Part shown: piece by piece, positions 1-64,000 of the stretch
Position numbering within the stretch: position 1 is the first letter of the stretch
Layout: every line of letters starts with the position of its first letter
Assembly (NCBI RefSeq): GCF_007004725.1
Contig: NZ_ML660161.1
Location: 297,122 to 361,121, forward strand
Reading direction: 5' to 3'
Source: Aliikangiella coralliicola
Lineage (GTDB): Bacteria > Pseudomonadota > Gammaproteobacteria > Enterobacterales > Kangiellaceae
Length of the DNA: 64,000 nt
Made by a program: the position numbers and the translations under genes
Notes under the pieces: model-generated
The model's input: only the letters and a program-made list of their open reading frames with translations
Told to the model about the DNA's origin: nothing
The model's database searches: none

Positions 1-855
1 TTTTCTCTTGTTCCAAGTCAAGCCAACTTTGTTATGATAAAACTGCCGCCTAATCAGGCGAAGGCAATTCAGTCCTTTTTGGCAAAAAATGGTATTTTAG
101 TTCGCTCCTTCCAGTCTGACGAATTGATTAACTGTTTAAGAATTACCATTCCTTACAACACCAAAAGATTATTTGATAAATTGAAACAAGCTTTGTGGCC
201 TGATTTGATTTGTCTGGATATGGACGGCGTTTTAATCGATACCAGTAATAGTTATGACGAATCAGTTAAAGCAACGGTATTGGAACTCGCCGGTGAGAAA
301 ATTTCTCAAGCCGATATAGACCGATTAAAAGATACCGGCGGATTCAATAATGACTGGGTTCTTACGCAAAAGTTACTTGAAAATCTGGGGCTCAATTTTG
401 AATTACAACAAGTCATTGACGTTTTCCAGCGACTTTATCTTGGTGAAAATAATGACGGCCTGGTTACCAATGAAGAGCGATTGATAAGTGATCGTTTAAT
501 TGCGCGAATTAATGAAAGTCAAAACTGCCGGTTTGCTATTGTCACCGGGCGACCAAGAAATGAAGCCATTGCGGGCCAACAAATGTTGAACCTGCAGCGA
601 CTAGATCTGATCAGCCTTGATGACGTTGAAAAGCCTAAACCCTCACCGGAAGGAATTCAAAAATTACAAAACAAATACTCAAGTTTCAGTTGGATGTGCG
701 GCGACAATCCAGACGATATGAAAGCCGCCAACGCCTCGAATTCACTCGCCGTTGGTATTGGCGAAAGAAACGCAGCAGCGCTTTACCAGGCGGGGGCGGA
801 TATTGTGTTAAAGAATATTAACGAACTGGAGGCATGGCTATGTCAACGCAGCTAA
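1..855 (+). CDS. hisC: Histidinol-phosphate aminotransferase C-terminus fused to HAD hydrolase (partial, left edge)
   Basis: The frame is open from base 1, so the gene continues off the left edge. The first residues read PSQANFV, followed by GILVRSF and NCLRIT; these are typical of the last part of HisC, the PLP enzyme that transaminates imidazole-acetol phosphate. After about 65 codons a HAD-superfamily domain starts with LDMDGVLID (motif I), then VTGR (motif II), a KPKPSPEG lysine (motif III) and GDNPDD (motif IV). HAD enzymes are mostly phosphatases. The next gene is a monofunctional HisB, so the operon otherwise lacks a histidinol-phosphatase, and this domain could supply it. That role is an inference: its motif I is not the FDRDGT form of E. 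coli HisB. An internal ATG at base 34 is unlikely to be the start, because the HisC homology begins before it. Confidence 0.88.
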   Translation, partial: FSLVPSQANFVMIKLPPNQAKAIQSFLAKNGILVRSFQSDELINCLRITIPYNTKRLFDKLKQALWPDLICLDMDGVLIDTSNSYDESVKATVLELAGEKISQADIDRLKDTGGFNNDWVLTQKLLENLGLNFELQQVIDVFQRLYLGENNDGLVTNEERLISDRLIARINESQNCRFAIVTGRPRNEAIAGQQMLNLQRLDLISLDDVEKPKPSPEGIQKLQNKYSSFSWMCGDNPDDMKAANASNSLAVGIGERNAAALYQAGADIVLKNINELEAWLCQRS

Positions 856-1442
856 ATAATCAATTAACAAATACCGTTGAAATCGAGCGTCAAACCAAAG
901 AAACCAATATTGCATTAGCGCTTAATATTTCAGGCAGTCAGCAAATTAATATTAATACCGGAATCGGTTTTCTTGACCACATGCTGCAACAACTTGCGTC
1001 CCATGCTCGCTGGGATCTCGATATTCAAGTGAAAGGCGATCTCGAAGTTGATGATCACCACACTGTTGAAGATATTGCTATTTGTCTGGGTGATGCCCTC
1101 CAGCAAAGCTGGCGGAATTTGTCTTCGATGCAGCGTTATGGCCAGCGATTATTGCCGATGGATGAAGCGCTGATTATGTGCGCAGTTGATTTGTCTGGCA
1201 GAGGAATTTATGTCGGTGATTTGGAGTTTAGTCGAGAGAATCTTGGCGGAGTCAGCACTGAAATGTTTGAGCACTTTTTTCGAACACTTGCCTCAAGTGC
1301 GGCGATAACACTACATATCAACCCAATGTACTACCGCAATAATCACCATCTTGCGGAAGGGTGTTTTAAGGCGGTTGCTTATGCGCTTAAAGAAGCCCTT
1401 GGTAGTGCGACCGGAGAAAATACGACAAAAGGGATGCTGTAG
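840..1442 (+). CDS. hisB: Imidazoleglycerol-phosphate dehydratase
   Basis: HisB removes water from imidazoleglycerol phosphate to give imidazole-acetol phosphate, the sixth step of histidine synthesis. The 200-residue protein has the family's metal-binding motifs: GFLDHMLQQLASH, DDHHTVEDIAI and, near the C-terminus, the EHFFRTLAS and NNHHLAEGCFKA histidines. This is the usual length of the monofunctional enzyme, with no N-terminal phosphatase domain as in E. coli. Two ATG codons lie close together (834 and 840). The GGAGG at 828-832 is 7 bases before the second, so 840 is preferred. The start overlaps the end of the upstream hisC-HAD gene, suggesting translational coupling. Same operon as hisH-hisF-hisA/IE-hisD. 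Confidence 0.97.
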   Translation: MSTQLNNQLTNTVEIERQTKETNIALALNISGSQQININTGIGFLDHMLQQLASHARWDLDIQVKGDLEVDDHHTVEDIAICLGDALQQSWRNLSSMQRYGQRLLPMDEALIMCAVDLSGRGIYVGDLEFSRENLGGVSTEMFEHFFRTLASSAAITLHINPMYYRNNHHLAEGCFKAVAYALKEALGSATGENTTKGML

Positions 1443-1495
1443 CTGGTTGCCGTTGTTATTAATAAAGCCAGTTGTTGGCTAGAGAGTAAAAAACG

Positions 1496-2080
1496 ATGAA
1501 AAAAATTCTAATTATCGACACCAAAGCCGGTAATTTATTTAGTCTGAAAGCTGCCATTGAAAGGTTGGGTTTTGCAGTCACTATTTTAGATAAACCGAAT
1601 GACGAAACATTTGATGGTGTCGTTATTCCAGGGCAAGGCCGCTTTGGCACGGTATTGAAAAATATTCGCGAAAACAAGTGGGATGTATTTTTGGAAAGTG
1701 CCCGACAAATAAACTTACCTATCTTAGGAATTTGCGTAGGTATGCAGGTTTTTTTTGAAGCCAGTGAAGAAGATTCTAATGTTGCCGGTTTGAGCTGGTT
1801 TAAAGGCAAAGCGAAGGCGTTGGATTTTCCTAAAAAGCCAATGGTGGGCTGGGCGAAACTGGATAGTGAAATGTGGTCCGATTCTGTGGTTTATTTTGTG
1901 AATAGTTATGCGATAAAACAAAGTGATTTATCTATTGCAGAAACCTGTTATGGAGAAACTTTCTGTGCGGCGATTAAAAAAGATAATTTTATCGGCGTCC
2001 AATTTCACCCAGAAAAATCAAGTGAGGCCGGCAGTGAAATTATTCGGCAGGCATTGAGTTTGTCAGGAGCGGCAAAATGA
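1496..2080 (+). CDS. hisH: Imidazole glycerol phosphate synthase, glutamine amidotransferase subunit
   Basis: HisH hydrolyses glutamine and channels ammonia to HisF, which forms imidazoleglycerol phosphate and AICAR. The 194-residue protein is a class I glutamine amidotransferase: the nucleophile is Cys80 in GICVGMQ, and His171 and Glu173 lie in VQFHPEKSS near the C-terminus, completing the triad. Length matches the family. The stop overlaps the hisF start as ATGA (2077-2080), the expected coupling for two subunits of one complex. A 53-base gap separates it from hisB and ends in a short AGAGAGTAAAAA motif that recurs inside the start of hisF. Confidence 0.97.
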   Translation: MKKILIIDTKAGNLFSLKAAIERLGFAVTILDKPNDETFDGVVIPGQGRFGTVLKNIRENKWDVFLESARQINLPILGICVGMQVFFEASEEDSNVAGLSWFKGKAKALDFPKKPMVGWAKLDSEMWSDSVVYFVNSYAIKQSDLSIAETCYGETFCAAIKKDNFIGVQFHPEKSSEAGSEIIRQALSLSGAAK

Positions 2081-2898
2081 ACCAAATAGTAAAAAATCAG
2101 AGAGTAAAAAGTCAGGGAGTAAAAGAGCTTTCTCCCACTTCCAGCCTGATGCCACGAATTATAGTTTGTCTTGATGTTGATAAAGGAAGGGTAGTTAAAG
2201 GAACCAATTTCAAACAACTCAGAGATATGGGGGATCCCGTTGAACTTGCGTTAGCCTATGAACAACAAGGGGCAGATGAACTGGTATTTCTCGATATTTC
2301 AGCAAGTAATGAAAACCGACCGACGGCGTTGAAGCTGGTAACCGATATCGCCAGCCATTTATCCATTCCTTTTACCGTTGGCGGCGGGCTAAAAAAGTTA
2401 GACGATGTTAAAGCATTTTTAGATGCCGGCGCTGACAAAGTGGCTTTAAATACGACTGCGGTTTTACAACCTGAAATTATTAACCAAACGGCAAAAGCTT
2501 ATGGTAGCCAGTGTGTTGTTGTGGCGATTGATGTCAACAAAAAAGACGATGGAACTCTGGGAGTTTACATTAATGGCGGACGTCGCTTAATGGAGAATGA
2601 TTTCTTCTCCTGGAGCAATGAAGTTGCCGAACGAGGCGCTGGTGAAATTCTTTTAACCGCCATGCACAAAGACGGAACGGGGACTGGTTTCGACGCGGAA
2701 CTGACCCGACAGGTGAGTGAACAAGTCAATGTTCAAGTGATTGCTTCGGGTGGTGCGAAAAACGAACAACATTTCCTCGATGCATTTCAGCAAGGCGCCG
2801 ATGCCTGTTTGGCTGCAGGCATGTTTCATTCAGGAGAATATAGCGTCGGCCAGGTAAAGCAATACCTGAAACAAGCCGGGTTAAACATTAGAACTTAA
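2077..2898 (+). CDS. hisF: Imidazole glycerol phosphate synthase, cyclase subunit
   Basis: HisF is the cyclase half of the HisFH synthase, a TIM barrel that acts on PRFAR with ammonia from HisH. Recognisable family blocks are RIIVCLDVDKGRVVKG (catalytic Asp33), DELVFLDISAS, FTVGGGL, VVVAIDVN and VIASGGA. The protein is 273 residues, about 20 more than usual: a polar extension of 24 residues precedes the normal start (MPRIIVCLD at 2149). The 2077 start is preferred because AGGAG at 2066-2070 lies 6 bases upstream and overlaps hisH, whereas 2149 has no clear ribosome site. The extension DNA contains near-repeats of GAGTAAAA, so it may come from a small repeat taken into the frame. Confidence 0.95.
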   Translation: MNQIVKNQRVKSQGVKELSPTSSLMPRIIVCLDVDKGRVVKGTNFKQLRDMGDPVELALAYEQQGADELVFLDISASNENRPTALKLVTDIASHLSIPFTVGGGLKKLDDVKAFLDAGADKVALNTTAVLQPEIINQTAKAYGSQCVVVAIDVNKKDDGTLGVYINGGRRLMENDFFSWSNEVAERGAGEILLTAMHKDGTGTGFDAELTRQVSEQVNVQVIASGGAKNEQHFLDAFQQGADACLAAGMFHSGEYSVGQVKQYLKQAGLNIRT

Positions 2899-2921
2899 TA
2901 AGTGTCCAGGTAAACGACGCT

Positions 2922-2949
2922 TGTCATCTCCACTGCAGTCGAGATGACA
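2922..2949. repeat. Intergenic palindrome between hisF and hisA-hisIE
   Basis: TGTCATCTC (2922-2930) is mirrored by GAGATGACA (2941-2949). Between them, ACTG and CAGT extend the dyad to 14 base pairs with one mismatch. It sits in the only sizeable gap of the operon (82 bases) and resembles the palindrome at 7749-7786 (shared GTCAT-TC arms). It has no T-run, so it is probably a repetitive extragenic palindrome rather than a strong terminator; it could modulate mRNA stability. Confidence 0.6.
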
Positions 2950-2980
2950 GCTATGAATAAATATTTTTTAGGAAAACATT

Positions 2981-4216
2981 ATGTTAATTCCATCAATTGA
3001 TTTAATGAATGGTAAAGCCGTTCAGCTTAAGCAAGGCAAAGAAAAAGTACTCGAACGTGATGATGTGTTCGAGTTACTGGAAGAGTTTTCGGTTTATGGC
3101 GAGGTGGCGATTATTGATCTTGATGCCGCCTTGGGAAAGGGCAGCAATAAAGAACTTATCAAGCAGTTACTTAAGCGAAGACCCTGTCGAGTGGGAGGCG
3201 GCATTCGTGATTTGGAAACTGCCAGAGAATATATTAAAGCAGGCGCAAGTAAGGTTATCATTGGCACCAACTGTCGCAAAGACTGGGTAAAAAAGCTTTC
3301 CAAAGAATCGCTGATTTTTGCAATTGATGCAAAAGGAGATTATTGGTCAACACAAGGCTGGCAAACCACGGAAGGTGAAAAAGTTCTGGACCTGATCCCT
3401 GAGCTTGCTAAAAATTGCAGCGAGTTTTTATATACTCAGGTGGAAAAAGAAGGGCTGCTACAAGGAATCGATAAGCCGCGTATTGAGGCGGTGGTCGCGG
3501 CCTCGAATGTACCTGTTACGATCGCCGGCGGTATCACTGATCTGGAAGATATTCAATGGTTCACCAAACTCGGCGCCAATGGTCAGATAGGAATGTCGAT
3601 TTATACGGGAAAACTTAAATTGAGCGATTGTTTTCTCACTCAAATCGATTTTGATAAAGCGCCTTTAGTGCCAACGATTGTACAGGATGCCGATACCGAG
3701 AAAGTCTTAATGTTAGCTTACTCAAATGCTGATTCTTTAACTCAGGCATTAGCTCAGCGTAAAGGAATTTATTGGAGTAGAAGTCGACAGGAGCTATGGG
3801 AAAAAGGGCTAACCAGTGGTAACCAGCAAGAATTAATTCAAGCCGATGTGGATTGTGACGGAGACACCATACTTTTTCGTGTTAAACAAAAAAATAATGC
3901 TTGTCACTTTGATCGTTATAGCTGTTTTGCGTCTCAGAAACGCCCCTTTAATTTAGATCGGCTCACTGAATTACTGAGTCGGCGAAAAGCTGAACTACCG
4001 GAAAAGTCTTTTTCAACTAAATTATTTCAGTCGGCAGAATTTCGTGCCGAGAAAATTCGCGAAGAAGCTGAAGAAATCATCGAGGCACAGAGCTTTGATG
4101 AGGTTCGCTGGGAAGCTGCCGATTTATTATTTTTTACACTGATTGATGCGCTGGCTAAAGATGTTGATATCAGCGATATTACCAACGAACTGCGGAGTCG
4201 TTTTAATGATAATTAA
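2981..4216 (+). CDS. hisA/hisIE: HisA–HisI–HisE fusion: ProFAR isomerase, phosphoribosyl-AMP cyclohydrolase and phosphoribosyl-ATP pyrophosphatase
   Basis: One 411-residue chain carries three steps of histidine synthesis. Residues 1 to about 222 are a HisA barrel (IPSIDLMNGKAVQL with Asp7, VGGGIRDLE, AIDAKGD, AGGITDLED). Residues about 228-330 are HisI (VLMLAYSN, YWSRSRQELWEKG, DVDCDGD, ACHFDRYSCF). The rest is HisE (IREEAEEIIEA, WEAADLLFF). HisIE fusions are common, but HisA in front of HisIE is not the usual arrangement. The HisA part has FLYTQVEKEGLLQG where standard enzymes have a TDI-RDGT motif; this resembles my recollection of the eukaryotic and acidobacterial type, so the gene may have been acquired. 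A sequence search would settle that. All HisI and HisE signature residues are present, so the chain looks functional. Confidence 0.93.
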   Translation: MLIPSIDLMNGKAVQLKQGKEKVLERDDVFELLEEFSVYGEVAIIDLDAALGKGSNKELIKQLLKRRPCRVGGGIRDLETAREYIKAGASKVIIGTNCRKDWVKKLSKESLIFAIDAKGDYWSTQGWQTTEGEKVLDLIPELAKNCSEFLYTQVEKEGLLQGIDKPRIEAVVAASNVPVTIAGGITDLEDIQWFTKLGANGQIGMSIYTGKLKLSDCFLTQIDFDKAPLVPTIVQDADTEKVLMLAYSNADSLTQALAQRKGIYWSRSRQELWEKGLTSGNQQELIQADVDCDGDTILFRVKQKNNACHFDRYSCFASQKRPFNLDRLTELLSRRKAELPEKSFSTKLFQSAEFRAEKIREEAEEIIEAQSFDEVRWEAADLLFFTLIDALAKDVDISDITNELRSRFNDN

Positions 4217-5408
4217 TGCGAAAGACTGGCGACGGCCTGCGTTTGATAATGACGCCAAAGTGCAATCAGCGGTCGCAGAAATGTTGGCTGAAATTGAGCG
4301 TGACGGTAACGATGCAATTACTCGCTATTCGCTGAAGTTTGATCAGTGTGAGCCTAAGGTTATCGCACTTAAACCTTTTGAAGAATATCAACTGGATCCC
4401 GATTTGGCCGATTCGATCAAGTTGGCCGCGAAAAGAATAGAAGCATTCGCAAGTTTTCAAAAAGAGGGACTCACTTCAAAAACATTTAGTGATGATTATG
4501 GAACATTCGGACAAGTGGTGTCGCCAATTGAGCGGGTTGGTGCTTACATTCCCGGTGGGCGTTATCCATTAATTTCTACTGCATTAATGACATTAATACC
4601 GGCAAAAATTGCTGGCTGTCCGGTACGCGTTGCTTGTTCTCCTTCTGATAATCCAGCGATACTTGCTGCCGCATCTCTTGCGGGAGCGACTGAGTTTATT
4701 CGGCTTGGCGGCGTTCAAGCTATTGGCGCTTTAACTTTCGGTTTTGACGAGATTGAACCAGTTAATATTATCGTTGGTCCTGGTAATGCCTGGGTTAATG
4801 AAGCCAAAAAGCAAGTTCAGAGCCGGGTTAAAATTGATGGTCTGGCGGGACCAAGTGAGCTTTTAGCAATTTGTGATGGGGAACAACCAGTAGACTGGAT
4901 TGCGTTGGATGCGCTGGCTCAGGCAGAACACGATCCCTTAGCCTGTTCGTTAATCGTGAGTGATGATAAGAAATGGTTGGAATCTTTGTCTGATTTTTTA
5001 AAGAGCGATAAGGAAACACTAACGCTTATTGATAATGGCCAAATCGAATTAATTTTTGCGTCTCAGCCTGCGGAATTAGTTGATTTTAGCGAGGGTTACG
5101 CGCCAGAGCATTTGATGTTGTGCCATCAAAAAATTAACGCTGAGCAATTGTCTAATTATGGTTCTTTGTTTGTCGGCGCGAATAGTGCTGTAGCATTGGG
5201 TGATTATATTTCAGGCCCAAATCACACATTGCCAACTTTAGGTTACGCCAAGCAATCTGGAGGACTAAGCGTCAGTGCATTCCTGAAAATTACGACAATA
5301 CAAAACGTCAGTGATAATGGAAGAGTTTATTTATCGAATGCCGCTCAGAAAATTGCCGACGCTGAAGGGTTGAAGTTTCATGCAAAGAGTTTACAGATCA
5401 GAACTTAA
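4206..5408 (+). CDS. hisD: Histidinol dehydrogenase
   Basis: HisD oxidises histidinol to histidine in two NAD-dependent steps and uses a zinc ion. Signature blocks: GAYIPGGRYPL, VNIIVGPGNAWVNEAKKQV, GLAGPSELLAI, ALAQAEHDP, EGYAPEHLML and ALGDYISGPNHTLPT. The start is ATG 4206, with GGAG at 4194-4197, 8 bases upstream, and it overlaps the previous gene by 11 bases; a frame continuation upstream to 4143 lacks homology. The resulting 400 residues are about 30 shorter than E. coli HisD, mostly at the N-terminus. It is the last gene of the operon; a long hairpin follows at 5575-5615. Confidence 0.96.
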   Translation: MIINAKDWRRPAFDNDAKVQSAVAEMLAEIERDGNDAITRYSLKFDQCEPKVIALKPFEEYQLDPDLADSIKLAAKRIEAFASFQKEGLTSKTFSDDYGTFGQVVSPIERVGAYIPGGRYPLISTALMTLIPAKIAGCPVRVACSPSDNPAILAAASLAGATEFIRLGGVQAIGALTFGFDEIEPVNIIVGPGNAWVNEAKKQVQSRVKIDGLAGPSELLAICDGEQPVDWIALDALAQAEHDPLACSLIVSDDKKWLESLSDFLKSDKETLTLIDNGQIELIFASQPAELVDFSEGYAPEHLMLCHQKINAEQLSNYGSLFVGANSAVALGDYISGPNHTLPTLGYAKQSGGLSVSAFLKITTIQNVSDNGRVYLSNAAQKIADAEGLKFHAKSLQIRT

Positions 5409-5797
5409 TATCAGGGTGTGTTGAGCATTTACTAGATGCTGGTTTGGTTAATCTAAATTTGAAGTATTGATTTGCTTAAATTTTACCCGTAAATATTATC
5501 TCAAAAACCAAAGCACTTTTTCTTACATTGGTATAAAAACATATTTTATTTGTTGGCGAGATTAAGTTGCGCGAAAAGCGAACAATTCACAGTTAAAGTG
5601 TGAATTATTCGCTTTGGTTCCCATCTATATTTTTGAATAATTAAATCGCAGAATTCGATTCTTCTCAAATAATCCGATTCGGGATGACTGATTTTTTCCC
5701 TGACGTGGTTAATTAATCTAGAAACGCAATTCAAGCGGACTAGAAATCCTGCCGTATTCTATTCCCATAATAAATATAAAACTATAGAGGCTACAAA
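5409..5797. other. Intergenic region after the his operon
   Basis: These 389 bases hold no convincing gene. The only clear structure is the long hairpin at 5575-5615. The last 30 bases, including ACTATAGAGG, are the leader and ribosome site of the protease gene at 5798. Confidence 0.6.
5575..5615 (+). terminator. Hairpin downstream of hisD
   Basis: AAAGCGAACAATTCACA (5575-5591) pairs with TGTGAATTATTCGCTTT (5599-5615) with one mismatch, leaving a 7-base loop. This is a 17-pair stem 170 bases after hisD. The T-run behind it is poor, so it may be a transcript-end stabiliser rather than a classical intrinsic terminator. Confidence 0.5.
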
Positions 5798-7717
5798 ATG
5801 AAATCAACAACAAAAAGTATTGCTGCGATGCTCTTACTACTCGGAGGAAGCATGTCGTTATCGGCTGCCGAATCCTTGTTTAAAAATATAGACAACGAAC
5901 GTAACACTGCTCAATCGACACAGGCAAACCTTCCTGGAGAAGTTGCCAGTAACCGAGTACAACTCAACGCTGGTGTGCTTACCCAGAGTACTCAGCAAAT
6001 TAAAATTGATTTACGCAAAGGATTATCACTAACCGTTGATAAACATAGCGCGCAAACGAATGCCCAGGGCAGCCTGGTCTGGCATGGTAAAAAAAGCAGC
6101 CAGGGAACATTAAGTAACCGCCAGAGTCAGCTTTCTAATGATGCCGTATTGGTTAAGCGGGCCAGTGGTATTACTGGTTCCGTTCGCATTGATGGAAAGC
6201 TTTTCAAAATTCGACCATTGGCCAACGGCATACACGAAATTATTGAAGTCAATGAAGCTGATATGCCGATGGAGCATCCGCCTGGAGAAATGCAGGTTTT
6301 GGAGCAAACGGCCAATGAATCTGCGATGATCAATAGTCTTAACCTTGATGCTGCCATCGCACCGCAAGCGTCTGCAAATGCACCGGATATCAAAATATTG
6401 GTTGCTTATACTGCGGCGGCAAATGCGCAGGTTTCTGATATGCAGGGGTTGATTGAACTGGCGGTTGCCGAAACTAATACCGGCTATACCAACTCGGCTG
6501 TCGATGCGACGGTTACGCTGGTGCACACTTACCAGGTGAGTTACACAGAAAGTAATTTCAGCACTGACTTAGCTTATTTCAGAAATGACAACGATGGCGT
6601 GATGGACGAAGTTCATGGTAAGCGTGATCAATATGGCGCTGACATTGCCGTCATTATCACTAATGTGAGTGACTATTGTGGGCTAGCGTCGGCGATTGGT
6701 GCGTCTTCTTCAACAGCCTTTGCCGCGGTTTATCACGGTTGTGCAACGGGTTATTATTCATTTGGCCATGAGCTGGGTCACTTGCAATCAGCCCGTCATA
6801 ATCCTGAAGCTGACCCAACTAATTCGCCTTACGCATTTGGTCATGGTTACCAGTACACCAGTGGTGGATGGAGAACTGTGATGGCCTACAATTGCTCGCC
6901 AAGTTGTACTCGAATTAACTGGTGGTCAAACCCAAATAAAACGCGTAATGGTGTTGCAATGGGAACCAGCAGTCGTCATGACAATGCGCGAGTATTAAAT
7001 CTGACTGCGGCAACTATGGCTGGCTTTAAGGGTGGCGGTACTAATCCTCCCGGCGATAATGAGTTAACCAATGGTGTAACAGTTTCAAACCTTTCCGGTG
7101 CTAAGGATGCACAAATACGATACACGATGGATGTTCCTGCAGCGGCTAACAGTTTATCATTTGTGATCAATGGTGGCAGCGGTGATGCAGATCTCTATGT
7201 GAAATTTGGTTCGGCGCCCACGACAGGCAGTTACGATTGTCGTCCATGGAAAAATGGTAACAATGAAACTTGCACAATCAGCAACATTCAAGCCGGTACT
7301 TACCATGTTATGTTGAATGGTTATTCCTCTTTCAGCGGCGTGTCTTTAACCGGAACTTATACTGAAGGAAGTAGCGGTGGTTCATTCGAGAACACCAATA
7401 ACTACAGTATTCCTGATAACAATTCTACCGGTATTTCTAGCCCAATCAGCGTTTCACGATCGGGCGCTTCTGGCACAGTCAGTGTCGAAGTGAATATTGT
7501 TCACACTTACAAAGGTGATTTGATTGTTGACTTGATTCATCCTGACGGAACGGTTTATAACCTGCACAATCGTAGCGGCGGTGGCGCTAACAATATTAAT
7601 CAGACTTATTCGGTTAATGTTGGTTCGAAAGATTCTGCTGGAACCTGGAATTTAAGAGTCAGAGATTTGGCCAATATTGATACTGGAAATATCGATAGTT
7701 GGAAAATCACTTTTTAG
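5798..7717 (+). CDS. Secreted reprolysin-like zinc metalloprotease with PPC and P domains
   Basis: A 639-residue exported protease. A signal peptide (MKSTTKSIAAMLLLLGGSMSLSAA) is followed by a propeptide-like region of about 180 residues. The catalytic domain carries the zinc motif HELGHLQSARH at residues 324-334 and the metzincin Met-turn RTVMAYN downstream, which points to the M12/reprolysin group. Residues about 418-510 look like a bacterial pre-peptidase C-terminal domain (GSGDADLYVKFG, CTISNIQAGTYHVML). Residues about 530-639 look like a P/proprotein-convertase domain (DNNSTGISSPI, GDLIVDLIHPDGT, GTWNLRVRDLA). Both are typical add-ons of secreted proteases of aquatic Gammaproteobacteria, probably exported by type II secretion. 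The substrate is unknown. Single gene with an AGAGG ribosome site. Confidence 0.9.
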   Translation: MKSTTKSIAAMLLLLGGSMSLSAAESLFKNIDNERNTAQSTQANLPGEVASNRVQLNAGVLTQSTQQIKIDLRKGLSLTVDKHSAQTNAQGSLVWHGKKSSQGTLSNRQSQLSNDAVLVKRASGITGSVRIDGKLFKIRPLANGIHEIIEVNEADMPMEHPPGEMQVLEQTANESAMINSLNLDAAIAPQASANAPDIKILVAYTAAANAQVSDMQGLIELAVAETNTGYTNSAVDATVTLVHTYQVSYTESNFSTDLAYFRNDNDGVMDEVHGKRDQYGADIAVIITNVSDYCGLASAIGASSSTAFAAVYHGCATGYYSFGHELGHLQSARHNPEADPTNSPYAFGHGYQYTSGGWRTVMAYNCSPSCTRINWWSNPNKTRNGVAMGTSSRHDNARVLNLTAATMAGFKGGGTNPPGDNELTNGVTVSNLSGAKDAQIRYTMDVPAAANSLSFVINGGSGDADLYVKFGSAPTTGSYDCRPWKNGNNETCTISNIQAGTYHVMLNGYSSFSGVSLTGTYTEGSSGGSFENTNNYSIPDNNSTGISSPISVSRSGASGTVSVEVNIVHTYKGDLIVDLIHPDGTVYNLHNRSGGGANNINQTYSVNVGSKDSAGTWNLRVRDLANIDTGNIDSWKITF

Positions 7718-7748
7718 TTGAGAATTGATTAACTAAAAGTTACATAGT

Positions 7749-7786
7749 GTCATTTCGATCGCACTCATTTAGTCGATCGAAATGAC
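7749..7786. repeat. Intergenic palindrome between convergent genes
   Basis: GTCATTTCGATCG (7749-7761) and CGATCGAAATGAC (7774-7786) are perfect inverted copies. ACT/AGT extend the stem inward past one bulged base. It lies between the protease gene and the convergent endonuclease V-like gene, so it may act as a two-way terminator. Its arms resemble the hisF/hisA palindrome at 2922, which suggests a repeated element family. Confidence 0.65.
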
Positions 7787-7824
7787 CTGCTAACTACTTA
7801 GCATTGAATGAATATAAAATGACA

Positions 7825-8331
7825 TTAATTCGGGATTATTCCACGACACAACTGATCGGCTTTTTTAAGTAAAGTTGGGTTTCGATTTTTGCCATGCATC
7901 GCCACCACCAAATTCTTTGCTTCACTGAGTGAAATTCCTACCGCGGTTACAAACAAGGCTTTTTGACTAGTACCTCGAAAAATTTGGCATTCCTCAGGTG
8001 TGCCGGCAAAGGTTTTTTTTGCCACGCCGATCACAGATGTTGATTGGTTAATCGCGTCGTAAAGGTGCATGCCTAACCCCTTTGAATGATCAGCGCCAAG
8101 GGTTACAAATCCGTCGATAACTATTGCATCTAGTGTTTCTTCGATTTCTTCGAGTAATGACAAAATACAGGGGAGTTCCCTTTTGTAAAATGAGCCAGGT
8201 TCGTATGGAGCGACTCCTTCTATCTTTTTGGTTATCGTTCTATGGACTGTGTCTGAATTCCAGTCAGGAAAAAGTACACCGGCGACAATGGATGAGTTAT
8301 GTTCATATTGAACATCGATTGCTAATTTCAA
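7825..8331 (-). CDS. Endonuclease V-like protein, divergent
   Basis: The 168-residue product resembles endonuclease V (Nfi), which nicks DNA or RNA next to deaminated bases. Family features: the first metal Asp in AIDVQY (Asp6), the VAGVLFPDW strand, Glu52 in YKRELP, Asp73 in AIVIDG, and VIGVAKKTFAGT. It is about 50 residues shorter than the E. coli enzyme. The usual DGHG after the third acidic residue reads DGFV, and the histidine of the usual GHR-S motif is absent (VGISLSEA). Three acidic residues remain, so activity is possible but not assured. The start is TTG: an in-frame TAA at 8338-8340 lies just upstream and no ATG would keep Asp6. Confidence 0.75.
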   Translation of the reverse strand: MKLAIDVQYEHNSSIVAGVLFPDWNSDTVHRTITKKIEGVAPYEPGSFYKRELPCILSLLEEIEETLDAIVIDGFVTLGADHSKGLGMHLYDAINQSTSVIGVAKKTFAGTPEECQIFRGTSQKALFVTAVGISLSEAKNLVVAMHGKNRNPTLLKKADQLCRGIIPN

Positions 8332-8553
8332 TTTACTTTACTTCTTTCAGTCAGATTTTAATTTTTAAACGTAACTTTCGAATTATTCCGCTTCTTCACA
8401 GAACGTTGTATTACTTCCTGCTTTATGGCTATCCAATTTGTAAACCAAAAGCGAGTAAGAAATCAACTTAGTTACGAATTATTTGACAGGGTTACTTTAC
8501 CAACTAGGCTTTATATCGACATAATTACTTTTTTTATTTAGCGCTTAAAACTA

Positions 8554-8952
8554 ATGACCCAATTCACAAACTTATCTAAATTAATACGATTAGCTGGACT
8601 GGCGGTAGCTGCTTTAATATCGATTGCCGCTTGCTCAAATAATACAGAAACCAACAAAATGGATCCTATTTCGTCTATTTCTATCGACTCAATTTTAAAC
8701 ACGGGAAGCCTGGAGTTTAAAGTAAAAACCAACCAAAACATCGTGATTAATGCCAATTCTTCTTCAATTTCATGGCAAGCATCTTTAGGCCGTATTGATA
8801 TAAAAGCGGCCAAATTCACATTATTTGACAATAACGAGCAAAATATACTGCAGTTTATTGAGCCTGGCCGATATCAAATCATACTTACATCACATCAAAC
8901 CGGGGGCGCACCGAATATAATGAAGCACACTCTGGTTGCAGTTGTTGAATAG
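8554..8952 (+). CDS. Hypothetical lipoprotein
   Basis: A 132-residue protein with a lipoprotein signal: a hydrophobic stretch LAGLAVAALISI ending in the lipobox IAAC, with Cys at about residue 27. The rest is mostly beta-type sequence (SLEFKVKTNQNIVINANSSSISW, then FIEPGRYQIILTSHQTGG), so it may be a small membrane-anchored beta domain. I do not recognise a family. It ends 32 bases before the large BNR-repeat gene, so the two may be co-transcribed and work together at the cell surface. An antisense frame exists here but lacks any signal or homology. Confidence 0.65.
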   Translation: MTQFTNLSKLIRLAGLAVAALISIAACSNNTETNKMDPISSISIDSILNTGSLEFKVKTNQNIVINANSSSISWQASLGRIDIKAAKFTLFDNNEQNILQFIEPGRYQIILTSHQTGGAPNIMKHTLVAVVE

Positions 8953-8984
8953 AACGACTCTTAAAATAAGAAGAAGCCTTTTTT

Positions 8985-11900
8985 ATGCAAACTCTCAATA
9001 AATTTTTATTTATTTCCGCAGCAGCGCTTGTTCCGCTGACCGCTTTCATTGTTAATGAAAATCACAACCAACATTGTGGACTGGTATTTGACTCGACACA
9101 CAAAAGTTTGCTGGATAGTTTAACGCCTGAGACGATCACCCGCCTCAACAATGAGCGAAGTATTAGCCCGTCAGATATATGCGAAATACCTGCTGATAAA
9201 CTGGAAAGATCGTTAGCAAGACTCTCATTTCCAAAACCCGATCATCCAGGCGAAGCGAGCGCTTTTCGACAATTGCAACTGATGAGCGCTAATCAAGAAT
9301 TAAATGTTAAAAACTGGCACAAAGCACGAGAGCAAGTTAAGCAAATGCAAAAAATTGCGCGTCGTGATGCTGGGATTAATTCGGCGATTTGGGAATCAAT
9401 TGGTCCTGGAAATATCGGGGGAAGGGTTCGTTCGATCGCTTTTGATCCCGATGATAGTACAAGAATTTACGCGGGTTCAGTTTCCGGTGGTGTTTGGTTG
9501 ACTGAAAATGCCGGACAATCCTGGGCGCCGGTTGATGATTTTATGGCGAACCTTGCTATCTCTACATTGATATTTGATCCAACCAACAGCAATACCATGT
9601 ATGCAGGAACCGGTGAAGGTACCTTTAATATCGATAACGTCCGTGGACTTGGGATTTTTAAGTCAACAGATAAAGGTCAAAGCTGGTCTGTTTTAGAAAG
9701 CACGAAAGATACTCGCGATTTCTATTGGGTCAACCGATTAACGTCATTGAGTGATTCAAGTCGTTTGGTTGCCGCGACTCACACTGGTATCTGGATTTCG
9801 GAAGATGGCGGTGTTAGCTGGAGTGAGGCACGCTCGGGCAGAACTTATGATGTCGACGTAGACCCAAATGACGACACCAAACTGGTAGCAGGTGGTCGTG
9901 GTGCTGCTTACTATTCCGAAGACGGTGGTCAAAACTGGAGTAGTGCGACAGGGCTTGGCAGCATTGGCAATGATCGGATTGAAATCGCCTACGCTCCGTC
10001 AAATTCAGATATTGTTTATGCGTCCATTGATAACAACTCAGGCGAAATCTGGAAAAGCACCGACGGCGGCAAATCTTTTTCGATGGTTAATACCGGTAAC
10101 TCCTACCTTGGCAGCCAGGGGTGGTACGACAATGCCTTATGGGTTGACCCGACAAATGCTGATCATGTGATTGTTGGTGGCCTTGATTTATGGCGTAGTA
10201 TCGACGGTGGAACGACACTCACCAAGATTAGTACCTGGTGGAAAGCACCTGCTTCAGCACACGCTGATCACCACTTTGTGATTGCACATCCTGACTATGA
10301 CGGTGTTAATAATAAGCAGGTTTACTTTGGCAATGATGGTGGGGTTTACACCGCTGAGGATATTGAAGTTGCTTCAGATAATGTCGGTTGGCAAGAACTC
10401 AATAACAGTCTTTCAATCACTCAATTTTACGGTATGGGTGTTGCACCTGACGGCACCGTGATTGGTGGAACGCAAGACAACGGTACTTTGATCTATAAAG
10501 GCGATAGCGAAGGTTGGACGACAACTTATGGTGGAGACGGTGGATTTTCTACCGCTGATCCAACAGATTCTAATTATCTTTACGGCGAATATGTTTACTT
10601 GCAAATTCATCGCAGTACTAACGGCGGAAACTGGTCGAGTAATATTTATATTGATGCGATGAAATCTGGCGCAAACTTTATCGCGCCTTTCATTCTTGAT
10701 CCTAATAATGAAAACCGATTGTTAGGTGGGGCGGCTGAGCTTTGGGTGAGCGACAATGTGAAAGATGCAACGCCTTCCTGGAGTAGCCTTAAACCGGCAA
10801 TCAGCGGTAGCACATCGATTAGTGCTATCGCCGTGGCGCCAGGTAACAGCGACATAATTTATGTGGGGCACAATAACGGCTCGCTCTATAAAACAGTTAA
10901 TGGAACTTCCGCCACGCCGAGCTGGAATCAAATTGCGACTGCACAAATGCCACAGCGTTATCTTATGCGTATCGCGATTGATCCCGTGAATATTGATACC
11001 ATTTATGTTTCCTATGGCGGATATGAAGATGATAATTTATGGAAGTCTACCGATGGTGGTGCGACTTTCAATGCGTCGGTTGGTAGTGGTTCCACTTCAA
11101 TTCCAACAGCGCCGATCAGAACCATATTGGTTCATCCTGCGGAAACTAATTTGCTTTATGTCGGTACTGAAGTTGGCATATTTACCAGTGAAGACGGTGG
11201 CGCTTCCTGGAATATGGAAAATGATGGGCCGGCGAATGTTTCTGTTGATGAATTAATCTGGTATGGCGACGACACTATCTACGCCGCTACTCACGGGCGC
11301 GGAATCTTTAGAGTGACTGTCAATGACAACACGCCAGACGCGATCAGTTTCGACACTGTTAATGATGCTGCATTGTCAACAGAACTCACAACCAGTGAAA
11401 AAACGGTCAATGGTATTGCTGATCAGGTAGAAATTTCTGTCACTGATGGTGAATATTCTATTGGCTGTAATGGTAGTTTCACTTCATCGGCTGGAACTGT
11501 TAATAATGGTGATACGATTTGTTTACGGCACACAACATCAAGTGAGCACTGGACGGTTACTTCGACGGCGGTCAAAGTCGGCAGTTCAACTTTCACTTTT
11601 GAATCTCGCACTATCGCAGATACAACACCTGACGCATTTAGCTTTGAAGCAGCAGTGGATGTTGATTTAGGTTCCACTCAGACATCAAATAATATTACTG
11701 TCGAAGGTATTACCAACCAGGTTGATGTTTCCATTGTTGATGGTGAATATTCTATCGGGTGTGCTGCTAATGGCTTTACCTCAAACAATGGCGTTATTCA
11801 ATTAGGTGAAACGATTTGTGTTCGACACACGGCGTCTGATCAACATTGGGTTGGCACGACTAGCCAGTTAACCCTTGGCGATGTGAGTGCAGATTTTACC

Positions 11901-12641
11901 AGCACTACCTTGCCTGACACCACGCCGGAAGACTTTAGCTTAAATACCATTGATGACGTTGAGATTGCTTCAAGCCAAACTTCTGAGACAATCACTATTA
12001 CCGGTATTCAAACACCAGTTCCAATCTCCGTGAGCAACGGAGAGTACTCTCTCGGCTGCAACTCTAACAGTTTTACCAGTACCGCTGGCGAGATTTCGCC
12101 TGATGAGTCTGTTTGTGTAAGGCATACTGCTGCCGCTGATTATGTCACGCAGACTACAACCACGCTTAACGTTAATGGCGTGACGGCAGATTTTGTGTCG
12201 ACGACGATGCCCGATAGAACCCCTGATGATTTCAATTTTACCAATGTTACCGATGTTGAACTTTCTGCTGTACAAACTTCTGATACGATTACAGTGACTG
12301 GAATCGCAGTTGATGTGACGGTTAGTGTAACTGGTGGAGAATATTCAATTGGATGTAGCGGTACATTCACCTCGACTGCAGCGACGTTATCTGATGGACA
12401 ATCGATTTGTGTCAGACACACCAGCTCGTCAGCCAATAGCACCGCTACGCAGACGACCTTGACGGTCGGTACTTACTCAACCACATTTAGTTCAACGACT
12501 AAAGCCGCACCACCTGCAGAAAGCAGTTCTGGCGGTGGTGGAAGTTTTGGATTTATTGTTATTATTTTGTCTGGGTGTCTTATTAGTTTAAGACGTAAAA
12601 ATGGTGTAAAGACTTACCAGCAGGTTTTTCCACAGAAATAA
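8985..12641 (+). CDS. Large secreted BNR-repeat (sortilin-like propeller) protein with GlyGly-CTERM anchor
   Basis: A 1218-residue exported protein. The N-terminus is a signal-like segment (FLFISAAALVPLTAFIV). Residues about 130-780 contain at least eight BNR/Asp-box motifs of the S-DGG-W type (TENAGQSW, STDKGQSW, SEDGGVSW, SEDGGQNW, STDGGKSF, SIDGGTTL, STDGGATF, SEDGGASW), as in VPS10/sortilin-like propellers. Residues about 785-1180 are four tandem repeats of about 95 residues, each with TPD-F, a QTS-like strand, GEYSIGC and ICVRHT; the two cysteines per repeat probably pair. The C-terminus is a Gly-rich SSSGGGGSFG, a hydrophobic helix and LRRK. This fits the GlyGly-CTERM sorting signal, processed by rhombosortase after type II secretion. 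The exact function is unknown; surface binding or polymer degradation is possible. Confidence 0.85.
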   Translation: MQTLNKFLFISAAALVPLTAFIVNENHNQHCGLVFDSTHKSLLDSLTPETITRLNNERSISPSDICEIPADKLERSLARLSFPKPDHPGEASAFRQLQLMSANQELNVKNWHKAREQVKQMQKIARRDAGINSAIWESIGPGNIGGRVRSIAFDPDDSTRIYAGSVSGGVWLTENAGQSWAPVDDFMANLAISTLIFDPTNSNTMYAGTGEGTFNIDNVRGLGIFKSTDKGQSWSVLESTKDTRDFYWVNRLTSLSDSSRLVAATHTGIWISEDGGVSWSEARSGRTYDVDVDPNDDTKLVAGGRGAAYYSEDGGQNWSSATGLGSIGNDRIEIAYAPSNSDIVYASIDNNSGEIWKSTDGGKSFSMVNTGNSYLGSQGWYDNALWVDPTNADHVIVGGLDLWRSIDGGTTLTKISTWWKAPASAHADHHFVIAHPDYDGVNNKQVYFGNDGGVYTAEDIEVASDNVGWQELNNSLSITQFYGMGVAPDGTVIGGTQDNGTLIYKGDSEGWTTTYGGDGGFSTADPTDSNYLYGEYVYLQIHRSTNGGNWSSNIYIDAMKSGANFIAPFILDPNNENRLLGGAAELWVSDNVKDATPSWSSLKPAISGSTSISAIAVAPGNSDIIYVGHNNGSLYKTVNGTSATPSWNQIATAQMPQRYLMRIAIDPVNIDTIYVSYGGYEDDNLWKSTDGGATFNASVGSGSTSIPTAPIRTILVHPAETNLLYVGTEVGIFTSEDGGASWNMENDGPANVSVDELIWYGDDTIYAATHGRGIFRVTVNDNTPDAISFDTVNDAALSTELTTSEKTVNGIADQVEISVTDGEYSIGCNGSFTSSAGTVNNGDTICLRHTTSSEHWTVTSTAVKVGSSTFTFESRTIADTTPDAFSFEAAVDVDLGSTQTSNNITVEGITNQVDVSIVDGEYSIGCAANGFTSNNGVIQLGETICVRHTASDQHWVGTTSQLTLGDVSADFTSTTLPDTTPEDFSLNTIDDVEIASSQTSETITITGIQTPVPISVSNGEYSLGCNSNSFTSTAGEISPDESVCVRHTAAADYVTQTTTTLNVNGVTADFVSTTMPDRTPDDFNFTNVTDVELSAVQTSDTITVTGIAVDVTVSVTGGEYSIGCSGTFTSTAATLSDGQSICVRHTSSSANSTATQTTLTVGTYSTTFSSTTKAAPPAESSSGGGGSFGFIVIILSGCLISLRRKNGVKTYQQVFPQK

Positions 12642-12677
12642 ATATCGATATCCATCATTGTGATTATCTCTACTTAT

Positions 12678-12696
12678 AGGGCAGTTAATCTGCCCT
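12678..12696. terminator. Short hairpin between convergent genes
   Basis: AGGGCAG (12678-12684) and CTGCCCT (12690-12696) form a perfect 7-pair stem with a 5-base loop, 37 bases after the BNR gene and just before the end of the convergent acetyltransferase gene. No strong T-run follows on either side, so terminator function is likely but weak. Confidence 0.45.
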
Positions 12697-12711
12697 GTTG
12701 GTTGAGAAAAA

Positions 12712-13149
12712 CTAACGGGTATAAATATTCGGTTGGTGTAGTTCCATAAAAACTTCAGGTTTGGCAAGTTGTTTGAAACCATATTTCGCGTAAAGCTTAT
12801 GGGCGTCCATGGTCATCAACGTTATGCGTCTTAAACCCTGCAACAGCGGGTGTTCAATCACTGCGCTCATGAGTTGTTTCGCAATGCCGCGTCGTTGATA
12901 TTGTTCAATAACAAAAACATCTACCAGGTTACCAAATGTTGCATAATCACTGATGACTCGGCAAAAGCCGACTTGCTGTGAATTAACGTATGCACCAATG
13001 CAAAGAGAATTTTCGATTGATTTGATAATCAGGTCTTTTGGAATTCCTTTTGCCCAATAACTCTGGTTTGATAAATAATCATGAATAATATCAATTTGTA
13101 AGAGTGATTTGTCATCGCTGATGTTAACAGCCGCTTTTTGCTCGAACAT
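12712..13149 (-). CDS. GNAT-family N-acetyltransferase
   Basis: A 145-residue single-domain GNAT protein that should transfer an acetyl group from acetyl-CoA to an amine. The acetyl-CoA binding motif A is VDVFVIEQYQRRGIAKQLMSA (the Q-RRG-A loop), preceded by the GFCRVISDYATFGNLVDV strand pair. The C-terminal LYAKYGFKQL is the usual last strand-helix. Substrate cannot be told from sequence. It stands alone, convergent with the BNR gene. Confidence 0.9.
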   Translation of the reverse strand: MFEQKAAVNISDDKSLLQIDIIHDYLSNQSYWAKGIPKDLIIKSIENSLCIGAYVNSQQVGFCRVISDYATFGNLVDVFVIEQYQRRGIAKQLMSAVIEHPLLQGLRRITLMTMDAHKLYAKYGFKQLAKPEVFMELHQPNIYTR

Positions 13150-13339
13150 TTTCTATTACCTGCTTCTTACCTGGTTAATAAAATCCAATCTCTGCTTTAC
13201 GCAAAATTGGAAACACGCTTAAGTCTTGACTTCAAATATTATCGAAACCTTTTTTAAAGTGCACTACTCAGTTATGATAATTATTCGACAGTATCTGTCA
13301 TGGGTACGAAGTACTAATCAATCGAGATGAGAATTCACT

Positions 13340-14296
13340 TTGCTCGCTTCTATTAAGAAAAAAACGCCGGTTCAGCGATTAATCCTATTTTTTGCATCGC
13401 TGACTTTTGCTTTCAGTATTTTAAGTTTATTGGCGGGGCATCATCGAATTTTCGAATTAATGTCCCATTTTAAACTTCAATATTTGATCGGCTCGATAAT
13501 TTTTTTATCGGTATTTATGTTAGGAAAAAAGTGGGTGTTGAGCCTCTTTACCACAGGGATTTTGGCGTTAAACAGCTACTTTGTTTTACCCTGGTATTAT
13601 TCCAGTGAGAATTCGCTGAAAATGGAAGCTAGCCAAAAGATAAAACTCATTCATCTGAACTTGCTCAGTTCTAATCAAAATTACCAAGGTGTTATAGATT
13701 TTGTCGAAGCGGAAAAACCCGATATTTTTATGGCGCAAGAGGTTAATACTCCATGGCAGGAGGCGCTAGCGGAATTAACAGAAGCTTATCCCTATAATTA
13801 CGTTGTGCCACGCCCTGATAACTTCGGAATTGCTATCCTCAGTAAAAAGCCCCTCGATACAATTATTGAAAAAGATTGGGGAAATACGCGTGTGCCAAGT
13901 CTCTGGGTGACCTTCAAGTTGGCAGGAAAAACCGTCAACCTAGTGAGCACACACCCATTGCCGCCGATAAGTGCTCGCTATTATCAACTTAGAAACAAAC
14001 AATTGAACGCGATGATGGAAGAACTGAAAACAGTTGATACGCCGGTTATATTAGGCGGAGATTTCAACATGACCATGTGGTCGAGTGACTACAGCATGTT
14101 TTCAAACAGCCAACTTAAAAATACCCGCCAAGGCTTCGGCATTCTACCGACATGGCCAGCTAAATTTTCTTCACTTGGTATTCCGATTGACCACTTTTTG
14201 ATTTCCAGACACTTTGTTGTTGAAAGCATGTTGAACGGGCCTGATGTGGGATCTGATCATTTACCCATCGTTGTTTCACTAAAATTCTCACAATAG
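13340..14296 (+). CDS. Endonuclease/exonuclease/phosphatase (EEP) family membrane protein
   Basis: A 318-residue protein with three hydrophobic segments in the first 85 residues (LILFFASLTFAFSILSLLAG, LIGSIIFLSVFML, LFTTGILALNSYFVL). An EEP catalytic domain follows: HLNLLSSN, AQEVNTPW (metal Glu), STHPLP, GGDFNMT and GSDHLPIVV (catalytic His). EEP domains cleave phosphodiesters in nucleic acids or lipids. The N-terminal membrane anchor with an outward-facing EEP domain is a known arrangement of uncharacterised bacterial proteins. The start appears to be TTG (13340) behind GAGATGAG; the nearby ATG at 13327 is out of frame. Confidence 0.87.
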   Translation: MLASIKKKTPVQRLILFFASLTFAFSILSLLAGHHRIFELMSHFKLQYLIGSIIFLSVFMLGKKWVLSLFTTGILALNSYFVLPWYYSSENSLKMEASQKIKLIHLNLLSSNQNYQGVIDFVEAEKPDIFMAQEVNTPWQEALAELTEAYPYNYVVPRPDNFGIAILSKKPLDTIIEKDWGNTRVPSLWVTFKLAGKTVNLVSTHPLPPISARYYQLRNKQLNAMMEELKTVDTPVILGGDFNMTMWSSDYSMFSNSQLKNTRQGFGILPTWPAKFSSLGIPIDHFLISRHFVVESMLNGPDVGSDHLPIVVSLKFSQ

Positions 14297-14474
14297 TGGC
14301 CAACCCGCTATGGTACTAAGTAAAAAATTGTGCGAGGATGAGGTCGGCAGTTTTGCTCGTCTCCTAAGTAGATTTCAAAGTTTTAGTTAATAAAAGTCTT
14401 GCGAACGATGAGTCATTGTCTTTAAAAATTCATCTAATCAATATTGATAAACCAATAAAAAGTAGCGTTTCACT

Positions 14475-15005
14475 ATGAAAAAAATACTTCTGATCTTAGT
14501 TATTTTATTTGTTAGTAACAGTTATGCAAAAAACAACCAGGCAAAGTTTTTTGAAGTGGTTAAGTCGCTTTGTGGACAAACTTTTAACGGAAAGACGGTC
14601 TATCCTGAAGATCCCGATCATAGTTTTGCGGGCAAAAAGCTTGTGATGCATATCAAGGATTGTTCCGAAAAAGAAATTCGAATTCCATTTAAAGTGGGTG
14701 AAGATACTTCGAGAACCTGGATTTTAACTAAAACGGAAAAAGGGCTTTTATTTAAACACGATCATCGCCATGACGATGGAACGCCCCATGAATTGACCAT
14801 GTATGGCGGACATTCAGATGATCGAGGAACTGAGTTGTCACAAAGCTTTCCGGCAGACAAAGAGACGCATAAACTAGTTCCCGCCGGAAAAACTAATGTC
14901 TGGACTATTAGTTTTGATGAAAATAAAAAGCACTTCATCTATTATTTAGAAAGGCATGCAAAACCGCGTTATAAAGCGATATTTGATTTAACCCGTTTAG
15001 ATTGA
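14475..15005 (+). CDS. Conserved-looking secreted protein of unknown function
   Basis: A 176-residue protein with a signal peptide (MKKILLILVILFVSNSYA). The mature part has two cysteines (SLCGQTF and IKDCSE), which could form a disulfide, and a His/Asp-rich central strip (FKHDHRHDDGTPHELTMYGGHSDDRG) that could bind metal. I do not recognise a named family. The gene after it, an acetyltransferase, starts 25 bases later, so they may share a transcript, though no functional link is evident. Confidence 0.7.
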   Translation: MKKILLILVILFVSNSYAKNNQAKFFEVVKSLCGQTFNGKTVYPEDPDHSFAGKKLVMHIKDCSEKEIRIPFKVGEDTSRTWILTKTEKGLLFKHDHRHDDGTPHELTMYGGHSDDRGTELSQSFPADKETHKLVPAGKTNVWTISFDENKKHFIYYLERHAKPRYKAIFDLTRLD

Positions 15006-15029
15006 TTTTTTGATTAACACGAAGCGATC

Positions 15030-15566
15030 ATGATCAACTATCCAATTCGACTGGCCGTTAGAGCTGACGAAAACGCTATTACTCAACTGATTGAACGGTC
15101 AGTCAGAAAATTGTCGATAAAAGACTACACTCAAGCGCAAATAGAAGGTGCGCTTAAATCTGCCTGGGGGCTTGATTCCCAGCTAATTGATGACCAGTCC
15201 TATTTTGTGGTAGAGCAACATAAACAAATAGTTGGTGCCGGTGGTTGGAGTTATCGGAAAACATTATTTGGAAACAATGATGAAGCAGCGCGAGATTCAT
15301 CATTACTCAATCCGGAAGTTGACGCAGCTAAAATAAGAGCATTTTTTGTAGCGCCGGAGTACGCGCGAAGAGGGATTGGATCATTAATCATGCATCACTG
15401 CGAACAAGCTGCGCGTAAGAAAGGATTTACGCGGCTGGAATTAATGTCAACCTTGCCAGGTAAGCCACTTTACCAGCGTCACGGTTTTATCGCGCAGAGT
15501 GCCGTTGAATACCCGCTGGGAAATAGGCTGACCATTCAATTTATTCCGATGACTAAAACGCTCTAA
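15030..15566 (+). CDS. GNAT-family N-acetyltransferase
   Basis: A 178-residue GNAT domain: IRLAVRADENAITQLI at the N-terminus, then VGAGGWS (beta 4), AFFVAPEYARRGIGSLIMHHCEQAA (the acetyl-CoA loop ARRGIGS) and LYQRHGFIAQ at the end. This is the usual layout of small-molecule or protein acetyltransferases; the substrate is unknown. It lies 25 bases after the secreted protein at 14475 and is weakly related to the GNAT at 12712, but is a different subtype. Confidence 0.9.
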   Translation: MINYPIRLAVRADENAITQLIERSVRKLSIKDYTQAQIEGALKSAWGLDSQLIDDQSYFVVEQHKQIVGAGGWSYRKTLFGNNDEAARDSSLLNPEVDAAKIRAFFVAPEYARRGIGSLIMHHCEQAARKKGFTRLELMSTLPGKPLYQRHGFIAQSAVEYPLGNRLTIQFIPMTKTL

Positions 15567-15636
15567 TCGATATCCACTATTTAGGCTTGCCGCAAGTTAT
15601 TCACAACATTTAACTGATAAAAAATTTAGGATACGG

Positions 15637-15855
15637 ATGAATCAATCCATAAAAAATAAGATCATTCAGGTTTGTAACAAGAAAATTGAGAGTAAAGGTG
15701 AACAGGTCGGTCTTTCGTTTTACGCTTTTTTCTCCAATAAAAATGATAATCCTGAGCTACTAATGGAAGTGGCGCAGTGGTGGATTATGACTCATCGGCT
15801 GGATCACTTTGAGAAAGCAGTAAAAATCAAACAACTGATAGAAGCTATGGATTAG
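15637..15855 (+). CDS. Small conserved protein (72 aa), function unknown
   Basis: A 72-residue soluble protein, basic at the N-terminus, with KGEQVGLSFYAFFSNKNDNPELLMEVAQWWIMTH and a helical C-terminus (HFEKAVKIKQLIEAM). AGGATACGG directly before the ATG is a plausible ribosome site. The sequence looks like that of a small family found in Gammaproteobacteria (I believe a DUF6500-type protein, not certain). It ends inside the last codons of the convergent TetR gene (11-base overlap). Confidence 0.65.
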   Translation: MNQSIKNKIIQVCNKKIESKGEQVGLSFYAFFSNKNDNPELLMEVAQWWIMTHRLDHFEKAVKIKQLIEAMD

Positions 15856-16468
15856 TTTTTGCGTCTGGCTCGAATGATAACTGATTGACTGCCGTGTTAA
15901 TGATCGATTGGAGTTGTTTGGCTGATTTTCCATTTCTGGATTGCGCTGCAGTTCCGTGAAGGAGCGTGAGAAAGTAAACCGCTAGATCATTAGCATCGTA
16001 TTGTGAAGAAAGATTATCAAGCTGAATTTCTTGTTGAAAAAATTGAGTCAGATAAGTTTCGCTAAAACCACTTGCTGTTGAAATCGCTTCCAGCGCTTTT
16101 TCTGGAATTGTCTCACCGGCGGCCTCAGTCACGCTCATCGAAATAAAACAGCCACAAGGTTTTGAAGAGTCACACTGATTTGCCACAATCGCTGTTAAAT
16201 AGTCAATGACTCTCTGTTTAAGTGGAACACCATCGGTATGAAGTAAGCGATTGGCTGGTTTTGCGTATTTTTCCAGGTAGTGGTCGGTCGCGCTGATAAA
16301 CAGTGACTCTTTATTTCCAAATGCGGCGTACATGCTAGGCTTATTGATGCCCATTCCAGTTGTTAAGTCTGTCAGAGAAGCACCAACGTAACCTTTTTTC
16401 CAGAAAACATACATGGCATTTTCTAATGCCAGCTCTTTGTCAAATTCTCTCTGCCTGCCGCCCTTCAT
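15845..16468 (-). CDS. TetR-family transcriptional regulator
   Basis: A 207-residue repressor-type protein. The N-terminal helix-turn-helix covers ALENAMYVFWKKGYVGASLTDLTTGMGINKPSMYAAFGNKESLF. The C-terminal ligand domain has FISMSVTEAAGE and the AVYFLTLLHGTAAQSRNG helix typical of TetR_C relatives. The start ATG at 16468 gives MKGGRQREFD, the normal N-terminus; the frame continues 46 codons upstream, but that stretch runs through the operators. Two perfect palindromes lie immediately upstream (16502-16548), so it probably controls itself and the divergent short-chain dehydrogenase. The inducer is unknown. Confidence 0.92.
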   Translation of the reverse strand: MKGGRQREFDKELALENAMYVFWKKGYVGASLTDLTTGMGINKPSMYAAFGNKESLFISATDHYLEKYAKPANRLLHTDGVPLKQRVIDYLTAIVANQCDSSKPCGCFISMSVTEAAGETIPEKALEAISTASGFSETYLTQFFQQEIQLDNLSSQYDANDLAVYFLTLLHGTAAQSRNGKSAKQLQSIINTAVNQLSFEPDAKTNP

Positions 16469-16501
16469 GACATGCACCTGATTTCTTAAGTGACTTGACA
16501 G

Positions 16502-16548
16502 TATTATACCGATCGGTATAATAGAATCAAATGTACCGATCGGTACAT
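16502..16548. promoter_or_regulatory. Two palindromic TetR operators
   Basis: Site 1 (16502-16523) is a perfect 22-base palindrome; site 2 (16531-16548) is a perfect 18-base palindrome. Both contain the core TACCGATCGGTA, and their centres are 27 bases apart. They lie 34-80 bases before the TetR start, in the gap shared with the divergent dehydrogenase gene at 16679. A promoter-like TTGACA on the plus strand (16495-16500) lies at the edge of site 1. A regulator bound here should block both promoters. Binding by this particular TetR is inferred from position. Confidence 0.85.
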
Positions 16549-16678
16549 ATTTAAGTTCTATTAGAAGCATGCTCGAGTTTGTCGTGAACAACAGTAGCTC
16601 GATCAAAAGCAGTCTGATTCAAAGAAAATAGAAGAAGTCCAATTAACTTAAGTCATCATCTAGATTGAGGTAGATAAA

Positions 16679-17416
16679 ATGAAAGTGGATATTCAAGGTA
16701 AAGTCGCGTTGGTTACCGGTGCAAACAGAGGAATCGGCAAAGCGATAGTTGAGTCTTTTATTGCACATGGCGCCAGGAAAATTTACGCGGCGGTTAGAAA
16801 TATCGATTCTGCAGCGGGCTTAGTTGAGGCTCATGGTGATAAAATTGTACCAGTTTACGTTGATTTAACGAAAGCTGAATCTATTAACGAGTTGGCGGTA
16901 ATTGCGTCAGATGTACAAGTTGTGGTGAATAATGCTGGTGTATTAAAACAGACACCACTGTTGGGTAGCGAAATTGAAGATGCATTAACTTTAGAGCTTA
17001 GCGTCAATACTTTCGGTTTGATCCGCGTTGCAAAAGCTTTTGCACCGGTGCTCGAGAAAAATGGTCATAGCGCGTTAGTGCAGTTGAATTCCGTTGCATC
17101 AATTAAAAACTTTGTTGATCTGACAAGTTATTCCGCATCGAAAGCGGCGGCTTATTCGGTGACGCAAGGATTGAAAGAGACTTTTAAGCCAAGAGGAATT
17201 GCGGTATTGAGTGTTCATCCAGGGCCAATTGCAACAGATATGTCCGATCAAGCTGGGTTTGGTGAGGTAGCAGAGCCCACATCATTGGTTTCTGAGGGAA
17301 TTGTCAATGCGCTAAAAGCAGGCAGCTTCCATTTATTTCCTGATTCTGTTGCTAAGGAATTCGAATCTGCTTATCAAAGTTATGCGGAAAACGTGATTGA
17401 GGCAGAAGCTGTGTAA
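16679..17416 (+). CDS. Short-chain dehydrogenase/reductase (SDR)
   Basis: A 245-residue classical SDR. The Rossmann motif is VTGANRGIGKAI, followed by NNAG at the end of beta 4, a catalytic Ser in QLNSVASIK and the YSASKAAA active-site Tyr-Lys. It should reduce or oxidise a carbonyl/alcohol with NAD(P). The divergent TetR regulator and the two operators between them suggest induction by a small molecule, perhaps the substrate. An intrinsic terminator follows directly (17420). A GAGGT ribosome site precedes the ATG. Confidence 0.92.
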   Translation: MKVDIQGKVALVTGANRGIGKAIVESFIAHGARKIYAAVRNIDSAAGLVEAHGDKIVPVYVDLTKAESINELAVIASDVQVVVNNAGVLKQTPLLGSEIEDALTLELSVNTFGLIRVAKAFAPVLEKNGHSALVQLNSVASIKNFVDLTSYSASKAAAYSVTQGLKETFKPRGIAVLSVHPGPIATDMSDQAGFGEVAEPTSLVSEGIVNALKAGSFHLFPDSVAKEFESAYQSYAENVIEAEAV

Positions 17417-17419
17417 TAA

Positions 17420-17462
17420 AAAATGCGGTTAACCAAAAGCAATTATTGGCTAACCGCATTTT
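17420..17462 (+). terminator. Intrinsic terminator after the SDR gene
   Basis: AAAATGCGGTTA (17420-17431) pairs with TAACCGCATTTT (17451-17462). After one mismatch, CCAA/TTGG adds four inner pairs around a 9-base loop. The A-rich left and T-rich right ends let it work in both directions; it follows the SDR stop by 4 bases. Confidence 0.85.
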
Positions 17463-17542
17463 AAAGACTGAGCATTAGTATTTAGAAAATAGCTGATACC
17501 CTGATTCTAAGTTTAGTTCGAAATTATTATAGTTTGGCTGAT

Positions 17543-18139
17543 TTATTTTTCTATATTTCGTCGATCAATATTTTGCGGGCTGATATATTCTTGATCTTCC
17601 ACTGCGGCAGATTGAAACCGATGAGTTGCCGGGTCTTCGCATTTTTTACCAGTTTTTGTCCAGAGTGTATTTGCAAATCCAACACTCCAGCCAAGTGCTG
17701 CGTTTTCAATCCATTCGTACCAATGTCCTGCGCCTTGCTCTAATAATTTAGAGTTTGCCGCGTTTTCTTGAGTGGTTAATTGCCAGGTCATCCCATCATG
17801 TCCTACTTCATTCCAGAAATCTCCGTGCATGCTAATTTGATCGCCTTCCTGTGTGGCACGCCCGTTCCAGTTAAAATAAGAATTGGAATACCACTCATAA
17901 CTGTCATGAGTGCCTACGGTGCCAACATAACGAAAGCAAATGGTTTGCCTGGCCATATATCGATGAGTTGGGCTTCTATCGTTGTATGCTCTGACTTCCC
18001 ATTCATGCCAGGTTGCGCCAACCGGAGCGCCGGTAGTTAATCCAGGTGTGTGCGGGGGGACTGCAAGTACACTAAATGAAATTAAACTAACGCCGAATAA
18101 AGCTGTGAGAAATAACACTTTTGAAAAATGAGTTTTCAT
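17543..18139 (-). CDS. Hypothetical secreted protein
   Basis: A 198-residue exported protein. The start is ATG 18139 (MKTHFSKVLFLTALFGVSLISFSVLA, a signal peptide cut near AVPP), with GGACT upstream as ribosome site; the longer frame to 18286 reads through a non-signal region. The mature part is rich in Trp, Tyr and Gly (WHEWEVRAYN, DSYEWYSNSYFNWNGRATQEGDQISMHG, GHWYEWIENAALGWSVGF) and has two cysteines (TICFRY, KKCEDP). I do not recognise the family. It is convergent with the SDR gene and separated from it by the terminator at 17420. Confidence 0.65.
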   Translation of the reverse strand: MKTHFSKVLFLTALFGVSLISFSVLAVPPHTPGLTTGAPVGATWHEWEVRAYNDRSPTHRYMARQTICFRYVGTVGTHDSYEWYSNSYFNWNGRATQEGDQISMHGDFWNEVGHDGMTWQLTTQENAANSKLLEQGAGHWYEWIENAALGWSVGFANTLWTKTGKKCEDPATHRFQSAAVEDQEYISPQNIDRRNIEK

Positions 18140-18563
18140 ACCAATTAGTCCTTTATAAAATTGATTTTGGTAATCTGTTACCGCAACGAAAACCAACAGA
18201 TTGAGTTTTACTGCTACTGTTTTGCGTCCACTTTTGGTAGAAAATACAGCCGAAACTTTTCGATAAAAAGTCGACACATTATTCAATATTATGGGTTGGT
18301 TTAAATCAATCCTAGAAATGAGATGCTCCGTTTTTTATCTCAAAATTTAGTTCTATCCCATGGCTTCATTTCTGTCGCTTAGACGTATGAAAGACTATTT
18401 TTGTCAATGGAGTGGGGGGGTAATATTACTCTGAGTACAATATGTCCATATTTTTGGGAGCGTTAATTAGAATCATCTTGGTTGCAAATTTTCAAAGGGC
18501 TAGTGCTGAGGAAACTATGGTATGATCCAGCCAGTTTTAATGACTATCTCAGAGTTTGATTAA
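18140..18563. other. Intergenic region upstream of hldE
   Basis: About 420 bases without a supported gene, between the start of a minus-strand gene and hldE. It contains a G-run at 18413-18420. A TGGTATGAT element at 18518-18526 looks like an extended -10 box and may be the hldE promoter. No hairpin stands out. Confidence 0.4.
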
Positions 18564-19997
18564 ATGAAAATATCTCTGCCTGCTTTTGATAATGCGAATG
18601 TTCTGGTTGTTGGCGATCTGATGCTGGATCGCTACTGGCACGGGGGAAGCTCACGTATTTCTCCAGAAGCGCCTGTTCAGGTTGTGAATGTCGGTCAAAT
18701 TGAAGAACGGCCTGGCGGAGCAGGAAACGTCGCACTTAATATTGCCAGTTTAGGCAGCGCGGTTACGCTAGTTGGAATTACTGGAAATGACGAAGCCGCT
18801 GATAGTTTGCAGACACGGTTAACTGCTGCCAATGTAACTTGTGATTTTGAGCGAGTTAATGATGTACCGACCATTACCAAGCTGCGTGTTATCAGTCGCC
18901 AGCAACAATTGATCCGCCTTGATTTTGAAGAGAGTTTGCAAGGAAAAGGTAACAGCGGTCTGAGTGAGAAAATGACAAAGCATGTTAACGGTTGCGGTGC
19001 CATCATTTTGTCAGACTATGCCAAAGGTACGCTAGATAACGTGCAGGCGTTGATTAAAATTGCTAATGATAATCAGATACCAGTGTTGGTTGATCCAAAA
19101 GGCACTGACTTTGTCCGCTACCGGGGGGCAACTCTTGTCACGCCTAACTTGCATGAGTTTGAGGCGATAGTCGGCGAGTGCAGCGACGAGCAAACTCTGG
19201 TTGAAAAAGGCCTTCAGTTACTCGAGCAATACGATTGGAAAGCTTTGTTAGTCACCCGTGGTGAACATGGCATGACTTTACTCAGAAAAGAGCAGCCGGA
19301 ACTTCATTTACCTGCACTCAGCCGTGAAGTATTTGATGTGACCGGTGCCGGTGACACTGTGATTGCGACACTGGCCAGCGCCTTGGCTGCGGGTAGTCCA
19401 CTAGAGGAAGCGGTCGCACTGTCCAATATAGCCGCCGGTATTGTGGTGGTTAAGCTGGGAACGGCAACCGTCAGCGCGCACGAATTACGACGCAAACTAC
19501 GCACCGCAGGCGATTCTGGTACTGGCGTGATGACTGCTCAACAATTACAAATTGCAGTTGAGGAAGCCCAGGCCCACGGGGAAAAGATTGTGATGACCAA
19601 TGGCTGTTTTGATATTTTACATGCGGGTCATGTGGCTTACTTAAAGCAAGCCAAAGCGCTTGGTCATCGTCTCATTGTTGCTGTGAATGATGACGACTCA
19701 GTACGACGATTAAAGGGAGATGGTCGCCCAGTTAACCCTTGCGAACGACGCATGTCAGTGCTGGCAGCATTGGGATCGGTTGATTGGGTGGTATCTTTTG
19801 ATGAGGATACACCGCGAAACCTGATTACTGAAATAATGCCCGATGTGTTGGTTAAAGGCGGGGATTATAAAGTTGAGCAAATTGCAGGGGCGAAAGAAGT
19901 TCTTGAAAACGGTGGCCAAGTTGAAATTTTACAATTTGTTGATGGTGTTTCCACCACCGGAATAATCGAGTCGATTAATCAGAAAAATAACGAGTAA
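18564..19997 (+). CDS. hldE: Bifunctional heptose-7-phosphate kinase / heptose-1-phosphate adenylyltransferase
   Basis: HldE makes ADP-heptose for the inner core of lipopolysaccharide in the cytoplasm. The 477-residue protein has the two expected parts. Residues 1 to about 315 are a ribokinase-like kinase ([34 protein letters not shown] with the catalytic Asp). Residues about 340-477 are a nucleotidyltransferase ([16 protein letters not shown] with Hx[14 protein letters not shown]). Length and motifs match the gammaproteobacterial enzyme. It heads a short cluster; the DUF423 gene starts 30 bases later. Its presence supports a Gram-negative with a heptose-containing core. Confidence 0.98.
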
Positions 19998-20027
19998 TCA
20001 AATCGCTAATTAAGATAGCCAGTTCAT

Positions 20028-20420
20028 ATGAATCAATCGATCAGCTACCGTTGGGTTTTTATAGTCGGGGCAGCATTTGCCATGTTGTCAGTTGTTTTCG
20101 GCGCTTTTTCTGCACACGCATTGAAATCGGTACTGGATGAAGGTGGGTTAAAATTGATTGATACCGCGGCAAGGTATCAAATGTACCACGCTCTTGCGTT
20201 ATTATTTTGCGGTGTCTTGCTTCAACTAAGGCTGTGTGCTGAATCGTGGATAAAAGTAGCTGCCTACTTATTTACCGCCGGGATTTTTTTATTTAGCGGT
20301 GCACTCTACCTGATAGCCCTGAGTAATATTAAGTGGTTTGGCGCGATAGCACCAATCGGCGGTACTGCATTTATTTCAGGATGGCTTGTTGTTATTATTG
20401 CAATCGCAAAATCAAAATGA
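20028..20420 (+). CDS. DUF423 family inner-membrane protein
   Basis: A 130-residue protein with four hydrophobic segments (WVFIVGAAFAMLSVVFGAFSAHAL, YHALALLFCGVLLQL, VAAYLFTAGIFLFSGALYLIAL, IAPIGGTAFISGWLVVIIAIA). GAFSAHAL and ARYQMYHALAL are hallmarks of DUF423 (the E. coli YgdD family). The molecular function of the family is not known. It follows hldE by 30 bases and may be co-transcribed. Confidence 0.9.
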   Translation: MNQSISYRWVFIVGAAFAMLSVVFGAFSAHALKSVLDEGGLKLIDTAARYQMYHALALLFCGVLLQLRLCAESWIKVAAYLFTAGIFLFSGALYLIALSNIKWFGAIAPIGGTAFISGWLVVIIAIAKSK

Positions 20421-20584
20421 CGGCTAGATAGTCTTTTTTGTTATGACTAAATAATTGCGGGGTGCTATCTGATTTTGGTAAAACTTGTACTATTCTTAGA
20501 GATATTCAATTTAGGATAAAGTGAATTTTAATGTTATCAATGGATACGCGTTAAGATTGACCGGGTTTTCAGGAGTATTAGAAA

Positions 20585-21724
20585 ATGCAGGTTTCCCAAT
20601 TTCACTTTCGCGATCAACAGTGGTTTCCGCAACTCCCAAAAAGCGACTATGCAGGGCTTCTACTCACCTTTGGCGATCGAGCGCTTATCCAGAATTCTGA
20701 ATTTTCACAGCAGCTTCGCAGTGCATTTCCAATCGCTGAAATCATCGGCTGTACCACCAGTGGAGAAATACTGGCGACTGAAGTTTACGACGACACTTTT
20801 GTCGTAACAGCGATTACGTTTGACAAGACACAAGTCGAGGTTTTAGACGGCAATGTTGCTGATTTTCAAAGAAGTTTTGATGCCGGATTGGCTTTGGCCG
20901 ATGCCTTACTGAAAGAAAATCTCAAGTATGTCCTGTTGTTATCTGACGGTCAGCTGGTTAATGGAACTGAGCTGGTCGATGGCGTGATACAAGCACTTCC
21001 AAAGAATGTTTTAGTGACCGGCGGGATGGCTGGCGACAGTGATAGATTTCAGGAAACGGTGGTTTGGCACAATGAATCCGTTGAGTCCGGAAAAATAGTG
21101 CTTTGTGGATTTTACGGCGACTCGATCCGCGTAGGGCATGGAACGTTAGGTGGTTGGGATACCTTTGGTCCCCAAAGAACGATAACAAAATCTCGTGGCA
21201 ATATTTTATACGAGTTGGATGGTCAGCCTGCATTGGATTTGTATAAGAGTTACCTTGGAGAGTTTTCTCAGCAACTTCCTTCGTCTGCGCTCAGGTTTCC
21301 ACTCAGTTTACAATTACCGGGAGAATCGGAAAGCGTTGTCAGAACCATTCTGAATATTGATGAAAAAGAAAAGTGTATGATTTTTGCTGGCGATATGCCC
21401 GAGGGAGCGTCCGCAAAATTAATGAAAGCGAATTTTGAAACATTGATCGATGGTGCAAATGGTGCTGCAAAAGATGCCGTTGCGTCCTTAAAAAGCGACT
21501 CGGCAAAAATAGCGTTACTCATTTCCTGTGTGGGACGAAGGCTCGTATTAAGTCAGCGTGTTTATGAAGAACTGGAAGCGGTGGCAGATGTGGTTGGCGA
21601 AGATTGTCCTTTTTGTGGGTTTTATTCTTATGGTGAAATTTCTCCTTTAGTTGAACACGCACAGTGCCGACTCCATAACCAGACCATGACAATTACAACC
21701 ATTAGTGAAGTACTAGATGCATAA
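20585..21724 (+). CDS. FIST-domain sensory protein
   Basis: A 379-residue cytoplasmic protein with FIST N and FIST C domains. FIST N spans about 20-200 (EIIGCTTSGEI, LLLSDGQLVNGTELVDGV, TGGMAGDSDRF, SIRVGHGTLGGWDTFGP). FIST C spans about 225-365 (ILYELDGQPALDLYKSYLGE, ALLISCVGRRLVL, CPFCGFYSYGEISPL). FIST proteins are proposed small-molecule, perhaps amino acid, sensors linked to signal output. The stop overlaps the next gene, a GGDEF/EAL protein, by 8 bases. That makes a sensor-output pair for cyclic-di-GMP the most likely arrangement. The ribosome site AGGAGT is well placed. Confidence 0.9.
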   Translation: MQVSQFHFRDQQWFPQLPKSDYAGLLLTFGDRALIQNSEFSQQLRSAFPIAEIIGCTTSGEILATEVYDDTFVVTAITFDKTQVEVLDGNVADFQRSFDAGLALADALLKENLKYVLLLSDGQLVNGTELVDGVIQALPKNVLVTGGMAGDSDRFQETVVWHNESVESGKIVLCGFYGDSIRVGHGTLGGWDTFGPQRTITKSRGNILYELDGQPALDLYKSYLGEFSQQLPSSALRFPLSLQLPGESESVVRTILNIDEKEKCMIFAGDMPEGASAKLMKANFETLIDGANGAAKDAVASLKSDSAKIALLISCVGRRLVLSQRVYEELEAVADVVGEDCPFCGFYSYGEISPLVEHAQCRLHNQTMTITTISEVLDA

Positions 21725-23612
21725 GCTGCTTAAAAGGCAAATTAAGAGAAAATACCCGGTTGCAGAATTGCCGCAGGAACTTCAAGAATTAACGCAAGCA
21801 ATTAGTGATGCTTATAGTGATTTTGATAATGAGCGCACTTTGCTCGAAAGGTCACTAGAGTTAGTCTCCGATGAACTCAATCAACGCAATGCGGAATTGC
21901 GGAATCGATTGTTAGAACTTGAAGACACATTTCATCAACTCGGCAGCTCAATGGCAGTGCTTGACAGTATTTTTGATGCGACCGGCGAGGCGATATTTGC
22001 ATTCGATAACAATGGGCGTTTAATTCGGTTTAACCGGGCGGCACAATCCTTGTTAAGTTTACCCAAAGTCGGCGAAGTGTATGGAAATAGTAAGATTAAA
22101 TTATTGTTGTATAAATTACTGAAAGAGCCTGCTAATTTTTTTTTCGAACTCAGAAAACTGAATGCGAATCCTACCACTAATTTATTTGGTGTCGTTGCGC
22201 TAAAAGATCAACAACTATTTGAGTATCACTCTTCGCCGCAATTATCTAACGACCAATTAGTTGGCCGAGTCTGGTGCTTTCGCAATGTAACGCAACTAAA
22301 AGAAAATGAGGCGACCATACAGTTCCAGGCATTTCATGATGCGTTAACGCAATTACCTAATCGGGTGTTGATGCTGGACAGAATTAATCATGCGATAGCG
22401 TTAAGTCGGAGAACCAATGACCTGGTCGCGATTTTGTTTCTCGATCTCGATCACTTCAAAAAGGTCAATGATACTGCAGGGCACCAGTTAGGTGACGAAC
22501 TGTTGATAGAAGTCTCAAGGAGAATAAAAAGTTGTTTAAGGGAATATGATACTTTAGCTCGATTTGGCGGTGACGAGTTTGTCGTTTTGCTGGAAAATAT
22601 CAAGTCGCATCAGTTTGCCTCGCAAACTTGTCAGAGAATTATTCACCAGTTGAAAAAGCCCTTCGACCTTGAAGGACAGGTATTCCATATCTCCACCAGC
22701 ATTGGTGTCAGCATTTATCCACGAGACGACGATGAGCCGGAAGAACTAATACGTAAGGCTGATCTGGCGATGTATCACGCGAAAGAGAATGGGCGTAGTC
22801 ATTTTGAGTTTTTTGATAAGCCGCTAGAGAGAATGGCTCACTTTCAATTGGAGCTTGAGAATAAGTTGCGAGCTGCGATAAAAAAACATGAGCTTTCCGT
22901 GTATTACCAACCACAGGTTGATATTCGCGAATTTAAGGTTAGACGAGTTGAAGCTTTGCTTCGCTGGTTTCCTGAGGATGGTAAACCTGTACCGCCCTCA
23001 GATTTTATTCCTGTGGCAGAGAGAGCCCATCTCATAGGGAAAATTGGTTACTGGGTGTTGGAGCAAGCGTGTCTTCAGGTCAAAGAGTGGCAAAGCGTCG
23101 GGATTGAAAATATCAGAGTCGCGGTTAATCTGTCGGCGCAACAATTCGTTGGCAAAAAGTTGGTTGAGGATGTGAAGGAACTGATAAAAAAATATGGAAT
23201 TGAAGGTCGGCTGCTGGAGTTTGAAATTACCGAATCTATTTTGCTGGAAGACCTGGAAAACGTCAAAGAGGTGCTACTAGAATTGCGAAAAATGGATATT
23301 ACCGTTGCCATTGATGATTTTGGAACCGGGTATTCATCTTTAAAATATTTGCAAAAGCTTCCTATTGATAGCCTCAAAATCGATCGTTCTTTTATCCGCG
23401 AACTTGCAGAAAACCCGAACAACAAATCAATAGTCAATACGATTATTTCTTTAGGTCATAATTTGAATTTGAGTGTTGTAGCCGAAGGTGTTGAAGATAA
23501 AAAAATGGTGGCTTTTTTGTGTGAAAGACAATGCGATTTTATTCAGGGATACTATTTTTACAAACCGATGCCGGTCGAGGAAGTCACTAAGATTCTAGCC
23601 CAAGAAAGTTAG
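21717..23612 (+). CDS. PAS-GGDEF-EAL cyclic-di-GMP signalling protein
   Basis: A 631-residue protein with an N-terminal coiled coil (1-70), a PAS-like domain (about 75-200), GGDEF (about 205-370) and EAL (about 385-631). The GGDEF site is intact (GGDEF at 284-288) and an allosteric RxxD I-site (Arg275-Asp278) lies 5 residues before it. The EAL half has EALLRW (Glu412), NLSAQQF, EITES, DDFGTGYSSL and VVAEGVE, so phosphodiesterase activity is also likely. Which activity dominates cannot be told. It has no membrane segment; the FIST protein encoded just upstream probably supplies the input. Confidence 0.95.
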   Translation: MHKLLKRQIKRKYPVAELPQELQELTQAISDAYSDFDNERTLLERSLELVSDELNQRNAELRNRLLELEDTFHQLGSSMAVLDSIFDATGEAIFAFDNNGRLIRFNRAAQSLLSLPKVGEVYGNSKIKLLLYKLLKEPANFFFELRKLNANPTTNLFGVVALKDQQLFEYHSSPQLSNDQLVGRVWCFRNVTQLKENEATIQFQAFHDALTQLPNRVLMLDRINHAIALSRRTNDLVAILFLDLDHFKKVNDTAGHQLGDELLIEVSRRIKSCLREYDTLARFGGDEFVVLLENIKSHQFASQTCQRIIHQLKKPFDLEGQVFHISTSIGVSIYPRDDDEPEELIRKADLAMYHAKENGRSHFEFFDKPLERMAHFQLELENKLRAAIKKHELSVYYQPQVDIREFKVRRVEALLRWFPEDGKPVPPSDFIPVAERAHLIGKIGYWVLEQACLQVKEWQSVGIENIRVAVNLSAQQFVGKKLVEDVKELIKKYGIEGRLLEFEITESILLEDLENVKEVLLELRKMDITVAIDDFGTGYSSLKYLQKLPIDSLKIDRSFIRELAENPNNKSIVNTIISLGHNLNLSVVAEGVEDKKMVAFLCERQCDFIQGYYFYKPMPVEEVTKILAQES

Positions 23613-23839
23613 TTTTGATAATGTCTGAATCCTATCTCGCCAACCAGCTCAGTATTCGTTTTAATGTGCGTCTAAACCTTTGGGATAACTCTCGGCTTTG
23701 CTTGAGATGACGAGTGTTTAGGGTGACCTCTTCGTGATATCATCAATGCTGATAATGTGTTTAGTTTAATTCTCGCCGATTTACAGACTATCGCGATTTA
23801 TTGAGCTTGTTCTCTATTTTTTAATTAATACGATCAATT

Positions 23840-24025
23840 ATGTCTCAAGCTAAAAATCAATTAATCAACATTCTTGGCTGGTGTTTACTAATCTGCGGAC
23901 TGGTACTTTATGTTGTCCCTCTATTCTATGAAATAACAGGATATTATTCGGGGCTAATTGCGTTCGGGTTGATTTTTATTGGTATCAGCTTGTTAAAATA
24001 TCGAAAGGACCAGATAGGAAAATAG
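23840..24025 (+). CDS. Small membrane protein, two helices
   Basis: A 61-residue protein with two hydrophobic helices (ILGWCLLICGLVLYVVPLFY and YYSGLIAFGLIFIGISLL) and a basic tail (KYRKDQIGK). No family is recognised. There is no strong ribosome site before ATG 23840, so the gene is possible rather than certain. Confidence 0.45.
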   Translation: MSQAKNQLINILGWCLLICGLVLYVVPLFYEITGYYSGLIAFGLIFIGISLLKYRKDQIGK

Positions 24026-24138
24026 CGCAGCGATCAGGCGATAAACCCTACAATAAAACTTCCTCAACTGTGAATATAAATATTGCTATCGACAGACTTG
24101 CTGGGATAGAGTTTGATTAGTCAAACTGGTTTAACTGG

Positions 24139-24170
24139 CTGTGTTTCTTTTGTTCTGATTTGAAACACAG
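24139..24170 (+). promoter_or_regulatory. Hairpin in the selD leader
   Basis: CTGTGTTTC (24139-24147) and GAAACACAG (24162-24170) form a perfect 9-pair stem with a 14-base loop, 53 bases before the selD start. No T-run follows, so it is more likely a 5' leader structure than a terminator. Its role is unknown. Confidence 0.4.
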
Positions 24171-24222
24171 GCTAATGAGTTTTCCATAATCATTACTGAA
24201 TACCGAGAGTGACATTCTAATC

Positions 24223-25254
24223 ATGAGCGTGAAACTGACCGAATATAGCCACGGTGCAGGCTGTGGTTGCAAAATTGCACCAGCCGTTTTAAAGCAAATC
24301 CTGACGTCTGAAACAGAAATTTTTCAGCATCCGCAGTTGCTGGTAGGAAATGAAACCAGCGACGATGCGGCAGTATTTGATCTTGGTAATGGCACATCTG
24401 TTATCAGCACAACTGATTTTTTCATGCCGATTGTTGATGACCCGCATACCTTTGGACGCATTGCAGCAACTAATGCGATTAGCGATATTTATGCCATGGG
24501 TGGAAAGCCGATTATGGCAATAGCGATATTAGGATGGCCGGTGGATAAACTAACGCCGGATATCGCGCAAAAAGTGGTTGATGGCGGACGTTTTGCCTGT
24601 AAAGAGGCGGGGATCAGTTTGGCAGGGGGTCACAGTATTGATAGCCCGGAACCTATTTTTGGTTTAGCAGTTACCGGTGTTGTTGATACGGCTAAAATTT
24701 TGCGAAATTCAACTGCTGCTGTTGGGAGCGAGTTGTTTTTAACTAAACCGCTTGGCGTTGGGATTGTTTCCACGGCGCAGAAAAAGAAATGTCTACAACC
24801 TGCTGATGTGGGTCTGGCTGAGCGTTACATGTGTGAACTTAATAAAGCGGGAGAGTCATTTTCTCAAATTGACGGGGTTCAGGCGATGACCGATGTAACT
24901 GGTTTTGGTCTGTTTGGTCATTTACTCGAAATTTGTAAAGGAAGTGGCGTATCCGCTGAAGTCAATTTTAGAAAGGTTCCAGTGATTGCCGAGGCCGAAA
25001 AATATCGACTAGAAGGCGCTATTCCCGGCGGTACTTTTCGAAATTTTGAAAGCTACCGGGCTGATATTGCTAAGTTGACAGACCGTCAAATGCACTATGG
25101 TTGTGATCCTCAGACCAGCGGTGGACTGTTAGTCGCAGTTGCTGCAGAAGCGGTTGGTGAATTTATTGAGCACGCCAAAACTAACGGGTTGGAGTTGTCC
25201 AGTTTCGGCAAATTGATTGAACCTGCTGAAAAACTGATTTTGGTTAGCGATTAG
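24223..25254 (+). CDS. selD: Selenide, water dikinase
   Basis: SelD uses ATP to turn selenide into selenophosphate, the selenium donor for tRNA 2-selenouridine and for selenocysteine. The 343-residue protein has the active-site loop [10 protein letters not shown] with Cys14 and Lys17 (a Cys, not Sec, form), DDAAVFDLG for metal binding, [25 protein letters not shown] and [12 protein letters not shown]. selU follows 22 bases later, so here selenophosphate is probably used for tRNA modification. No selA/selB is seen in the window. Confidence 0.97.
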
Positions 25255-25276
25255 AAACGAGGAATAAGGAACCGGG

Positions 25277-26365
25277 ATGCGAGCCGATACTGCTGATTAT
25301 CGAGAAATATTTCTTTCCGGCGCGCCTTTGATTGATTTGAGAGCGCCGTGTGAATTTTTGCAGGGCTCTTTTAGGGGAGCGGTTAATTTACCGCTGATGA
25401 GTGATGAAGAAAGAAGCCAGGTGGGAACCTGCTATAAACAAAATGGTCAGCAAGCTGCGATTGAGCTGGGTCATCAATTAGTTAGTGGGGAAGTTCGGCA
25501 AACCCGAATTGAAGCTTGGCGAAAATTTGCAGAACAAAATTCGAGAAATGGATACATGTTCTGTTTTCGAGGCGGTTTAAGATCTCAAACCGTGCAGGCC
25601 TGGCTGGCGCAAGCGCAGGTGGATTTGCCCCTGATTAAAGGTGGATATAAAGCGATGCGTCGATTTTTAATCGATGAAACGGTCAGATTTTCTCAGCAGA
25701 TGTCTTTTTATTTATTGTCGGGATTAACTGGATCAGCTAAAACCACTTTAATTGAAACCTTGACTAATTCAGTTAATCTCGAGGCGTTAGCGAATCATCG
25801 TGGTTCAAGTTTCGGAAAACAGCTCACACCTCAGCCAACTCAGATTGATTTTGAAAATGAACTGGCGATTCAACTGTTAAAACTTGAACAAGGCGCATTG
25901 TCACCGGTTATTTTAGAAGATGAGTCAAGACTTATTGGATCGCGCTCAATTCCCATCGAGCTACATCAGGCAATGGGTAAAGCGCCCATTGTTATCTTGC
26001 AGGAGTCACTAGACAAGCGCGTTGACAATATTCTCAATGAGTATGTCATTGATATGTATCACGGTTTTTGCGAGCTGCCGGAAGTTGACCCGGTGGAGGC
26101 TTTCAAAGGCTATTTGCTAGGCGCTATCGACAAAATTCGCAAACGGCTGGGTGGGGAACTCTATGGGCAATTGCAAACGACAATTTTGAAGGCGATCGAT
26201 TATCAACAATCTCGGCAGCGTTTTGATATTCATTGTGATTGGATCCGGCCTCTATTAGATAACTACTATGATCCTATGTATCGTTATCAGTTGAGTAAAA
26301 AGCGAGAGAGAATTGTATTTCAGGGAAAAGGCGATCAGGTAAAGGAATTTATCGAATCCCTCTAA
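25277..26365 (+). CDS. selU: tRNA 2-selenouridine synthase
   Basis: SelU (MnmH, YbbB) replaces sulfur by selenium at the wobble 2-thiouridine of certain tRNAs, in two steps via a geranylated intermediate. The 362-residue protein has an N-terminal rhodanese domain with the catalytic Cys96 in FCFRGGLRSQ and a P-loop domain with GLTGSAKTT (149-157), followed by LEDESRLIGSRSIP. Length fits the family. It forms a two-gene unit with selD. The start ATG 25277 follows GGAACCGGG. Downstream lies a 640-base gap containing hairpins and an RNA candidate. Confidence 0.95.
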   Translation: MRADTADYREIFLSGAPLIDLRAPCEFLQGSFRGAVNLPLMSDEERSQVGTCYKQNGQQAAIELGHQLVSGEVRQTRIEAWRKFAEQNSRNGYMFCFRGGLRSQTVQAWLAQAQVDLPLIKGGYKAMRRFLIDETVRFSQQMSFYLLSGLTGSAKTTLIETLTNSVNLEALANHRGSSFGKQLTPQPTQIDFENELAIQLLKLEQGALSPVILEDESRLIGSRSIPIELHQAMGKAPIVILQESLDKRVDNILNEYVIDMYHGFCELPEVDPVEAFKGYLLGAIDKIRKRLGGELYGQLQTTILKAIDYQQSRQRFDIHCDWIRPLLDNYYDPMYRYQLSKKRERIVFQGKGDQVKEFIESL

Positions 26366-26445
26366 TGTGCTTTTGTCGAGTCCCAAATAGTCGGTTATAT
26401 CGATTTTTATCCTAATTAGAGATTTTTGATTGTGCTTTTTATCTC

Positions 26446-26519
26446 TGTAGGAGAATTTTGATTGAGTTTTATCCCATTTTCCAAAACTCAGGTTTATTTC
26501 TTGTGCGACATCTCCTACA
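26446..26519. repeat. Nested inverted repeats downstream of selU
   Basis: The outer arms TGTAGGAGA (26446-26454) and TCTCCTACA (26511-26519) are perfect. Inside them TGAGTTTT (26463-26470) and AAAACTCA (26483-26490) form a second perfect pair. Together they make a two-storey stem of about 74 bases. It could be a small mobile repeat or a transcript-end structure. Confidence 0.5.
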
Positions 26520-26656
26520 TACTTTGTGAGTAATATCTGCCTTCTTCCGCGGTAATTGTCACTTCGTTATCGGAGATATTTACTGAAGGTATTTAGTTCA
26601 TTTTCTAAGGTAATGATTTTGTTAAATTTTATTTCAGGGCGAAATATAGTGAGACA

Positions 26657-26873
26657 AAAAGGGTAAAAAAAGTTGGTAAATACCGGCTTGTCAAAAGTTC
26701 TAATGAGCGTAATCTATCAATCAAGCGTTACGGATGACGTCGGAATAGAAGGATTAACGGGACAGGATCCTCGTATCAAGGAGTAGATTATCAAGGACGT
26801 AGCAGGGAGCAATTCTTTCATTGGATGAGAGAAAAAGCATATGAGGGCGACTTCGGTCGCCCTCTTCTGTTTT
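26657..26873 (+). ncRNA. Candidate Csr/Rsm-type regulatory RNA (sponge for CsrA/RsmA)
   Basis: A non-coding stretch with nine GGA triplets in about 95 bases (26732, 26742, 26751, 26760, 26765, 26780, 26795, 26806, 26823), several as AGGA or GGGA in short hairpin loops or single strands, for example around the palindromes GACGTC and AGGATCCT. It ends in a very strong intrinsic terminator (26843-26873). This is the design of CsrB, RsmY and RsmZ RNAs, which titrate the CsrA translational repressor. No reading frame runs through it. The 5' end is uncertain: it assumes a TATAGT box at 26645-26650. I did not find a clear GacA/UvrY box. A covariance search with CsrB/RsmY/RsmZ models would decide. 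Confidence 0.7.
26843..26873 (+). terminator. Strong intrinsic terminator of the RNA candidate
   Basis: GAGGGCGAC (26843-26851) and GTCGCCCTC (26856-26864) form a perfect 9-pair stem closed by a stable TTCG loop, followed by TTCTGTTTT. It faces plus-strand transcripts arriving from the GGA-rich region. Confidence 0.93.
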
Positions 26874-27011
26874 GCAGCCAAATCCAACTTTCCACCAAGT
26901 TGTCTTGTATCAAATAAGTATTAATTTACCGCCTTTCCTCTTCGTAAAACCATCGATTTATTTTTAAGTTTTGGGTTAAAATAACGCCAATTTAACAATC
27001 TCGGTGTGACA

Positions 27012-27653
27012 ATGAGCGAAAGAATAGAACAATTAATTCAGAATAATAAAAATTGGGCGAAACAGTTTGAGCAGGCAAACCCTGGTATCTTCGATAAACT
27101 AGCAAAGCAGCAAAACCCGGATTATCTGTGGATTGGTTGCTCAGATAGTCGAGTTCCGGCAAATACCATTGTTGGTTTACAACCGGGAGAGGTTTTTGTC
27201 CATCGAAACATCGCTAACCAGGTTAACCATTCGGATCTGAATATTTTGTCTGTCCTGGAGTATGCAGTTAATGTGCTTAAGGTGACTGATATTATCCTTT
27301 GTGGCCATTATGGTTGTGGCGGAGTGAAAGCTGCACTAGAACATTCTGAGCATGGGCTCGTTGACAATTGGCTACGCTCTATCAAAGATATTTATCGAAT
27401 TAACCACAAGCAGTTTGATCAAGTGAACAACGAAAGTGAGCAGGTTGACTTGTTGTGTGAGCTTAATGCTATCGAACAGGTTCGTAATATTTGTCGTACG
27501 CCTGTGGTCCAAAGAGCCTGGTTGAGTGGTCAGAAACTTTCAGTACATGGCGTTATTTACGGCATTGAAAATGGCGTATTGAAGGACTTGGATGTGACTA
27601 CGAGTTCTATTGAGGAAACTGAGACCATCTATCAGCTCTGGGAACAGAAATAA
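27012..27653 (+). CDS. can: Beta-class carbonic anhydrase
   Basis: This enzyme interconverts CO2 and bicarbonate in the cytoplasm and supplies bicarbonate for biosynthesis. The 213-residue protein has the zinc ligands of the class: Cys43 and Asp45 in GCSDSRVPA, and His99 and Cys102 in LCGHYGCGGV. HRNIAN, VLEYAVNVL and SVHGVIYGIENG are further family blocks, and the sequence follows E. coli Can closely. ATG 27012 (MSERIEQLI) is preferred over the in-frame GTG two codons earlier by comparison with Can. It stands alone downstream of the Csr-like RNA. Confidence 0.96.
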   Translation: MSERIEQLIQNNKNWAKQFEQANPGIFDKLAKQQNPDYLWIGCSDSRVPANTIVGLQPGEVFVHRNIANQVNHSDLNILSVLEYAVNVLKVTDIILCGHYGCGGVKAALEHSEHGLVDNWLRSIKDIYRINHKQFDQVNNESEQVDLLCELNAIEQVRNICRTPVVQRAWLSGQKLSVHGVIYGIENGVLKDLDVTTSSIEETETIYQLWEQK

Positions 27654-27665
27654 CCCTCTTTTACA

Positions 27666-27749
27666 TCAGCGACGTTAATTCACCAAGAGATTGAAGTGGG
27701 AGCGACGAAGTTCGACTCCTGTTAAAGCTTGATAGGATAATGTCGCTGA
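27666..27749. repeat. Nested inverted repeat between can and the XRE gene
   Basis: TCAGCGACGTT (27666-27676) pairs with AATGTCGCTGA (27739-27749) with one G-T wobble. Within the loop, GGAGCGA (27699-27705) pairs with TCG-A-CTCC (27712-27719) past one bulge. The structure of about 84 bases lies just after carbonic anhydrase; there is no T-run. Confidence 0.45.
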
Positions 27750-27887
27750 CATTTCAGTCAAATCAATCAGAATCCCATGATAAATTCCTGATATGCTTTA
27801 ATATTCGTCGATATTCATCTTTTCAGTTATTCAGGAATCTCCAAGAATATTTAGCTGAATCAAACAGTTAGCTAGGAGAAATCGAAG

Positions 27888-28592
27888 ATGCATTTTGGTG
27901 ATAAATTAAGGCAATTAAGAAAGTCGAAAGAGTGGACTCAGCCCCAATCAGCTGAGGCAATAGGGATTGAACAATCATATCTTTCAAAATTAGAGAATGG
28001 AAAATCAACACCGTCAGCTGATATTTTCCAGCTTATCTTAAAAGCCTATGAAATCGATACTTTAGAATTACTTGATGGTATTGACCCTGCGGTGGTTCAT
28101 CGCCAATTGCGTCAAATCCCTGAAGTGGCCAATTTTTTATCAGTCAGGCAAGCAACGAACCTGAAGCAAAGAAAACGCTGGCTGATGTTGTCAGCATTAT
28201 CGACGATAGTTGGCATCGTTCTCGCTGTTTCCAGCCATTTTGGCCTGATATTTCCCAATGTCCAATACACGTATATTTCGAAAGGCGTGGTGTTATCCGG
28301 GGAGTCTAAAGAGATATTTCATAACTATCACGCAGGTTTTGGTAAAAATGTGGACAGACAAGAAACCGAGATGAAAATGAGGAAGCGGTTCAACGAAAAA
28401 TATTTATTACTCTCCAGCTACCGTGGAGAAATTTTTAATGTTCCGGAGGAAGGCGGATCTCGGACCTATCGTTTACGTGCTCGTAAGGAAGAGTCTGCAG
28501 TGCAAAACCGCTACTTGATGGTGACGGGGCTATTTTTCTTGCTATCAGGTATCTTCGGGTTTGTGTTAGAAAGAAAAATTACTCAAGCTTGA
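27888..28592 (+). CDS. Membrane-anchored XRE-type regulator
   Basis: A 234-residue protein. The N-terminal 65 residues are a Cro/CI helix-turn-helix (LRQLRKSKEWTQPQSAEAIGIEQSYLSKLENGKSTPS). Two hydrophobic helices follow (WLMLSALSTIVGIVLAVSSHFGL near 106-128, YLMVTGLFFLLSGIFGFVLE near 205-224), with an approximately 75-residue segment between them that would be extracytoplasmic. This layout suggests a one-component sensor: it binds DNA inside and senses something outside or in the membrane. Targets are unknown. AGGAG lies about 10 bases before the ATG. No partner gene is adjacent. Confidence 0.85.
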   Translation: MHFGDKLRQLRKSKEWTQPQSAEAIGIEQSYLSKLENGKSTPSADIFQLILKAYEIDTLELLDGIDPAVVHRQLRQIPEVANFLSVRQATNLKQRKRWLMLSALSTIVGIVLAVSSHFGLIFPNVQYTYISKGVVLSGESKEIFHNYHAGFGKNVDRQETEMKMRKRFNEKYLLLSSYRGEIFNVPEEGGSRTYRLRARKEESAVQNRYLMVTGLFFLLSGIFGFVLERKITQA

Positions 28593-28688
28593 TTTGAAAA
28601 TGATTTGATTGTGATCGATTAACGAAATATCACAGCAAAATTCAGTGATGGCTCTTCGGTTATTGCTGGATCAATATTATTTTGATTG

Positions 28689-30953
28689 TTAAGAATCCCC
28701 TACAGGATCTATCTCAACGCGCCACCGCACCCGGCTGGCGCTTTTCAATTTTTCAATATCGCCAAGAGTCAGTTCTAATAACTGGTGTAATTGATTTCTA
28801 CTGCTGGTTTGCAAGAAAAGCTGGTATCGAAATTTACCGGCTTTTTTGACGTAAACTGCCGGCGCTGGACCAAGCAACTCGACTTTTAGATTGCTATACC
28901 TGTCCAAAATTTGTTTAACGTCGGCTAAAAAGTACTTAACGTGCGCCATTTGCGGCGATTCGGCCTGAAACATCGCTAAAAAAGTGTGTGGTGGTAATTC
29001 TGCTTCAACACGCTCATTGAGCGCAGAATTTGCGAATTCTCCGTAGCCTGAATGAATAATCTGATGCAACATTGAATGTTCAGCGTGGTGAGTTTGAATA
29101 AGGACTTCACCAGGCTTGTCCGCTCGCCCAGCTCTGCCAGAGACCTGGGTGATTAATTGGGCAGCATATTCAGGTGCTCTAAAATCAGCGCTGTATAAAG
29201 CACCATCCATATCAATCAGAGCTACCAGTGTTACGTCAGGAAAATGATGACCTTTCGCCAGCATCTGGGTGCCAACCAGAATATCAATTTCTCCTGCTTT
29301 TACTGAACTGACGAAATCTTGCATTGCCGATTTTCGTCTGGTGGTATCTCTATCAATGCGTGCGGTTTTAGCATCTGGAAATAAATGTTTGATACTTTCA
29401 GTTAAGCGTTCAGTACCGAGCCCGACAGGAACCATTTGGTCACATTGGCATTGCGGACATTGGTGAGGCGCTTTGCGGCTTGAACCACAGTGGTGGCATT
29501 GCAAATAATCGTTTTGATGATGATAGGTGTAATGGGTATCGCATCTTTGGCAGCTGCTACTCCAACCACACTGATGACATAGCAAAACCGGGGCATAACC
29601 ACGGCGGTTGAGAAAAAGTAAAACCTGCCCTTTTTGTTGAAGATGCTGTTTAATCGACTTTATCAGATCAGCGGATAATCCCTGGTTCATCGGTTGATTT
29701 TTCAGGTCGATAACACGGTATTTTAGTGACGCTGTGTTTTGCGCTTTTTGTGTGAGTTCAATTTGCTTGATTTTACCTTTGGAAACATTACTCAAACTTT
29801 CCAGAGACGGTGATGCGCTACCAAGCAAAACCGGGATCTTTTCCAGATTAGCGCGGACCATGGCGACATCTCGCGCAGAATAGCGAAATCCTTGCTGCTG
29901 ACGAAACGAGAGATCGTGTTCTTCGTCAATAATAATGATGCCTGGGTTTTTCAGCGGCGCAAATAATGCTGATCGTGTACCGATAATAATTTTTGCTTCA
30001 CCATTTTTGGCTTTTAACCAGCTTTGTAAGCGTTGTTGTTCGCTCATTCCTGAGTGGAGAGTGACGACGCTGACATTAAAGCGTTGTTCAAACCGGCGCA
30101 AGGTTTGTGGCGTCAGACCGATTTCCGGAACAAGCACCAGCGCCTGACGCTGTTGTTCAATGACTTGTTGGATCAGTCGCAGGTAAACTTCCGTTTTGCC
30201 TGAGGCTGTCACGCCAAACAGTAAAAAAGCGGTATATCGATCTAAGTGTTGTGAAACCGTTTCAATCGCCGACAGCTGTTCATCATTTAACTGAATGTCG
30301 GACGGCAAATTAACTTGAGATGCTATGTTTTTGTCATTGTCAGTTATGTAGTCCCGTGAAACCCATTTTTTTCCGGCGAGGTTTTTCAGGCTGCTGTAGG
30401 GAATATCAAAATCTTTAATTTTGTCGTGGGCAATGCCTGTCGGGTTTTTAATCAACTGCTCAAGAATCAGTTTTTGTTTCACTGCCGATTTCGCTAATTT
30501 ACCGGACTCGAGTGATTCACGACCAATATCGGTAATAGTCCAACGGCTACTTCGAGACAACTTTGCCGGTTTCCCCTTGAGTAATGCGGTTGGTAGCAAC
30601 GTCTGCCAGATTTCGCCAAAAGGTGCGTGGTAGTACTGGCCCATCCATCGGTACAACGATATCAATGATTCGGTGATCAAAGGAGAGTCATCCAGAATTT
30701 GCGTAATCGGCTTCAGTTTTTCCAGCTGAGTATCGAGGTCGGAATGATCAAGGGATTCAACTTCATCGATAATGCCGATTTTAGTCGTGCGGCCAAAAGG
30801 GATTTGAACCCGCATTCCCGGTTGTGGTGTGATCGGATAATTTTCTGGAAGCAGGTAATCAAATACACGACGCAGTGGCACCGGTACTGCAACTTTAACA
30901 ATGCAGTAGTTTTCGGAAGAAAGTGGTAATTGCGGCGCTTCAATACCTGCCAC
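28689..30953 (-). CDS. priA: Primosomal protein N', replication-restart helicase
   Basis: PriA recognises stalled forks and recombination intermediates and reloads the replicative helicase. The 754-residue protein has the N-terminal 3'-end binding region (VKVAVPVPLRRVFDYLLPE, RVQIPFGRTTKIGI), the helicase core with Walker A GVTASGKTEVYL and the DEEHD box, and a zinc cluster of eight cysteines (CHQCGWSSSCQRC, CHHC, CPQCQC). TQMLAKGHHFPDVTLV and SGRAGRADKPGEVLIQT complete helicase motifs V/VI. Length is normal. It is transcribed alone on the minus strand. Confidence 0.98.
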   Translation of the reverse strand: MAGIEAPQLPLSSENYCIVKVAVPVPLRRVFDYLLPENYPITPQPGMRVQIPFGRTTKIGIIDEVESLDHSDLDTQLEKLKPITQILDDSPLITESLISLYRWMGQYYHAPFGEIWQTLLPTALLKGKPAKLSRSSRWTITDIGRESLESGKLAKSAVKQKLILEQLIKNPTGIAHDKIKDFDIPYSSLKNLAGKKWVSRDYITDNDKNIASQVNLPSDIQLNDEQLSAIETVSQHLDRYTAFLLFGVTASGKTEVYLRLIQQVIEQQRQALVLVPEIGLTPQTLRRFEQRFNVSVVTLHSGMSEQQRLQSWLKAKNGEAKIIIGTRSALFAPLKNPGIIIIDEEHDLSFRQQQGFRYSARDVAMVRANLEKIPVLLGSASPSLESLSNVSKGKIKQIELTQKAQNTASLKYRVIDLKNQPMNQGLSADLIKSIKQHLQQKGQVLLFLNRRGYAPVLLCHQCGWSSSCQRCDTHYTYHHQNDYLQCHHCGSSRKAPHQCPQCQCDQMVPVGLGTERLTESIKHLFPDAKTARIDRDTTRRKSAMQDFVSSVKAGEIDILVGTQMLAKGHHFPDVTLVALIDMDGALYSADFRAPEYAAQLITQVSGRAGRADKPGEVLIQTHHAEHSMLHQIIHSGYGEFANSALNERVEAELPPHTFLAMFQAESPQMAHVKYFLADVKQILDRYSNLKVELLGPAPAVYVKKAGKFRYQLFLQTSSRNQLHQLLELTLGDIEKLKSASRVRWRVEIDPVGDS

Positions 30954-31318
30954 TATTTAGCCTTATTGGTTTTATTGAATGAAAGACATGGACGAGACAT
31001 TGTGAGTGAAGCCTGCCTATTTAACAAGTCAAACGATGAAAATTACTTTGGTTGATTATTATATGGTAGTGCAATTATGTGCTGAACACTGGAGGAACAT
31101 CTGAATGGTTAACCTGTATCATAAAATCTGGTTATGTCAGTCTAATTTATTGCGAATAACTTTGTTTATGTGAATGCGATAGACTAGAATTCAATCATCA
31201 AATCCTGGTAACTAATTCTTGAAATAATACCGCCAAACAAGACCATTATTAGAACATCTAATATCGATCACCTATTAATTAAGATAATTCTTACGGACCA
31301 TTCATAAAAAACTTTACT
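30954..31318. other. Intergenic region between priA and maeA
   Basis: These 365 bases hold no large gene. Two 22-codon frames lie head to tail (31036-31104 and 31105-31173); the second starts 9 bases after a perfect GGAGG. Otherwise AT-rich sequence that should contain the priA and maeA promoters. Confidence 0.4.
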
Positions 31319-33073
31319 ATGACCAATTCAAATCAAATCGACTCAAATTCGACTGAGACCAATATGACTAATTCAAGTTCGACCGGCCAAAGCGAGAAAA
31401 AAAGACCCCTGTATATTCGTTATGCAGGTCCGGTGTTGCTGGAAACGCCTTTATTAAATAAAGGTAGTGCCTTTTCTGTTGAAGAAAAGCGTGCGTTCAA
31501 CCTGGAAGGTTTGTTGCCTGCAACGATTGAAACCATCGAAGAGCAATCACAACGCGCTTACCAACAATATTCTCAGTTTAATAATGATCTCGACAAACAC
31601 ATTTACCTGAGAAATATTCAAGACACCAATGAAACGCTCTACTTCAAATTGATCAACGATCATCTTGAAGAAATGATGCCGATTATTTATACGCCGACCG
31701 TTGGTTTAGCCTGTCAGAAGTTTTCACAGATTTATCGCCGTAAGCGGGGACTTTTTATCTCCTATCCGGACCGCGACAGAATTGATGATATGCTGCAAAA
31801 CGCCACCAAGCAAAATGTCAAAGTGATTGTGGTGACCGATAGTGAGAGGATTTTAGGTTTGGGTGATCAGGGGATCGGTGGCATGGGAATTCCGATTGGG
31901 AAACTGGCGCTTTACTCTGCGTGCGGCGGCATTAGCCCTGCCTATACTTTACCGGTGGTATTAGATGTCGGCACAAATAACCAGGAACTGCTAGATGACC
32001 CAATTTATATGGGGTGGCGACAGAAACGTATCTCTGGTGATGAGTATTTTGAGTTTGTTGATCAGTTTATCCAGGGAGTCAGAAGACGCTGGCCCAATGC
32101 ACTAATTCAATTTGAGGATTTCGCGCAGGCTAACGCAACTCCATTGTTAAAAAAATACCAGGATCAACTTTGCTGCTTCAACGACGATATTCAGGGAACA
32201 GCCGCAGTTACTGTGGGGACATTGCTAGCAGCATGCCATGCTCAGGGAACCCAGTTGAAAGACCACCGAGTCGTATTTGTGGGAGCTGGCTCTGCCGGTT
32301 GTGGAATTGCAGAGCAGATAGTGGCGCATATGAAAGAAGACGGTATCAGCGAAGAACAAGCCATCAGTCAGGTCTACCTTACTAGTAGTAAGGGATTACT
32401 AACCGACGATATGCCACTACGTGATTTCCAGCAAAAATTTGCAAAAGCTAAAGCTGAAGTTGGCGGCTGGAGCAGTAATGTACAGAATATTAGCCTGCTT
32501 GATTTGGTGCGCGAAAGTAAGCCGACTATCTTGATCGGTGTATCTGGTGTGGCAGGATTGATGAGCGAAGAGGTCATTAAAACGATGTATGCTTCTTGCC
32601 CGAAGCCTATTGTTTTGCCGCTATCGAATCCTACTTCTAAAGTTGAAGCGCTACCGTCAGATGTTATTGAATGGACTGAGGGTAATGCTATTGTTGCAAC
32701 AGGCAGCCCATTTGACCCGGTATCTTATCAAGATAAGTCTTATCCAATTGCTCAGTGCAATAATAGCTACATTTTCCCTGGCGTTGGTCTTGGCGTAATT
32801 GCCAGTGGCGCAACTCGTGTGACTGAAGAAATGTTTATGACCTCAAGTGACGCACTTGCCGCTTGTTCTCCGCTAGTTAAGGGAACTGGGGATACGTTAT
32901 TGCCTGATTTGTGTGAAATTCGTGAGGTAAGTCGCTATATCGCGGTTCAGGTTGGATTAAAAGCTATGGAGCAGGGGGTTGCCACCAAAGTTGACCGAGA
33001 AGTGCTTGAGCGAGCTGTTGAGCAGAGTTTCTGGTTACCGGAATACCGTGACTATCGACGGACTTCTTTTTAG
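31319..33073 (+). CDS. maeA: NAD-dependent malic enzyme
   Basis: Malic enzyme oxidatively decarboxylates malate to pyruvate, linking the TCA cycle to pyruvate and NAD(P)H supply. The 584-residue protein has [13 protein letters not shown] (catalytic Tyr), [35 protein letters not shown] (metal site), [16 protein letters not shown] (NAD fold) and [11 protein letters not shown]. The overall sequence matches the SfcA/MaeA type, of usual length apart from a Ser/Thr/Asn-rich N-terminal tail of about 28 residues. ATG 31319 has no strong ribosome site; ATG 31364 is an alternative that would drop part of that tail. A terminator shared with rpmE follows. Confidence 0.96.
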
Positions 33074-33142
33074 GCAGTTTTCAAATTTGGAATTAGTCGC
33101 TATGACTTATGCCTGAAGGATTTAGCTAAATCAATCGGGCAT

Positions 33143-33173
33143 AAAAAAAGACGCTGTAAAGCGTCTTTTTTTT
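33143..33173. terminator. Bidirectional terminator between maeA and rpmE
   Basis: AGACGC (33149-33154) and GCGTCT (33161-33166) form the stem, with a run of A before and T after, so transcripts from either convergent gene end with a U-tract. Confidence 0.92.
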
Positions 33174-33205
33174 CAGTCCTATTTATTCGTTTGAGCAAAT
33201 AGAGC

Positions 33206-33421
33206 TTATTTTGAGAGTGAACGTGCACCGAAACGCTTACGGAATCTGTCAACACGACCACCAGTATCAACCATTTTTTGCTTACCAGTGTAAAAAGGGT
33301 GGCAAGCTGAACAGACGTCCAGGTTGATGTCTTTGCATAAAGTTGAACCGACTTCAACTTTGTTACCACAACTGCAAGTTGCAGTGATGGTTTCGTAATT
33401 TGGATGAATATCTTGTTTCAT
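33206..33421 (-). CDS. rpmE: 50S ribosomal protein L31
   Basis: L31 binds the 50S subunit and bridges to the 30S. The 71-residue protein [19 protein letters not shown] has the zinc-type cysteines ([21 protein letters not shown]) and the usual [13 protein letters not shown] tail. The frame extends 10 codons upstream to ATG 33451, which has a good AGGGG 5 bases ahead, whereas the family start at 33421 has only a weak GAG; an N-terminally extended form is therefore possible. It is the zinc-containing (C+) paralogue. Confidence 0.96.
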
Positions 33422-33589
33422 GATTTTACTCAACTGTTTGTGCATCGCCATTTGAGCCCCTCACCAGCATTTAGTCTTCGCTAGCAACGTGGTCAAATAC
33501 CATACACCATTTAATGGGACGGCGGATCTTACCGATCAAGTCCCTATAATGCAAGTGTTTCTCTTGTGGAGATCATGTCCTGTCTGTTG

Positions 33590-33674
33590 TTTGGCTAGCT
33601 TGAATGAGCGAAACAGAATTATCACCAACTCACCGCTTAGCCAAATAAAGTAGCAACTGGTTGGATGAGTTGCT
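33590..33674. promoter_or_regulatory. Two stem-loops between rpmE and the hydrolase gene
   Basis: TTTGGCTA (33590-33597) pairs with TAGCCAAA (33638-33645). AGCAACT (33652-33658) pairs with AGTTGCT (33668-33674) and is followed by GTTTT. They lie in the 272-base gap between divergent genes. The second could end a short plus-strand transcript; no gene is seen there. Confidence 0.35.
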
Positions 33675-33723
33675 GTTTTACTCTAGAATACCGAGTTATT
33701 GCAATCAACAATTAAAATAATGA

Positions 33724-34590
33724 ATGTCTATTTTAACTCATCAACTTAGCAGCGCCGACGGCGTTCATTTCGACCTGTCGCTCACCAAAAAACCTGCTGA
33801 GCCGCGGCAGCCGATAGTATTGTGCCTGCCCGCAATGGGCGTTCCTGCGCGCAAGTACTCACTTCTGGCTGAAAGCCTTAACAATCAAGGTATTACTAGT
33901 GCTATTTTTGAGTGGCGAGGGATCGATACCAGTAGTGTAAGAGCTTCGCGCAAAGTTAATTTTGGTTATCGGGAGATATTAAGTCTGGATTTGCCGGTAG
34001 CGATAGATTTTATTCGGCAGCACTACCCACAAAACCCAATCTATTTGTTAGGGCATTCTCTTGGCGGTCAACTGGGATTGCTTTACATGAGCCTAAAGCC
34101 TGAAGAAATTAGCGGTCTGATTGGAATTGCATCAGGATTGCCATTTTATAAAGCGTGGGAATTTCCAACCAATTGGGGCTTGTGGTTTGTCTCAAAAGCG
34201 ATGCGAGCGGTGGCTTTGAGTGTGGGATATTTTCCAGGACGAAAGCTCGGATTTGCCGGAAGAGAAGCACGTCAGTTGATCAGTGATTGGGAAAAATCAG
34301 TGGCAACCGGCCGATATTACGTTGAAGGTTGCTCCCATGACTTTGAAAGTCTTAGCGGCCGGCTGAATAAAAATGCCATGATGATTACCATTGATGATGA
34401 CATCCTCGCGCCGCCTGCGTCGGCTAAAAATCTCGGAAAAAAATTGACTAATGGCCAAGTGACTTATCATCATCTGGAAGCAAAAGATTTTGAGAAAAAT
34501 TCTCTTGGCCATTTCAATTGGATGAAAGAGCCGGAACCGATTATTAACCGAGTGATTGAATGGTTATCTTCTCAGCAAAATAAAAAATGA
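33724..34590 (+). CDS. Alpha/beta-fold hydrolase
   Basis: A 288-residue serine hydrolase of the alpha/beta fold. The nucleophile elbow is LLGHSLGGQLG (GHSLG). An oxyanion-type CLPAMGVPARKY comes before it, the acid is probably in IDDDILAPP, and the His in SLGHFNWMKEP near the C-terminus. Substrate unknown: an esterase or lipase-like role is possible. It lies directly upstream of hsp20, separated by the heat-shock promoter, and is probably transcribed alone. No signal peptide. Confidence 0.88.
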   Translation: MSILTHQLSSADGVHFDLSLTKKPAEPRQPIVLCLPAMGVPARKYSLLAESLNNQGITSAIFEWRGIDTSSVRASRKVNFGYREILSLDLPVAIDFIRQHYPQNPIYLLGHSLGGQLGLLYMSLKPEEISGLIGIASGLPFYKAWEFPTNWGLWFVSKAMRAVALSVGYFPGRKLGFAGREARQLISDWEKSVATGRYYVEGCSHDFESLSGRLNKNAMMITIDDDILAPPASAKNLGKKLTNGQVTYHHLEAKDFEKNSLGHFNWMKEPEPIINRVIEWLSSQQNKK

Positions 34591-34612
34591 ACCAAAAATT
34601 TTGTTGTTCGCC

Positions 34613-34640
34613 CTTGAATTATTTTCCACCACCACCATAT
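34613..34640 (+). promoter_or_regulatory. RpoH (sigma-32) type heat-shock promoter of hsp20
   Basis: CTTGAA (34613-34618), a 14-base spacer and CACCATAT (34633-34640) match the RpoH consensus CTTGAA / CCCCATNT with one difference. The transcript would start near 34647 and give a leader of about 85 bases. Confidence 0.75.
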
Positions 34641-34661
34641 AGAAATCAGCAGCAGCGAAAC

Positions 34662-34731
34662 ACTTGAACCGGTTTAAGATTTTGCTCAGAAAATTCAATG
34701 AGAAACAGACTGAATACTGAGGAGATTCATC
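34662..34731 (+). promoter_or_regulatory. ROSE-like RNA thermometer in the hsp20 leader
   Basis: TTTGCTCAG (34681-34689) can fold onto CTGAGGAGA (34717-34725), which holds the GAGGAG ribosome site: five pairs, a G opposite G, then three pairs. The stem continues with ATTCA/TGAAT (34693-34697 and 34711-34715). The TTGCT facing the ribosome site is the conserved feature of ROSE elements. A second near-palindrome, CTTGAACCGGTTTAAG, lies upstream. Such hairpins melt at heat-shock temperature and free translation. Predicted by eye only. Confidence 0.6.
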
Positions 34732-35154
34732 ATGACTATGATACGTTTTAATCCATTTAGAGAATTGGATTCCTGGTTTAATGCTTATAACCGTTCTTTG
34801 GCTAATCAAGGTAAAGAAAACCCTTTGTCAGCAGACTGGAAGCCAAGTGTTGATATTGTTGAAAGCGACAAAAGCTTTCTTATAAAAGCTGAACTTGCAG
34901 GCGTTCCAAAAGATGATATTCAAGTTCAAATCGATAAAAATATTTTGACAATAAGTGGAGAGCGTAAGTCTGAAATTACCGATGAAAAACATCATCGTGT
35001 TGAAACTTTTTACGGCAGTTTTTCAAGAAGCTTTTCATTGCCAGAAAATGTTAGCGAAGAAAGTATTAAGGCGGAAAGTAAAGATGGTATTTTGTACCTG
35101 ACATTGCCTAAGCATGAGCCGAAAGAGAAACTCAAAAAAATTGAAATTCACTAA
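34732..35154 (+). CDS. Small heat-shock protein (Hsp20)
   Basis: A 140-residue alpha-crystallin-type chaperone that holds unfolding proteins in the cytoplasm for refolding. The crystallin domain spans about 38-130 (PSVDIVESDKSFLIKAELAGVPKDDIQVQI, LTISGERKSE, GSFSRSFSLPENV, AESKDGILYLTLPK). The C-terminal IEI motif serves oligomer contacts. It resembles the MTMIRFNPFRELD-type class found widely in bacteria rather than IbpA/IbpB. An RpoH promoter and a ROSE-like leader precede it and an intrinsic terminator follows, so it is a single heat-induced gene. Confidence 0.96.
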   Translation: MTMIRFNPFRELDSWFNAYNRSLANQGKENPLSADWKPSVDIVESDKSFLIKAELAGVPKDDIQVQIDKNILTISGERKSEITDEKHHRVETFYGSFSRSFSLPENVSEESIKAESKDGILYLTLPKHEPKEKLKKIEIH

Positions 35155-35155
35155 C

Positions 35156-35186
35156 AAAAAGCCGGTAGTTATTACCGGCTTTTTTT
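35156..35186 (+). terminator. Intrinsic terminator after hsp20
   Basis: GCCGGTA (35161-35167) and TACCGGC (35173-35179) form the stem, with AAAAA before and seven T after. It starts directly after the hsp20 stop and may also serve the convergent ATPase gene. Confidence 0.92.
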
Positions 35187-35253
35187 ATAATCACAAATCA
35201 AGTTTTTTTGTCAGACTGGTGAGATAAATAGGATCTGAACAAGTTGGGGGTGA

Positions 35254-36741
35254 CTAGTTTGCCATCACCGTTCTGTCTTTTGCCCAGTCTCTTAACCCTT
35301 GAACTTTTTCGGCCATCACAACAGATAATGGTCGAGTCTGTTTTACCGCTTCAAGAATAGCGTCAGTGGAAAGTAATTTCTTTTCGGCGTATGCACGGTA
35401 AAGTGCTGATACCACCGCTTGCTCTATTTCAGATCCGGTAAAACCTTCGCTGGCCTTGGCCAATTCCGCTAACCTGATCTTGGCAGTATCCTGATCTCTT
35501 CGCTTAATATGGATCGCAAAAATTTCAATGCGAGACTCGAAGTCTGGTAAGTCGACAAAAAATATTTCGTCCAACCGTCCTTTTCGCATTAATTCAGGCG
35601 GCAGGCGAGAAATATCATTAGCCGTTGCGACAATAAACACCTGTTTTTGCTTTTCAGCCATCCAGGTGAGTAATGTTGCTAGTACGCGTTGCGAAGTGCC
35701 GCCATCGCTGTCGCCGCTGGAAACGCCTTTTTCAATTTCATCTAGCCATAAAACGCTGGGAGACATTAACTCCGCCATTTTAAGTGATTCACGCAGGTTT
35801 TTTTCGGTTTCGCCATGATATTTGTTGTAGAGTGCGCCGAAGTCCAGGCGAAGTAACGGCAATCCCCACATACCGGCGACTGACTTTGCCGCCAGGCTTT
35901 TTCCACCGCCTTGAACACCGACTAACATTAACCCTTTTGGTGGGTCTAATGGAATGTCTCTATCTAAAAACACATGCTCTCTATGCTGTAACCAACTCTT
36001 GAGGTTTTTTAACCCGCCGACTTCGCTAAATTTCGAGGTCTCATATTCAAAACTTAGTACGCCATCCATGTCCAGAAGCTCGAACTTGGCTTTATTAATG
36101 GCGGGAAGCTCTGCTTCAGTAATAGCGCCATCGCCAATCACATTGCGGATTAAAGTGCGTGCGTCTGCGTAAGTCATTCCGGTTAAGTTTCTTACCAGTT
36201 TTTTTAAAGTCGCATTGTCAGTTTTGACTTTTTGTCCCTGGTGAGCTTGCGACCACTTTTTCGCTTCTTGTCGAATTAATTGTTCTAACTGCTGTTCATT
36301 GGGTAACGACAATTGAAAACTGGCTGAATAGCGTTTTACCTCTGCCGGCAAATCAATGGAATGAGAAATAAAGACGATGTTGTGATTCACATTGGTATGA
36401 TTTTGGGCAATTTCTTTGAGTAGCCTGACAATTTTAGGGGCATCTTCAAAGTGTGGGTGAAAATCACAGAGCGCAAAAATACACGAACGATTGGAAGCTT
36501 TTATCTGGGCCAGGGCTTCTAACGGGTCTTGCGTGTTTTCGATTTCAGCTAAATCGTGAGACAGGTCGGTACGTCTCATGCCATCCACATGGTCCCAGCC
36601 GAACAAAGGTTTATTGAGGAAATTAGCAATTTCACCCAGAAGGTTGAGTGCTCTTAATTCTTCGTGAGTTTCGATAGTAATTATCGGGTTCCCTGATTTG
36701 ATTAACAGGTTTAAGTCATTAAAGTCAGTTTTACCGCTCAT
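35254..36741 (-). CDS. Ycf46-like AAA+ ATPase
   Basis: A 495-residue AAA+ protein. The N-terminal half (1-225) is a degenerate P-loop-like region (PIITIETHEELRAL, IFALCDFHPHF, NIVFISHSIDLP) as in the Ycf46 family. The C-terminal AAA core has Walker A GVQGGGKS (275-282), Walker B VLWLDEIE (330-337), sensor/arginine-finger sequence ATANDISRLPPELMRKGRLDEIFFVDLP and a lid. Ycf46 homologues occur in cyanobacteria, chloroplasts and many Gammaproteobacteria; their role is poorly defined, with a link to CO2 use proposed in cyanobacteria. It is transcribed alone, between hsp20 and coq7. Confidence 0.9.
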   Translation of the reverse strand: MSGKTDFNDLNLLIKSGNPIITIETHEELRALNLLGEIANFLNKPLFGWDHVDGMRRTDLSHDLAEIENTQDPLEALAQIKASNRSCIFALCDFHPHFEDAPKIVRLLKEIAQNHTNVNHNIVFISHSIDLPAEVKRYSASFQLSLPNEQQLEQLIRQEAKKWSQAHQGQKVKTDNATLKKLVRNLTGMTYADARTLIRNVIGDGAITEAELPAINKAKFELLDMDGVLSFEYETSKFSEVGGLKNLKSWLQHREHVFLDRDIPLDPPKGLMLVGVQGGGKSLAAKSVAGMWGLPLLRLDFGALYNKYHGETEKNLRESLKMAELMSPSVLWLDEIEKGVSSGDSDGGTSQRVLATLLTWMAEKQKQVFIVATANDISRLPPELMRKGRLDEIFFVDLPDFESRIEIFAIHIKRRDQDTAKIRLAELAKASEGFTGSEIEQAVVSALYRAYAEKKLLSTDAILEAVKQTRPLSVVMAEKVQGLRDWAKDRTVMAN

Positions 36742-36949
36742 ATCTCATTTACTTTAATTGTTAAATCGTTTCCATTTGGTTTTCGACAGTCAATTCTTTA
36801 AAATAGACTGTCTTTGTCGAATCGCGCTACTAAAAAGTATCGCTATTTGCCAATATCTGAGTTTGCAATGCCATTCTTTATGGTTACTGAGAAAGTGACC
36901 TATTGCAAAACCTAACTATTGTAATCTTATTTTTTCGAGTGTCTAGCCA

Positions 36950-37588
36950 ATGCGCCATCTTAACTTAGCTGATAAAGTCATAATGCTTGCCGATAATGCG
37001 TTAAAAACGCTGGCAGGTGGTTACCAAACGACGCCCAGGGAAAAACCGGTCAGCCAATCAGATGCTGGTGAACTAACGACCGAAGACGCAAAACATTCTG
37101 CTGGATTGATGAGAATTAACCATTGTGGTGAAGTTTGTGCCCAGGCGCTTTACCAGGGGCAAGCATTAACAGCTCGGCTACCTGAAGTGCGCGAGAAAAT
37201 GGAACAGGCGGCTGCTGAAGAAAATGATCATCTGGAATGGTGTGCCGGTCGACTTAAACAACTAGACAGCCACACCAGTTGGTTTAACCCGGTTTGGTAT
37301 GCGGGCTCATTTGCAATCGGTGCAATTGCCGGCGCTGTCGGTGATAAATGGAGTTTAGGCTTTGTCGCAGAAACAGAGCATCAGGTAGTAAGACATCTGG
37401 ATGACCATTTACAGAAACTGCCGAGTAATGATCACGAGAGTCGCGCCATTTTGATACAAATGCGCGAAGATGAATTAGAACATGCGACCGCAGCATTGGC
37501 GGCTGGCGGTGCCGAGTTACCAGGGCCAGTCAAAAAAATGATGGGTTTGATGTCAAAAGTGATGACATCAACAGTCTATTACGTTTAA
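36950..37588 (+). CDS. coq7: Demethoxyubiquinone hydroxylase
   Basis: Coq7 hydroxylates 2-polyprenyl-3-methyl-6-methoxybenzoquinone in the last steps of ubiquinone synthesis, at the inner membrane. The 212-residue protein has the di-iron Glu/His motifs MRINHCGEVCAQALY, AAAEENDHLEWC, VAETEHQVVRHLDDH and MREDELEHATAA, and a hydrophobic stretch YAGSFAIGAIAGAVGDKW. Coq7 replaces UbiF in many Gammaproteobacteria outside the enterics. ATG 36950 begins MRHLNLADKVI. Convergent with the sensor kinase gene. Confidence 0.97.
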   Translation: MRHLNLADKVIMLADNALKTLAGGYQTTPREKPVSQSDAGELTTEDAKHSAGLMRINHCGEVCAQALYQGQALTARLPEVREKMEQAAAEENDHLEWCAGRLKQLDSHTSWFNPVWYAGSFAIGAIAGAVGDKWSLGFVAETEHQVVRHLDDHLQKLPSNDHESRAILIQMREDELEHATAALAAGGAELPGPVKKMMGLMSKVMTSTVYYV

Positions 37589-37619
37589 TTCTCGAGATGT
37601 AATGGTCGCAAATTACGCG

Positions 37620-39083
37620 TTATGTTGAAAATTTAACGGTAACCTTCAGCCCACTCGGCTCTAAGTTTTCTGCTGAGATTACGCCACCATTCAATGCAAA
37701 TGAGCGTTTGGCAATAGATAGCCCTAGCCCGACACCACCACTATTTCGCGCTCTATCCAGATCAGGCCGATAAAAGGCGTCAAAAATTTTGTCGAGCTGT
37801 GCTTGGGGAACACCGGGACCATTATCACTGATGCTCAGCGTGATTGAATCGTTTTGTTGGTGAAGACTGCATTTTATAAGGCCATTGTCTCCTGCGTAGC
37901 GGATCGCGTTACGTAAGATATTTTCGATACCGCTAATGAGCGGATCTTTGACGCCGTGAAATTGACAGAGGGCTGGAATATCCACCTGAATTTCTGTGTT
38001 AGACTGCTCCGCTTCAAATCGGCCGTCTTCAATAACCGTTTGAAAAATCTGGCATAGATCGAAAGTCTCTTTTTCTGAGCTCATTTCTTGTGCTTCCAGC
38101 TTGGATAACGTCAGCAGGTTACTCAGCATATCGTTCATTCGATCACATTCTAATTTAATTCGGGAAAGGTTATCTTGGGTTGCGCTGGTTGCCTGGTTTT
38201 CCGCCATTCCTAGCGCGATTTTCAATCGAGCGAGCGGTGAGCGAAGTTCATGAGAAACATCGCTCAATAATTGTTTTTGTGAATCTAATGTGTGCGAAAG
38301 ATGGTTCGCCAAATTGTCGAAATCAGTCGCTAATTCTCCAAACTCGTCTCGACGTCGCATTAGCTTTTCAAGATCTTCGCGGTTACTCAGATCATGGCGC
38401 ATTTTTCGAGTGGTTTGCTGTAAACGACGGATTGGACCGGTGATCAACCAGGAAAGCAAAAAGCTAACGGGGAAGCTCAGAATAAAAATAGAGAAAAGTA
38501 TGCTTTTGGCAATGTCGCGAAAGAAGCTCTCAACCAGGTGGCGGTTTATCAATGGTGCTCTTTGACGAGAGTAGAGCCAGTAGTTTTTCTCTTTGATCTG
38601 AATAAGACTGCCGCCAAAAAAGGCTTGTTTGCGTTGAAATGCAACTAATGGTTGTTTATGGCGACGAACGCGACTATGTAAGTCTGCTAATAATTCAGGA
38701 TATGTTTTATTTGAAAATTCCTGACCTTGTTCGTCGAGTAGATAAATCTCCCATTGACGCTTCCTGGGGGAGCGGTTAATCCGTCTGAAACCATCAAACA
38801 AGTTTTGTGTTTTGTTAGTTATTTTTCGTAGTTCATTTTCTAAGGGTGGAGGTAACGGACGGTAATGAATTTTTCCACCGTTAATATAACCGACAAAAAG
38901 ATTAATGGTGATGATAATGACCATACTGAGCCAAAACCATCCCAAAATTTTCCAGAAAAGTGAAATTCGAAACCGTTTTTTTGAAGCTGTATTTTTGCCG
39001 GCACCTGCGGTACTCACTGAATTGTTAGTGCTGGCCGAAGCTTGAGAAGGGTTACTATCGTCGCTGGTGACTGATTGATTCAT
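37620..39083 (-). CDS. cpxA: CpxA-like sensor histidine kinase
   Basis: A 487-residue membrane kinase. After a Ser/Asn/Thr-rich tail of about 40 residues there is one membrane helix (ILGWFWLSMVIIITINLFVGY), a periplasmic domain of about 120 residues, a second helix (FSIFILSFPVSFLLSWLITGP) and a HAMP region. The kinase core follows with SDVSHELRSPLARLKIALGM (phospho-His) and the ATP site SISDNGPGVP, NSGGVGLGLSIAKR. The order and the LRSPLARL block match CpxA, which senses envelope stress. cpxR lies 19 bases upstream in the same operon. The low-complexity N-terminal tail is unusual for CpxA. Confidence 0.9.
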   Translation of the reverse strand: MNQSVTSDDSNPSQASASTNNSVSTAGAGKNTASKKRFRISLFWKILGWFWLSMVIIITINLFVGYINGGKIHYRPLPPPLENELRKITNKTQNLFDGFRRINRSPRKRQWEIYLLDEQGQEFSNKTYPELLADLHSRVRRHKQPLVAFQRKQAFFGGSLIQIKEKNYWLYSRQRAPLINRHLVESFFRDIAKSILFSIFILSFPVSFLLSWLITGPIRRLQQTTRKMRHDLSNREDLEKLMRRRDEFGELATDFDNLANHLSHTLDSQKQLLSDVSHELRSPLARLKIALGMAENQATSATQDNLSRIKLECDRMNDMLSNLLTLSKLEAQEMSSEKETFDLCQIFQTVIEDGRFEAEQSNTEIQVDIPALCQFHGVKDPLISGIENILRNAIRYAGDNGLIKCSLHQQNDSITLSISDNGPGVPQAQLDKIFDAFYRPDLDRARNSGGVGLGLSIAKRSFALNGGVISAENLEPSGLKVTVKFST

Positions 39084-39102
39084 TATGACTCTTTAACACT
39101 CA

Positions 39103-39813
39103 TTATTGCTCAGGTTGTTGCTCGGACCAGATTAAGTACTGGTAACCGTTACCACGAATGGTTTTGATACGTGGTTTTCCTTTCGCAAAGTCACCGAGTT
39201 TTTTACGCACATTGCTTAAATGCATATCAATGCTGCGGTCGAATGGCTGCAGTTTTTTACCCAGGCAGGTTTCGCTTATTGTTTCCCTGGTAACCAGTTT
39301 ACCTGCGTTTTCCATCAGTAGTTTGAGTAAATCAAATTCGGTTGAGGTTAGTTCAACGGCTTGACCATCTTTGGTGACCTGACGGTTGGCCTGGTCTAAC
39401 GAAACATGATTAATAAGCTTATTTTCGCCGTTGTTGTTCGAGTTGACTTGATGCTGAGTTCTGCGGGTGACTGCGCGTATTCTTGCGACTAACTCCCGTG
39501 GATCACAGGGTTTGGCAACATAATCATCGGCCCCCATTTCCAGCCCGACAATCCGGTCAACTTTTTCTCCTCTCGCGGTTAGCATGATGACTGGAAGTTG
39601 CGAATCTTGGCGTATCTCAGTTAGCGTTTCGAAGCCATTTTTTTGCGGCATCATAACGTCTAAAATAAGAAGGTCATAGTTAATTTGATTAACCTGTTTT
39701 ATCGCTTCAAGTCCGTTATGCACCGTGTCGACAAAAAAGCCTTCTTGAGATAAATAATCCTGGAGAAGCTGACATAGTTCAATATCATCGTCGACAATTA
39801 ATAACTTAATCAT
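39103..39813 (-). CDS. cpxR: CpxR-like response regulator
   Basis: A 236-residue OmpR-type regulator. The receiver has the acidic pocket DDD (8-10), phosphorylated Asp52 (ILDVMMPQKNG) and the conserved MLTARG and KPCDPRELVARI. The C-terminal winged helix has LTSTEFDLLKLLMENAGKLVTRE and SIDMHLSNVRKKLG...KTIRGNGYQYL, with DNA-contact residues typical of CpxR. It is the first gene of the cpxRA operon, and a CpxR-type box lies about 100 bases upstream. The divergent CpxP-like gene completes the module. Confidence 0.93.
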   Translation of the reverse strand: MIKLLIVDDDIELCQLLQDYLSQEGFFVDTVHNGLEAIKQVNQINYDLLILDVMMPQKNGFETLTEIRQDSQLPVIMLTARGEKVDRIVGLEMGADDYVAKPCDPRELVARIRAVTRRTQHQVNSNNNGENKLINHVSLDQANRQVTKDGQAVELTSTEFDLLKLLMENAGKLVTRETISETCLGKKLQPFDRSIDMHLSNVRKKLGDFAKGKPRIKTIRGNGYQYLIWSEQQPEQ

Positions 39814-40116
39814 GGTAAATCTAAACTCTCTGAAATATCTGCTTAGGAACGCTGCATTTACTTTAAGTTTAACATAGTTGAAATGATCCTGAGATTTCTG
39901 TTACCGGTCTTTACATAAACTTTACATTCTACTGACGCCACTTTGCATTGAAGCCGCTAAACTGGATGCCAGTGAGTTGATTTAATTCAATATGTTGAAG
40001 ATTAATCATCGGTCTTGTCTGGTGAAATCCGCAAGATGCAAAATTCACTAATTGCTGCCGTTATCACAAAAGATCTCGGTTAATTTTGAAATATCGGTGT
40101 TAATGAGGAAATAACT
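39814..40116. other. Intergenic control region between cpxR and the cpxP-like gene
   Basis: About 300 bases that hold the divergent promoters, two TTTAC-type CpxR sites (39857-39872 and 39910-39925) and no gene. The leader of the cpxP-like gene ends in GAGGAAATAACT. Confidence 0.6.
39910..39925 (-). promoter_or_regulatory. CpxR box
   Basis: Read on the minus strand this is GTAAAGTTTATGTAAA, two GTAAA repeats 6 bases apart, which fits the CpxR consensus (GTAAA-N4-8-GTAAA). A weaker second site at 39857-39872 (TTTAC, 6 bases, TTTAA on the plus strand) lies 53 bases nearer cpxR. Both are in the shared gap, so autoregulation and control of the cpxP-like gene are likely. Confidence 0.8.
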
Positions 40117-40656
40117 ATGTTTAATCGATTAGTGTCAAAGAATGTTTTAGTTAAAAAGTCTGCCGTTGTCGGTGCATTATTTGGTTTGTTAATGAGTGCG
40201 ACGGCACAGGCACACCCAGAATTTGAGGGGGACGGTTTTGACGGTGATAATTTTAGAAGTAATGCAAGCAAAGAGAGAATGCACCGCCATGGTCCCGGCT
40301 TTGGCTTACGTGGACTTCGACATGCCTTTTCACACCTGGATTTGTCCGACGAGCAAAAGAGCGCATTAAAATCACTTAAGAACAGCAATAAAGAAACGAT
40401 TCAGGCCGGTCGCGAAGCGATGCGTTCCTTGAAAAAGGAAATGAAAGCACTACTAATGGCTGAAACAATTGACGAAGCTGCGGTAAAGAGTTTAAGCACA
40501 ACAATTGCGGCACAAAAAGCTGACCAATTAATTTTATTTGCAAATTTAAAGAAGCAGGCCATAGCGTTACTAACAGACGAACAAAAGGCGCAGCTGGATG
40601 AGATGAAAGCTAAGCGTCAGGAGCGCATGAGAGAGCGTTTTGGTTATCGCAGATAG
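40117..40656 (+). CDS. CpxP/Spy-like periplasmic protein
   Basis: A 179-residue exported protein. The signal peptide ends near ATAQAHP. The mature protein is highly charged and helical, with the two LTxxQ-type motifs of the CpxP/Spy family as DLSDEQKSALKSLKN and LLTDEQKAQLDEMK, and a basic end (KRQERMRERFGYRR). These proteins bind unfolded periplasmic proteins and damp Cpx signalling. A GAGGAAA ribosome site is present. It is divergent from cpxRA with CpxR boxes between, the classical cpxP arrangement. Spy-type function alone cannot be excluded. Confidence 0.87.
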   Translation: MFNRLVSKNVLVKKSAVVGALFGLLMSATAQAHPEFEGDGFDGDNFRSNASKERMHRHGPGFGLRGLRHAFSHLDLSDEQKSALKSLKNSNKETIQAGREAMRSLKKEMKALLMAETIDEAAVKSLSTTIAAQKADQLILFANLKKQAIALLTDEQKAQLDEMKAKRQERMRERFGYRR

Positions 40657-40695
40657 TTGTCAATAACCTATTTGCAAAACGGTGTTGTCCCCGGC

Positions 40696-40770
40696 TATCT
40701 TGTCGTGGCTGAAAGGTGATTGACTGTTTATTTTCTGCCACCTAAGTCCGCTTTCAGTCGCGATAAGATA
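40696..40770 (+). other. Long RNA hairpin after the cpxP-like gene
   Basis: Arm 1 (40696-40715) pairs with arm 2 (40751-40770) over 20 consecutive positions if three are G-U. The loop of 35 bases contains a further GGTG/CACC helix. Only the plus-strand RNA pairs perfectly, since the minus strand would have A-C mismatches. It may stabilise or end the cpxP-like transcript. No U-tract follows. Confidence 0.5.
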
Positions 40771-40791
40771 TTAAATAATGTGCTTGCTAAG

Positions 40792-41868
40792 TTAGAGAAT
40801 ATTTTCTATTGGAATAATTGAATTCAACCCAATCCCTTGCTCTACCATTTGCTTAAAATCATCGGCCATTTTGTGACTTTCGTCTAACACTTTTTGCCAG
40901 TATTGAATTCTACTTTTTTCATCCATCTTTTCAAAGTCAGTGCGATCAGATATTTTCTGATACGGCAAAGATGCAACGTGTTGAGGTGATGGCGTGATAA
41001 GGACAACATTTTCGTAATTTTGATGACTGGCATTACGTTTTTTGAGTTTCTTATCAAACCAGCCTGGTTTGATTGATGGAAAAAAGTGTGGGTAGAGAAC
41101 CAGTTTTTCGGTATTAAAGTTAAGATCGAGATGATAGTCAATAATTCCACCGTCACGGTAAACGCCGTCGGGCGCTCCCGGTATTTCGCCAACGCCTCTT
41201 AGCACGAGTGGTATCGCGCCGGATGCGATAAGCACTTGATGAATATTTTGGGTAGACAAATTAACGAAGTGCGTTGGCATATCGTCGAATTTGAAAAAGC
41301 TCTGGTCGAAATATTGATTGTGAGTGTGAAAGACATAGCGGTCAAAATATTGACTGATTTTACTGCGAGAAATCATGTTAGCTGCCGCTGCGCTTACTAG
41401 CCCAGACATTTGAATAAAGCGGTTCTCCGAACGATTGAGGCCTTTTGCTTTAGCGACGATAAAATGGCTTTGCACCAATTGGCTGTTGGCGATTTCTTCT
41501 TCGCCAGTTGTTCCTAAGACTTTATCGAGCATTTGAATAGCTTTACTACTGATTTCATCGGCGTCAGGTTTTGTGGAATAAGTTTCGTTGGAATAGTAAT
41601 GGGCAAGGCGCTTAATCGCGCCTACTGGATCTTCCTGGGCGAAACAGGCTAGCCGCCAGGAACCGGCCGAGGAACCAATGGTGTGAATTGGTTCTTTTCG
41701 ATTAGTGAAAAACTCACCAAATAAGTAACAATCCAGACCGAATAAAGTAAACCATTTAGGTCCACCTGAAGCGCCCGCGAGAACTTCAAATTGCTGCTGG
41801 CTTATGCCGTCGGACTGAATCTGTTTTAAAGCTTTTGATCCTGCGTAAACACTGATTGATGTTGACAT
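40792..41868 (-). CDS. Patatin-like phospholipase
   Basis: A 358-residue patatin-domain protein. The glycine-rich oxyanion loop is GASGGPKW, the Ser nucleophile sits in TIGSSAGSW (GxSxG) and the Asp of the dyad in YRDGGIIDYH. Patatins release fatty acids from membrane lipids. There is no signal peptide or beta-barrel, so this is likely a cytoplasmic enzyme. ATG 41868 (MSTSISVYAG) is used as start; the frame continues 5 codons to a TTG. It lies alone, convergent with the cpxP-like gene. Confidence 0.87.
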   Translation of the reverse strand: MSTSISVYAGSKALKQIQSDGISQQQFEVLAGASGGPKWFTLFGLDCYLFGEFFTNRKEPIHTIGSSAGSWRLACFAQEDPVGAIKRLAHYYSNETYSTKPDADEISSKAIQMLDKVLGTTGEEEIANSQLVQSHFIVAKAKGLNRSENRFIQMSGLVSAAAANMISRSKISQYFDRYVFHTHNQYFDQSFFKFDDMPTHFVNLSTQNIHQVLIASGAIPLVLRGVGEIPGAPDGVYRDGGIIDYHLDLNFNTEKLVLYPHFFPSIKPGWFDKKLKKRNASHQNYENVVLITPSPQHVASLPYQKISDRTDFEKMDEKSRIQYWQKVLDESHKMADDFKQMVEQGIGLNSIIPIENIL

Positions 41869-41993
41869 AAAAAATTGGCACAAAAGTCGATTTGGATATA
41901 GCGCTTATTTAATCGGCTTTATGCCGAGTGAGCAAGCGCCATGATTAATGATCCCGAACTTAGATTAATTATATTAACCACAATTAAGGTTTT

Positions 41994-42818
41994 CTATTCG
42001 ATTGATTTTACCTGAAACAAAGTTTTATCTTCGAGCCTTAAAGCCGTTAAATACTGCCCCCAAACACAACCTGTGTCCAGTGCATAAAGGCCGGTTTGTT
42101 GACACTTTCCTTCCAGAGATGCCCAGTGACCGAAAATGAGACTAAAGTTTTGTGACTCGTCATTTTGAGACCACCTTTTTGAAGAAAACCACGGCTGTAA
42201 TTCCGAAGCTTGCTGACCTGGCGCTAGTTTGTTGGTGAGCTCAAGTGCGCCGTCAGCGTAGCAGAAGCGCATTCGGGTGAGGGCATTGGTAATGTATCTG
42301 AGTCGGTCAAGGCCTGTTAATTGCTCATCCCACTGATTGGGATGGTCGCCATACATTGCCTGAAAGAATGACTGAGACTCTGTTGACTGGATAAAATCGC
42401 TGACTTCTTGTGAATATGCCAGACATTGTTGTAACGACCAGCTAACCGGTATCCCAGCATGTACCATGGCAAAATTGAGCGATTTATCATAATGAAACAA
42501 GGGTTGTTGTTTTAACCAATCGGCTAACAGGTGACGATTCTCGCACGAAAGTATGTCGGTGAAAGTGTCTTTGCGGCGCGGTTGGTGGGCACCTGACTCC
42601 ACCGCCAAAAAGTGTAAATCATGATTGCCGAGCACGCAGCGAATATTTTCTTTATAGCGATAAATAAACTCTAGTGTGGCGAGAGAATCTTTGCCACGGT
42701 TGATTAAGTCACCCGCAAGCCATAATGTATCGTCTTTGGGGTCAAAATTAATCCTGTTGAGAAGCTTTTGCAAAGTCTGGTAACATCCCTGAATGTCACC
42801 AATGGCATAAGTCGCCAT
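41994..42818 (-). CDS. apaH: Diadenosine tetraphosphatase
   Basis: ApaH splits Ap4A symmetrically into two ADP and also removes Np4 caps from RNA. The 274-residue protein has the metallophosphatase motifs GDIQGCYQ, GDLINRG and GNHDLH, and histidines in HAGIPVSW and FGHWASLEGK. The sequence follows E. coli ApaH over its whole length. In enterics apaH sits with ksgA-apaG; here it stands alone on the minus strand. Confidence 0.97.
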   Translation of the reverse strand: MATYAIGDIQGCYQTLQKLLNRINFDPKDDTLWLAGDLINRGKDSLATLEFIYRYKENIRCVLGNHDLHFLAVESGAHQPRRKDTFTDILSCENRHLLADWLKQQPLFHYDKSLNFAMVHAGIPVSWSLQQCLAYSQEVSDFIQSTESQSFFQAMYGDHPNQWDEQLTGLDRLRYITNALTRMRFCYADGALELTNKLAPGQQASELQPWFSSKRWSQNDESQNFSLIFGHWASLEGKCQQTGLYALDTGCVWGQYLTALRLEDKTLFQVKSIE

Positions 42819-42958
42819 AAATCTGAAAACCTGATAGATAAGTTCAAATTATAAGATTTGCTGAGTTTACCTCAATTTTATCGGTTGGCCTAAAAGCTTA
42901 TTGAATTTATGTTGGCAAGCTGGGTTACCCAAAAACTAAAACGATACGAAATCATTGG

Positions 42959-43729
42959 ATGAGTTATATGTTTGAGAATAACAGAAAAATTGCTGTAATT
43001 ACTGGAGCAAGCTCGGGGTTTGGGCGAGCGAGTGTCATCAAGTTTGTGGCAAACGGCTGGAACGTCATCGCGCTAGCGCGTCGGGCTGAAAAGCTATCGG
43101 AATTGCAACAAGAAGTTGGCGAGCAATATTGTTATGTCAAACAGCTTGATGTTTGTGAGCAACAACAAATTGATGAATTTGCTCAATTTTTGGATCAGCA
43201 AGGTATTTCAATTGATCTATTAGTTAATAATGCAGGACTTGCTCTTGGTTTGGAATCTGCAGATAAAGCTTTGCACGACGATTGGCAAGTCATGGTCGAT
43301 ACCAATATTAAAGGTCTGATATTTATGACGCGGGCGTTGCTGCCGCAGATGGTTGAAAAGAAAAAAGGCCATATTATCAACCTCGGCTCAATTGCTGGTA
43401 CATATGCTTATCCCGGCGGTAATACCTATGGCGCAAGTAAGGCGTTTGTTGCGCAATTTAGTTTGAATTTGCGAGCTGATCTTGCAGGCACTGGAATACG
43501 GGTAACCAATATCGAACCAGGATTAGCAGAAACTGAATTCTCGGTGGTGCGATTTCACGGTGATCAGGAAAAAGCAGATTCTATTTACCAGGGGCTAGAA
43601 CCTTTATCGGCAGAAGATATCGCTGAAAGTATTTTCTGGAGTGCGAGTTTGCCATCCCATGTGAATATCAACCGAATTGAAATTATGCCGACTTGTCAGT
43701 CTTTTTCGCCATTAAATATTAGTCGGTAA
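42959..43729 (+). CDS. ydfG: YdfG-like NADP-dependent 3-hydroxy acid dehydrogenase
   Basis: A 256-residue SDR close to E. coli YdfG, which oxidises L-allo-threonine, serine and related 3-hydroxy acids and reduces malonic semialdehyde. Seen: TGASSGFGRAS (cofactor), ALARRAEKL (NADP preference), VNNAGLALGLE, NLGSIAGTYAYPGG, YGASKAFV (Tyr-Lys) and the C-terminal PSHVNINRIEIMPTCQS, which is characteristic. ATG 42959 is used; a second ATG three codons later is possible. The hybrid kinase gene starts 4 bases after its stop. Confidence 0.93.
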   Translation: MSYMFENNRKIAVITGASSGFGRASVIKFVANGWNVIALARRAEKLSELQQEVGEQYCYVKQLDVCEQQQIDEFAQFLDQQGISIDLLVNNAGLALGLESADKALHDDWQVMVDTNIKGLIFMTRALLPQMVEKKKGHIINLGSIAGTYAYPGGNTYGASKAFVAQFSLNLRADLAGTGIRVTNIEPGLAETEFSVVRFHGDQEKADSIYQGLEPLSAEDIAESIFWSASLPSHVNINRIEIMPTCQSFSPLNISR

Positions 43730-43733
43730 GCGC

Positions 43734-46505
43734 TTGAGCAAGATGGTCAGTCGATGGTTGAAATTTGATCTTCGGAAAGTCGGTCATCGCAGGACCATTA
43801 TTTTTTTGCTGTTGGCAGCATCTTTCGGTTTTACCCTCAATTTATTTCCTATCTTTCTTTTTGGCAAATTGACGCTAGTTTTCGGACCTGCGCTGAGTTT
43901 GCTTGTTGCTTTTAGTGTTGGTCCCTGGGCTGGCGCTCTGGTTGCGATGATTGTTTCCAGTGCGCTAATGGTCAGTTGGGGGCATGCGTATGGTTTTTTA
44001 CTTTTTGTACCAGAAGCTTTTATAGCCGGTTGGCTATATCGTAGAGATTGGAACGAGTTTTCTGCAGTTTTCGTCTATTGGCTGGTTGTAGCTGTTCCTC
44101 TTGTAGTCGGATTAATCTTTGTTCGCGAGCAACCGGCGCTTGCCCTCGATCTGGTTGGTAAATATTTACTGAATAGTTTTTTATATGTGTTGATTGCCTC
44201 AGCAGGTATGTGGTTTTTTACCATCCCCCGTTGGCTAAACTTAAATTACCAACGACCTTACACTTTAAGGACTCAGATTTTCACCATACTGTTAGTTTCA
44301 ATGATGCTACCAATTATGGTTTTTCTACTTTATAACGCCCATCACGAGCAAAAAAACCATTTACGTCAAGTTAACCAGCAGCTCAAAAATAATGCCGATC
44401 AAATTGCCCATCGGTTAGAAAATTTTCTTGAAACCAATACGTTGGCGATCAAAAAGCAAGCTGAGCTAATGAGCCTCAGGGTACTCCAGGAGCGAAATTC
44501 TTCAACTAAATTAGCCGATTTTCATCGCGAGACAACTGCATTTAGCACCATGTTGGTCGCTGATTCACAAGGTTCGATAAAAGCTTTCAGTCCAGTGACT
44601 GATCAGCCTGAAATCATGAATGCCAACATTATTGACCGTGACTATTTTCAAGCAGCAATTTCCGGAAAAACCTTTGTTTCTCCTGCATTTAAAGGGAGGG
44701 CCTATGGCGTTGCGCCGATAGTCGCCATTAGTGCGCCAATATACGCTGCCGCTGAAGATGGACAAAGTGGTAATCAAGTTGATGGTATTCTCGAGGGGTC
44801 ACTCAATTTATATGAATTTAACTTATTAGTTGAAGAACAAGATATCAATGAGTTTTCAAAGCTTCAATTGACACCCAAAACCCTGGTATTAGACGGCGAT
44901 AAAAAAGTTGTTTTTGTGACTTCAGGCTTTAAACTGGATTTTCTGCAAACGATTGACTGGATCGAAACCGCTTCATTCGACTTTCCCCAATTTTATAATA
45001 CTTACTATACCGATTATGCACTGGTATCGCAGCGCTCTGACTTAAAAAATAATTGGTCGGTCATCACTGTTTATTCGGCTAATGACTTTACCGAAGTTGC
45101 CCGAGTACGCTATCGAAATCTGAGCGTGGTTTTAGTGATCGTGATATTAGTGATTGGTTTATTAGCTGCATTTCTTTCCAACCAGGTTAACGGCCCGATA
45201 AGTTGGTTATTGAATAGAACAGTTAATTTAAAAGTATCCGGTAAAGATGTATCCCCAGTCCCAATTTCTCCTTATGTTCCTGCAGAAATGGTTGCCCTGG
45301 TTAGAGCACATGAATCGGCAGAAAGGCGTTTGAGGATAGCCTATGAGACGGAAAAACTACATCATGAAAAACGCGTAGATGCAGAAAAAGCAAATGAAGC
45401 AAAATCGGATTTCCTGTCGTCAATGAGTCATGAGTTGCGCACACCGCTTAATGCAATATCTGGGTTTAGCCAGCTACTAAAACGAGATCTTTCGTTGACA
45501 GAAGAAACAAAAGAACTGGCCGACGAAATTTACATTGCTTCTCAACACTTAATGTTGTTGATTAGCGATATTCTCGATCTATCTAAAATAGAGTCGGGAG
45601 AGTTACAACTCAATCGGGAGCGGGTTGATATAGGTGAACTTCTTGAGCAGTCTTTGTTACTTGTGAAAAATCAGGCTCAATCACGTCAAATTCAAATTAA
45701 TATAAAAAAGCCGGACAGGCCAATCATGGTGTTTGCTGACGGTTTGAAAGTGAAGCAAATTATTATCAATTTGGTCACCAACGCAGTGAAGTACAATTGC
45801 CCGCAGGGAATTGTTGATATCCAGTTACAACATACCGAAGATAACTATTGCTCAATGAAAGTGTCTGATTCCGGTGATGGTATTTCGCCGGAAAAAATTC
45901 AACAACTTTTTGAACCTTTTAACCGGCTTGACAAAGAAGGCAGTAATATTGATGGCTATGGTATTGGTCTGGCAGTGACGAAAAAGTTGGTTGAAATAAT
46001 GGATGGGCAGATCACGGTTGAAAGTGAAACCGGTAAAGGTTCAAGTTTCTGTATTTCGCTTCCGTTATATTTTGAGAATGAAGCCAGTGAACAAGAGCTG
46101 GCGCCAAAATACTCAATGGATTTGCCGGATGAAATCGCGAATTGTCGTGTTCTTTATGTTGAAGATAATGATGTTAATGCGCTAGTCATGGCCAAAGCGA
46201 TGCAACGATATCCACAGATTACCTACCAACGGGAAATTAATGGTGAGGCTGGGCTCTCTTGTTTACGACAGGATATATTTGATTTTGTGTTGTTAGATAT
46301 TACGCTGCCCGATATGAGTGGTTACGATATTCTGTCAAAAATGCAACAGGATTTTTCTCACGCTTATCAATTTGTATTTGCGGTGAGCGCGAATGCGATG
46401 TCTGAAGATATTAGAAAAGGTTTAGCCGCCGGATTTGATGAATACGTGACTAAACCTGTTAAATTTGACCAGTTATTCGAATTAATTAAACATCATCAGA
46501 ATTAA
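43734..46505 (+). CDS. Hybrid sensor histidine kinase with receiver domain
   Basis: A 923-residue kinase. About five to six hydrophobic helices in the first 175 residues are followed by another membrane helix (about 185-205), a Cache-like periplasmic sensor (about 210-460, with YFQAAISGKTFVSPAF) and a last helix (VVLVIVILVIGLLAAFLS). The core has SSMSHELRTPLNAISGF with phospho-His566, HATPase blocks (LVTNAVKYN, SDSGDGISPEKI, GYGIGLAVTKKLVE) and a C-terminal receiver with Asp855 (LLDITLPDMSG). The membrane part has transporter-like glycine/alanine helices; I cannot name it. The start is TTG 43734 or ATG 43743; neither has a strong ribosome site. No regulator gene is adjacent. Confidence 0.9.
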   Translation: MSKMVSRWLKFDLRKVGHRRTIIFLLLAASFGFTLNLFPIFLFGKLTLVFGPALSLLVAFSVGPWAGALVAMIVSSALMVSWGHAYGFLLFVPEAFIAGWLYRRDWNEFSAVFVYWLVVAVPLVVGLIFVREQPALALDLVGKYLLNSFLYVLIASAGMWFFTIPRWLNLNYQRPYTLRTQIFTILLVSMMLPIMVFLLYNAHHEQKNHLRQVNQQLKNNADQIAHRLENFLETNTLAIKKQAELMSLRVLQERNSSTKLADFHRETTAFSTMLVADSQGSIKAFSPVTDQPEIMNANIIDRDYFQAAISGKTFVSPAFKGRAYGVAPIVAISAPIYAAAEDGQSGNQVDGILEGSLNLYEFNLLVEEQDINEFSKLQLTPKTLVLDGDKKVVFVTSGFKLDFLQTIDWIETASFDFPQFYNTYYTDYALVSQRSDLKNNWSVITVYSANDFTEVARVRYRNLSVVLVIVILVIGLLAAFLSNQVNGPISWLLNRTVNLKVSGKDVSPVPISPYVPAEMVALVRAHESAERRLRIAYETEKLHHEKRVDAEKANEAKSDFLSSMSHELRTPLNAISGFSQLLKRDLSLTEETKELADEIYIASQHLMLLISDILDLSKIESGELQLNRERVDIGELLEQSLLLVKNQAQSRQIQINIKKPDRPIMVFADGLKVKQIIINLVTNAVKYNCPQGIVDIQLQHTEDNYCSMKVSDSGDGISPEKIQQLFEPFNRLDKEGSNIDGYGIGLAVTKKLVEIMDGQITVESETGKGSSFCISLPLYFENEASEQELAPKYSMDLPDEIANCRVLYVEDNDVNALVMAKAMQRYPQITYQREINGEAGLSCLRQDIFDFVLLDITLPDMSGYDILSKMQQDFSHAYQFVFAVSANAMSEDIRKGLAAGFDEYVTKPVKFDQLFELIKHHQN

Positions 46506-46519
46506 TGGCTGATGAAAAG

Positions 46520-47233
46520 TTATCCTAGCGCTGTTTTTTGCGCTTCGATTAATTCCGAAATACCTTGTTGAGCGAGTGCCATCATCTCCCCCAGTTCTTG
46601 CTGACTAAATGTTGCGCCTTCGGCAGTACCTTGAAGTTCGATAATGCCTTTGTTTTCGTCCATGACAATATTCATATCGGTTTCTGCAGAAGAATCTTCG
46701 GCGTAATCAAGATCAAGTACAGGAGTGCCTTGATAAACGCCAACTGAAATTGCCGCAACCATATGTTTTAGTGGATTGGTTTTAACCATTTTCTTACGCA
46801 ACATATGATTGAGTGCATCAACCAGTGCAACACAGGCGCCGGTGATAGAAGCTGTGCGAGTTCCGCCATCAGCTTGTAATACGTCACAATCTAAAGTAAT
46901 AGTATGTTCACCCAGCAATTCAAGATCGACAGCTGCTCTAAGTGAGCGACCAATAAGGCGTTGTATTTCCTGAGTGCGCCCGCTTTGTTTACCCCGTGCC
47001 GCTTCACGATTGTTACGAGTGTGTGTGGCGCGAGGAAGCATGCCGTATTCCGCGGTAAGCCAGCCTTGATTTTTACCTTTCAGAAAACGCGGTACGCTAT
47101 CTTCAACTGAGGCGGTACACAAAACACGGGTATCGCCAATTTCAACTAGCACTGAGCCTTCCGCGTGTTGGGTAAACTGGCGGGTAATTTGAATTGGCCG
47201 TAATTGATTACTTGTTCTGCCGCTGGGACGCAT
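46520..47233 (-). CDS. rph: Ribonuclease PH
   Basis: RNase PH trims the 3' ends of tRNA precursors by phosphorolysis. The 237-residue protein begins MRPSGR and has [65 protein letters not shown] and [16 protein letters not shown], all classical. Length matches. It is divergent from yicC, with a gap of about 150 bases that should hold both promoters. Confidence 0.98.
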
Positions 47234-47382
47234 AGGTCTATCTCTCGATCATTAAGTTAGTCGCAGATTTTAACCAATTAAACTAAGATTTTGTATGATT
47301 TATCGAAATTAATCATCGCTCAGGTTACAATTTACTAGTTTGTAATTTCTAAAGCATCTTCAAAGTCTATAAAGGTACCAAT

Positions 47383-48249
47383 ATGATACTAAGCATGACC
47401 GCCTTTGCGCGCCAATCTGTGGAAAAATCCTGGGGGAATGGTACCTGGGAATTACGCTCGGTTAACAGTCGCTTTTTGGAAACTAACTTCAGATTGCCTG
47501 AATCGTTTCGATATCTCGAAGGTCAATTAAGGGAAAAGTTAAGAAAAAAATTAAAGCGGGGGAAAGTTGATTGCAATTTGAGAATTGATACTTCTTGTGC
47601 CGCTGAAGGAGAGTTTTCTATCAATCGTCAATTGGCGTCTGGATTATTAAAATCCCATGAAGAGCTGCAAAATTTTGCAGGCATTCAGCAGCAACCGGAT
47701 CTTTCCCGATTAATGTTTTGGCCTGGGATCAACAAGTCGGCGGAAGTTGATAGCGACAAAATGGAAGCGGAGCTACTTGAGGGACTGGATCAGGCGATTG
47801 ACCAGTTGATCAACATGCGCCGTCGTGAAGGGGAGAGTTTAACAGAAATTATTCAGCAACGATTATCGGGAATGGAAGAACAAGTTGTAATCGTCAGGCA
47901 AGAAATGCCTGCTTTATTACAAGCCCAGAGAGATAAAATTTTGGCCCGGTTCGAAGAAGTTCAATTGGAGTTTGATGAGCAGCGTTTAGAGCAAGAACTG
48001 GTTTTAATGGCACAGAAAGCAGACGTTGATGAAGAGTTGGATCGTCTGGATACTCATGTTAAAGAAGTCGCGAGACTTTTGAATAAAGGCGGCACTGTTG
48101 GGCGACGCCTGGACTTTTTGATGCAAGAACTCAATCGCGAAGCCAATACATTAGGTTCGAAATCAATTAGCGTGAAAACTACCAATGCTTCGGTAGAATT
48201 GAAGGTTTTGATTGAGCAGATGAGAGAGCAAATTCAGAATATCGAATAG
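47383..48249 (+). CDS. yicC: YicC/YloC family endoribonuclease
   Basis: YicC proteins are stress-linked endoribonucleases; E. coli YicC is reported to cut the RyhB sRNA. The 288-residue protein has the N-terminal SMTAFARQSVEKSWGNGTWELRSVNSRFLE block and the C-terminal DVDEELDRLDTHVKEVARLL...GRRLDFLMQELNREANTLGSKS helical domain. Length is normal. It stands upstream of gmk and rpoZ as in many Gammaproteobacteria (rph-yicC-gmk). Confidence 0.96.
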   Translation: MILSMTAFARQSVEKSWGNGTWELRSVNSRFLETNFRLPESFRYLEGQLREKLRKKLKRGKVDCNLRIDTSCAAEGEFSINRQLASGLLKSHEELQNFAGIQQQPDLSRLMFWPGINKSAEVDSDKMEAELLEGLDQAIDQLINMRRREGESLTEIIQQRLSGMEEQVVIVRQEMPALLQAQRDKILARFEEVQLEFDEQRLEQELVLMAQKADVDEELDRLDTHVKEVARLLNKGGTVGRRLDFLMQELNREANTLGSKSISVKTTNASVELKVLIEQMREQIQNIE

Positions 48250-48457
48250 CTCGTAAATTCTTTTGATTGAAGTGTTAGTTACGCGTATATTGTTGTTTCA
48301 GACAGGGTTAGTTTTGAGCGTTTCGATGTTAGTGTGTTGTTGATAAATCTGTTGTGATACACATTGATAATTTGAAGTTGCACGGATATAGAATATTGTT
48401 CTAGTTTTTAACAGAGCGATGATAGTTGTGTTGATTTTGTAGAGAATTGAGTAATTG

Positions 48458-49087
48458 ATGAATCAAACCCAAACGAGTACAGGTACCCTGTTTGTTGTTT
48501 CGGCACCATCTGGGGCAGGTAAAACCAGTTTACTGAGAAAGTTGATGTCAGACTTTAGTCAGATTGAAACCGCTGTTTCGCACACCACTCGTGCGAAAAG
48601 AGATGGTGAGCGAGATGGCGTTGATTATCATTTTGTTTCTCCCGAAACCTTTAAGTCGCTTATTGAGCAAGACGAGTTTTTCGAGTATGCCGAAGTTTTT
48701 GGAAACTTTTATGGGACTGGAAAAGCGTCTATTAAGGAGCAACTCCAACAAGGGATTGATGTTATTCTGGAAATTGACTGGCAAGGCGCCCGCCAGATCC
48801 GACAGCAACAACCGGAAAGTCGCTCTATTTTCATATTGCCCCCATCAAAAGAAGCGCTGGAAGAAAGATTAGTTGGGCGTGGTCAGGACGATGATGCGGT
48901 TATCGCAAAGCGAATGCTGGCTGCGCAAGACGAAATGTCCCACTACTCAGAGTATGACTACCTGATCATTAATGATGATTTTGCCACGGCTTTGGATGAA
49001 TTGAGGGCAATTTTGTTGGCAGAACGTCAAAATTTGTCACGTCAGCAACAAAAATACGCTCATTTGTTGAGCAATCTTTTGGAGTAG
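48458..49087 (+). CDS. gmk: Guanylate kinase
   Basis: Gmk phosphorylates GMP to GDP. The 209-residue protein has the P-loop VVSAPSGAGKTSLL, the GMP-binding SHTTRAKRDGERDGVDYHFV, YAEVFGNFYGT and LEIDWQGARQIRQ blocks. ATG 48458 is preferred; a TTG one codon earlier is in frame. It belongs to the gmk-rpoZ-spoT-ridA-trmH cluster of guanine-nucleotide and stringent-response genes. Confidence 0.98.
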   Translation: MNQTQTSTGTLFVVSAPSGAGKTSLLRKLMSDFSQIETAVSHTTRAKRDGERDGVDYHFVSPETFKSLIEQDEFFEYAEVFGNFYGTGKASIKEQLQQGIDVILEIDWQGARQIRQQQPESRSIFILPPSKEALEERLVGRGQDDDAVIAKRMLAAQDEMSHYSEYDYLIINDDFATALDELRAILLAERQNLSRQQQKYAHLLSNLLE

Positions 49088-49240
49088 CGCATAATTTAGG
49101 GTAAACTATGCGACCTTTTTGCGCGCTAGCTGAAATTTAGGCAGAAAAAATGTCGTCCTGGTCTTTAGAAACGGGCAAAATAGTCGTTAATGCGCAGTTA
49201 AACTTTTAGAATTTTAAGTTAATCAGTTTTGGAGTAGCCA

Positions 49241-49486
49241 ATGGCAAGAGTTACGGTTGAAGATGCAGTAGATGCAATAGGTAATCGATTTGATTTGATT
49301 ATGGTCGCGTCAAAGCGAGCAAGACAATTGGCCACAGGTGGTAAAGACCCAATGGTTGATTGGGATAATGATAAACCAACCGTTGTTGCTTTACGGGAAA
49401 TTGAAGAGAAATTGGTTAACGTTTCTAATGTTGATCGGTTAGGCGCTGCTCCAACTGAAGACGCAAACGAAATTATCGAAGACTAA
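49241..49486 (+). CDS. rpoZ: RNA polymerase omega subunit
   Basis: Omega helps RNA polymerase assemble and forms part of a ppGpp site. The 81-residue protein begins [30 protein letters not shown], the family signature, and ends in an acidic tail (EDANEIIED). GGAGTAGCC precedes the ATG. spoT, which makes and breaks ppGpp, follows 26 bases later. Confidence 0.98.
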
Positions 49487-49512
49487 TCAATCAGTTTTCC
49501 TCGAGGTGTTTG

Positions 49513-51624
49513 GTGTATCTTTTTAGCGGTCTTAAACAACAGCTTCAGAGCTATCTAGAACCATCTCAAGTTAAGGAAATCGAGGAGTCTTACGTATTTG
49601 CCCGTGACGCACATGACGGGCAACTTCGCTCCAGCGGTGATCCCTACATTACTCATCCTGTCGCTGTAACCAAAATTCTGGCGTCCCTCCATCTTGATCA
49701 ACAAACTTTAATGGCAGCGTTATTACACGATGTTATTGAAGATTGTGAAGTCACCCGTGATGAATTAGCGGAAAAATTTGGCGATAGGGTTGCCGAGTTA
49801 GTTGAAGGTGTCAGTAAGCTAACTCAGATTAAGTTTCGTTCCCGCGAAGAAGCTCAAGCGGAAAACTTCCGCAAGATGATGATGGCGATGGTTGAGGACT
49901 TACGGGTTGTTCTCATTAAGCTAGCTGATCGCCTACATAATATGCGCACCCTGGGATCATTAAGACCTGATAAACAGCGCCGAATTGCCCAGGAAACTAT
50001 CGAGATCTACGCGCCAATTGCTAATCGTCTGGGTATGTATGCTATTCGAATGGAACTTGAAGAGCTTGGTTTTGCAGCCAAATATCCGATGCGATGCCGA
50101 GTTGTTAGAGATTCGGTAAAAAAAGCGCGTGGCAATCGCAAAGAAATTATCAGCAGTATTTGTGACAATATTCAAAACCGTCTTGACTCGGAACATATCG
50201 ATGCGGAAGTCAGCGGTAGAGAAAAGTCCCCGTTTAGTATCTATCAGAAGATGCTTGAGAAAGTTGGGGAAAAAGTGCGTGTTTTTAATGACATCATGGA
50301 TGTATACGGGTTTCGGGTTATTACCGATACCGAAGATAATTGCTACCGCATTTTAGGGCAATTACACAACCTGTACCGTCCTGTACCTGGACGATTCAAA
50401 GACTATATTGCCATTCCTAAAACCAACGGATACCAATCATTACACACCACTTTACGCGGACCTCATGGTTTACATATTGAAGTCCAGGTGAGGACAACTG
50501 TTATGGATCAGATGGCGGAGAATGGTGTTGCTGCTCACTGGTTGTATAAAAGTGGCAATAACATTAACCGGGCCGAAATCCGGGCTCGTGAGTGGATGCG
50601 TAATTTACTTGAGTTACAAAAAAATACCGGTGACTCACTAGAATTTATTGAGAGTGTTAAAGTCGATCTTTTCCCCGACGAAGTTTACCTGTTTACGCCC
50701 AACGGTAATATTATCGAATTGCCTAAAGGCGCTACACCGGTCGACTTTGCCTATGCTATCCACACCGATGTCGGTAATAGCTGTATTGCCTGTAAAGTTG
50801 ATGGAAAAATATCAGCACTTTCTAGCGAACTTAGTAACGGACAAACCGTTGAAATTATCACTGCGCCGGGCGCAAAACCCAATCCAGGTTGGCTGAGTTT
50901 TGTCACTACCAGTAAAGCAAGAACCAACATTCGACACTTTATTAAAAATCTCAGACGAGACGATGCAATAAATCTTGGCCGAAGATTGCTCGAAAAAGCT
51001 CTGGGTGTAAGTCTTGATACCATTGATCAATCAATTATTAAGCGAGTAACGACAGAAATTAGACATACTAATTTTGACGACATTCTGGCTGAGATTGGCT
51101 TAGGACAAACTGCCAGCGTAATCATTGCCCACCGCCTGGATCCGAAAGTTGAGACGGCAGAAAAGAAACATGAAGACTCTGATCGCCCGTTAGCAATAAA
51201 GGGAACTGAAGGGATGATGATCGAGTATGCGAAATGTTGTCATCCGATTCCTGGCGATCCAATTGTTGGAACTGTTAGTAATAGCGGTGGTTTTATTCTT
51301 CATCGACAAGACTGCAACAATGTCGCGAATCACCGTGATCAGCTTGATAAATTTGTTCCTGTTCAATGGGAAAAAGATATTGTTGGTGAGTTTCGTGTTG
51401 AGCTTCGTGTTGAAGTGGTTAACCAACATGGTGTGCTGGCAAAAGTGACCAGCCTGATAGCCGACGACGGGGTTAATATTGCCAATATCGAAATCGATCC
51501 CAGAGACGGTACCACGAACCTGTTAAGTTTCTTAATTGATGTAAAACATCGATTGCATTTAGCCAATCTTATCCGAAAAATTCGTTTATACGATTTTGTG
51601 ATTAAGGTATCGCGTCATCGTTAA
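49513..51624 (+). CDS. spoT: Bifunctional (p)ppGpp synthetase/hydrolase
   Basis: SpoT hydrolyses and, more weakly, makes ppGpp in response to starvation. The 703-residue protein has the HD hydrolase domain (1-200, ALLHDVIEDCEVT, KLADRLHNMRTLGSL), the synthetase domain (about 225-350, PGRFKDYIAIPKTNGYQSLHT), a TGS domain (about 390-450, LFTPNGNIIELPKGATPVDFAYAIH), a zinc/helical region (EYAKCCHPIPGDPIVG) and a C-terminal ACT domain. GTG 49513 is taken as start because it gives YLFSGLKQ, as in E. coli MYLFESL, with GAGG 6 bases upstream; a TTG one codon earlier is less likely. Confidence 0.97.
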   Translation: MYLFSGLKQQLQSYLEPSQVKEIEESYVFARDAHDGQLRSSGDPYITHPVAVTKILASLHLDQQTLMAALLHDVIEDCEVTRDELAEKFGDRVAELVEGVSKLTQIKFRSREEAQAENFRKMMMAMVEDLRVVLIKLADRLHNMRTLGSLRPDKQRRIAQETIEIYAPIANRLGMYAIRMELEELGFAAKYPMRCRVVRDSVKKARGNRKEIISSICDNIQNRLDSEHIDAEVSGREKSPFSIYQKMLEKVGEKVRVFNDIMDVYGFRVITDTEDNCYRILGQLHNLYRPVPGRFKDYIAIPKTNGYQSLHTTLRGPHGLHIEVQVRTTVMDQMAENGVAAHWLYKSGNNINRAEIRAREWMRNLLELQKNTGDSLEFIESVKVDLFPDEVYLFTPNGNIIELPKGATPVDFAYAIHTDVGNSCIACKVDGKISALSSELSNGQTVEIITAPGAKPNPGWLSFVTTSKARTNIRHFIKNLRRDDAINLGRRLLEKALGVSLDTIDQSIIKRVTTEIRHTNFDDILAEIGLGQTASVIIAHRLDPKVETAEKKHEDSDRPLAIKGTEGMMIEYAKCCHPIPGDPIVGTVSNSGGFILHRQDCNNVANHRDQLDKFVPVQWEKDIVGEFRVELRVEVVNQHGVLAKVTSLIADDGVNIANIEIDPRDGTTNLLSFLIDVKHRLHLANLIRKIRLYDFVIKVSRHR

Positions 51625-51675
51625 TTGTCGGCTATTCTTCATTATTCCGGTCTTATTTATCAACAAGGAAAAATT

Positions 51676-52062
51676 ATGACTCGTCAAATTATTAGCACCG
51701 AAAATGCACCAGCTGCTATCGGTACCTATTCTCAGGCGGTTAAATCTGGTAACACTGTTTATTTATCAGGACAAATTCCGCTGGTTCCTGAAACCATGGA
51801 GTTTGTTAGTGATGATGTTAAAGAACAAATTCATCAGGTTTTTAAGAATTTGCAAGCTGTTGCTCACGCGGCAGGTGGTTCTTTGAATGAGTTTGTTAAA
51901 TTAAATATTTTTCTGATTGATCTTAGCTGTTTTCCTATCGTCAACGAAGTCATGGCTGAGTATTTTGACGCACCTTATCCTGCGCGAGCTGCTATTGGTG
52001 TTAAAGAATTGCCAAAAGGCGCGCAAGTGGAAATGGATGGTGTTATGGAATTAAACAGCTAG
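51676..52062 (+). CDS. ridA: Reactive enamine/imine deaminase
   Basis: RidA quenches reactive 2-aminoacrylate and related enamines made by PLP enzymes. The 128-residue protein has [47 protein letters not shown] and [23 protein letters not shown], with the catalytic Arg in PARAA. ATG 51676 follows AAGGA and gives the family N-terminus; the frame extends upstream without support. The location after spoT is typical. Confidence 0.97.
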
Positions 52063-52159
52063 TCTGATTGAAGCTGACGGTTGAACTCGATAGTTTCTAA
52101 GGGATATTGAGTGACGCTTTAGAATATTAAATCCCAGTGTTTATATTGATTGAGTATTA

Positions 52160-52840
52160 ATGAGTTCTCGTAATCAGAAAATTGTTGAGCTTTTAAAAAG
52201 GCGCCAGAAAGATCTCACTGTCTTTATGGATGAAGTCCATAAGCCACACAATCTTGCTGCAATTGTGCGTACCTGTGATGCAGTCGGTATCGGTGATGTA
52301 CATGCAGTTTATCCCGAGGGAATGGTCAAAGCTTGCCATGGTACTTCAATGGGAAGTAACCGATGGGTGACTACACATACTCATCCTGATTTAGAGTCAG
52401 GGATTAAAGTTCTAAAATCTCAAGGGATGAAAGTTCTCGCTGCACATTTCTCAGAGAGAGCCGTTGACTTTCGAAGTATTGATTATACCCAGCCGACAGC
52501 AATTCTAGTTGGATCTGAAAAGTATGGTGTCAGTGAAAAAGCAGCTGAATTAGCTGACGAACATATTTTGATTCCCATGTTAGGAATGGTTCAGTCACTG
52601 AATGTTTCTGTTGCTTCTGCGTTGATACTTTATGAAGCTCAGCGCCAAAGAGAATTAGCCAATCTTTATCAATCTCAGCAAATTGACCAGGAAGTTTTTG
52701 ACCGATTGCGTTTTGAATGGTTGCACCCTCAGGTAAAAGCATTTTGCAACAAGCATCAAATTCGTTACCCGATGTTAGATGAAAATGGGGATATTCAGGA
52801 CGAACAATGGCATCAGCTTCGACAGTCGATTGTCAGTTAA
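52160..52840 (+). CDS. trmH: tRNA (guanosine-18-2'-O)-methyltransferase
   Basis: TrmH (SpoU) methylates the ribose of G18 in the tRNA D-loop using SAM. The 226-residue protein has the knotted SPOUT motifs NLAAIVRTCDAVG, GSNRWVTTHTH, LVGSEKYGVSEKA and PMLGMVQSLNVSVASALILYEAQRQR. Length and context (after spoT) match E. coli. Its stop overlaps the next gene by 34 bases. Confidence 0.97.
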   Translation: MSSRNQKIVELLKRRQKDLTVFMDEVHKPHNLAAIVRTCDAVGIGDVHAVYPEGMVKACHGTSMGSNRWVTTHTHPDLESGIKVLKSQGMKVLAAHFSERAVDFRSIDYTQPTAILVGSEKYGVSEKAAELADEHILIPMLGMVQSLNVSVASALILYEAQRQRELANLYQSQQIDQEVFDRLRFEWLHPQVKAFCNKHQIRYPMLDENGDIQDEQWHQLRQSIVS

Positions 52841-53685
52841 CAGCGTTCAATCAGCACTCAGATTTGCCGATTGTTGATTTACGTTCGGAAGCTGATTTCG
52901 TTAAAGCGCATATCAAAAATAGTAGCCACTTTCCGGCTGCAGAAATCGCGACAAGATTACATGAATTGCCTAAGCGCAATCATCCGATAAGGCTTTGTGG
53001 TAGTGCCGAGCAATTGCGGCTGGCAGAGAATTTGCTAGAAAAAAAAGGTTTTCAGGTTGCTGCTAAGCTGGAATGGAATACGATAATTACAGCAAGGCTA
53101 CAAAAACTCGATTTACTGGTACAAGGAATACAGTCGAAAAGACTATGGTCGCCGGCTCCAATTGTTGAAAGGTTTCATCGTCAATTTTTAGAGACAGATT
53201 TTTTGAAGCCTCCTTTGATAAAAAGTGCATTAGATATTGGCTGCGGCTCTGGGCGTGATTCTGTTTATCTGGCGCAACAAGGCTGGCAGGTTAATTCCAT
53301 AGATTATTTACCCGGTGCTCTAGATAAGCTAGCAGATTTAGCAAAAAATAATCATGTAAACGTCAATGGAATGATGATTGATCTTCAAGATTCATCCAAT
53401 CCTCTCGACGAAATCCAGCAACAATTTGACCTGATTTTAGTTGTACGATATTTGCATCGACCTCTACTACCACAGATCAAGCAAAAAATTAAGCGAGGTG
53501 GTTATGTGGTTTACCAAACTTTTATGCAAGGTTGTGAAGCCTTTGGTAAGCCAAAAAATCCAAAATTTTTGCTAAAACCCGGTGAATTAGCGCAAATATT
53601 TAGTGATTTCGAAATTCTACTGGATGAAGTTGAATATTTGGAAGATGGCCGCCCAACCAATGTGTTCATTGCAAAAAACAGGTAG
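52807..53685 (+). CDS. Rhodanese–SAM methyltransferase fusion protein
   Basis: A 292-residue protein with two parts. Residues about 15-95 are a rhodanese domain (PIVDLRSEADFVKAHIKNSSHFPAAEI) with a Cys64 in IRLCGSAEQ where the active cysteine belongs. Residues about 110-292 are a class I methyltransferase of the TehB/thiopurine type (SALDIGCGSGRDSVYLAQQGWQVNSIDY, LILVVRYLHRPLLPQIKQ, GGYVVYQTF). A joint role in sulfur, selenium or tellurium chemistry is conceivable but unproved. The gene overlaps trmH by 34 bases and has AGGA 6 bases before its ATG, so translation is coupled. Confidence 0.87.
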   Translation: MASASTVDCQLTAFNQHSDLPIVDLRSEADFVKAHIKNSSHFPAAEIATRLHELPKRNHPIRLCGSAEQLRLAENLLEKKGFQVAAKLEWNTIITARLQKLDLLVQGIQSKRLWSPAPIVERFHRQFLETDFLKPPLIKSALDIGCGSGRDSVYLAQQGWQVNSIDYLPGALDKLADLAKNNHVNVNGMMIDLQDSSNPLDEIQQQFDLILVVRYLHRPLLPQIKQKIKRGGYVVYQTFMQGCEAFGKPKNPKFLLKPGELAQIFSDFEILLDEVEYLEDGRPTNVFIAKNR

Positions 53686-54087
53686 AACAGCTTTCCTGGT
53701 TTGTTAGTGCTCAATTCCGGTATTGAATTTTACAGCTTTTTTAAATTGAGTGATTCGTTCTATAGAAAAGTCTTTTTAGACTATAGTAATGTTGGTTTTG
53801 GTTAACTTAAGCTAACTGATAGATATTGTCGCTCCACTTTTAATGATATTTAAAACCGGAGTAGTTTTGTGCTGATTTCAGGTTCTGCGACAGTTGATTC
53901 AGGAAATGCTATTCGTATGATTTTTTAATGCGATTGACTTTGAGTATTGGCAAATTGTTACCCGGTTGAACTCAAAGGCCATTTTCATTTACCATTTAAC
54001 CAATAATATAATTAACTGGCAGCCATGATCTTGAAGTAACTGACTATCCAGAAAATCTATAAGACTAAATCTACATAGGAAGTTAAA
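53686..54087. other. Intergenic region upstream of the cyclase-FHA gene
   Basis: About 400 AT-rich bases without a supported gene. A GTG-started frame of 19 codons (53869-53928, after a GGAG) is the only coding-like item and is probably chance. An inverted CTATAG pair lies near 53760-53785. Confidence 0.4.
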
Positions 54088-54993
54088 TTGATCCGTCGTC
54101 CTTTAAATAAGACCATTTTATTTGCTGATATTGGTGGAAGTTCCGCATTATATAAAGCTGCAGGTAACCTTGTCGCCAAAAACACGATAGATTCTATCTT
54201 AGTGGCATTAAGAAAAATAACTCAAGAGCACAAAGGTAAAGTCATTAAAGATATCGGTGACGAAATTATGACGTGCTTTGATAGCTGCGCTATGTGTGTG
54301 CACGCCGCCGCTGCAATGCAGTACAAACTGACAAATTTCGTCAATCAACATCAGCTCACGCTTAGTATCGGGATCGGTTTTGGTGAAGTAATTAAAGAGA
54401 ACTCTGATTTGTTTGGTGAAGCTGTTAATGATGCCGCATTTCTTACGAATCTAGCCAAAGGTGGTCAGATATTAATTACCAAAGATGCTTTTCAACAACT
54501 CGATACAACATCTAAGGCGATTATCCGAGAATTTGACAAAATAAAGATTAAGGGAGCAGAAGAGTCTTCTGTTATTTATCGTGTATTTTGGCAAGGTGAA
54601 GAATTCTCTGATAAAGAAACACGCTTAATGTCATCAGACATTATTAATGAAGAACTTAATGCCGTTGCACTGACTATTGAGTATGAGGGTAGCACTCAGA
54701 TAATAGATGCCAGTGATTCCCCGTTCATTATTGGTCGTGACCCCCAGCGTTGTGATTTACTGATTGATGGTTCCCAAGTGTCGAGAGAGCATTGCAAAAT
54801 AGAGTATAGTCGCGGTAAATTTGTATTGATTGATCATTCTACCAATGGTTGTTACCTGTCCGCGGAGAATAAAGATGAATTTTATATTCGACGAGAAGAG
54901 TACCCGCTGGTTGGATCGACTATACTTTCCTTAGGCTTGCCAATAGAGCAAGCTCAGGATGGTGTTATTAAGTTCTCTACAGTGATTGAATAA
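54088..54993 (+). CDS. Degenerate class III nucleotide cyclase domain with FHA domain
   Basis: A 301-residue cytoplasmic protein. Residues 5-165 are a cyclase homology domain: metal Asp14 (FADIGGSSA) and Asp58 (IKDIGDEIM), adenine-type Lys54 and Asp107, and Asn114 (GEAVNDAAF) are kept. The transition-state Arg, four residues after the Asn, is Phe118. So cyclase activity is doubtful and the domain may be a binding module. Residues about 195-285 form an FHA domain (GRD at 216-218, SREH at 232-235, STNG) that reads phosphothreonine. The start is TTG, 7 bases after AGGA. A ParA-like gene follows 17 bases later in the same unit. Confidence 0.85.
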   Translation: MIRRPLNKTILFADIGGSSALYKAAGNLVAKNTIDSILVALRKITQEHKGKVIKDIGDEIMTCFDSCAMCVHAAAAMQYKLTNFVNQHQLTLSIGIGFGEVIKENSDLFGEAVNDAAFLTNLAKGGQILITKDAFQQLDTTSKAIIREFDKIKIKGAEESSVIYRVFWQGEEFSDKETRLMSSDIINEELNAVALTIEYEGSTQIIDASDSPFIIGRDPQRCDLLIDGSQVSREHCKIEYSRGKFVLIDHSTNGCYLSAENKDEFYIRREEYPLVGSTILSLGLPIEQAQDGVIKFSTVIE

Positions 54994-55010
54994 ACAACAA
55001 GGAACTGCAA

Positions 55011-55589
55011 ATGAGACGAATTGCCTTTTGGTCTCCTAAAGGTGGAGTAGGCAAAACTACTTTAGCGTTAAATTTTGCTGGCGCGGCATATTATGCTGGA
55101 TATAAAGTTTTAGTTTGCGATCTGGATCCTCAACAATCGTCGATTGATGTTTTTAACGAAAAAAAGCTGCCATTTTCTGTTGTGCCAGATAAGCCGCAAG
55201 TTATGCCAAATGTTGATTTCCTGATTTACGATCACGCGCCTGACATAAACACCATCCCATCAGTTGAAACCATTATTATGCCTATGCGCGCAAGTGTTCT
55301 TGACTTAAAGGCTATTAACCGCTGCTATCGCCTAGTTAGAGACAAAACCGTGATCAAATGTATTAATGCCGTGGATACCCGTCGCCATGATGAACGAATA
55401 TTGGCGATGAAACTATTTTCTGAAGGGGCGCACCTGGTTAAAGATCGCTCAATTTATGTGCGGAGCTTATCCCATGGTGAAACAGTTTTTCAAATGAATG
55501 TGTATGGCGCAAGAGATGCTCAAAATGAGCTAAATCGATTGTTATCCAGGGTTTTATCGATTGGAAAGGAAAAGGTCGTTAACTACTAA
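55011..55589 (+). CDS. Orphan ParA/MinD-family ATPase
   Basis: A 192-residue protein with the deviant Walker A KGGVGKTT (residues 10-17, signature Lys10), CDLDPQQSS (Walker A' region) and DFLIYDHAPD (Walker B). It is smaller than plasmid ParA and has no ParB partner nearby, so it belongs with orphan ParA proteins that position cell structures or regulate signalling complexes. The FHA/cyclase-like gene directly upstream is the probable partner. A shared terminator with the histone-like gene follows. Confidence 0.9.
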   Translation: MRRIAFWSPKGGVGKTTLALNFAGAAYYAGYKVLVCDLDPQQSSIDVFNEKKLPFSVVPDKPQVMPNVDFLIYDHAPDINTIPSVETIIMPMRASVLDLKAINRCYRLVRDKTVIKCINAVDTRRHDERILAMKLFSEGAHLVKDRSIYVRSLSHGETVFQMNVYGARDAQNELNRLLSRVLSIGKEKVVNY

Positions 55590-55638
55590 CGGACTTAGCG
55601 TTTCGATAATCAATAGTTAATACAAAAAATTCAAGAAT

Positions 55639-55668
55639 AAAAAAAGGAGCCGACCAGCTCCTTTTTTT
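55639..55668. terminator. Bidirectional terminator between parA-like and histone-like genes
   Basis: GGAGC (55646-55650) and GCTCC (55657-55661) with a 6-base loop, preceded by seven A and followed by seven T. It serves both convergent genes. Confidence 0.9.
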
Positions 55669-55683
55669 CAAACCTAAAAAGAA

Positions 55684-56301
55684 TTAAGCTGCTTTAGCTG
55701 GCTTAGCTGCAGGCTTCTTTTTACGTTTAGCTGCTTTCTTTGGCTTTTGTGCCGCAGCAACTAGCTTAGCTTCTAATTTAGCTAATGCTTTGCCTTGCTT
55801 AGCTTGAAGGCGAGCAATTGCTGCTTCGTCTTTTTTCGCTTGAGCTGCAAGTTTAGCTTCAACTGCTTTAACTGCTTTAGCAAGTGCTGAAGCTGCTTTT
55901 GAGTCTGCTTTGGCTGCTTTCACAGTCGCTTTATGTGCTTTAACTTTAGCTGCTACTGCTGCTTTAGCTGCTGAAGCTTTTTTGACTGCATTTTTAGCCG
56001 CAGCAGTTTTCTTTTTCTTAGCAACATCTTTTTTCGCTGCTAATGCTTTAGTTGCCGCAGCAACTTTTGCAGTTAACGTTTTAAGAGTTGCTTCTGCTTT
56101 CTTAACCGCTGCTGCTGATTTGTCAGCAGCTTTTCCTGTAGTTGCTATTGCTTTTACTAAACCAGCAGCTTTAGGAGCAGCTTTCTTAGCTACTTTTTTA
56201 GCAGCTTTTTTAGGAGCAGCTTTTTTTGCAACTTTCTTAACTGCCTTTTTAGGGGCTGCCTTTTTAGCAGTAGTGCTCTTCTTGTTTACGGCTTTGGCCA
56301 T
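55684..56301 (-). CDS. Histone H1-like DNA-binding protein
   Basis: A 205-residue protein composed almost only of Lys and Ala, with AAPKKA-type repeats near the N-terminus (KKAAPKKAVKKVAKKAAPKKA), long alanine/lysine helices and a basic end (KAAKRKKKPAAKPAKAA). Such proteins resemble the C-tail of eukaryotic histone H1 and compact DNA or bind nucleic acid. GGAG lies 8 bases before ATG 56301. An alanine/leucine/phenylalanine-rich reading frame on the opposite strand is a composition artefact. Confidence 0.87.
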   Translation of the reverse strand: MAKAVNKKSTTAKKAAPKKAVKKVAKKAAPKKAAKKVAKKAAPKAAGLVKAIATTGKAADKSAAAVKKAEATLKTLTAKVAAATKALAAKKDVAKKKKTAAAKNAVKKASAAKAAVAAKVKAHKATVKAAKADSKAASALAKAVKAVEAKLAAQAKKDEAAIARLQAKQGKALAKLEAKLVAAAQKPKKAAKRKKKPAAKPAKAA

Positions 56302-56550
56302 AGTAGTTCTCCACTTGTTTTTTTGAATGTAAGAATCTCCACAACGAAGTGTATATTTAAGTGTCAATAAATTCAAAAAAAAAAGTAAAAAAAACGGAAA
56401 TAATTGCAAAAAAATGCGTTTTTTTATGAATATAATAAATATTCTGAGCAGATTGATAAAAAAAAGAGATTTTTAGAAAAAATAAATAAATAATTTAATT
56501 TGATTGTGACAAGAGAAAATTAGCAATTACAAAGTAAAATTAAACAAAAA

Positions 56551-56574
56551 AATCGAATTTTTAATTCGATTTTT
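56551..56574 (-). terminator. Terminator of the DUF3530 gene
   Basis: AATCGAAT (56551-56558) and ATTCGATT (56564-56571) form the stem around the stop codon of the minus-strand gene. The A-run on the left gives the U-tract on the minus-strand RNA. Confidence 0.8.
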
Positions 56575-57574
56575 GTTGTGATTCCACCCACCCAGTAATG
56601 ATTTTTGCAATGCGAACATCTTCTAAAGCTATTTTGTAGTGAGTGAAAGTATTTCTATTCATTCTCTGGATATCGCTTTGCCACAATTTTTTGTCCAGTG
56701 CGTCAATAAATGCCGACGAGCCCTCGCTATTTTCGATGAAAGTATAAAGAGGTAAATATTGTCCTTCGAAATCCGACACTAATGGCTCATTAATGTTTTT
56801 TGGTTGTTGTGGGGATATAAGAACGACCTGCGTAATTCGTCGGGAATTTTTAGCACTGTTTAACATCCAGTAACTGCTATTTTGGAGACCAATCATAACC
56901 AAATTGTTTGTAGTCGGTTCAACTTGAGCAATTACTTCGAGAATAAGTTGGCTTACAAAATCTTGATAAGATTTTGCGTCTGGAAAAAAGGTTTTTTGGA
57001 CCATTGGAACGGTTGGCTCAGAATTTTCTGCTGTAGTGTCAGCCGGAGGTTGAGTTGCCGAGCTGGATGCACTTTCTGAAGTAGGATTGTTGTCTTCTGT
57101 TCCATCAGATTGATTGTCTATTTCATTAGGAGACTCAGGAATTAATTTTTCAGGGTAATCTTCTAACGGTAATGTGGGAATTAACACGTTCCAGCCTAGT
57201 TGGCTTAGCTGAACTGACAAAGGTCTGACAACACGAGGATGATCCGCATTTTCTCCTTGCGCAGGTAAGATAATGATATCACCGCGTTGCTTTCTCCCTT
57301 TAGAGCGATACTTTAAAACGAGTACTTTTTCGTTCTTGGCATCAACCCACAGTGACTCGTCAGAAGAATTATTTTTGTCAAGATGGTCCAGGTTAACCGG
57401 CCAGGATAGTTTTGTGAGATTTAACTCGCCGGTGTTTCCTGGTTGCTTTTCCTCGATATTATTTTCAGCAGAAAATATTTCGCGTTGAAAAAGCAGTTGA
57501 GAGGAAAATAAAATAACAGTTAATAATAAGTATTTCAGGGTAGAAACGAGTATTTTGAGAATACCTGGGTACAT
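56561..57574 (-). CDS. DUF3530 family protein (alpha/beta-hydrolase-like)
   Basis: A 337-residue exported protein. After a signal or anchor segment (TLKYLLLTVILFSSQLLF) comes a region with RGDIIILPAQGENADHPRVVRPLSVQLSQLGWNVLIPTLP, typical of DUF3530. A low-complexity Ser/Thr/Pro/Glu-rich linker (about 150-190) and a second conserved half (NNLVMIGLQNSSYWML, ITQVVLISPQQP) follow. DUF3530 proteins look like alpha/beta hydrolases; the usual GxSxG Ser is not obvious here (GLQNSSYW). Function unknown. Transcribed on the minus strand 18 bases after the thioesterase-like gene, so the two may form an operon. Confidence 0.83.
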   Translation of the reverse strand: MYPGILKILVSTLKYLLLTVILFSSQLLFQREIFSAENNIEEKQPGNTGELNLTKLSWPVNLDHLDKNNSSDESLWVDAKNEKVLVLKYRSKGRKQRGDIIILPAQGENADHPRVVRPLSVQLSQLGWNVLIPTLPLEDYPEKLIPESPNEIDNQSDGTEDNNPTSESASSSATQPPADTTAENSEPTVPMVQKTFFPDAKSYQDFVSQLILEVIAQVEPTTNNLVMIGLQNSSYWMLNSAKNSRRITQVVLISPQQPKNINEPLVSDFEGQYLPLYTFIENSEGSSAFIDALDKKLWQSDIQRMNRNTFTHYKIALEDVRIAKIITGWVESQQKSN

Positions 57575-57592
57575 ATTTAATTAGCTCCATTT

Positions 57593-58087
57593 TCAACACT
57601 TAAAAACAAACTGAATTGTGAGTATGGCACAAACCTTAGCATCGCAGATTATTTCCACTTCCTGACTGAAACCACAGCTGCGAAGATTGCTCAAACGCTC
57701 AGTTAATTTTTCATATTGCGGTGTTCTTTGGTCCAGTATCGCTTTGCACTCAAAATCTGAGGTGACCGGGCACTTATATTTAATTGTTGCTTCAGCGGCG
57801 ACGAGTTCTGCATCAAATTGGTGATGGTCATACCAACATTTAAGTAAGGTCCAGCCAGTAGCCATTGCTGCGGCATAGATACTCCCCGCAAATCCGGTGC
57901 CATGGACATTAATATTGGGAGACAGTTGCGAAATTGTTGAAATATGTGTTGATGACAAGGTTTGAATGGACCATTCCATATAGCGTGTCATCGGAATACT
58001 CTCGTTAACCATTTTTTGATATTTTTTTAGCACTTTTAACCCCAATAAAGTAATTTCACCGTTAGATTTGACTAGTTTCGATCTCAC
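57593..58087 (-). CDS. YiiD-type thioesterase domain protein
   Basis: A 164-residue hot-dog-fold protein similar to the C-terminal domain of YiiD: ESIPMTRYMEWSI, SPNINVHGTGFAGSIYAAAMATGWTLL and the KYKCPVTSDFECKAIL strand. Members are putative acyl-CoA or acyl-ACP thioesterases. The N-terminal start is uncertain: GTG 58087 leaves only 13 bases to the divergent lipoprotein gene, while ATG 58012 would drop the first 25 residues. No strong ribosome site is seen for either. It precedes the DUF3530 gene. Confidence 0.8.
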   Translation of the reverse strand: MRSKLVKSNGEITLLGLKVLKKYQKMVNESIPMTRYMEWSIQTLSSTHISTISQLSPNINVHGTGFAGSIYAAAMATGWTLLKCWYDHHQFDAELVAAEATIKYKCPVTSDFECKAILDQRTPQYEKLTERLSNLRSCGFSQEVEIICDAKVCAILTIQFVFKC

Positions 58088-58100
58088 GATGGAGAAATGA

Positions 58101-58739
58101 ATGTTGAATCTTCAAAGAATACTAAAATTAACAGGTTTTGTTAGCCTGTTTTTATTAGTGTCTTGTAATAATATGCAAAATGTTGAACAGCATTCAGCAG
58201 AATCTTCTGAAGTAGTAAGAAAATCGATGGCAGGGTTAAAAAATGCTACGCCGATTACTCAATTAAATATTATTCAGCAGTTTGCCAATAACACTTCTGT
58301 TTTTCCGGTTTTTCTACTTGAAACTCAACAAAAGAATGAGCAAATCGAGTGGGCTGGTGCATCTAAAATTGTAAAACCTGTCACTGACGCCTCGTTTATG
58401 GACAAAATGATAAGAATTCACGCCACCAACTTAAATGAAACGGGTCATATCGGCAAAAAAAACTTGGCTGGAAGATTAAATTCAACCGTTGATACCTGGT
58501 ATCAGGTTGGCGAGCTGCACTTTATTGCCAATGATTACGATCTAAAAATAGCAAGTAGTCAAGGCCAAAATATCAATTTGGACGAGTATCAAGACTTTAT
58601 TTCATCGAATCGAACCACAAAAATTAATGATTTTTTTCTCAATTCAACGGGATTTGGAAGTGAAGTTAATCGTGTTTTTCTAACAAAATTATTGACAGAT
58701 AGAGATGACAGAAAGTATGCATACCAATTCCAATTTTGA
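58101..58739 (+). CDS. Hypothetical lipoprotein
   Basis: A 212-residue lipoprotein: a basic N-terminus, hydrophobic LTGFVSLFLLVS and a lipobox LVSC at about residue 22. The rest is polar with an Asn/Gln/Ser bias (FANNTSVFPVFLLETQQKN, HATNLNETGHIGKKNLAG, INDFFLNSTGFGSEVN) and no recognisable fold. GGAG lies 6 bases before ATG 58101. Divergent from the thioesterase-like gene with hardly any gap, so one of the two starts is probably further inside. Confidence 0.7.
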   Translation: MLNLQRILKLTGFVSLFLLVSCNNMQNVEQHSAESSEVVRKSMAGLKNATPITQLNIIQQFANNTSVFPVFLLETQQKNEQIEWAGASKIVKPVTDASFMDKMIRIHATNLNETGHIGKKNLAGRLNSTVDTWYQVGELHFIANDYDLKIASSQGQNINLDEYQDFISSNRTTKINDFFLNSTGFGSEVNRVFLTKLLTDRDDRKYAYQFQF

Positions 58740-59376
58740 AAGCGAACGGTTGCTTTAACCGATTAAAAAAGGGTGGTGATTTTTAGAGAACAAAGTTGAA
58801 ACTTGATTTTTGAATTGTGTTATGAAGAGGATTTTTTAAGTTCGAACATTGTGAATGAACGCTGAGTTTGGCGGGAATATAAAGGCGATAAAATCACAAT
58901 TAACCGGAGTAGATATGGCTAAGGTAGAAGATGAGTTTTAAGCCAAAAGAGCCATGTTAAGGGCTAAAAAGGGAAGTCTTATTTGCTAGATTACAGGAAC
59001 AAAAAGTGTAAGGAAAAAGGAAGTTTTTCAGGGTGTTTTAAACCGGATTTAAGCTTGAAGGATGCTTTTTTCTTAACTAAAAACACTGTTATTTGATTTG
59101 TTTTGAAGCGCTAAGATAAAGGTTGAAACTCTTATTGTTGGATCGTTCTATTTTTTAAAGAGACACTATCGACCCTGCTTTAATGAGATAACTGATATTT
59201 TTTGAGGATTAGAGATTAGCAGCAATAACTGGGTTAAAAAGATATATCTGGAAAATAAGTGATAAAGGATTATCAGGGGATATGGCTTGTCTGTTTGTAT
59301 TGGTTTTTTGAGTAGAAATGACTAGCTAGTATGTGGATATTAAAGATCGAATTGGGGACTTAGCTGAATAACTGTC
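58740..59376. other. Long AT-rich intergenic region before the sigma factor
   Basis: 637 bases with no long frame. A GGAG-led ATG at about 58916 opens only eight codons (MAKVEDEF, stop); the same frame continues with Lys/Ala/Arg-rich codons to another stop, which could be a gene remnant. The rest shows no strong hairpin. The sigma-factor promoter should lie in the last 100 bases. Confidence 0.4.
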
Positions 59377-60006
59377 ATGTTGTTATCGGTAAATGGGTAT
59401 GAAAGCGATTCTTGTATTGCAAAAAGTGACAAATTGAAGTTCACTAGCGCAATGCAAAAATCATTAAGTGACGAACAATTAATGCTCCATTATGCCAAAG
59501 GTGATGCTTCGGCGTTTGAGCAGCTGTATGCGCGACATAAAGGTGGACTTTATCGTTATTGCTTGCGCCAACTCAATAATCAGGCGAGGGCTGAAGAGTG
59601 TTTTCAGGATATCTGGATGAAGCTGGTGAATAGTCGGGTAAATTATCAACCGAAAGCGCTGTTTACAACTTATTTATACCGCATTGCACAAAATCATATA
59701 ATTGACATTATCAGGAAGGAAAAAAAACTCAGCCAGGAAACTGAACTTGAGGAAGAATTTCATTCGAGTTTAGTGGGGGACAATAGGACTGATATTGCTG
59801 ACGAGCTGATTGAAAAGAGGCAGTTTCAGCAGCTACGTCAACAGATTGAGCAACTACCTATGGAGCAAAAGACAGCCGTACTACTAAAGATGGATGCGGG
59901 TTTGTCACTAGAGGATATTTCAAATGTTTTAAATTGCGGTCGAGAAACCGTGAAAAGCAGGTTGCGATATGCCACCGCGCGCTTAAAAAACCTGCTTGGA
60001 GAGTAA
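59377..60006 (+). CDS. ECF-type sigma-70 family RNA polymerase sigma factor
   Basis: A 209-residue sigma factor with region 2 (about 28-95, SDEQLMLHYAKGDASAFEQLYARHKGGLYRYCLRQL, AEECFQDIWMKLV, YLYRIAQNHIIDIIRKEKK) and region 4 (about 140-205, LPMEQKTAVLLKMDAGLSLEDISNVLNCGRETVKSRLRYATARLK), and no region 3: the ECF architecture. ATG 59377 or ATG 59452 (MQKSLSDEQ, close to the family start) are possible; neither has a good ribosome site. The next gene, a membrane protein, starts 2 bases after the stop. Confidence 0.92.
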   Translation: MLLSVNGYESDSCIAKSDKLKFTSAMQKSLSDEQLMLHYAKGDASAFEQLYARHKGGLYRYCLRQLNNQARAEECFQDIWMKLVNSRVNYQPKALFTTYLYRIAQNHIIDIIRKEKKLSQETELEEEFHSSLVGDNRTDIADELIEKRQFQQLRQQIEQLPMEQKTAVLLKMDAGLSLEDISNVLNCGRETVKSRLRYATARLKNLLGE

Positions 60007-60007
60007 A

Positions 60008-60748
60008 ATGAGTATAAATTCATCTGACGAAAAATTATCTGATATTGAAGGTTTTGATGAGCTGGAAAATGCTTATCGAAAGATGTCGACAGAAATGCCA
60101 GATCTTGCGATTGACAAGCAAATTATCGCGGCTGCTCACCGTGAGTTAAGTTCGCCGAACCCCAAAAAAATACCAAAAGTCAGTTGGTGGAAGCGCCTGG
60201 CTTTGCCACTTTATGCGACAGCTACCTTTGCGTTTACTGCGATTGCGGCTCATTGGCTTTGGCCTGCGCCAGTCAAAATGCCGCCAGGAACCACCCCCGG
60301 TCCAGTCACAATTGATTTGGTTGAGCCAAAAACAAAGGCTCCGAAAATGCCGTCGAGAAAACAACGAAAGTTACCGGAACTCGATTACTCGACAATGCCA
60401 GAGGCTGACAAATCTCAAAGTCAAAATACTGTAGAAGAACCCTTATCAGGACTGGAAGAAACAATGAATATACTGCCACCAAAGGGAGAATCTCAACAAC
60501 AGGATAGTGTGGCTGATAGTTCTGCTAATCGAAGTTCGCTAAATGAGAAGGAAAGTGCTACTAAACGGAGTGACGGGACAACAAGTGTCGCGAAATTAAG
60601 TTTTCCGGACAAAGAAGAATGGGCGCGAGAAATTATTGAGTTGTTCAAAAAAGGAGATTTTGGCGCTGCTAGAACAGAGCTTGTTCGATTTAAAAAAGCT
60701 TATCCTGATTACCCAATTGACGAACAAATTGAAGCTTTCCGCCGATAA
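60008..60748 (+). CDS. Putative anti-sigma-like membrane protein
   Basis: A 246-residue protein. The first 60 residues are cytoplasmic and acidic (EGFDELENAYRKMSTEMPD). One membrane helix (LALPLYATATFAFTAIAAHWLW, about 66-87) is followed by a Pro/Ser/Lys-rich periplasmic part and a helical end (EWAREIIELFKKGDFGAARTELVRFKKAYPDY). Position and topology fit an anti-sigma factor for the ECF sigma gene just upstream, but the usual zinc HxxxCxxC motif is missing. ATG 60008 has GGAG 7 bases upstream. Confidence 0.78.
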   Translation: MSINSSDEKLSDIEGFDELENAYRKMSTEMPDLAIDKQIIAAAHRELSSPNPKKIPKVSWWKRLALPLYATATFAFTAIAAHWLWPAPVKMPPGTTPGPVTIDLVEPKTKAPKMPSRKQRKLPELDYSTMPEADKSQSQNTVEEPLSGLEETMNILPPKGESQQQDSVADSSANRSSLNEKESATKRSDGTTSVAKLSFPDKEEWAREIIELFKKGDFGAARTELVRFKKAYPDYPIDEQIEAFRR

Positions 60749-60817
60749 AACATCAAAAATTTTGTTTTAGATCAAGGGTGCGGCTTTTTGTCTCTGTACA
60801 AATAACATGAATTTTGC

Positions 60818-60845
60818 TTGCTTCCTGCCGTCGCATCCTTATAAT
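60818..60845 (+). promoter_or_regulatory. Likely sigma-70 promoter of the cox operon
   Basis: TTGCTT (60818-60823), 16 bases, then TATAAT (60840-60845). It lies about 155 bases before coxB and the next bases contain CCCCC/GGGG runs. Best -10 match in the gap. Confidence 0.6.
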
Positions 60846-61001
60846 TCCCCCACAATAGGGAGGGGTAACAATTTTGATTGGCACCGCTGGAAGTAATTTA
60901 GAAATAATAATCGATAATTACCATCTAAATCCTTATTCTTTCATCCAAAATTCCAAAATTAAACGGCTTAAGACCGTTGTTAATAATAATGGAGATATTA
61001 A

Positions 61002-62153
61002 ATGGCCATTCGACGCAAACTTTTTGCGAGTTTGACGGCATTATTAGGTTTAGCGCTTAGTGGTGTTGTTCAAGCGACCGCTGATTTGAACATGCGTCCT
61101 GGTGTGACAGAGACAAGCCTTGAGGCCTATGACCTTCATATGATGGTTGTTTGGGTTATGACGGTGATTGCTGTTGTCGTATTCGGACTAATGTTTTATT
61201 CGATTATCTTTCATAGAAGATCGAAAAACCCGACGCCTGCGACCTGGTCGCACAGCACCACCGTAGAATTTATCTGGACTGCGATTCCTTTTATTATTTT
61301 GATTGCTTTGACAATTCCTGCTGTCAAACTGTTAATCAAAATGGAAGATGCTTCAAATCCTGATATGTCAGTTCAAATCACTGGTTCTCAGTGGAAATGG
61401 CATTACAAGTATTTGGATCATAATATCGAATTTTTCAGTAACTTGAATTCTCCTCAACAGACTGAGCACTTTGAACAACCCGGTATTGCTGCTGAGCCTA
61501 ATTACTTACTTGACGTTGATAATGAGCTAGTTATACCTGCCAATAAGAAAGTTCGCTTCCTGGTTACTGCTGATGATGTAATCCATTCTTGGTGGGTGCC
61601 TGAGCTTGCAGTTAAGAAAGACGCTATTCCTGGTTTCATCAACGAAACCTGGACAAAAGTACCTAAGCCTGGCGTCTATCGCGGTCAATGTACCGAGCTT
61701 TGTGGTAAATGGCACGGATTTATGCCTGTCGTTGTGCGTGTTGTTACCGAAGCAGAATTTGACCAGTGGGTTGCCAAGAAAAATGAAGAGCGCCTGGCTG
61801 CTGAGAAAGCGGCTGCTGAAGCGGCTGCCAAATCGTGGGATATGGATAAATTAATGGCCCTCGGTAAGGAAACTTATGATGCTAAATGTGCGGCCTGTCA
61901 CCAGGTTGATGGTAGTGGTACACCACCTCTATTCCCTGCAATGATAGATAGTCCAATGGTTAAAGGTCCTGCGAAAGATCATATCGATATTGTTGTAAAC
62001 GGTAAAGCCGGAACCGCAATGGCTGCCTATGGCGCGCAATTAACTGATGCCGAACTTGCTGCAGTAATTACCTATGAGCGAAATGCTTGGGGTAATAATA
62101 CTGGTGATAAAGTTCAACCCGCTGACATTCAGGCTTTTAAAGCCGGTAACTAA
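61002..62153 (+). CDS. coxB: Cytochrome c oxidase subunit II with fused cytochrome c domain
   Basis: Subunit II takes electrons into the CuA centre of the aa3-type oxidase. The 383-residue protein has a signal peptide, two membrane helices (VVWVMTVIAVVVFGLMFYSIIF and AIPFIILIALTIPAVKLL) and the periplasmic CuA fold with GQCTELCGKWHGFMPV (Cys230, Cys234, His238, Met241). After an Ala/Glu-rich linker comes a C-terminal c-type heme domain with CAACH (296-300), so it is the caa3-like variant. Followed by coxA after 14 bases. Confidence 0.97.
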   Translation: MAIRRKLFASLTALLGLALSGVVQATADLNMRPGVTETSLEAYDLHMMVVWVMTVIAVVVFGLMFYSIIFHRRSKNPTPATWSHSTTVEFIWTAIPFIILIALTIPAVKLLIKMEDASNPDMSVQITGSQWKWHYKYLDHNIEFFSNLNSPQQTEHFEQPGIAAEPNYLLDVDNELVIPANKKVRFLVTADDVIHSWWVPELAVKKDAIPGFINETWTKVPKPGVYRGQCTELCGKWHGFMPVVVRVVTEAEFDQWVAKKNEERLAAEKAAAEAAAKSWDMDKLMALGKETYDAKCAACHQVDGSGTPPLFPAMIDSPMVKGPAKDHIDIVVNGKAGTAMAAYGAQLTDAELAAVITYERNAWGNNTGDKVQPADIQAFKAGN

Positions 62154-62167
62154 TAGGAGACGATCTT

Positions 62168-63721
62168 ATGGCTGATCATCATCCAACCGGCATTAAGCGC
62201 TGGTTATTTACAACAAACCACAAGGACATCGGCTCGATGTACCTTTGGTTCTCTTTCATTATGTTCTTGGTTGGCGGCGCAATGGCAATGGTCATTCGCG
62301 CGGAACTTTACCAACCGGGTTTGCAATTTGTCGATCCTAACTTCTTTAACCAGATGACAACAATGCATGGTCTAATCATGGTATTCGGTGCTGTTATGCC
62401 GAGCATGGTTGGTTTAGCAAACTGGTTAATTCCAATGCAGATTGGCGCGCCTGATATGGCATTGCCAAGAATGAATAACTGGAGTTTCTGGATCTTACCA
62501 TTTGCATTTGCAATGTTAATTTCTTCTCTATTTATGGAAGGTGGAGCGCCTAACTTCGGTTGGACTTTCTATGCACCGCTTTCAACTACTTATGCGCCAC
62601 CAAGTACAGATTTCTTTATCTTAGGTGTTCATATGATGGGTATCTCATCAATTATGGGAGCGATTAATGTAATTGTGACTGTATTCAACATGAGAGCACC
62701 TGGCATGACCTTAATGAAAATGCCGTTGTTCGTATGGACTTGGGTAATCACAGCATTTCTTCTAATTATGGTAATGCCGGTGCTTGCTGGTGCGGTAACG
62801 ATGATGTTAACCGACAGACACTTTGGTACTGATTTCTTCAACGCTGCTGGCGGTGGTGATCCAGTTATGTTCCAGCACATTTTCTGGTTCTTTGGACACC
62901 CCGAAGTTTATATCATGATTTTGCCGGCATTCGGTGTGGCATCAGAAATTATTCCTGCGTTTGCGCGCAAAAAACTCTTCGGATACTCATCTATGGTTTA
63001 CGCAACAGCGTCGATTGCACTATTGTCTTTCGTGGTCTGGGCGCACCATATGTTTACTGTTGGGATGCCGGTTGCAGGAGAGCTTTTCTTTATGATTGCC
63101 ACCATGCTGATTGCTGTTCCAACGGGTGTTAAGGTATTTAACTGGGTCGCTACTATGTGGCAAGGTTCAATGACCTTTGAAACGCCTATGCTGTTCGCAA
63201 TCGCTTTCGTTATTCTATTTACTATCGGTGGATTCTCCGGTGTTATGTTAGCGATGGCGCCAGTGGACTTTCAGTATCACGATACTTATTTTGTGGTTGC
63301 TCATTTCCATTATGTACTTTTCCCTGGGGCGATATTCGGTACGACAGCTGCTGTGTATTACTGGCTGCCTAAGTGGACAGGTAAAATGTATAACGAGAAG
63401 TTGGGTAAGGCTCACTTCTGGATTTCCATGCTTTTTGTTAATTTAACTTTCTTCCCAATGCACTTTAGCGGACTAGCGGGTATGCCACGTCGTATTCCTG
63501 ACTACAACATGATGTTTGCTGACTTTAACCAATTAGCAAGTATTGGTGCGTTCGGATTAGGTTTAAGCCAGCTGTTATTCCTGGGAATTGTAATTGCGAC
63601 AATTCGCGGCGGTAAGAAAGCTGAAGATAAACCTTGGGATGGTGCGACCGGTTTGGAGTGGGATCAACTTCCATGTCCTGCGCCGTATCACACGTTTGAT
63701 ACGCCACCGAAAGTTAACTAG
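62168..63721 (+). CDS. coxA: Cytochrome c oxidase subunit I
   Basis: Subunit I is the catalytic core with heme a and the heme a3/CuB site, reducing O2 to water and pumping protons. The 517-residue protein has twelve or so helices and the ligands TTMHGLIMVFG (heme a), FWFFGHPEVYIMILPAFG (CuB His and the cross-linked Tyr), WAHHMFTVG and VAHFHYVLFPG. Full length. Ribosome site TAGGAGACG before ATG 62168. ctaG follows. Confidence 0.98.
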   Translation: MADHHPTGIKRWLFTTNHKDIGSMYLWFSFIMFLVGGAMAMVIRAELYQPGLQFVDPNFFNQMTTMHGLIMVFGAVMPSMVGLANWLIPMQIGAPDMALPRMNNWSFWILPFAFAMLISSLFMEGGAPNFGWTFYAPLSTTYAPPSTDFFILGVHMMGISSIMGAINVIVTVFNMRAPGMTLMKMPLFVWTWVITAFLLIMVMPVLAGAVTMMLTDRHFGTDFFNAAGGGDPVMFQHIFWFFGHPEVYIMILPAFGVASEIIPAFARKKLFGYSSMVYATASIALLSFVVWAHHMFTVGMPVAGELFFMIATMLIAVPTGVKVFNWVATMWQGSMTFETPMLFAIAFVILFTIGGFSGVMLAMAPVDFQYHDTYFVVAHFHYVLFPGAIFGTTAAVYYWLPKWTGKMYNEKLGKAHFWISMLFVNLTFFPMHFSGLAGMPRRIPDYNMMFADFNQLASIGAFGLGLSQLLFLGIVIATIRGGKKAEDKPWDGATGLEWDQLPCPAPYHTFDTPPKVN

Positions 63722-63749
63722 GCTTTTAAAGAGATAAGTTAGAGTTTTT

Positions 63750-64000
63750 ATGAGCGAAACTGAGCAAAATCAAGCGAACAAAAAGTTGATTGTCCGACTT
63801 GTCGGCATAGTTGGCGGCATGTTTCTGTTTGCTTTTGCTTTAGTGCCGCTTTATGACGTATTTTGTGAAATTACAGGTATTAACGGTAAAACTCGAGGTA
63901 AAGCAATTTACCAATCTGTTGAAGTGAATAAACAGCGCGAAGTGACAGTAGAGTTTATAACAGATATCAATCGCGGAATGCCGTGGGAATTTAAATCATT
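63750..64000 (+). CDS. ctaG: Cytochrome c oxidase assembly protein CtaG/Cox11 (partial, right edge)
   Basis: Cox11 delivers copper to the CuB site of subunit I. The visible 83 residues start MSETEQNQANKKLIVRLVGIV and contain one membrane helix (VGIVGGMFLFAFALVPLYDVF) followed by CEITGINGKTRG and VEFITDINRGMPWEF, which match the N-terminal half of the family. The gene runs off the right edge. It is 28 bases after coxA. Confidence 0.93.
   Translation, partial: MSETEQNQANKKLIVRLVGIVGGMFLFAFALVPLYDVFCEITGINGKTRGKAIYQSVEVNKQREVTVEFITDINRGMPWEFKS

Follow-up and report, generated by a model that had tools for sequence, protein, structure and literature searches.

The 640-base gap at 26365 to 27006 of the window (the whole 64,000-nucleotide stretch of Aliikangiella coralliicola DNA analysed here) very probably carries a csrB/rsmZ-type gene, whose RNA is a candidate for sequestering CsrA. 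This reading, already put forward in a preliminary description of the sequence, is supported because the conserved GGAs, the loop hairpins with compensatory changes, the csrB-type upstream layout of UvrY, IHF and promoter sites, the partner genes csrA, uvrY and barA, and the place reported by the Rfam CsrB model all agree. As such, it would be a new member of a well-known regulator class, ordinary in kind. The coordinates of its features are given in Table 1.

Table 1. Features of the candidate small RNA locus, in window coordinates; negative positions are relative to the conserved RNA start.
Feature	Positions	Strand	Remarks
UvrY/GacA-type palindrome TGTGCGACATCTCCTACA (candidate site)	26502..26519	+	-221; 15/18 to E. 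coli csrB repeat
Second TGTGAG half-site, 5 bp beyond the palindrome	26525..26542	+	-198
IHF-like site TAAGGTAATGATT	26606..26618	+	-117; 8/9 letters of YAANNNNTTGATW
Putative promoter: -35 TTGTCA (26688-26693), 16 bp, -10 TAATCT (26710-26715)	26688..26715	+	conserved hexamers in alignments
Candidate Csr/Rsm-type small RNA, ~150 nt, 9 GGA	26723..26872	+	alignment A1, 11 sequences
First hairpin, loop ACGGAT	26725..26740	+	5 pairs, 90.9% of cells paired, 2 pairs changed on both sides
Last GGA hairpin, loop TTGGA	26813..26833	+	stem of 5 to 8 pairs in 11/11 sequences
Intrinsic terminator: 9-pair stem, TTCG loop, T-rich tail	26843..26874	+	stem conserved with compensatory changes

The gap has the length first described, and separates a 362-aa frame ending at 26365, which we take to be mnmH-like and preceded by a selD-like frame, from a frame starting at 27006 that is presumably a carbonic anhydrase gene, a name taken from the preliminary description and from general knowledge. 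Nine GGA triplets, announced as lying within 95 bases, were indeed found on the plus strand, with starts between 26732 and 26823 and a span of 94 bases. This is the densest 95-base GGA stretch of the window on both strands, the next separate cluster (seven GGA, from 47697) being located within a 288-aa frame. When the gap was shuffled 2000 times with dinucleotides kept, nine GGA were never reached and the maximum averaged 3.4. The stem with TTCG loop and T-tract is equally present: seven of the nine pairs at 26843-26864 are G-C, and the tail, TTCTGTTTTG, is a modest T-tract. As for the RNA start, first placed at 26657, this proved to be about 65 bases too early. The conserved RNA begins near 26723, a start deduced from conservation and from the promoter; all upstream positions are counted from this conserved start, not from a mapped transcription start.

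A 321-base query matched 12 of the 99 genomes searched, namely the source genome itself, nine relatives and two others (G062 and G083), the latter dropped as chance matches of 20-25 bases. Most of the short matches in a further search were confined to the terminator end of the query (approximately positions 270-321) and were left uncounted. The DNA homologues, with 72-79% identity, were found in five of six genomes of the same genus and in four of six of a second genus. Alignment A1 consists of 11 sequences from 10 genomes, since G018 contributes two tandem copies, and its mean column identity is 77%. Most GGAs are invariant and the GGAs are the most conserved columns, each sequence having 8 to 10 of them, so that the conservation in related genomes on which the original reading was made to depend is observed. 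In G018 (contig C280, L005 and L014), the downstream copy lacks a good palindrome near -220.

The covariance model R1, built from this RNA alignment, matches all six genomes of the same genus. Five of these were used in building it, and G002 is the sole independent find within the genus (87 bits, E 5.5e-19). At E 0.1 or less, R1 found matches in 37 of 39 Kangiellaceae relatives, of which nine contributed to the model, and elsewhere in the order in 30 of 59 genomes. The weaker matches are not all alike. Among 36 loci outside the core set that were tested upstream (19 of 20 from the R1 genome search and 17 from another search), a palindrome like the E. coli repeat, equalled by at most 1% of shuffles, is present in 15 and absent in 21; several of the latter (L195 to L198) have just 1 to 4 GGA per 150 bases and were probably hit by chance. 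For the short loci L034 and L078 the match start was guessed, and L078 was omitted from this palindrome test. In another family of the order, R1 candidates L070 (G052) and L065 (G095) have palindromes of 17/18 and 14/18 as well as IHF-like sites, L070 showing no overlap with the RF00018 match of the same genome. The small-genome relatives of genus g5, probably Kangiella (L027, L028, L031 and L033), possess another GGA-rich stretch, which has 9-10 GGA per 150 bases and is weakly matched by the CsrB model (25.7 to 35.6 bits); that of L028 is located between glutaminase-like and RNA methyltransferase-like frames.

Folded alone, the 150-nt RNA is more stable than its shuffles (z -3.05; 2/200 as good). 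The consensus structure comprises five GGA-loop hairpins and the terminator, and was drawn from the alignment itself, a choice that favours it; 93.4% of its cells are paired (terminator included) vs. 35.5-50.2% with the 3' partners slid. Changes on both sides occur in seven pairs, a number reached by 3/500 shuffles; additional pair types are no more numerous than in shuffles (123/500 have as many). Two of the five GGA hairpins are invariant in the counted pairs and thus uninformative on covariation either way. The placing of GGAs in loops, proposed as a check by folding, is therefore seen in the alignment consensus but only in part in the window RNA alone, whose minimum-energy 5' half departs from the consensus, with the first consensus hairpins missing and some GGAs paired. 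The 8 to 10 conserved GGAs and five GGA-loop hairpins are what the functional class would show, with many conserved GGAs and several in hairpin loops.

At the upstream level, the 18-letter E. coli csrB repeat TGTGAGAGATCTCTTACA, which is centred at -183/-182 and constitutes the UvrY site, with a partial repeat 5 bp downstream of it (available part of PMC4682653), was scored on 11 loci, the downstream tandem copy of G018 being omitted. In the window, none of 500 shuffles equalled the palindrome. The best match lies at -220 to -223 in 8 of the 11 loci, the window included, with 14-16 of 18 letters and 0/500 shuffles as good in each case. L009 and L060 have 14/18 at -200 and -196 (0.2% and 0.6% of shuffles), and L008 has a weak 12/18 at -199 (6.2% of shuffles). 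The shorter published UvrY consensus beats 99% of shuffles in only three of the 11 loci, the window, with 9/12 equalled by 13% of shuffles, not being among them. A candidate UvrY/GacA site is thus recognised in the window with the E. coli repeat, the shorter consensus alone being not significant. Further 5' of the palindrome, at 26447-26455, another TGTAGGAGA resembles the partial repeat described for E. coli csrB in the same part of that source.

IHF-like sites were scored by raw letter count against YAANNNNTTGATW, which we take to be the IHF consensus. The best match is at -116 to -118 in all 11 loci, with 8 or 9 of 9 letters and, in L003, one tie elsewhere in the locus. The putative promoter has conserved hexamers (TTG and TATTCT/TAATCT-like); a consensus promoter scan does not list it at 26688-26715.

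The genes of the presumed partners were also found. The source genome possesses two copies of csrA, a gene present in 39 of the 40 genomes searched; the second copy (contig C1 of the source genome, 121964-122119) is more divergent, with 75.4 bits vs. 89.1 for the first. The UvrY orthologue is 62% identical over residues 1-215, no other near-full-length match exceeding 31%, and is followed by a frame that we take to be uvrC-like, an arrangement as in E. coli. The BarA orthologue has 37% identity over residues 2-912. Both CsrA and the BarA/UvrY system of the functional class are thus present.

No match was found at gathering scores with Rfam over the whole window. Of the covariance searches proposed for CsrB, RsmY and RsmZ, that with CsrB (RF00018) does hit the gap, but with 23.3 bits (E 1.8e-4) vs. 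a curated cut-off of 71 bits; the RNA is therefore not a CsrB by Rfam's rule, and by its anatomy it would work like one. The RsmY, RsmZ and CsrC models gave nothing at gathering scores, and none of them is among the gap matches listed at E 10 or less, a list that lacks one overlapping match, of lower score, to a related family. Over the whole 7.04-Mb genome, searched with stricter filters as for over 40 genomes, this locus is the only place reported by the CsrB model (E 4.5e-4). In the search of the gap, AAGGACGTAGCAGGGAGCA of the window aligns to the 3' portion of the CsrB consensus.

The relation to CsrB was also seen from the other side. In the 24 genomes of other families to which both models were applied, 9 of the 22 R1 matches overlap an RF00018 match, three more are within 600 bases of one and 10 are nowhere near; chance overlap is negligible because the RF00018 matches total only 10,791 bases. 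R1 was also run on 13 RF00018 loci of other families: 10 were matched with E values no higher than 1e-3, at the 3' end of the RF00018 hit, and L017, L018 and L030 reached only E 0.05-0.2. E. coli csrB (L081) gave no R1 match up to E 0.5. It is likely, though not proven, that the 3' module shares its descent with the CsrB RNAs.

Compared with E. coli csrB, the locus has in common a GGA-rich RNA ending in a terminator, the 3' AGCAGGGAGCA region of CsrB (RF00018), and, upstream, both the palindrome, followed after 5 bp by a partial repeat, and the IHF site. It differs in length, the E. coli gene being annotated as 369 nt vs. approximately 150 nt with 9 GGA here, and in that the palindrome starts at -221 when the E. 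coli repeat is centred at -183/-182. RsmY and RsmZ of Pseudomonas are short RNAs, and the candidate resembles them in size and GGA number, although neither is among the Rfam matches listed at E 10 or less. According to the available part of PMC4950607, RsmW and RsmY have seven GGA, and rsmZ has a GacA site at -196, with IHF sites in P. protegens, a further likeness. Pf1 sRNA of Pseudoalteromonas fuliginea, compared by description only, is likewise a Csr RNA that is specific to its lineage and resembles E. coli CsrB little, and it binds CsrA; unlike the present candidate, it has about 21 GGA and its matches are restricted to Pseudoalteromonas (available part of PMC9927453).

In the open-licence PMC full text, no paper pairing Kangiella with CsrB was found, and the sole match for Kangiella, sRNA and CsrA concerns Legionella in the portion available. 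The matches listed for Kangiellaceae, small RNA and Rsm do not mention Kangiellaceae, and those listed for Aliikangiella include no title on small RNAs. A machine-learning prediction of RsmA-binding RNAs (PMC5568370) does not name Kangiella in the available part of its main text.

Two other readings of the plus strand were considered. A leader of the carbonic anhydrase gene (5' UTR or attenuator, with the stem as switch) would account for that gene following on the same strand in the window and in four named loci with an R1 match. These four (L107, L108, L110 and L111) are, however, the only ones matched among 80 named carbonic anhydrase loci, the other 76 giving none; three of them are already in the model (L003, L006 and L007) and the fourth is G002. 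The candidate RNA also has its own putative promoter and terminator. A leader is very unlikely because the RNA occurs without that gene downstream in all four genomes of the second genus that have it, two of which have it pointing at the 3' end of a priA-like frame and two at other frames.

A small RNA of another kind (e.g. base-pairing and Hfq-dependent), with incidental GGAs, is similarly improbable. CsrA binding is a prediction, and weak matches to PhrS, sraA and MicX could be taken to favour such an RNA; those matches, which were rejected, rest largely on the terminator stem, and the GGAs, far from being incidental, are the most conserved columns behind a promoter of csrB layout. A small protein encoded on the opposite strand has the slimmest chance, unlikely but not absurd: the statement that no reading frame crosses the region holds for plus-strand frames of at least 50 aa but not for a 56-aa TTG frame on the minus strand (26717-26887), antisense to the RNA, and a stop-free minus frame exists in 6 of the 11 aligned sequences vs. 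231/1000 shuffles of the window RNA, yet the other five have stops in every minus frame, indels shift the phase so that, in the other 10 sequences, only 20 to 109 columns keep to the minus frame of the window, and promoter and terminator point the opposite way.

Returning to the Csr-type RNA, the palindrome pattern TGTRNGNNNTNTCNYACA was found at four places in the genome, a reversed control pattern giving one match. Two of these places (L048 and L050) were dropped, having at most four GGA in 120 bases downstream. L049 yielded a second RNA candidate rich in GGA on the minus strand (1028-1319 of the locus, contig C7 at about 254610-254901); it measures 292 nt, has 17 GGA and a terminator, and its start was chosen by eye. 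Its palindrome (16/18 at -199), IHF-like site (9/9 at -117) and promoter have the same layout as those of the window RNA, and R1 matches its 3' part with 29.2 bits; the Rfam CsrB model has no acceptable match there. The adjoining 373-aa frame is presumably an ATP-NAD kinase gene. Stretches with 17 to 25 GGA per 300 bases, and a best palindrome of 15 to 18 of 18 anywhere in the locus, were also found in G001, G003, G004, G005, G006 and G018. The palindrome at the long GGA-rich stretch of G006 is identical to that of E. coli; one short locus of that genome (L199) does not extend to the palindrome. In the source genome, the window RNA appears to act alongside the longer RNA of its own type at L049.

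In the mechanism that we propose, BarA (GacS) would phosphorylate UvrY (GacA), which would bind the palindrome at -221, and IHF would bend the DNA at -117, bringing UvrY to a sigma-70 promoter. An RNA of approximately 150 nt would then be transcribed, ending at the TTCG terminator, and its GGA hairpins would bind several CsrA dimers, freeing the mRNA targets of CsrA. Somewhat more tentatively, the short Csr RNAs of the Kangiellaceae may form a distinct family, descended from an ancestral CsrB through its 3' module, which comprises the AGCAGGGAGCA region and the terminator, with the csrB-type UvrY-IHF promoter kept and a longer paralogue coexisting.

The divergence of Csr RNAs is so rapid that many escape curated models. 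If descent from the CsrB 3' module were true, many apparently lineage-specific Csr RNAs would have diverged from a single gene and would not be inventions. The present alignment forms a bridge to CsrB RNAs from other families. The constant arrangement of the promoter elements is useful for searching, the palindrome pattern having led to a second RNA unreported by the Rfam CsrB model. For the Kangiellaceae, the locus provides a concrete candidate circuit of BarA, UvrY, Csr RNA and CsrA.
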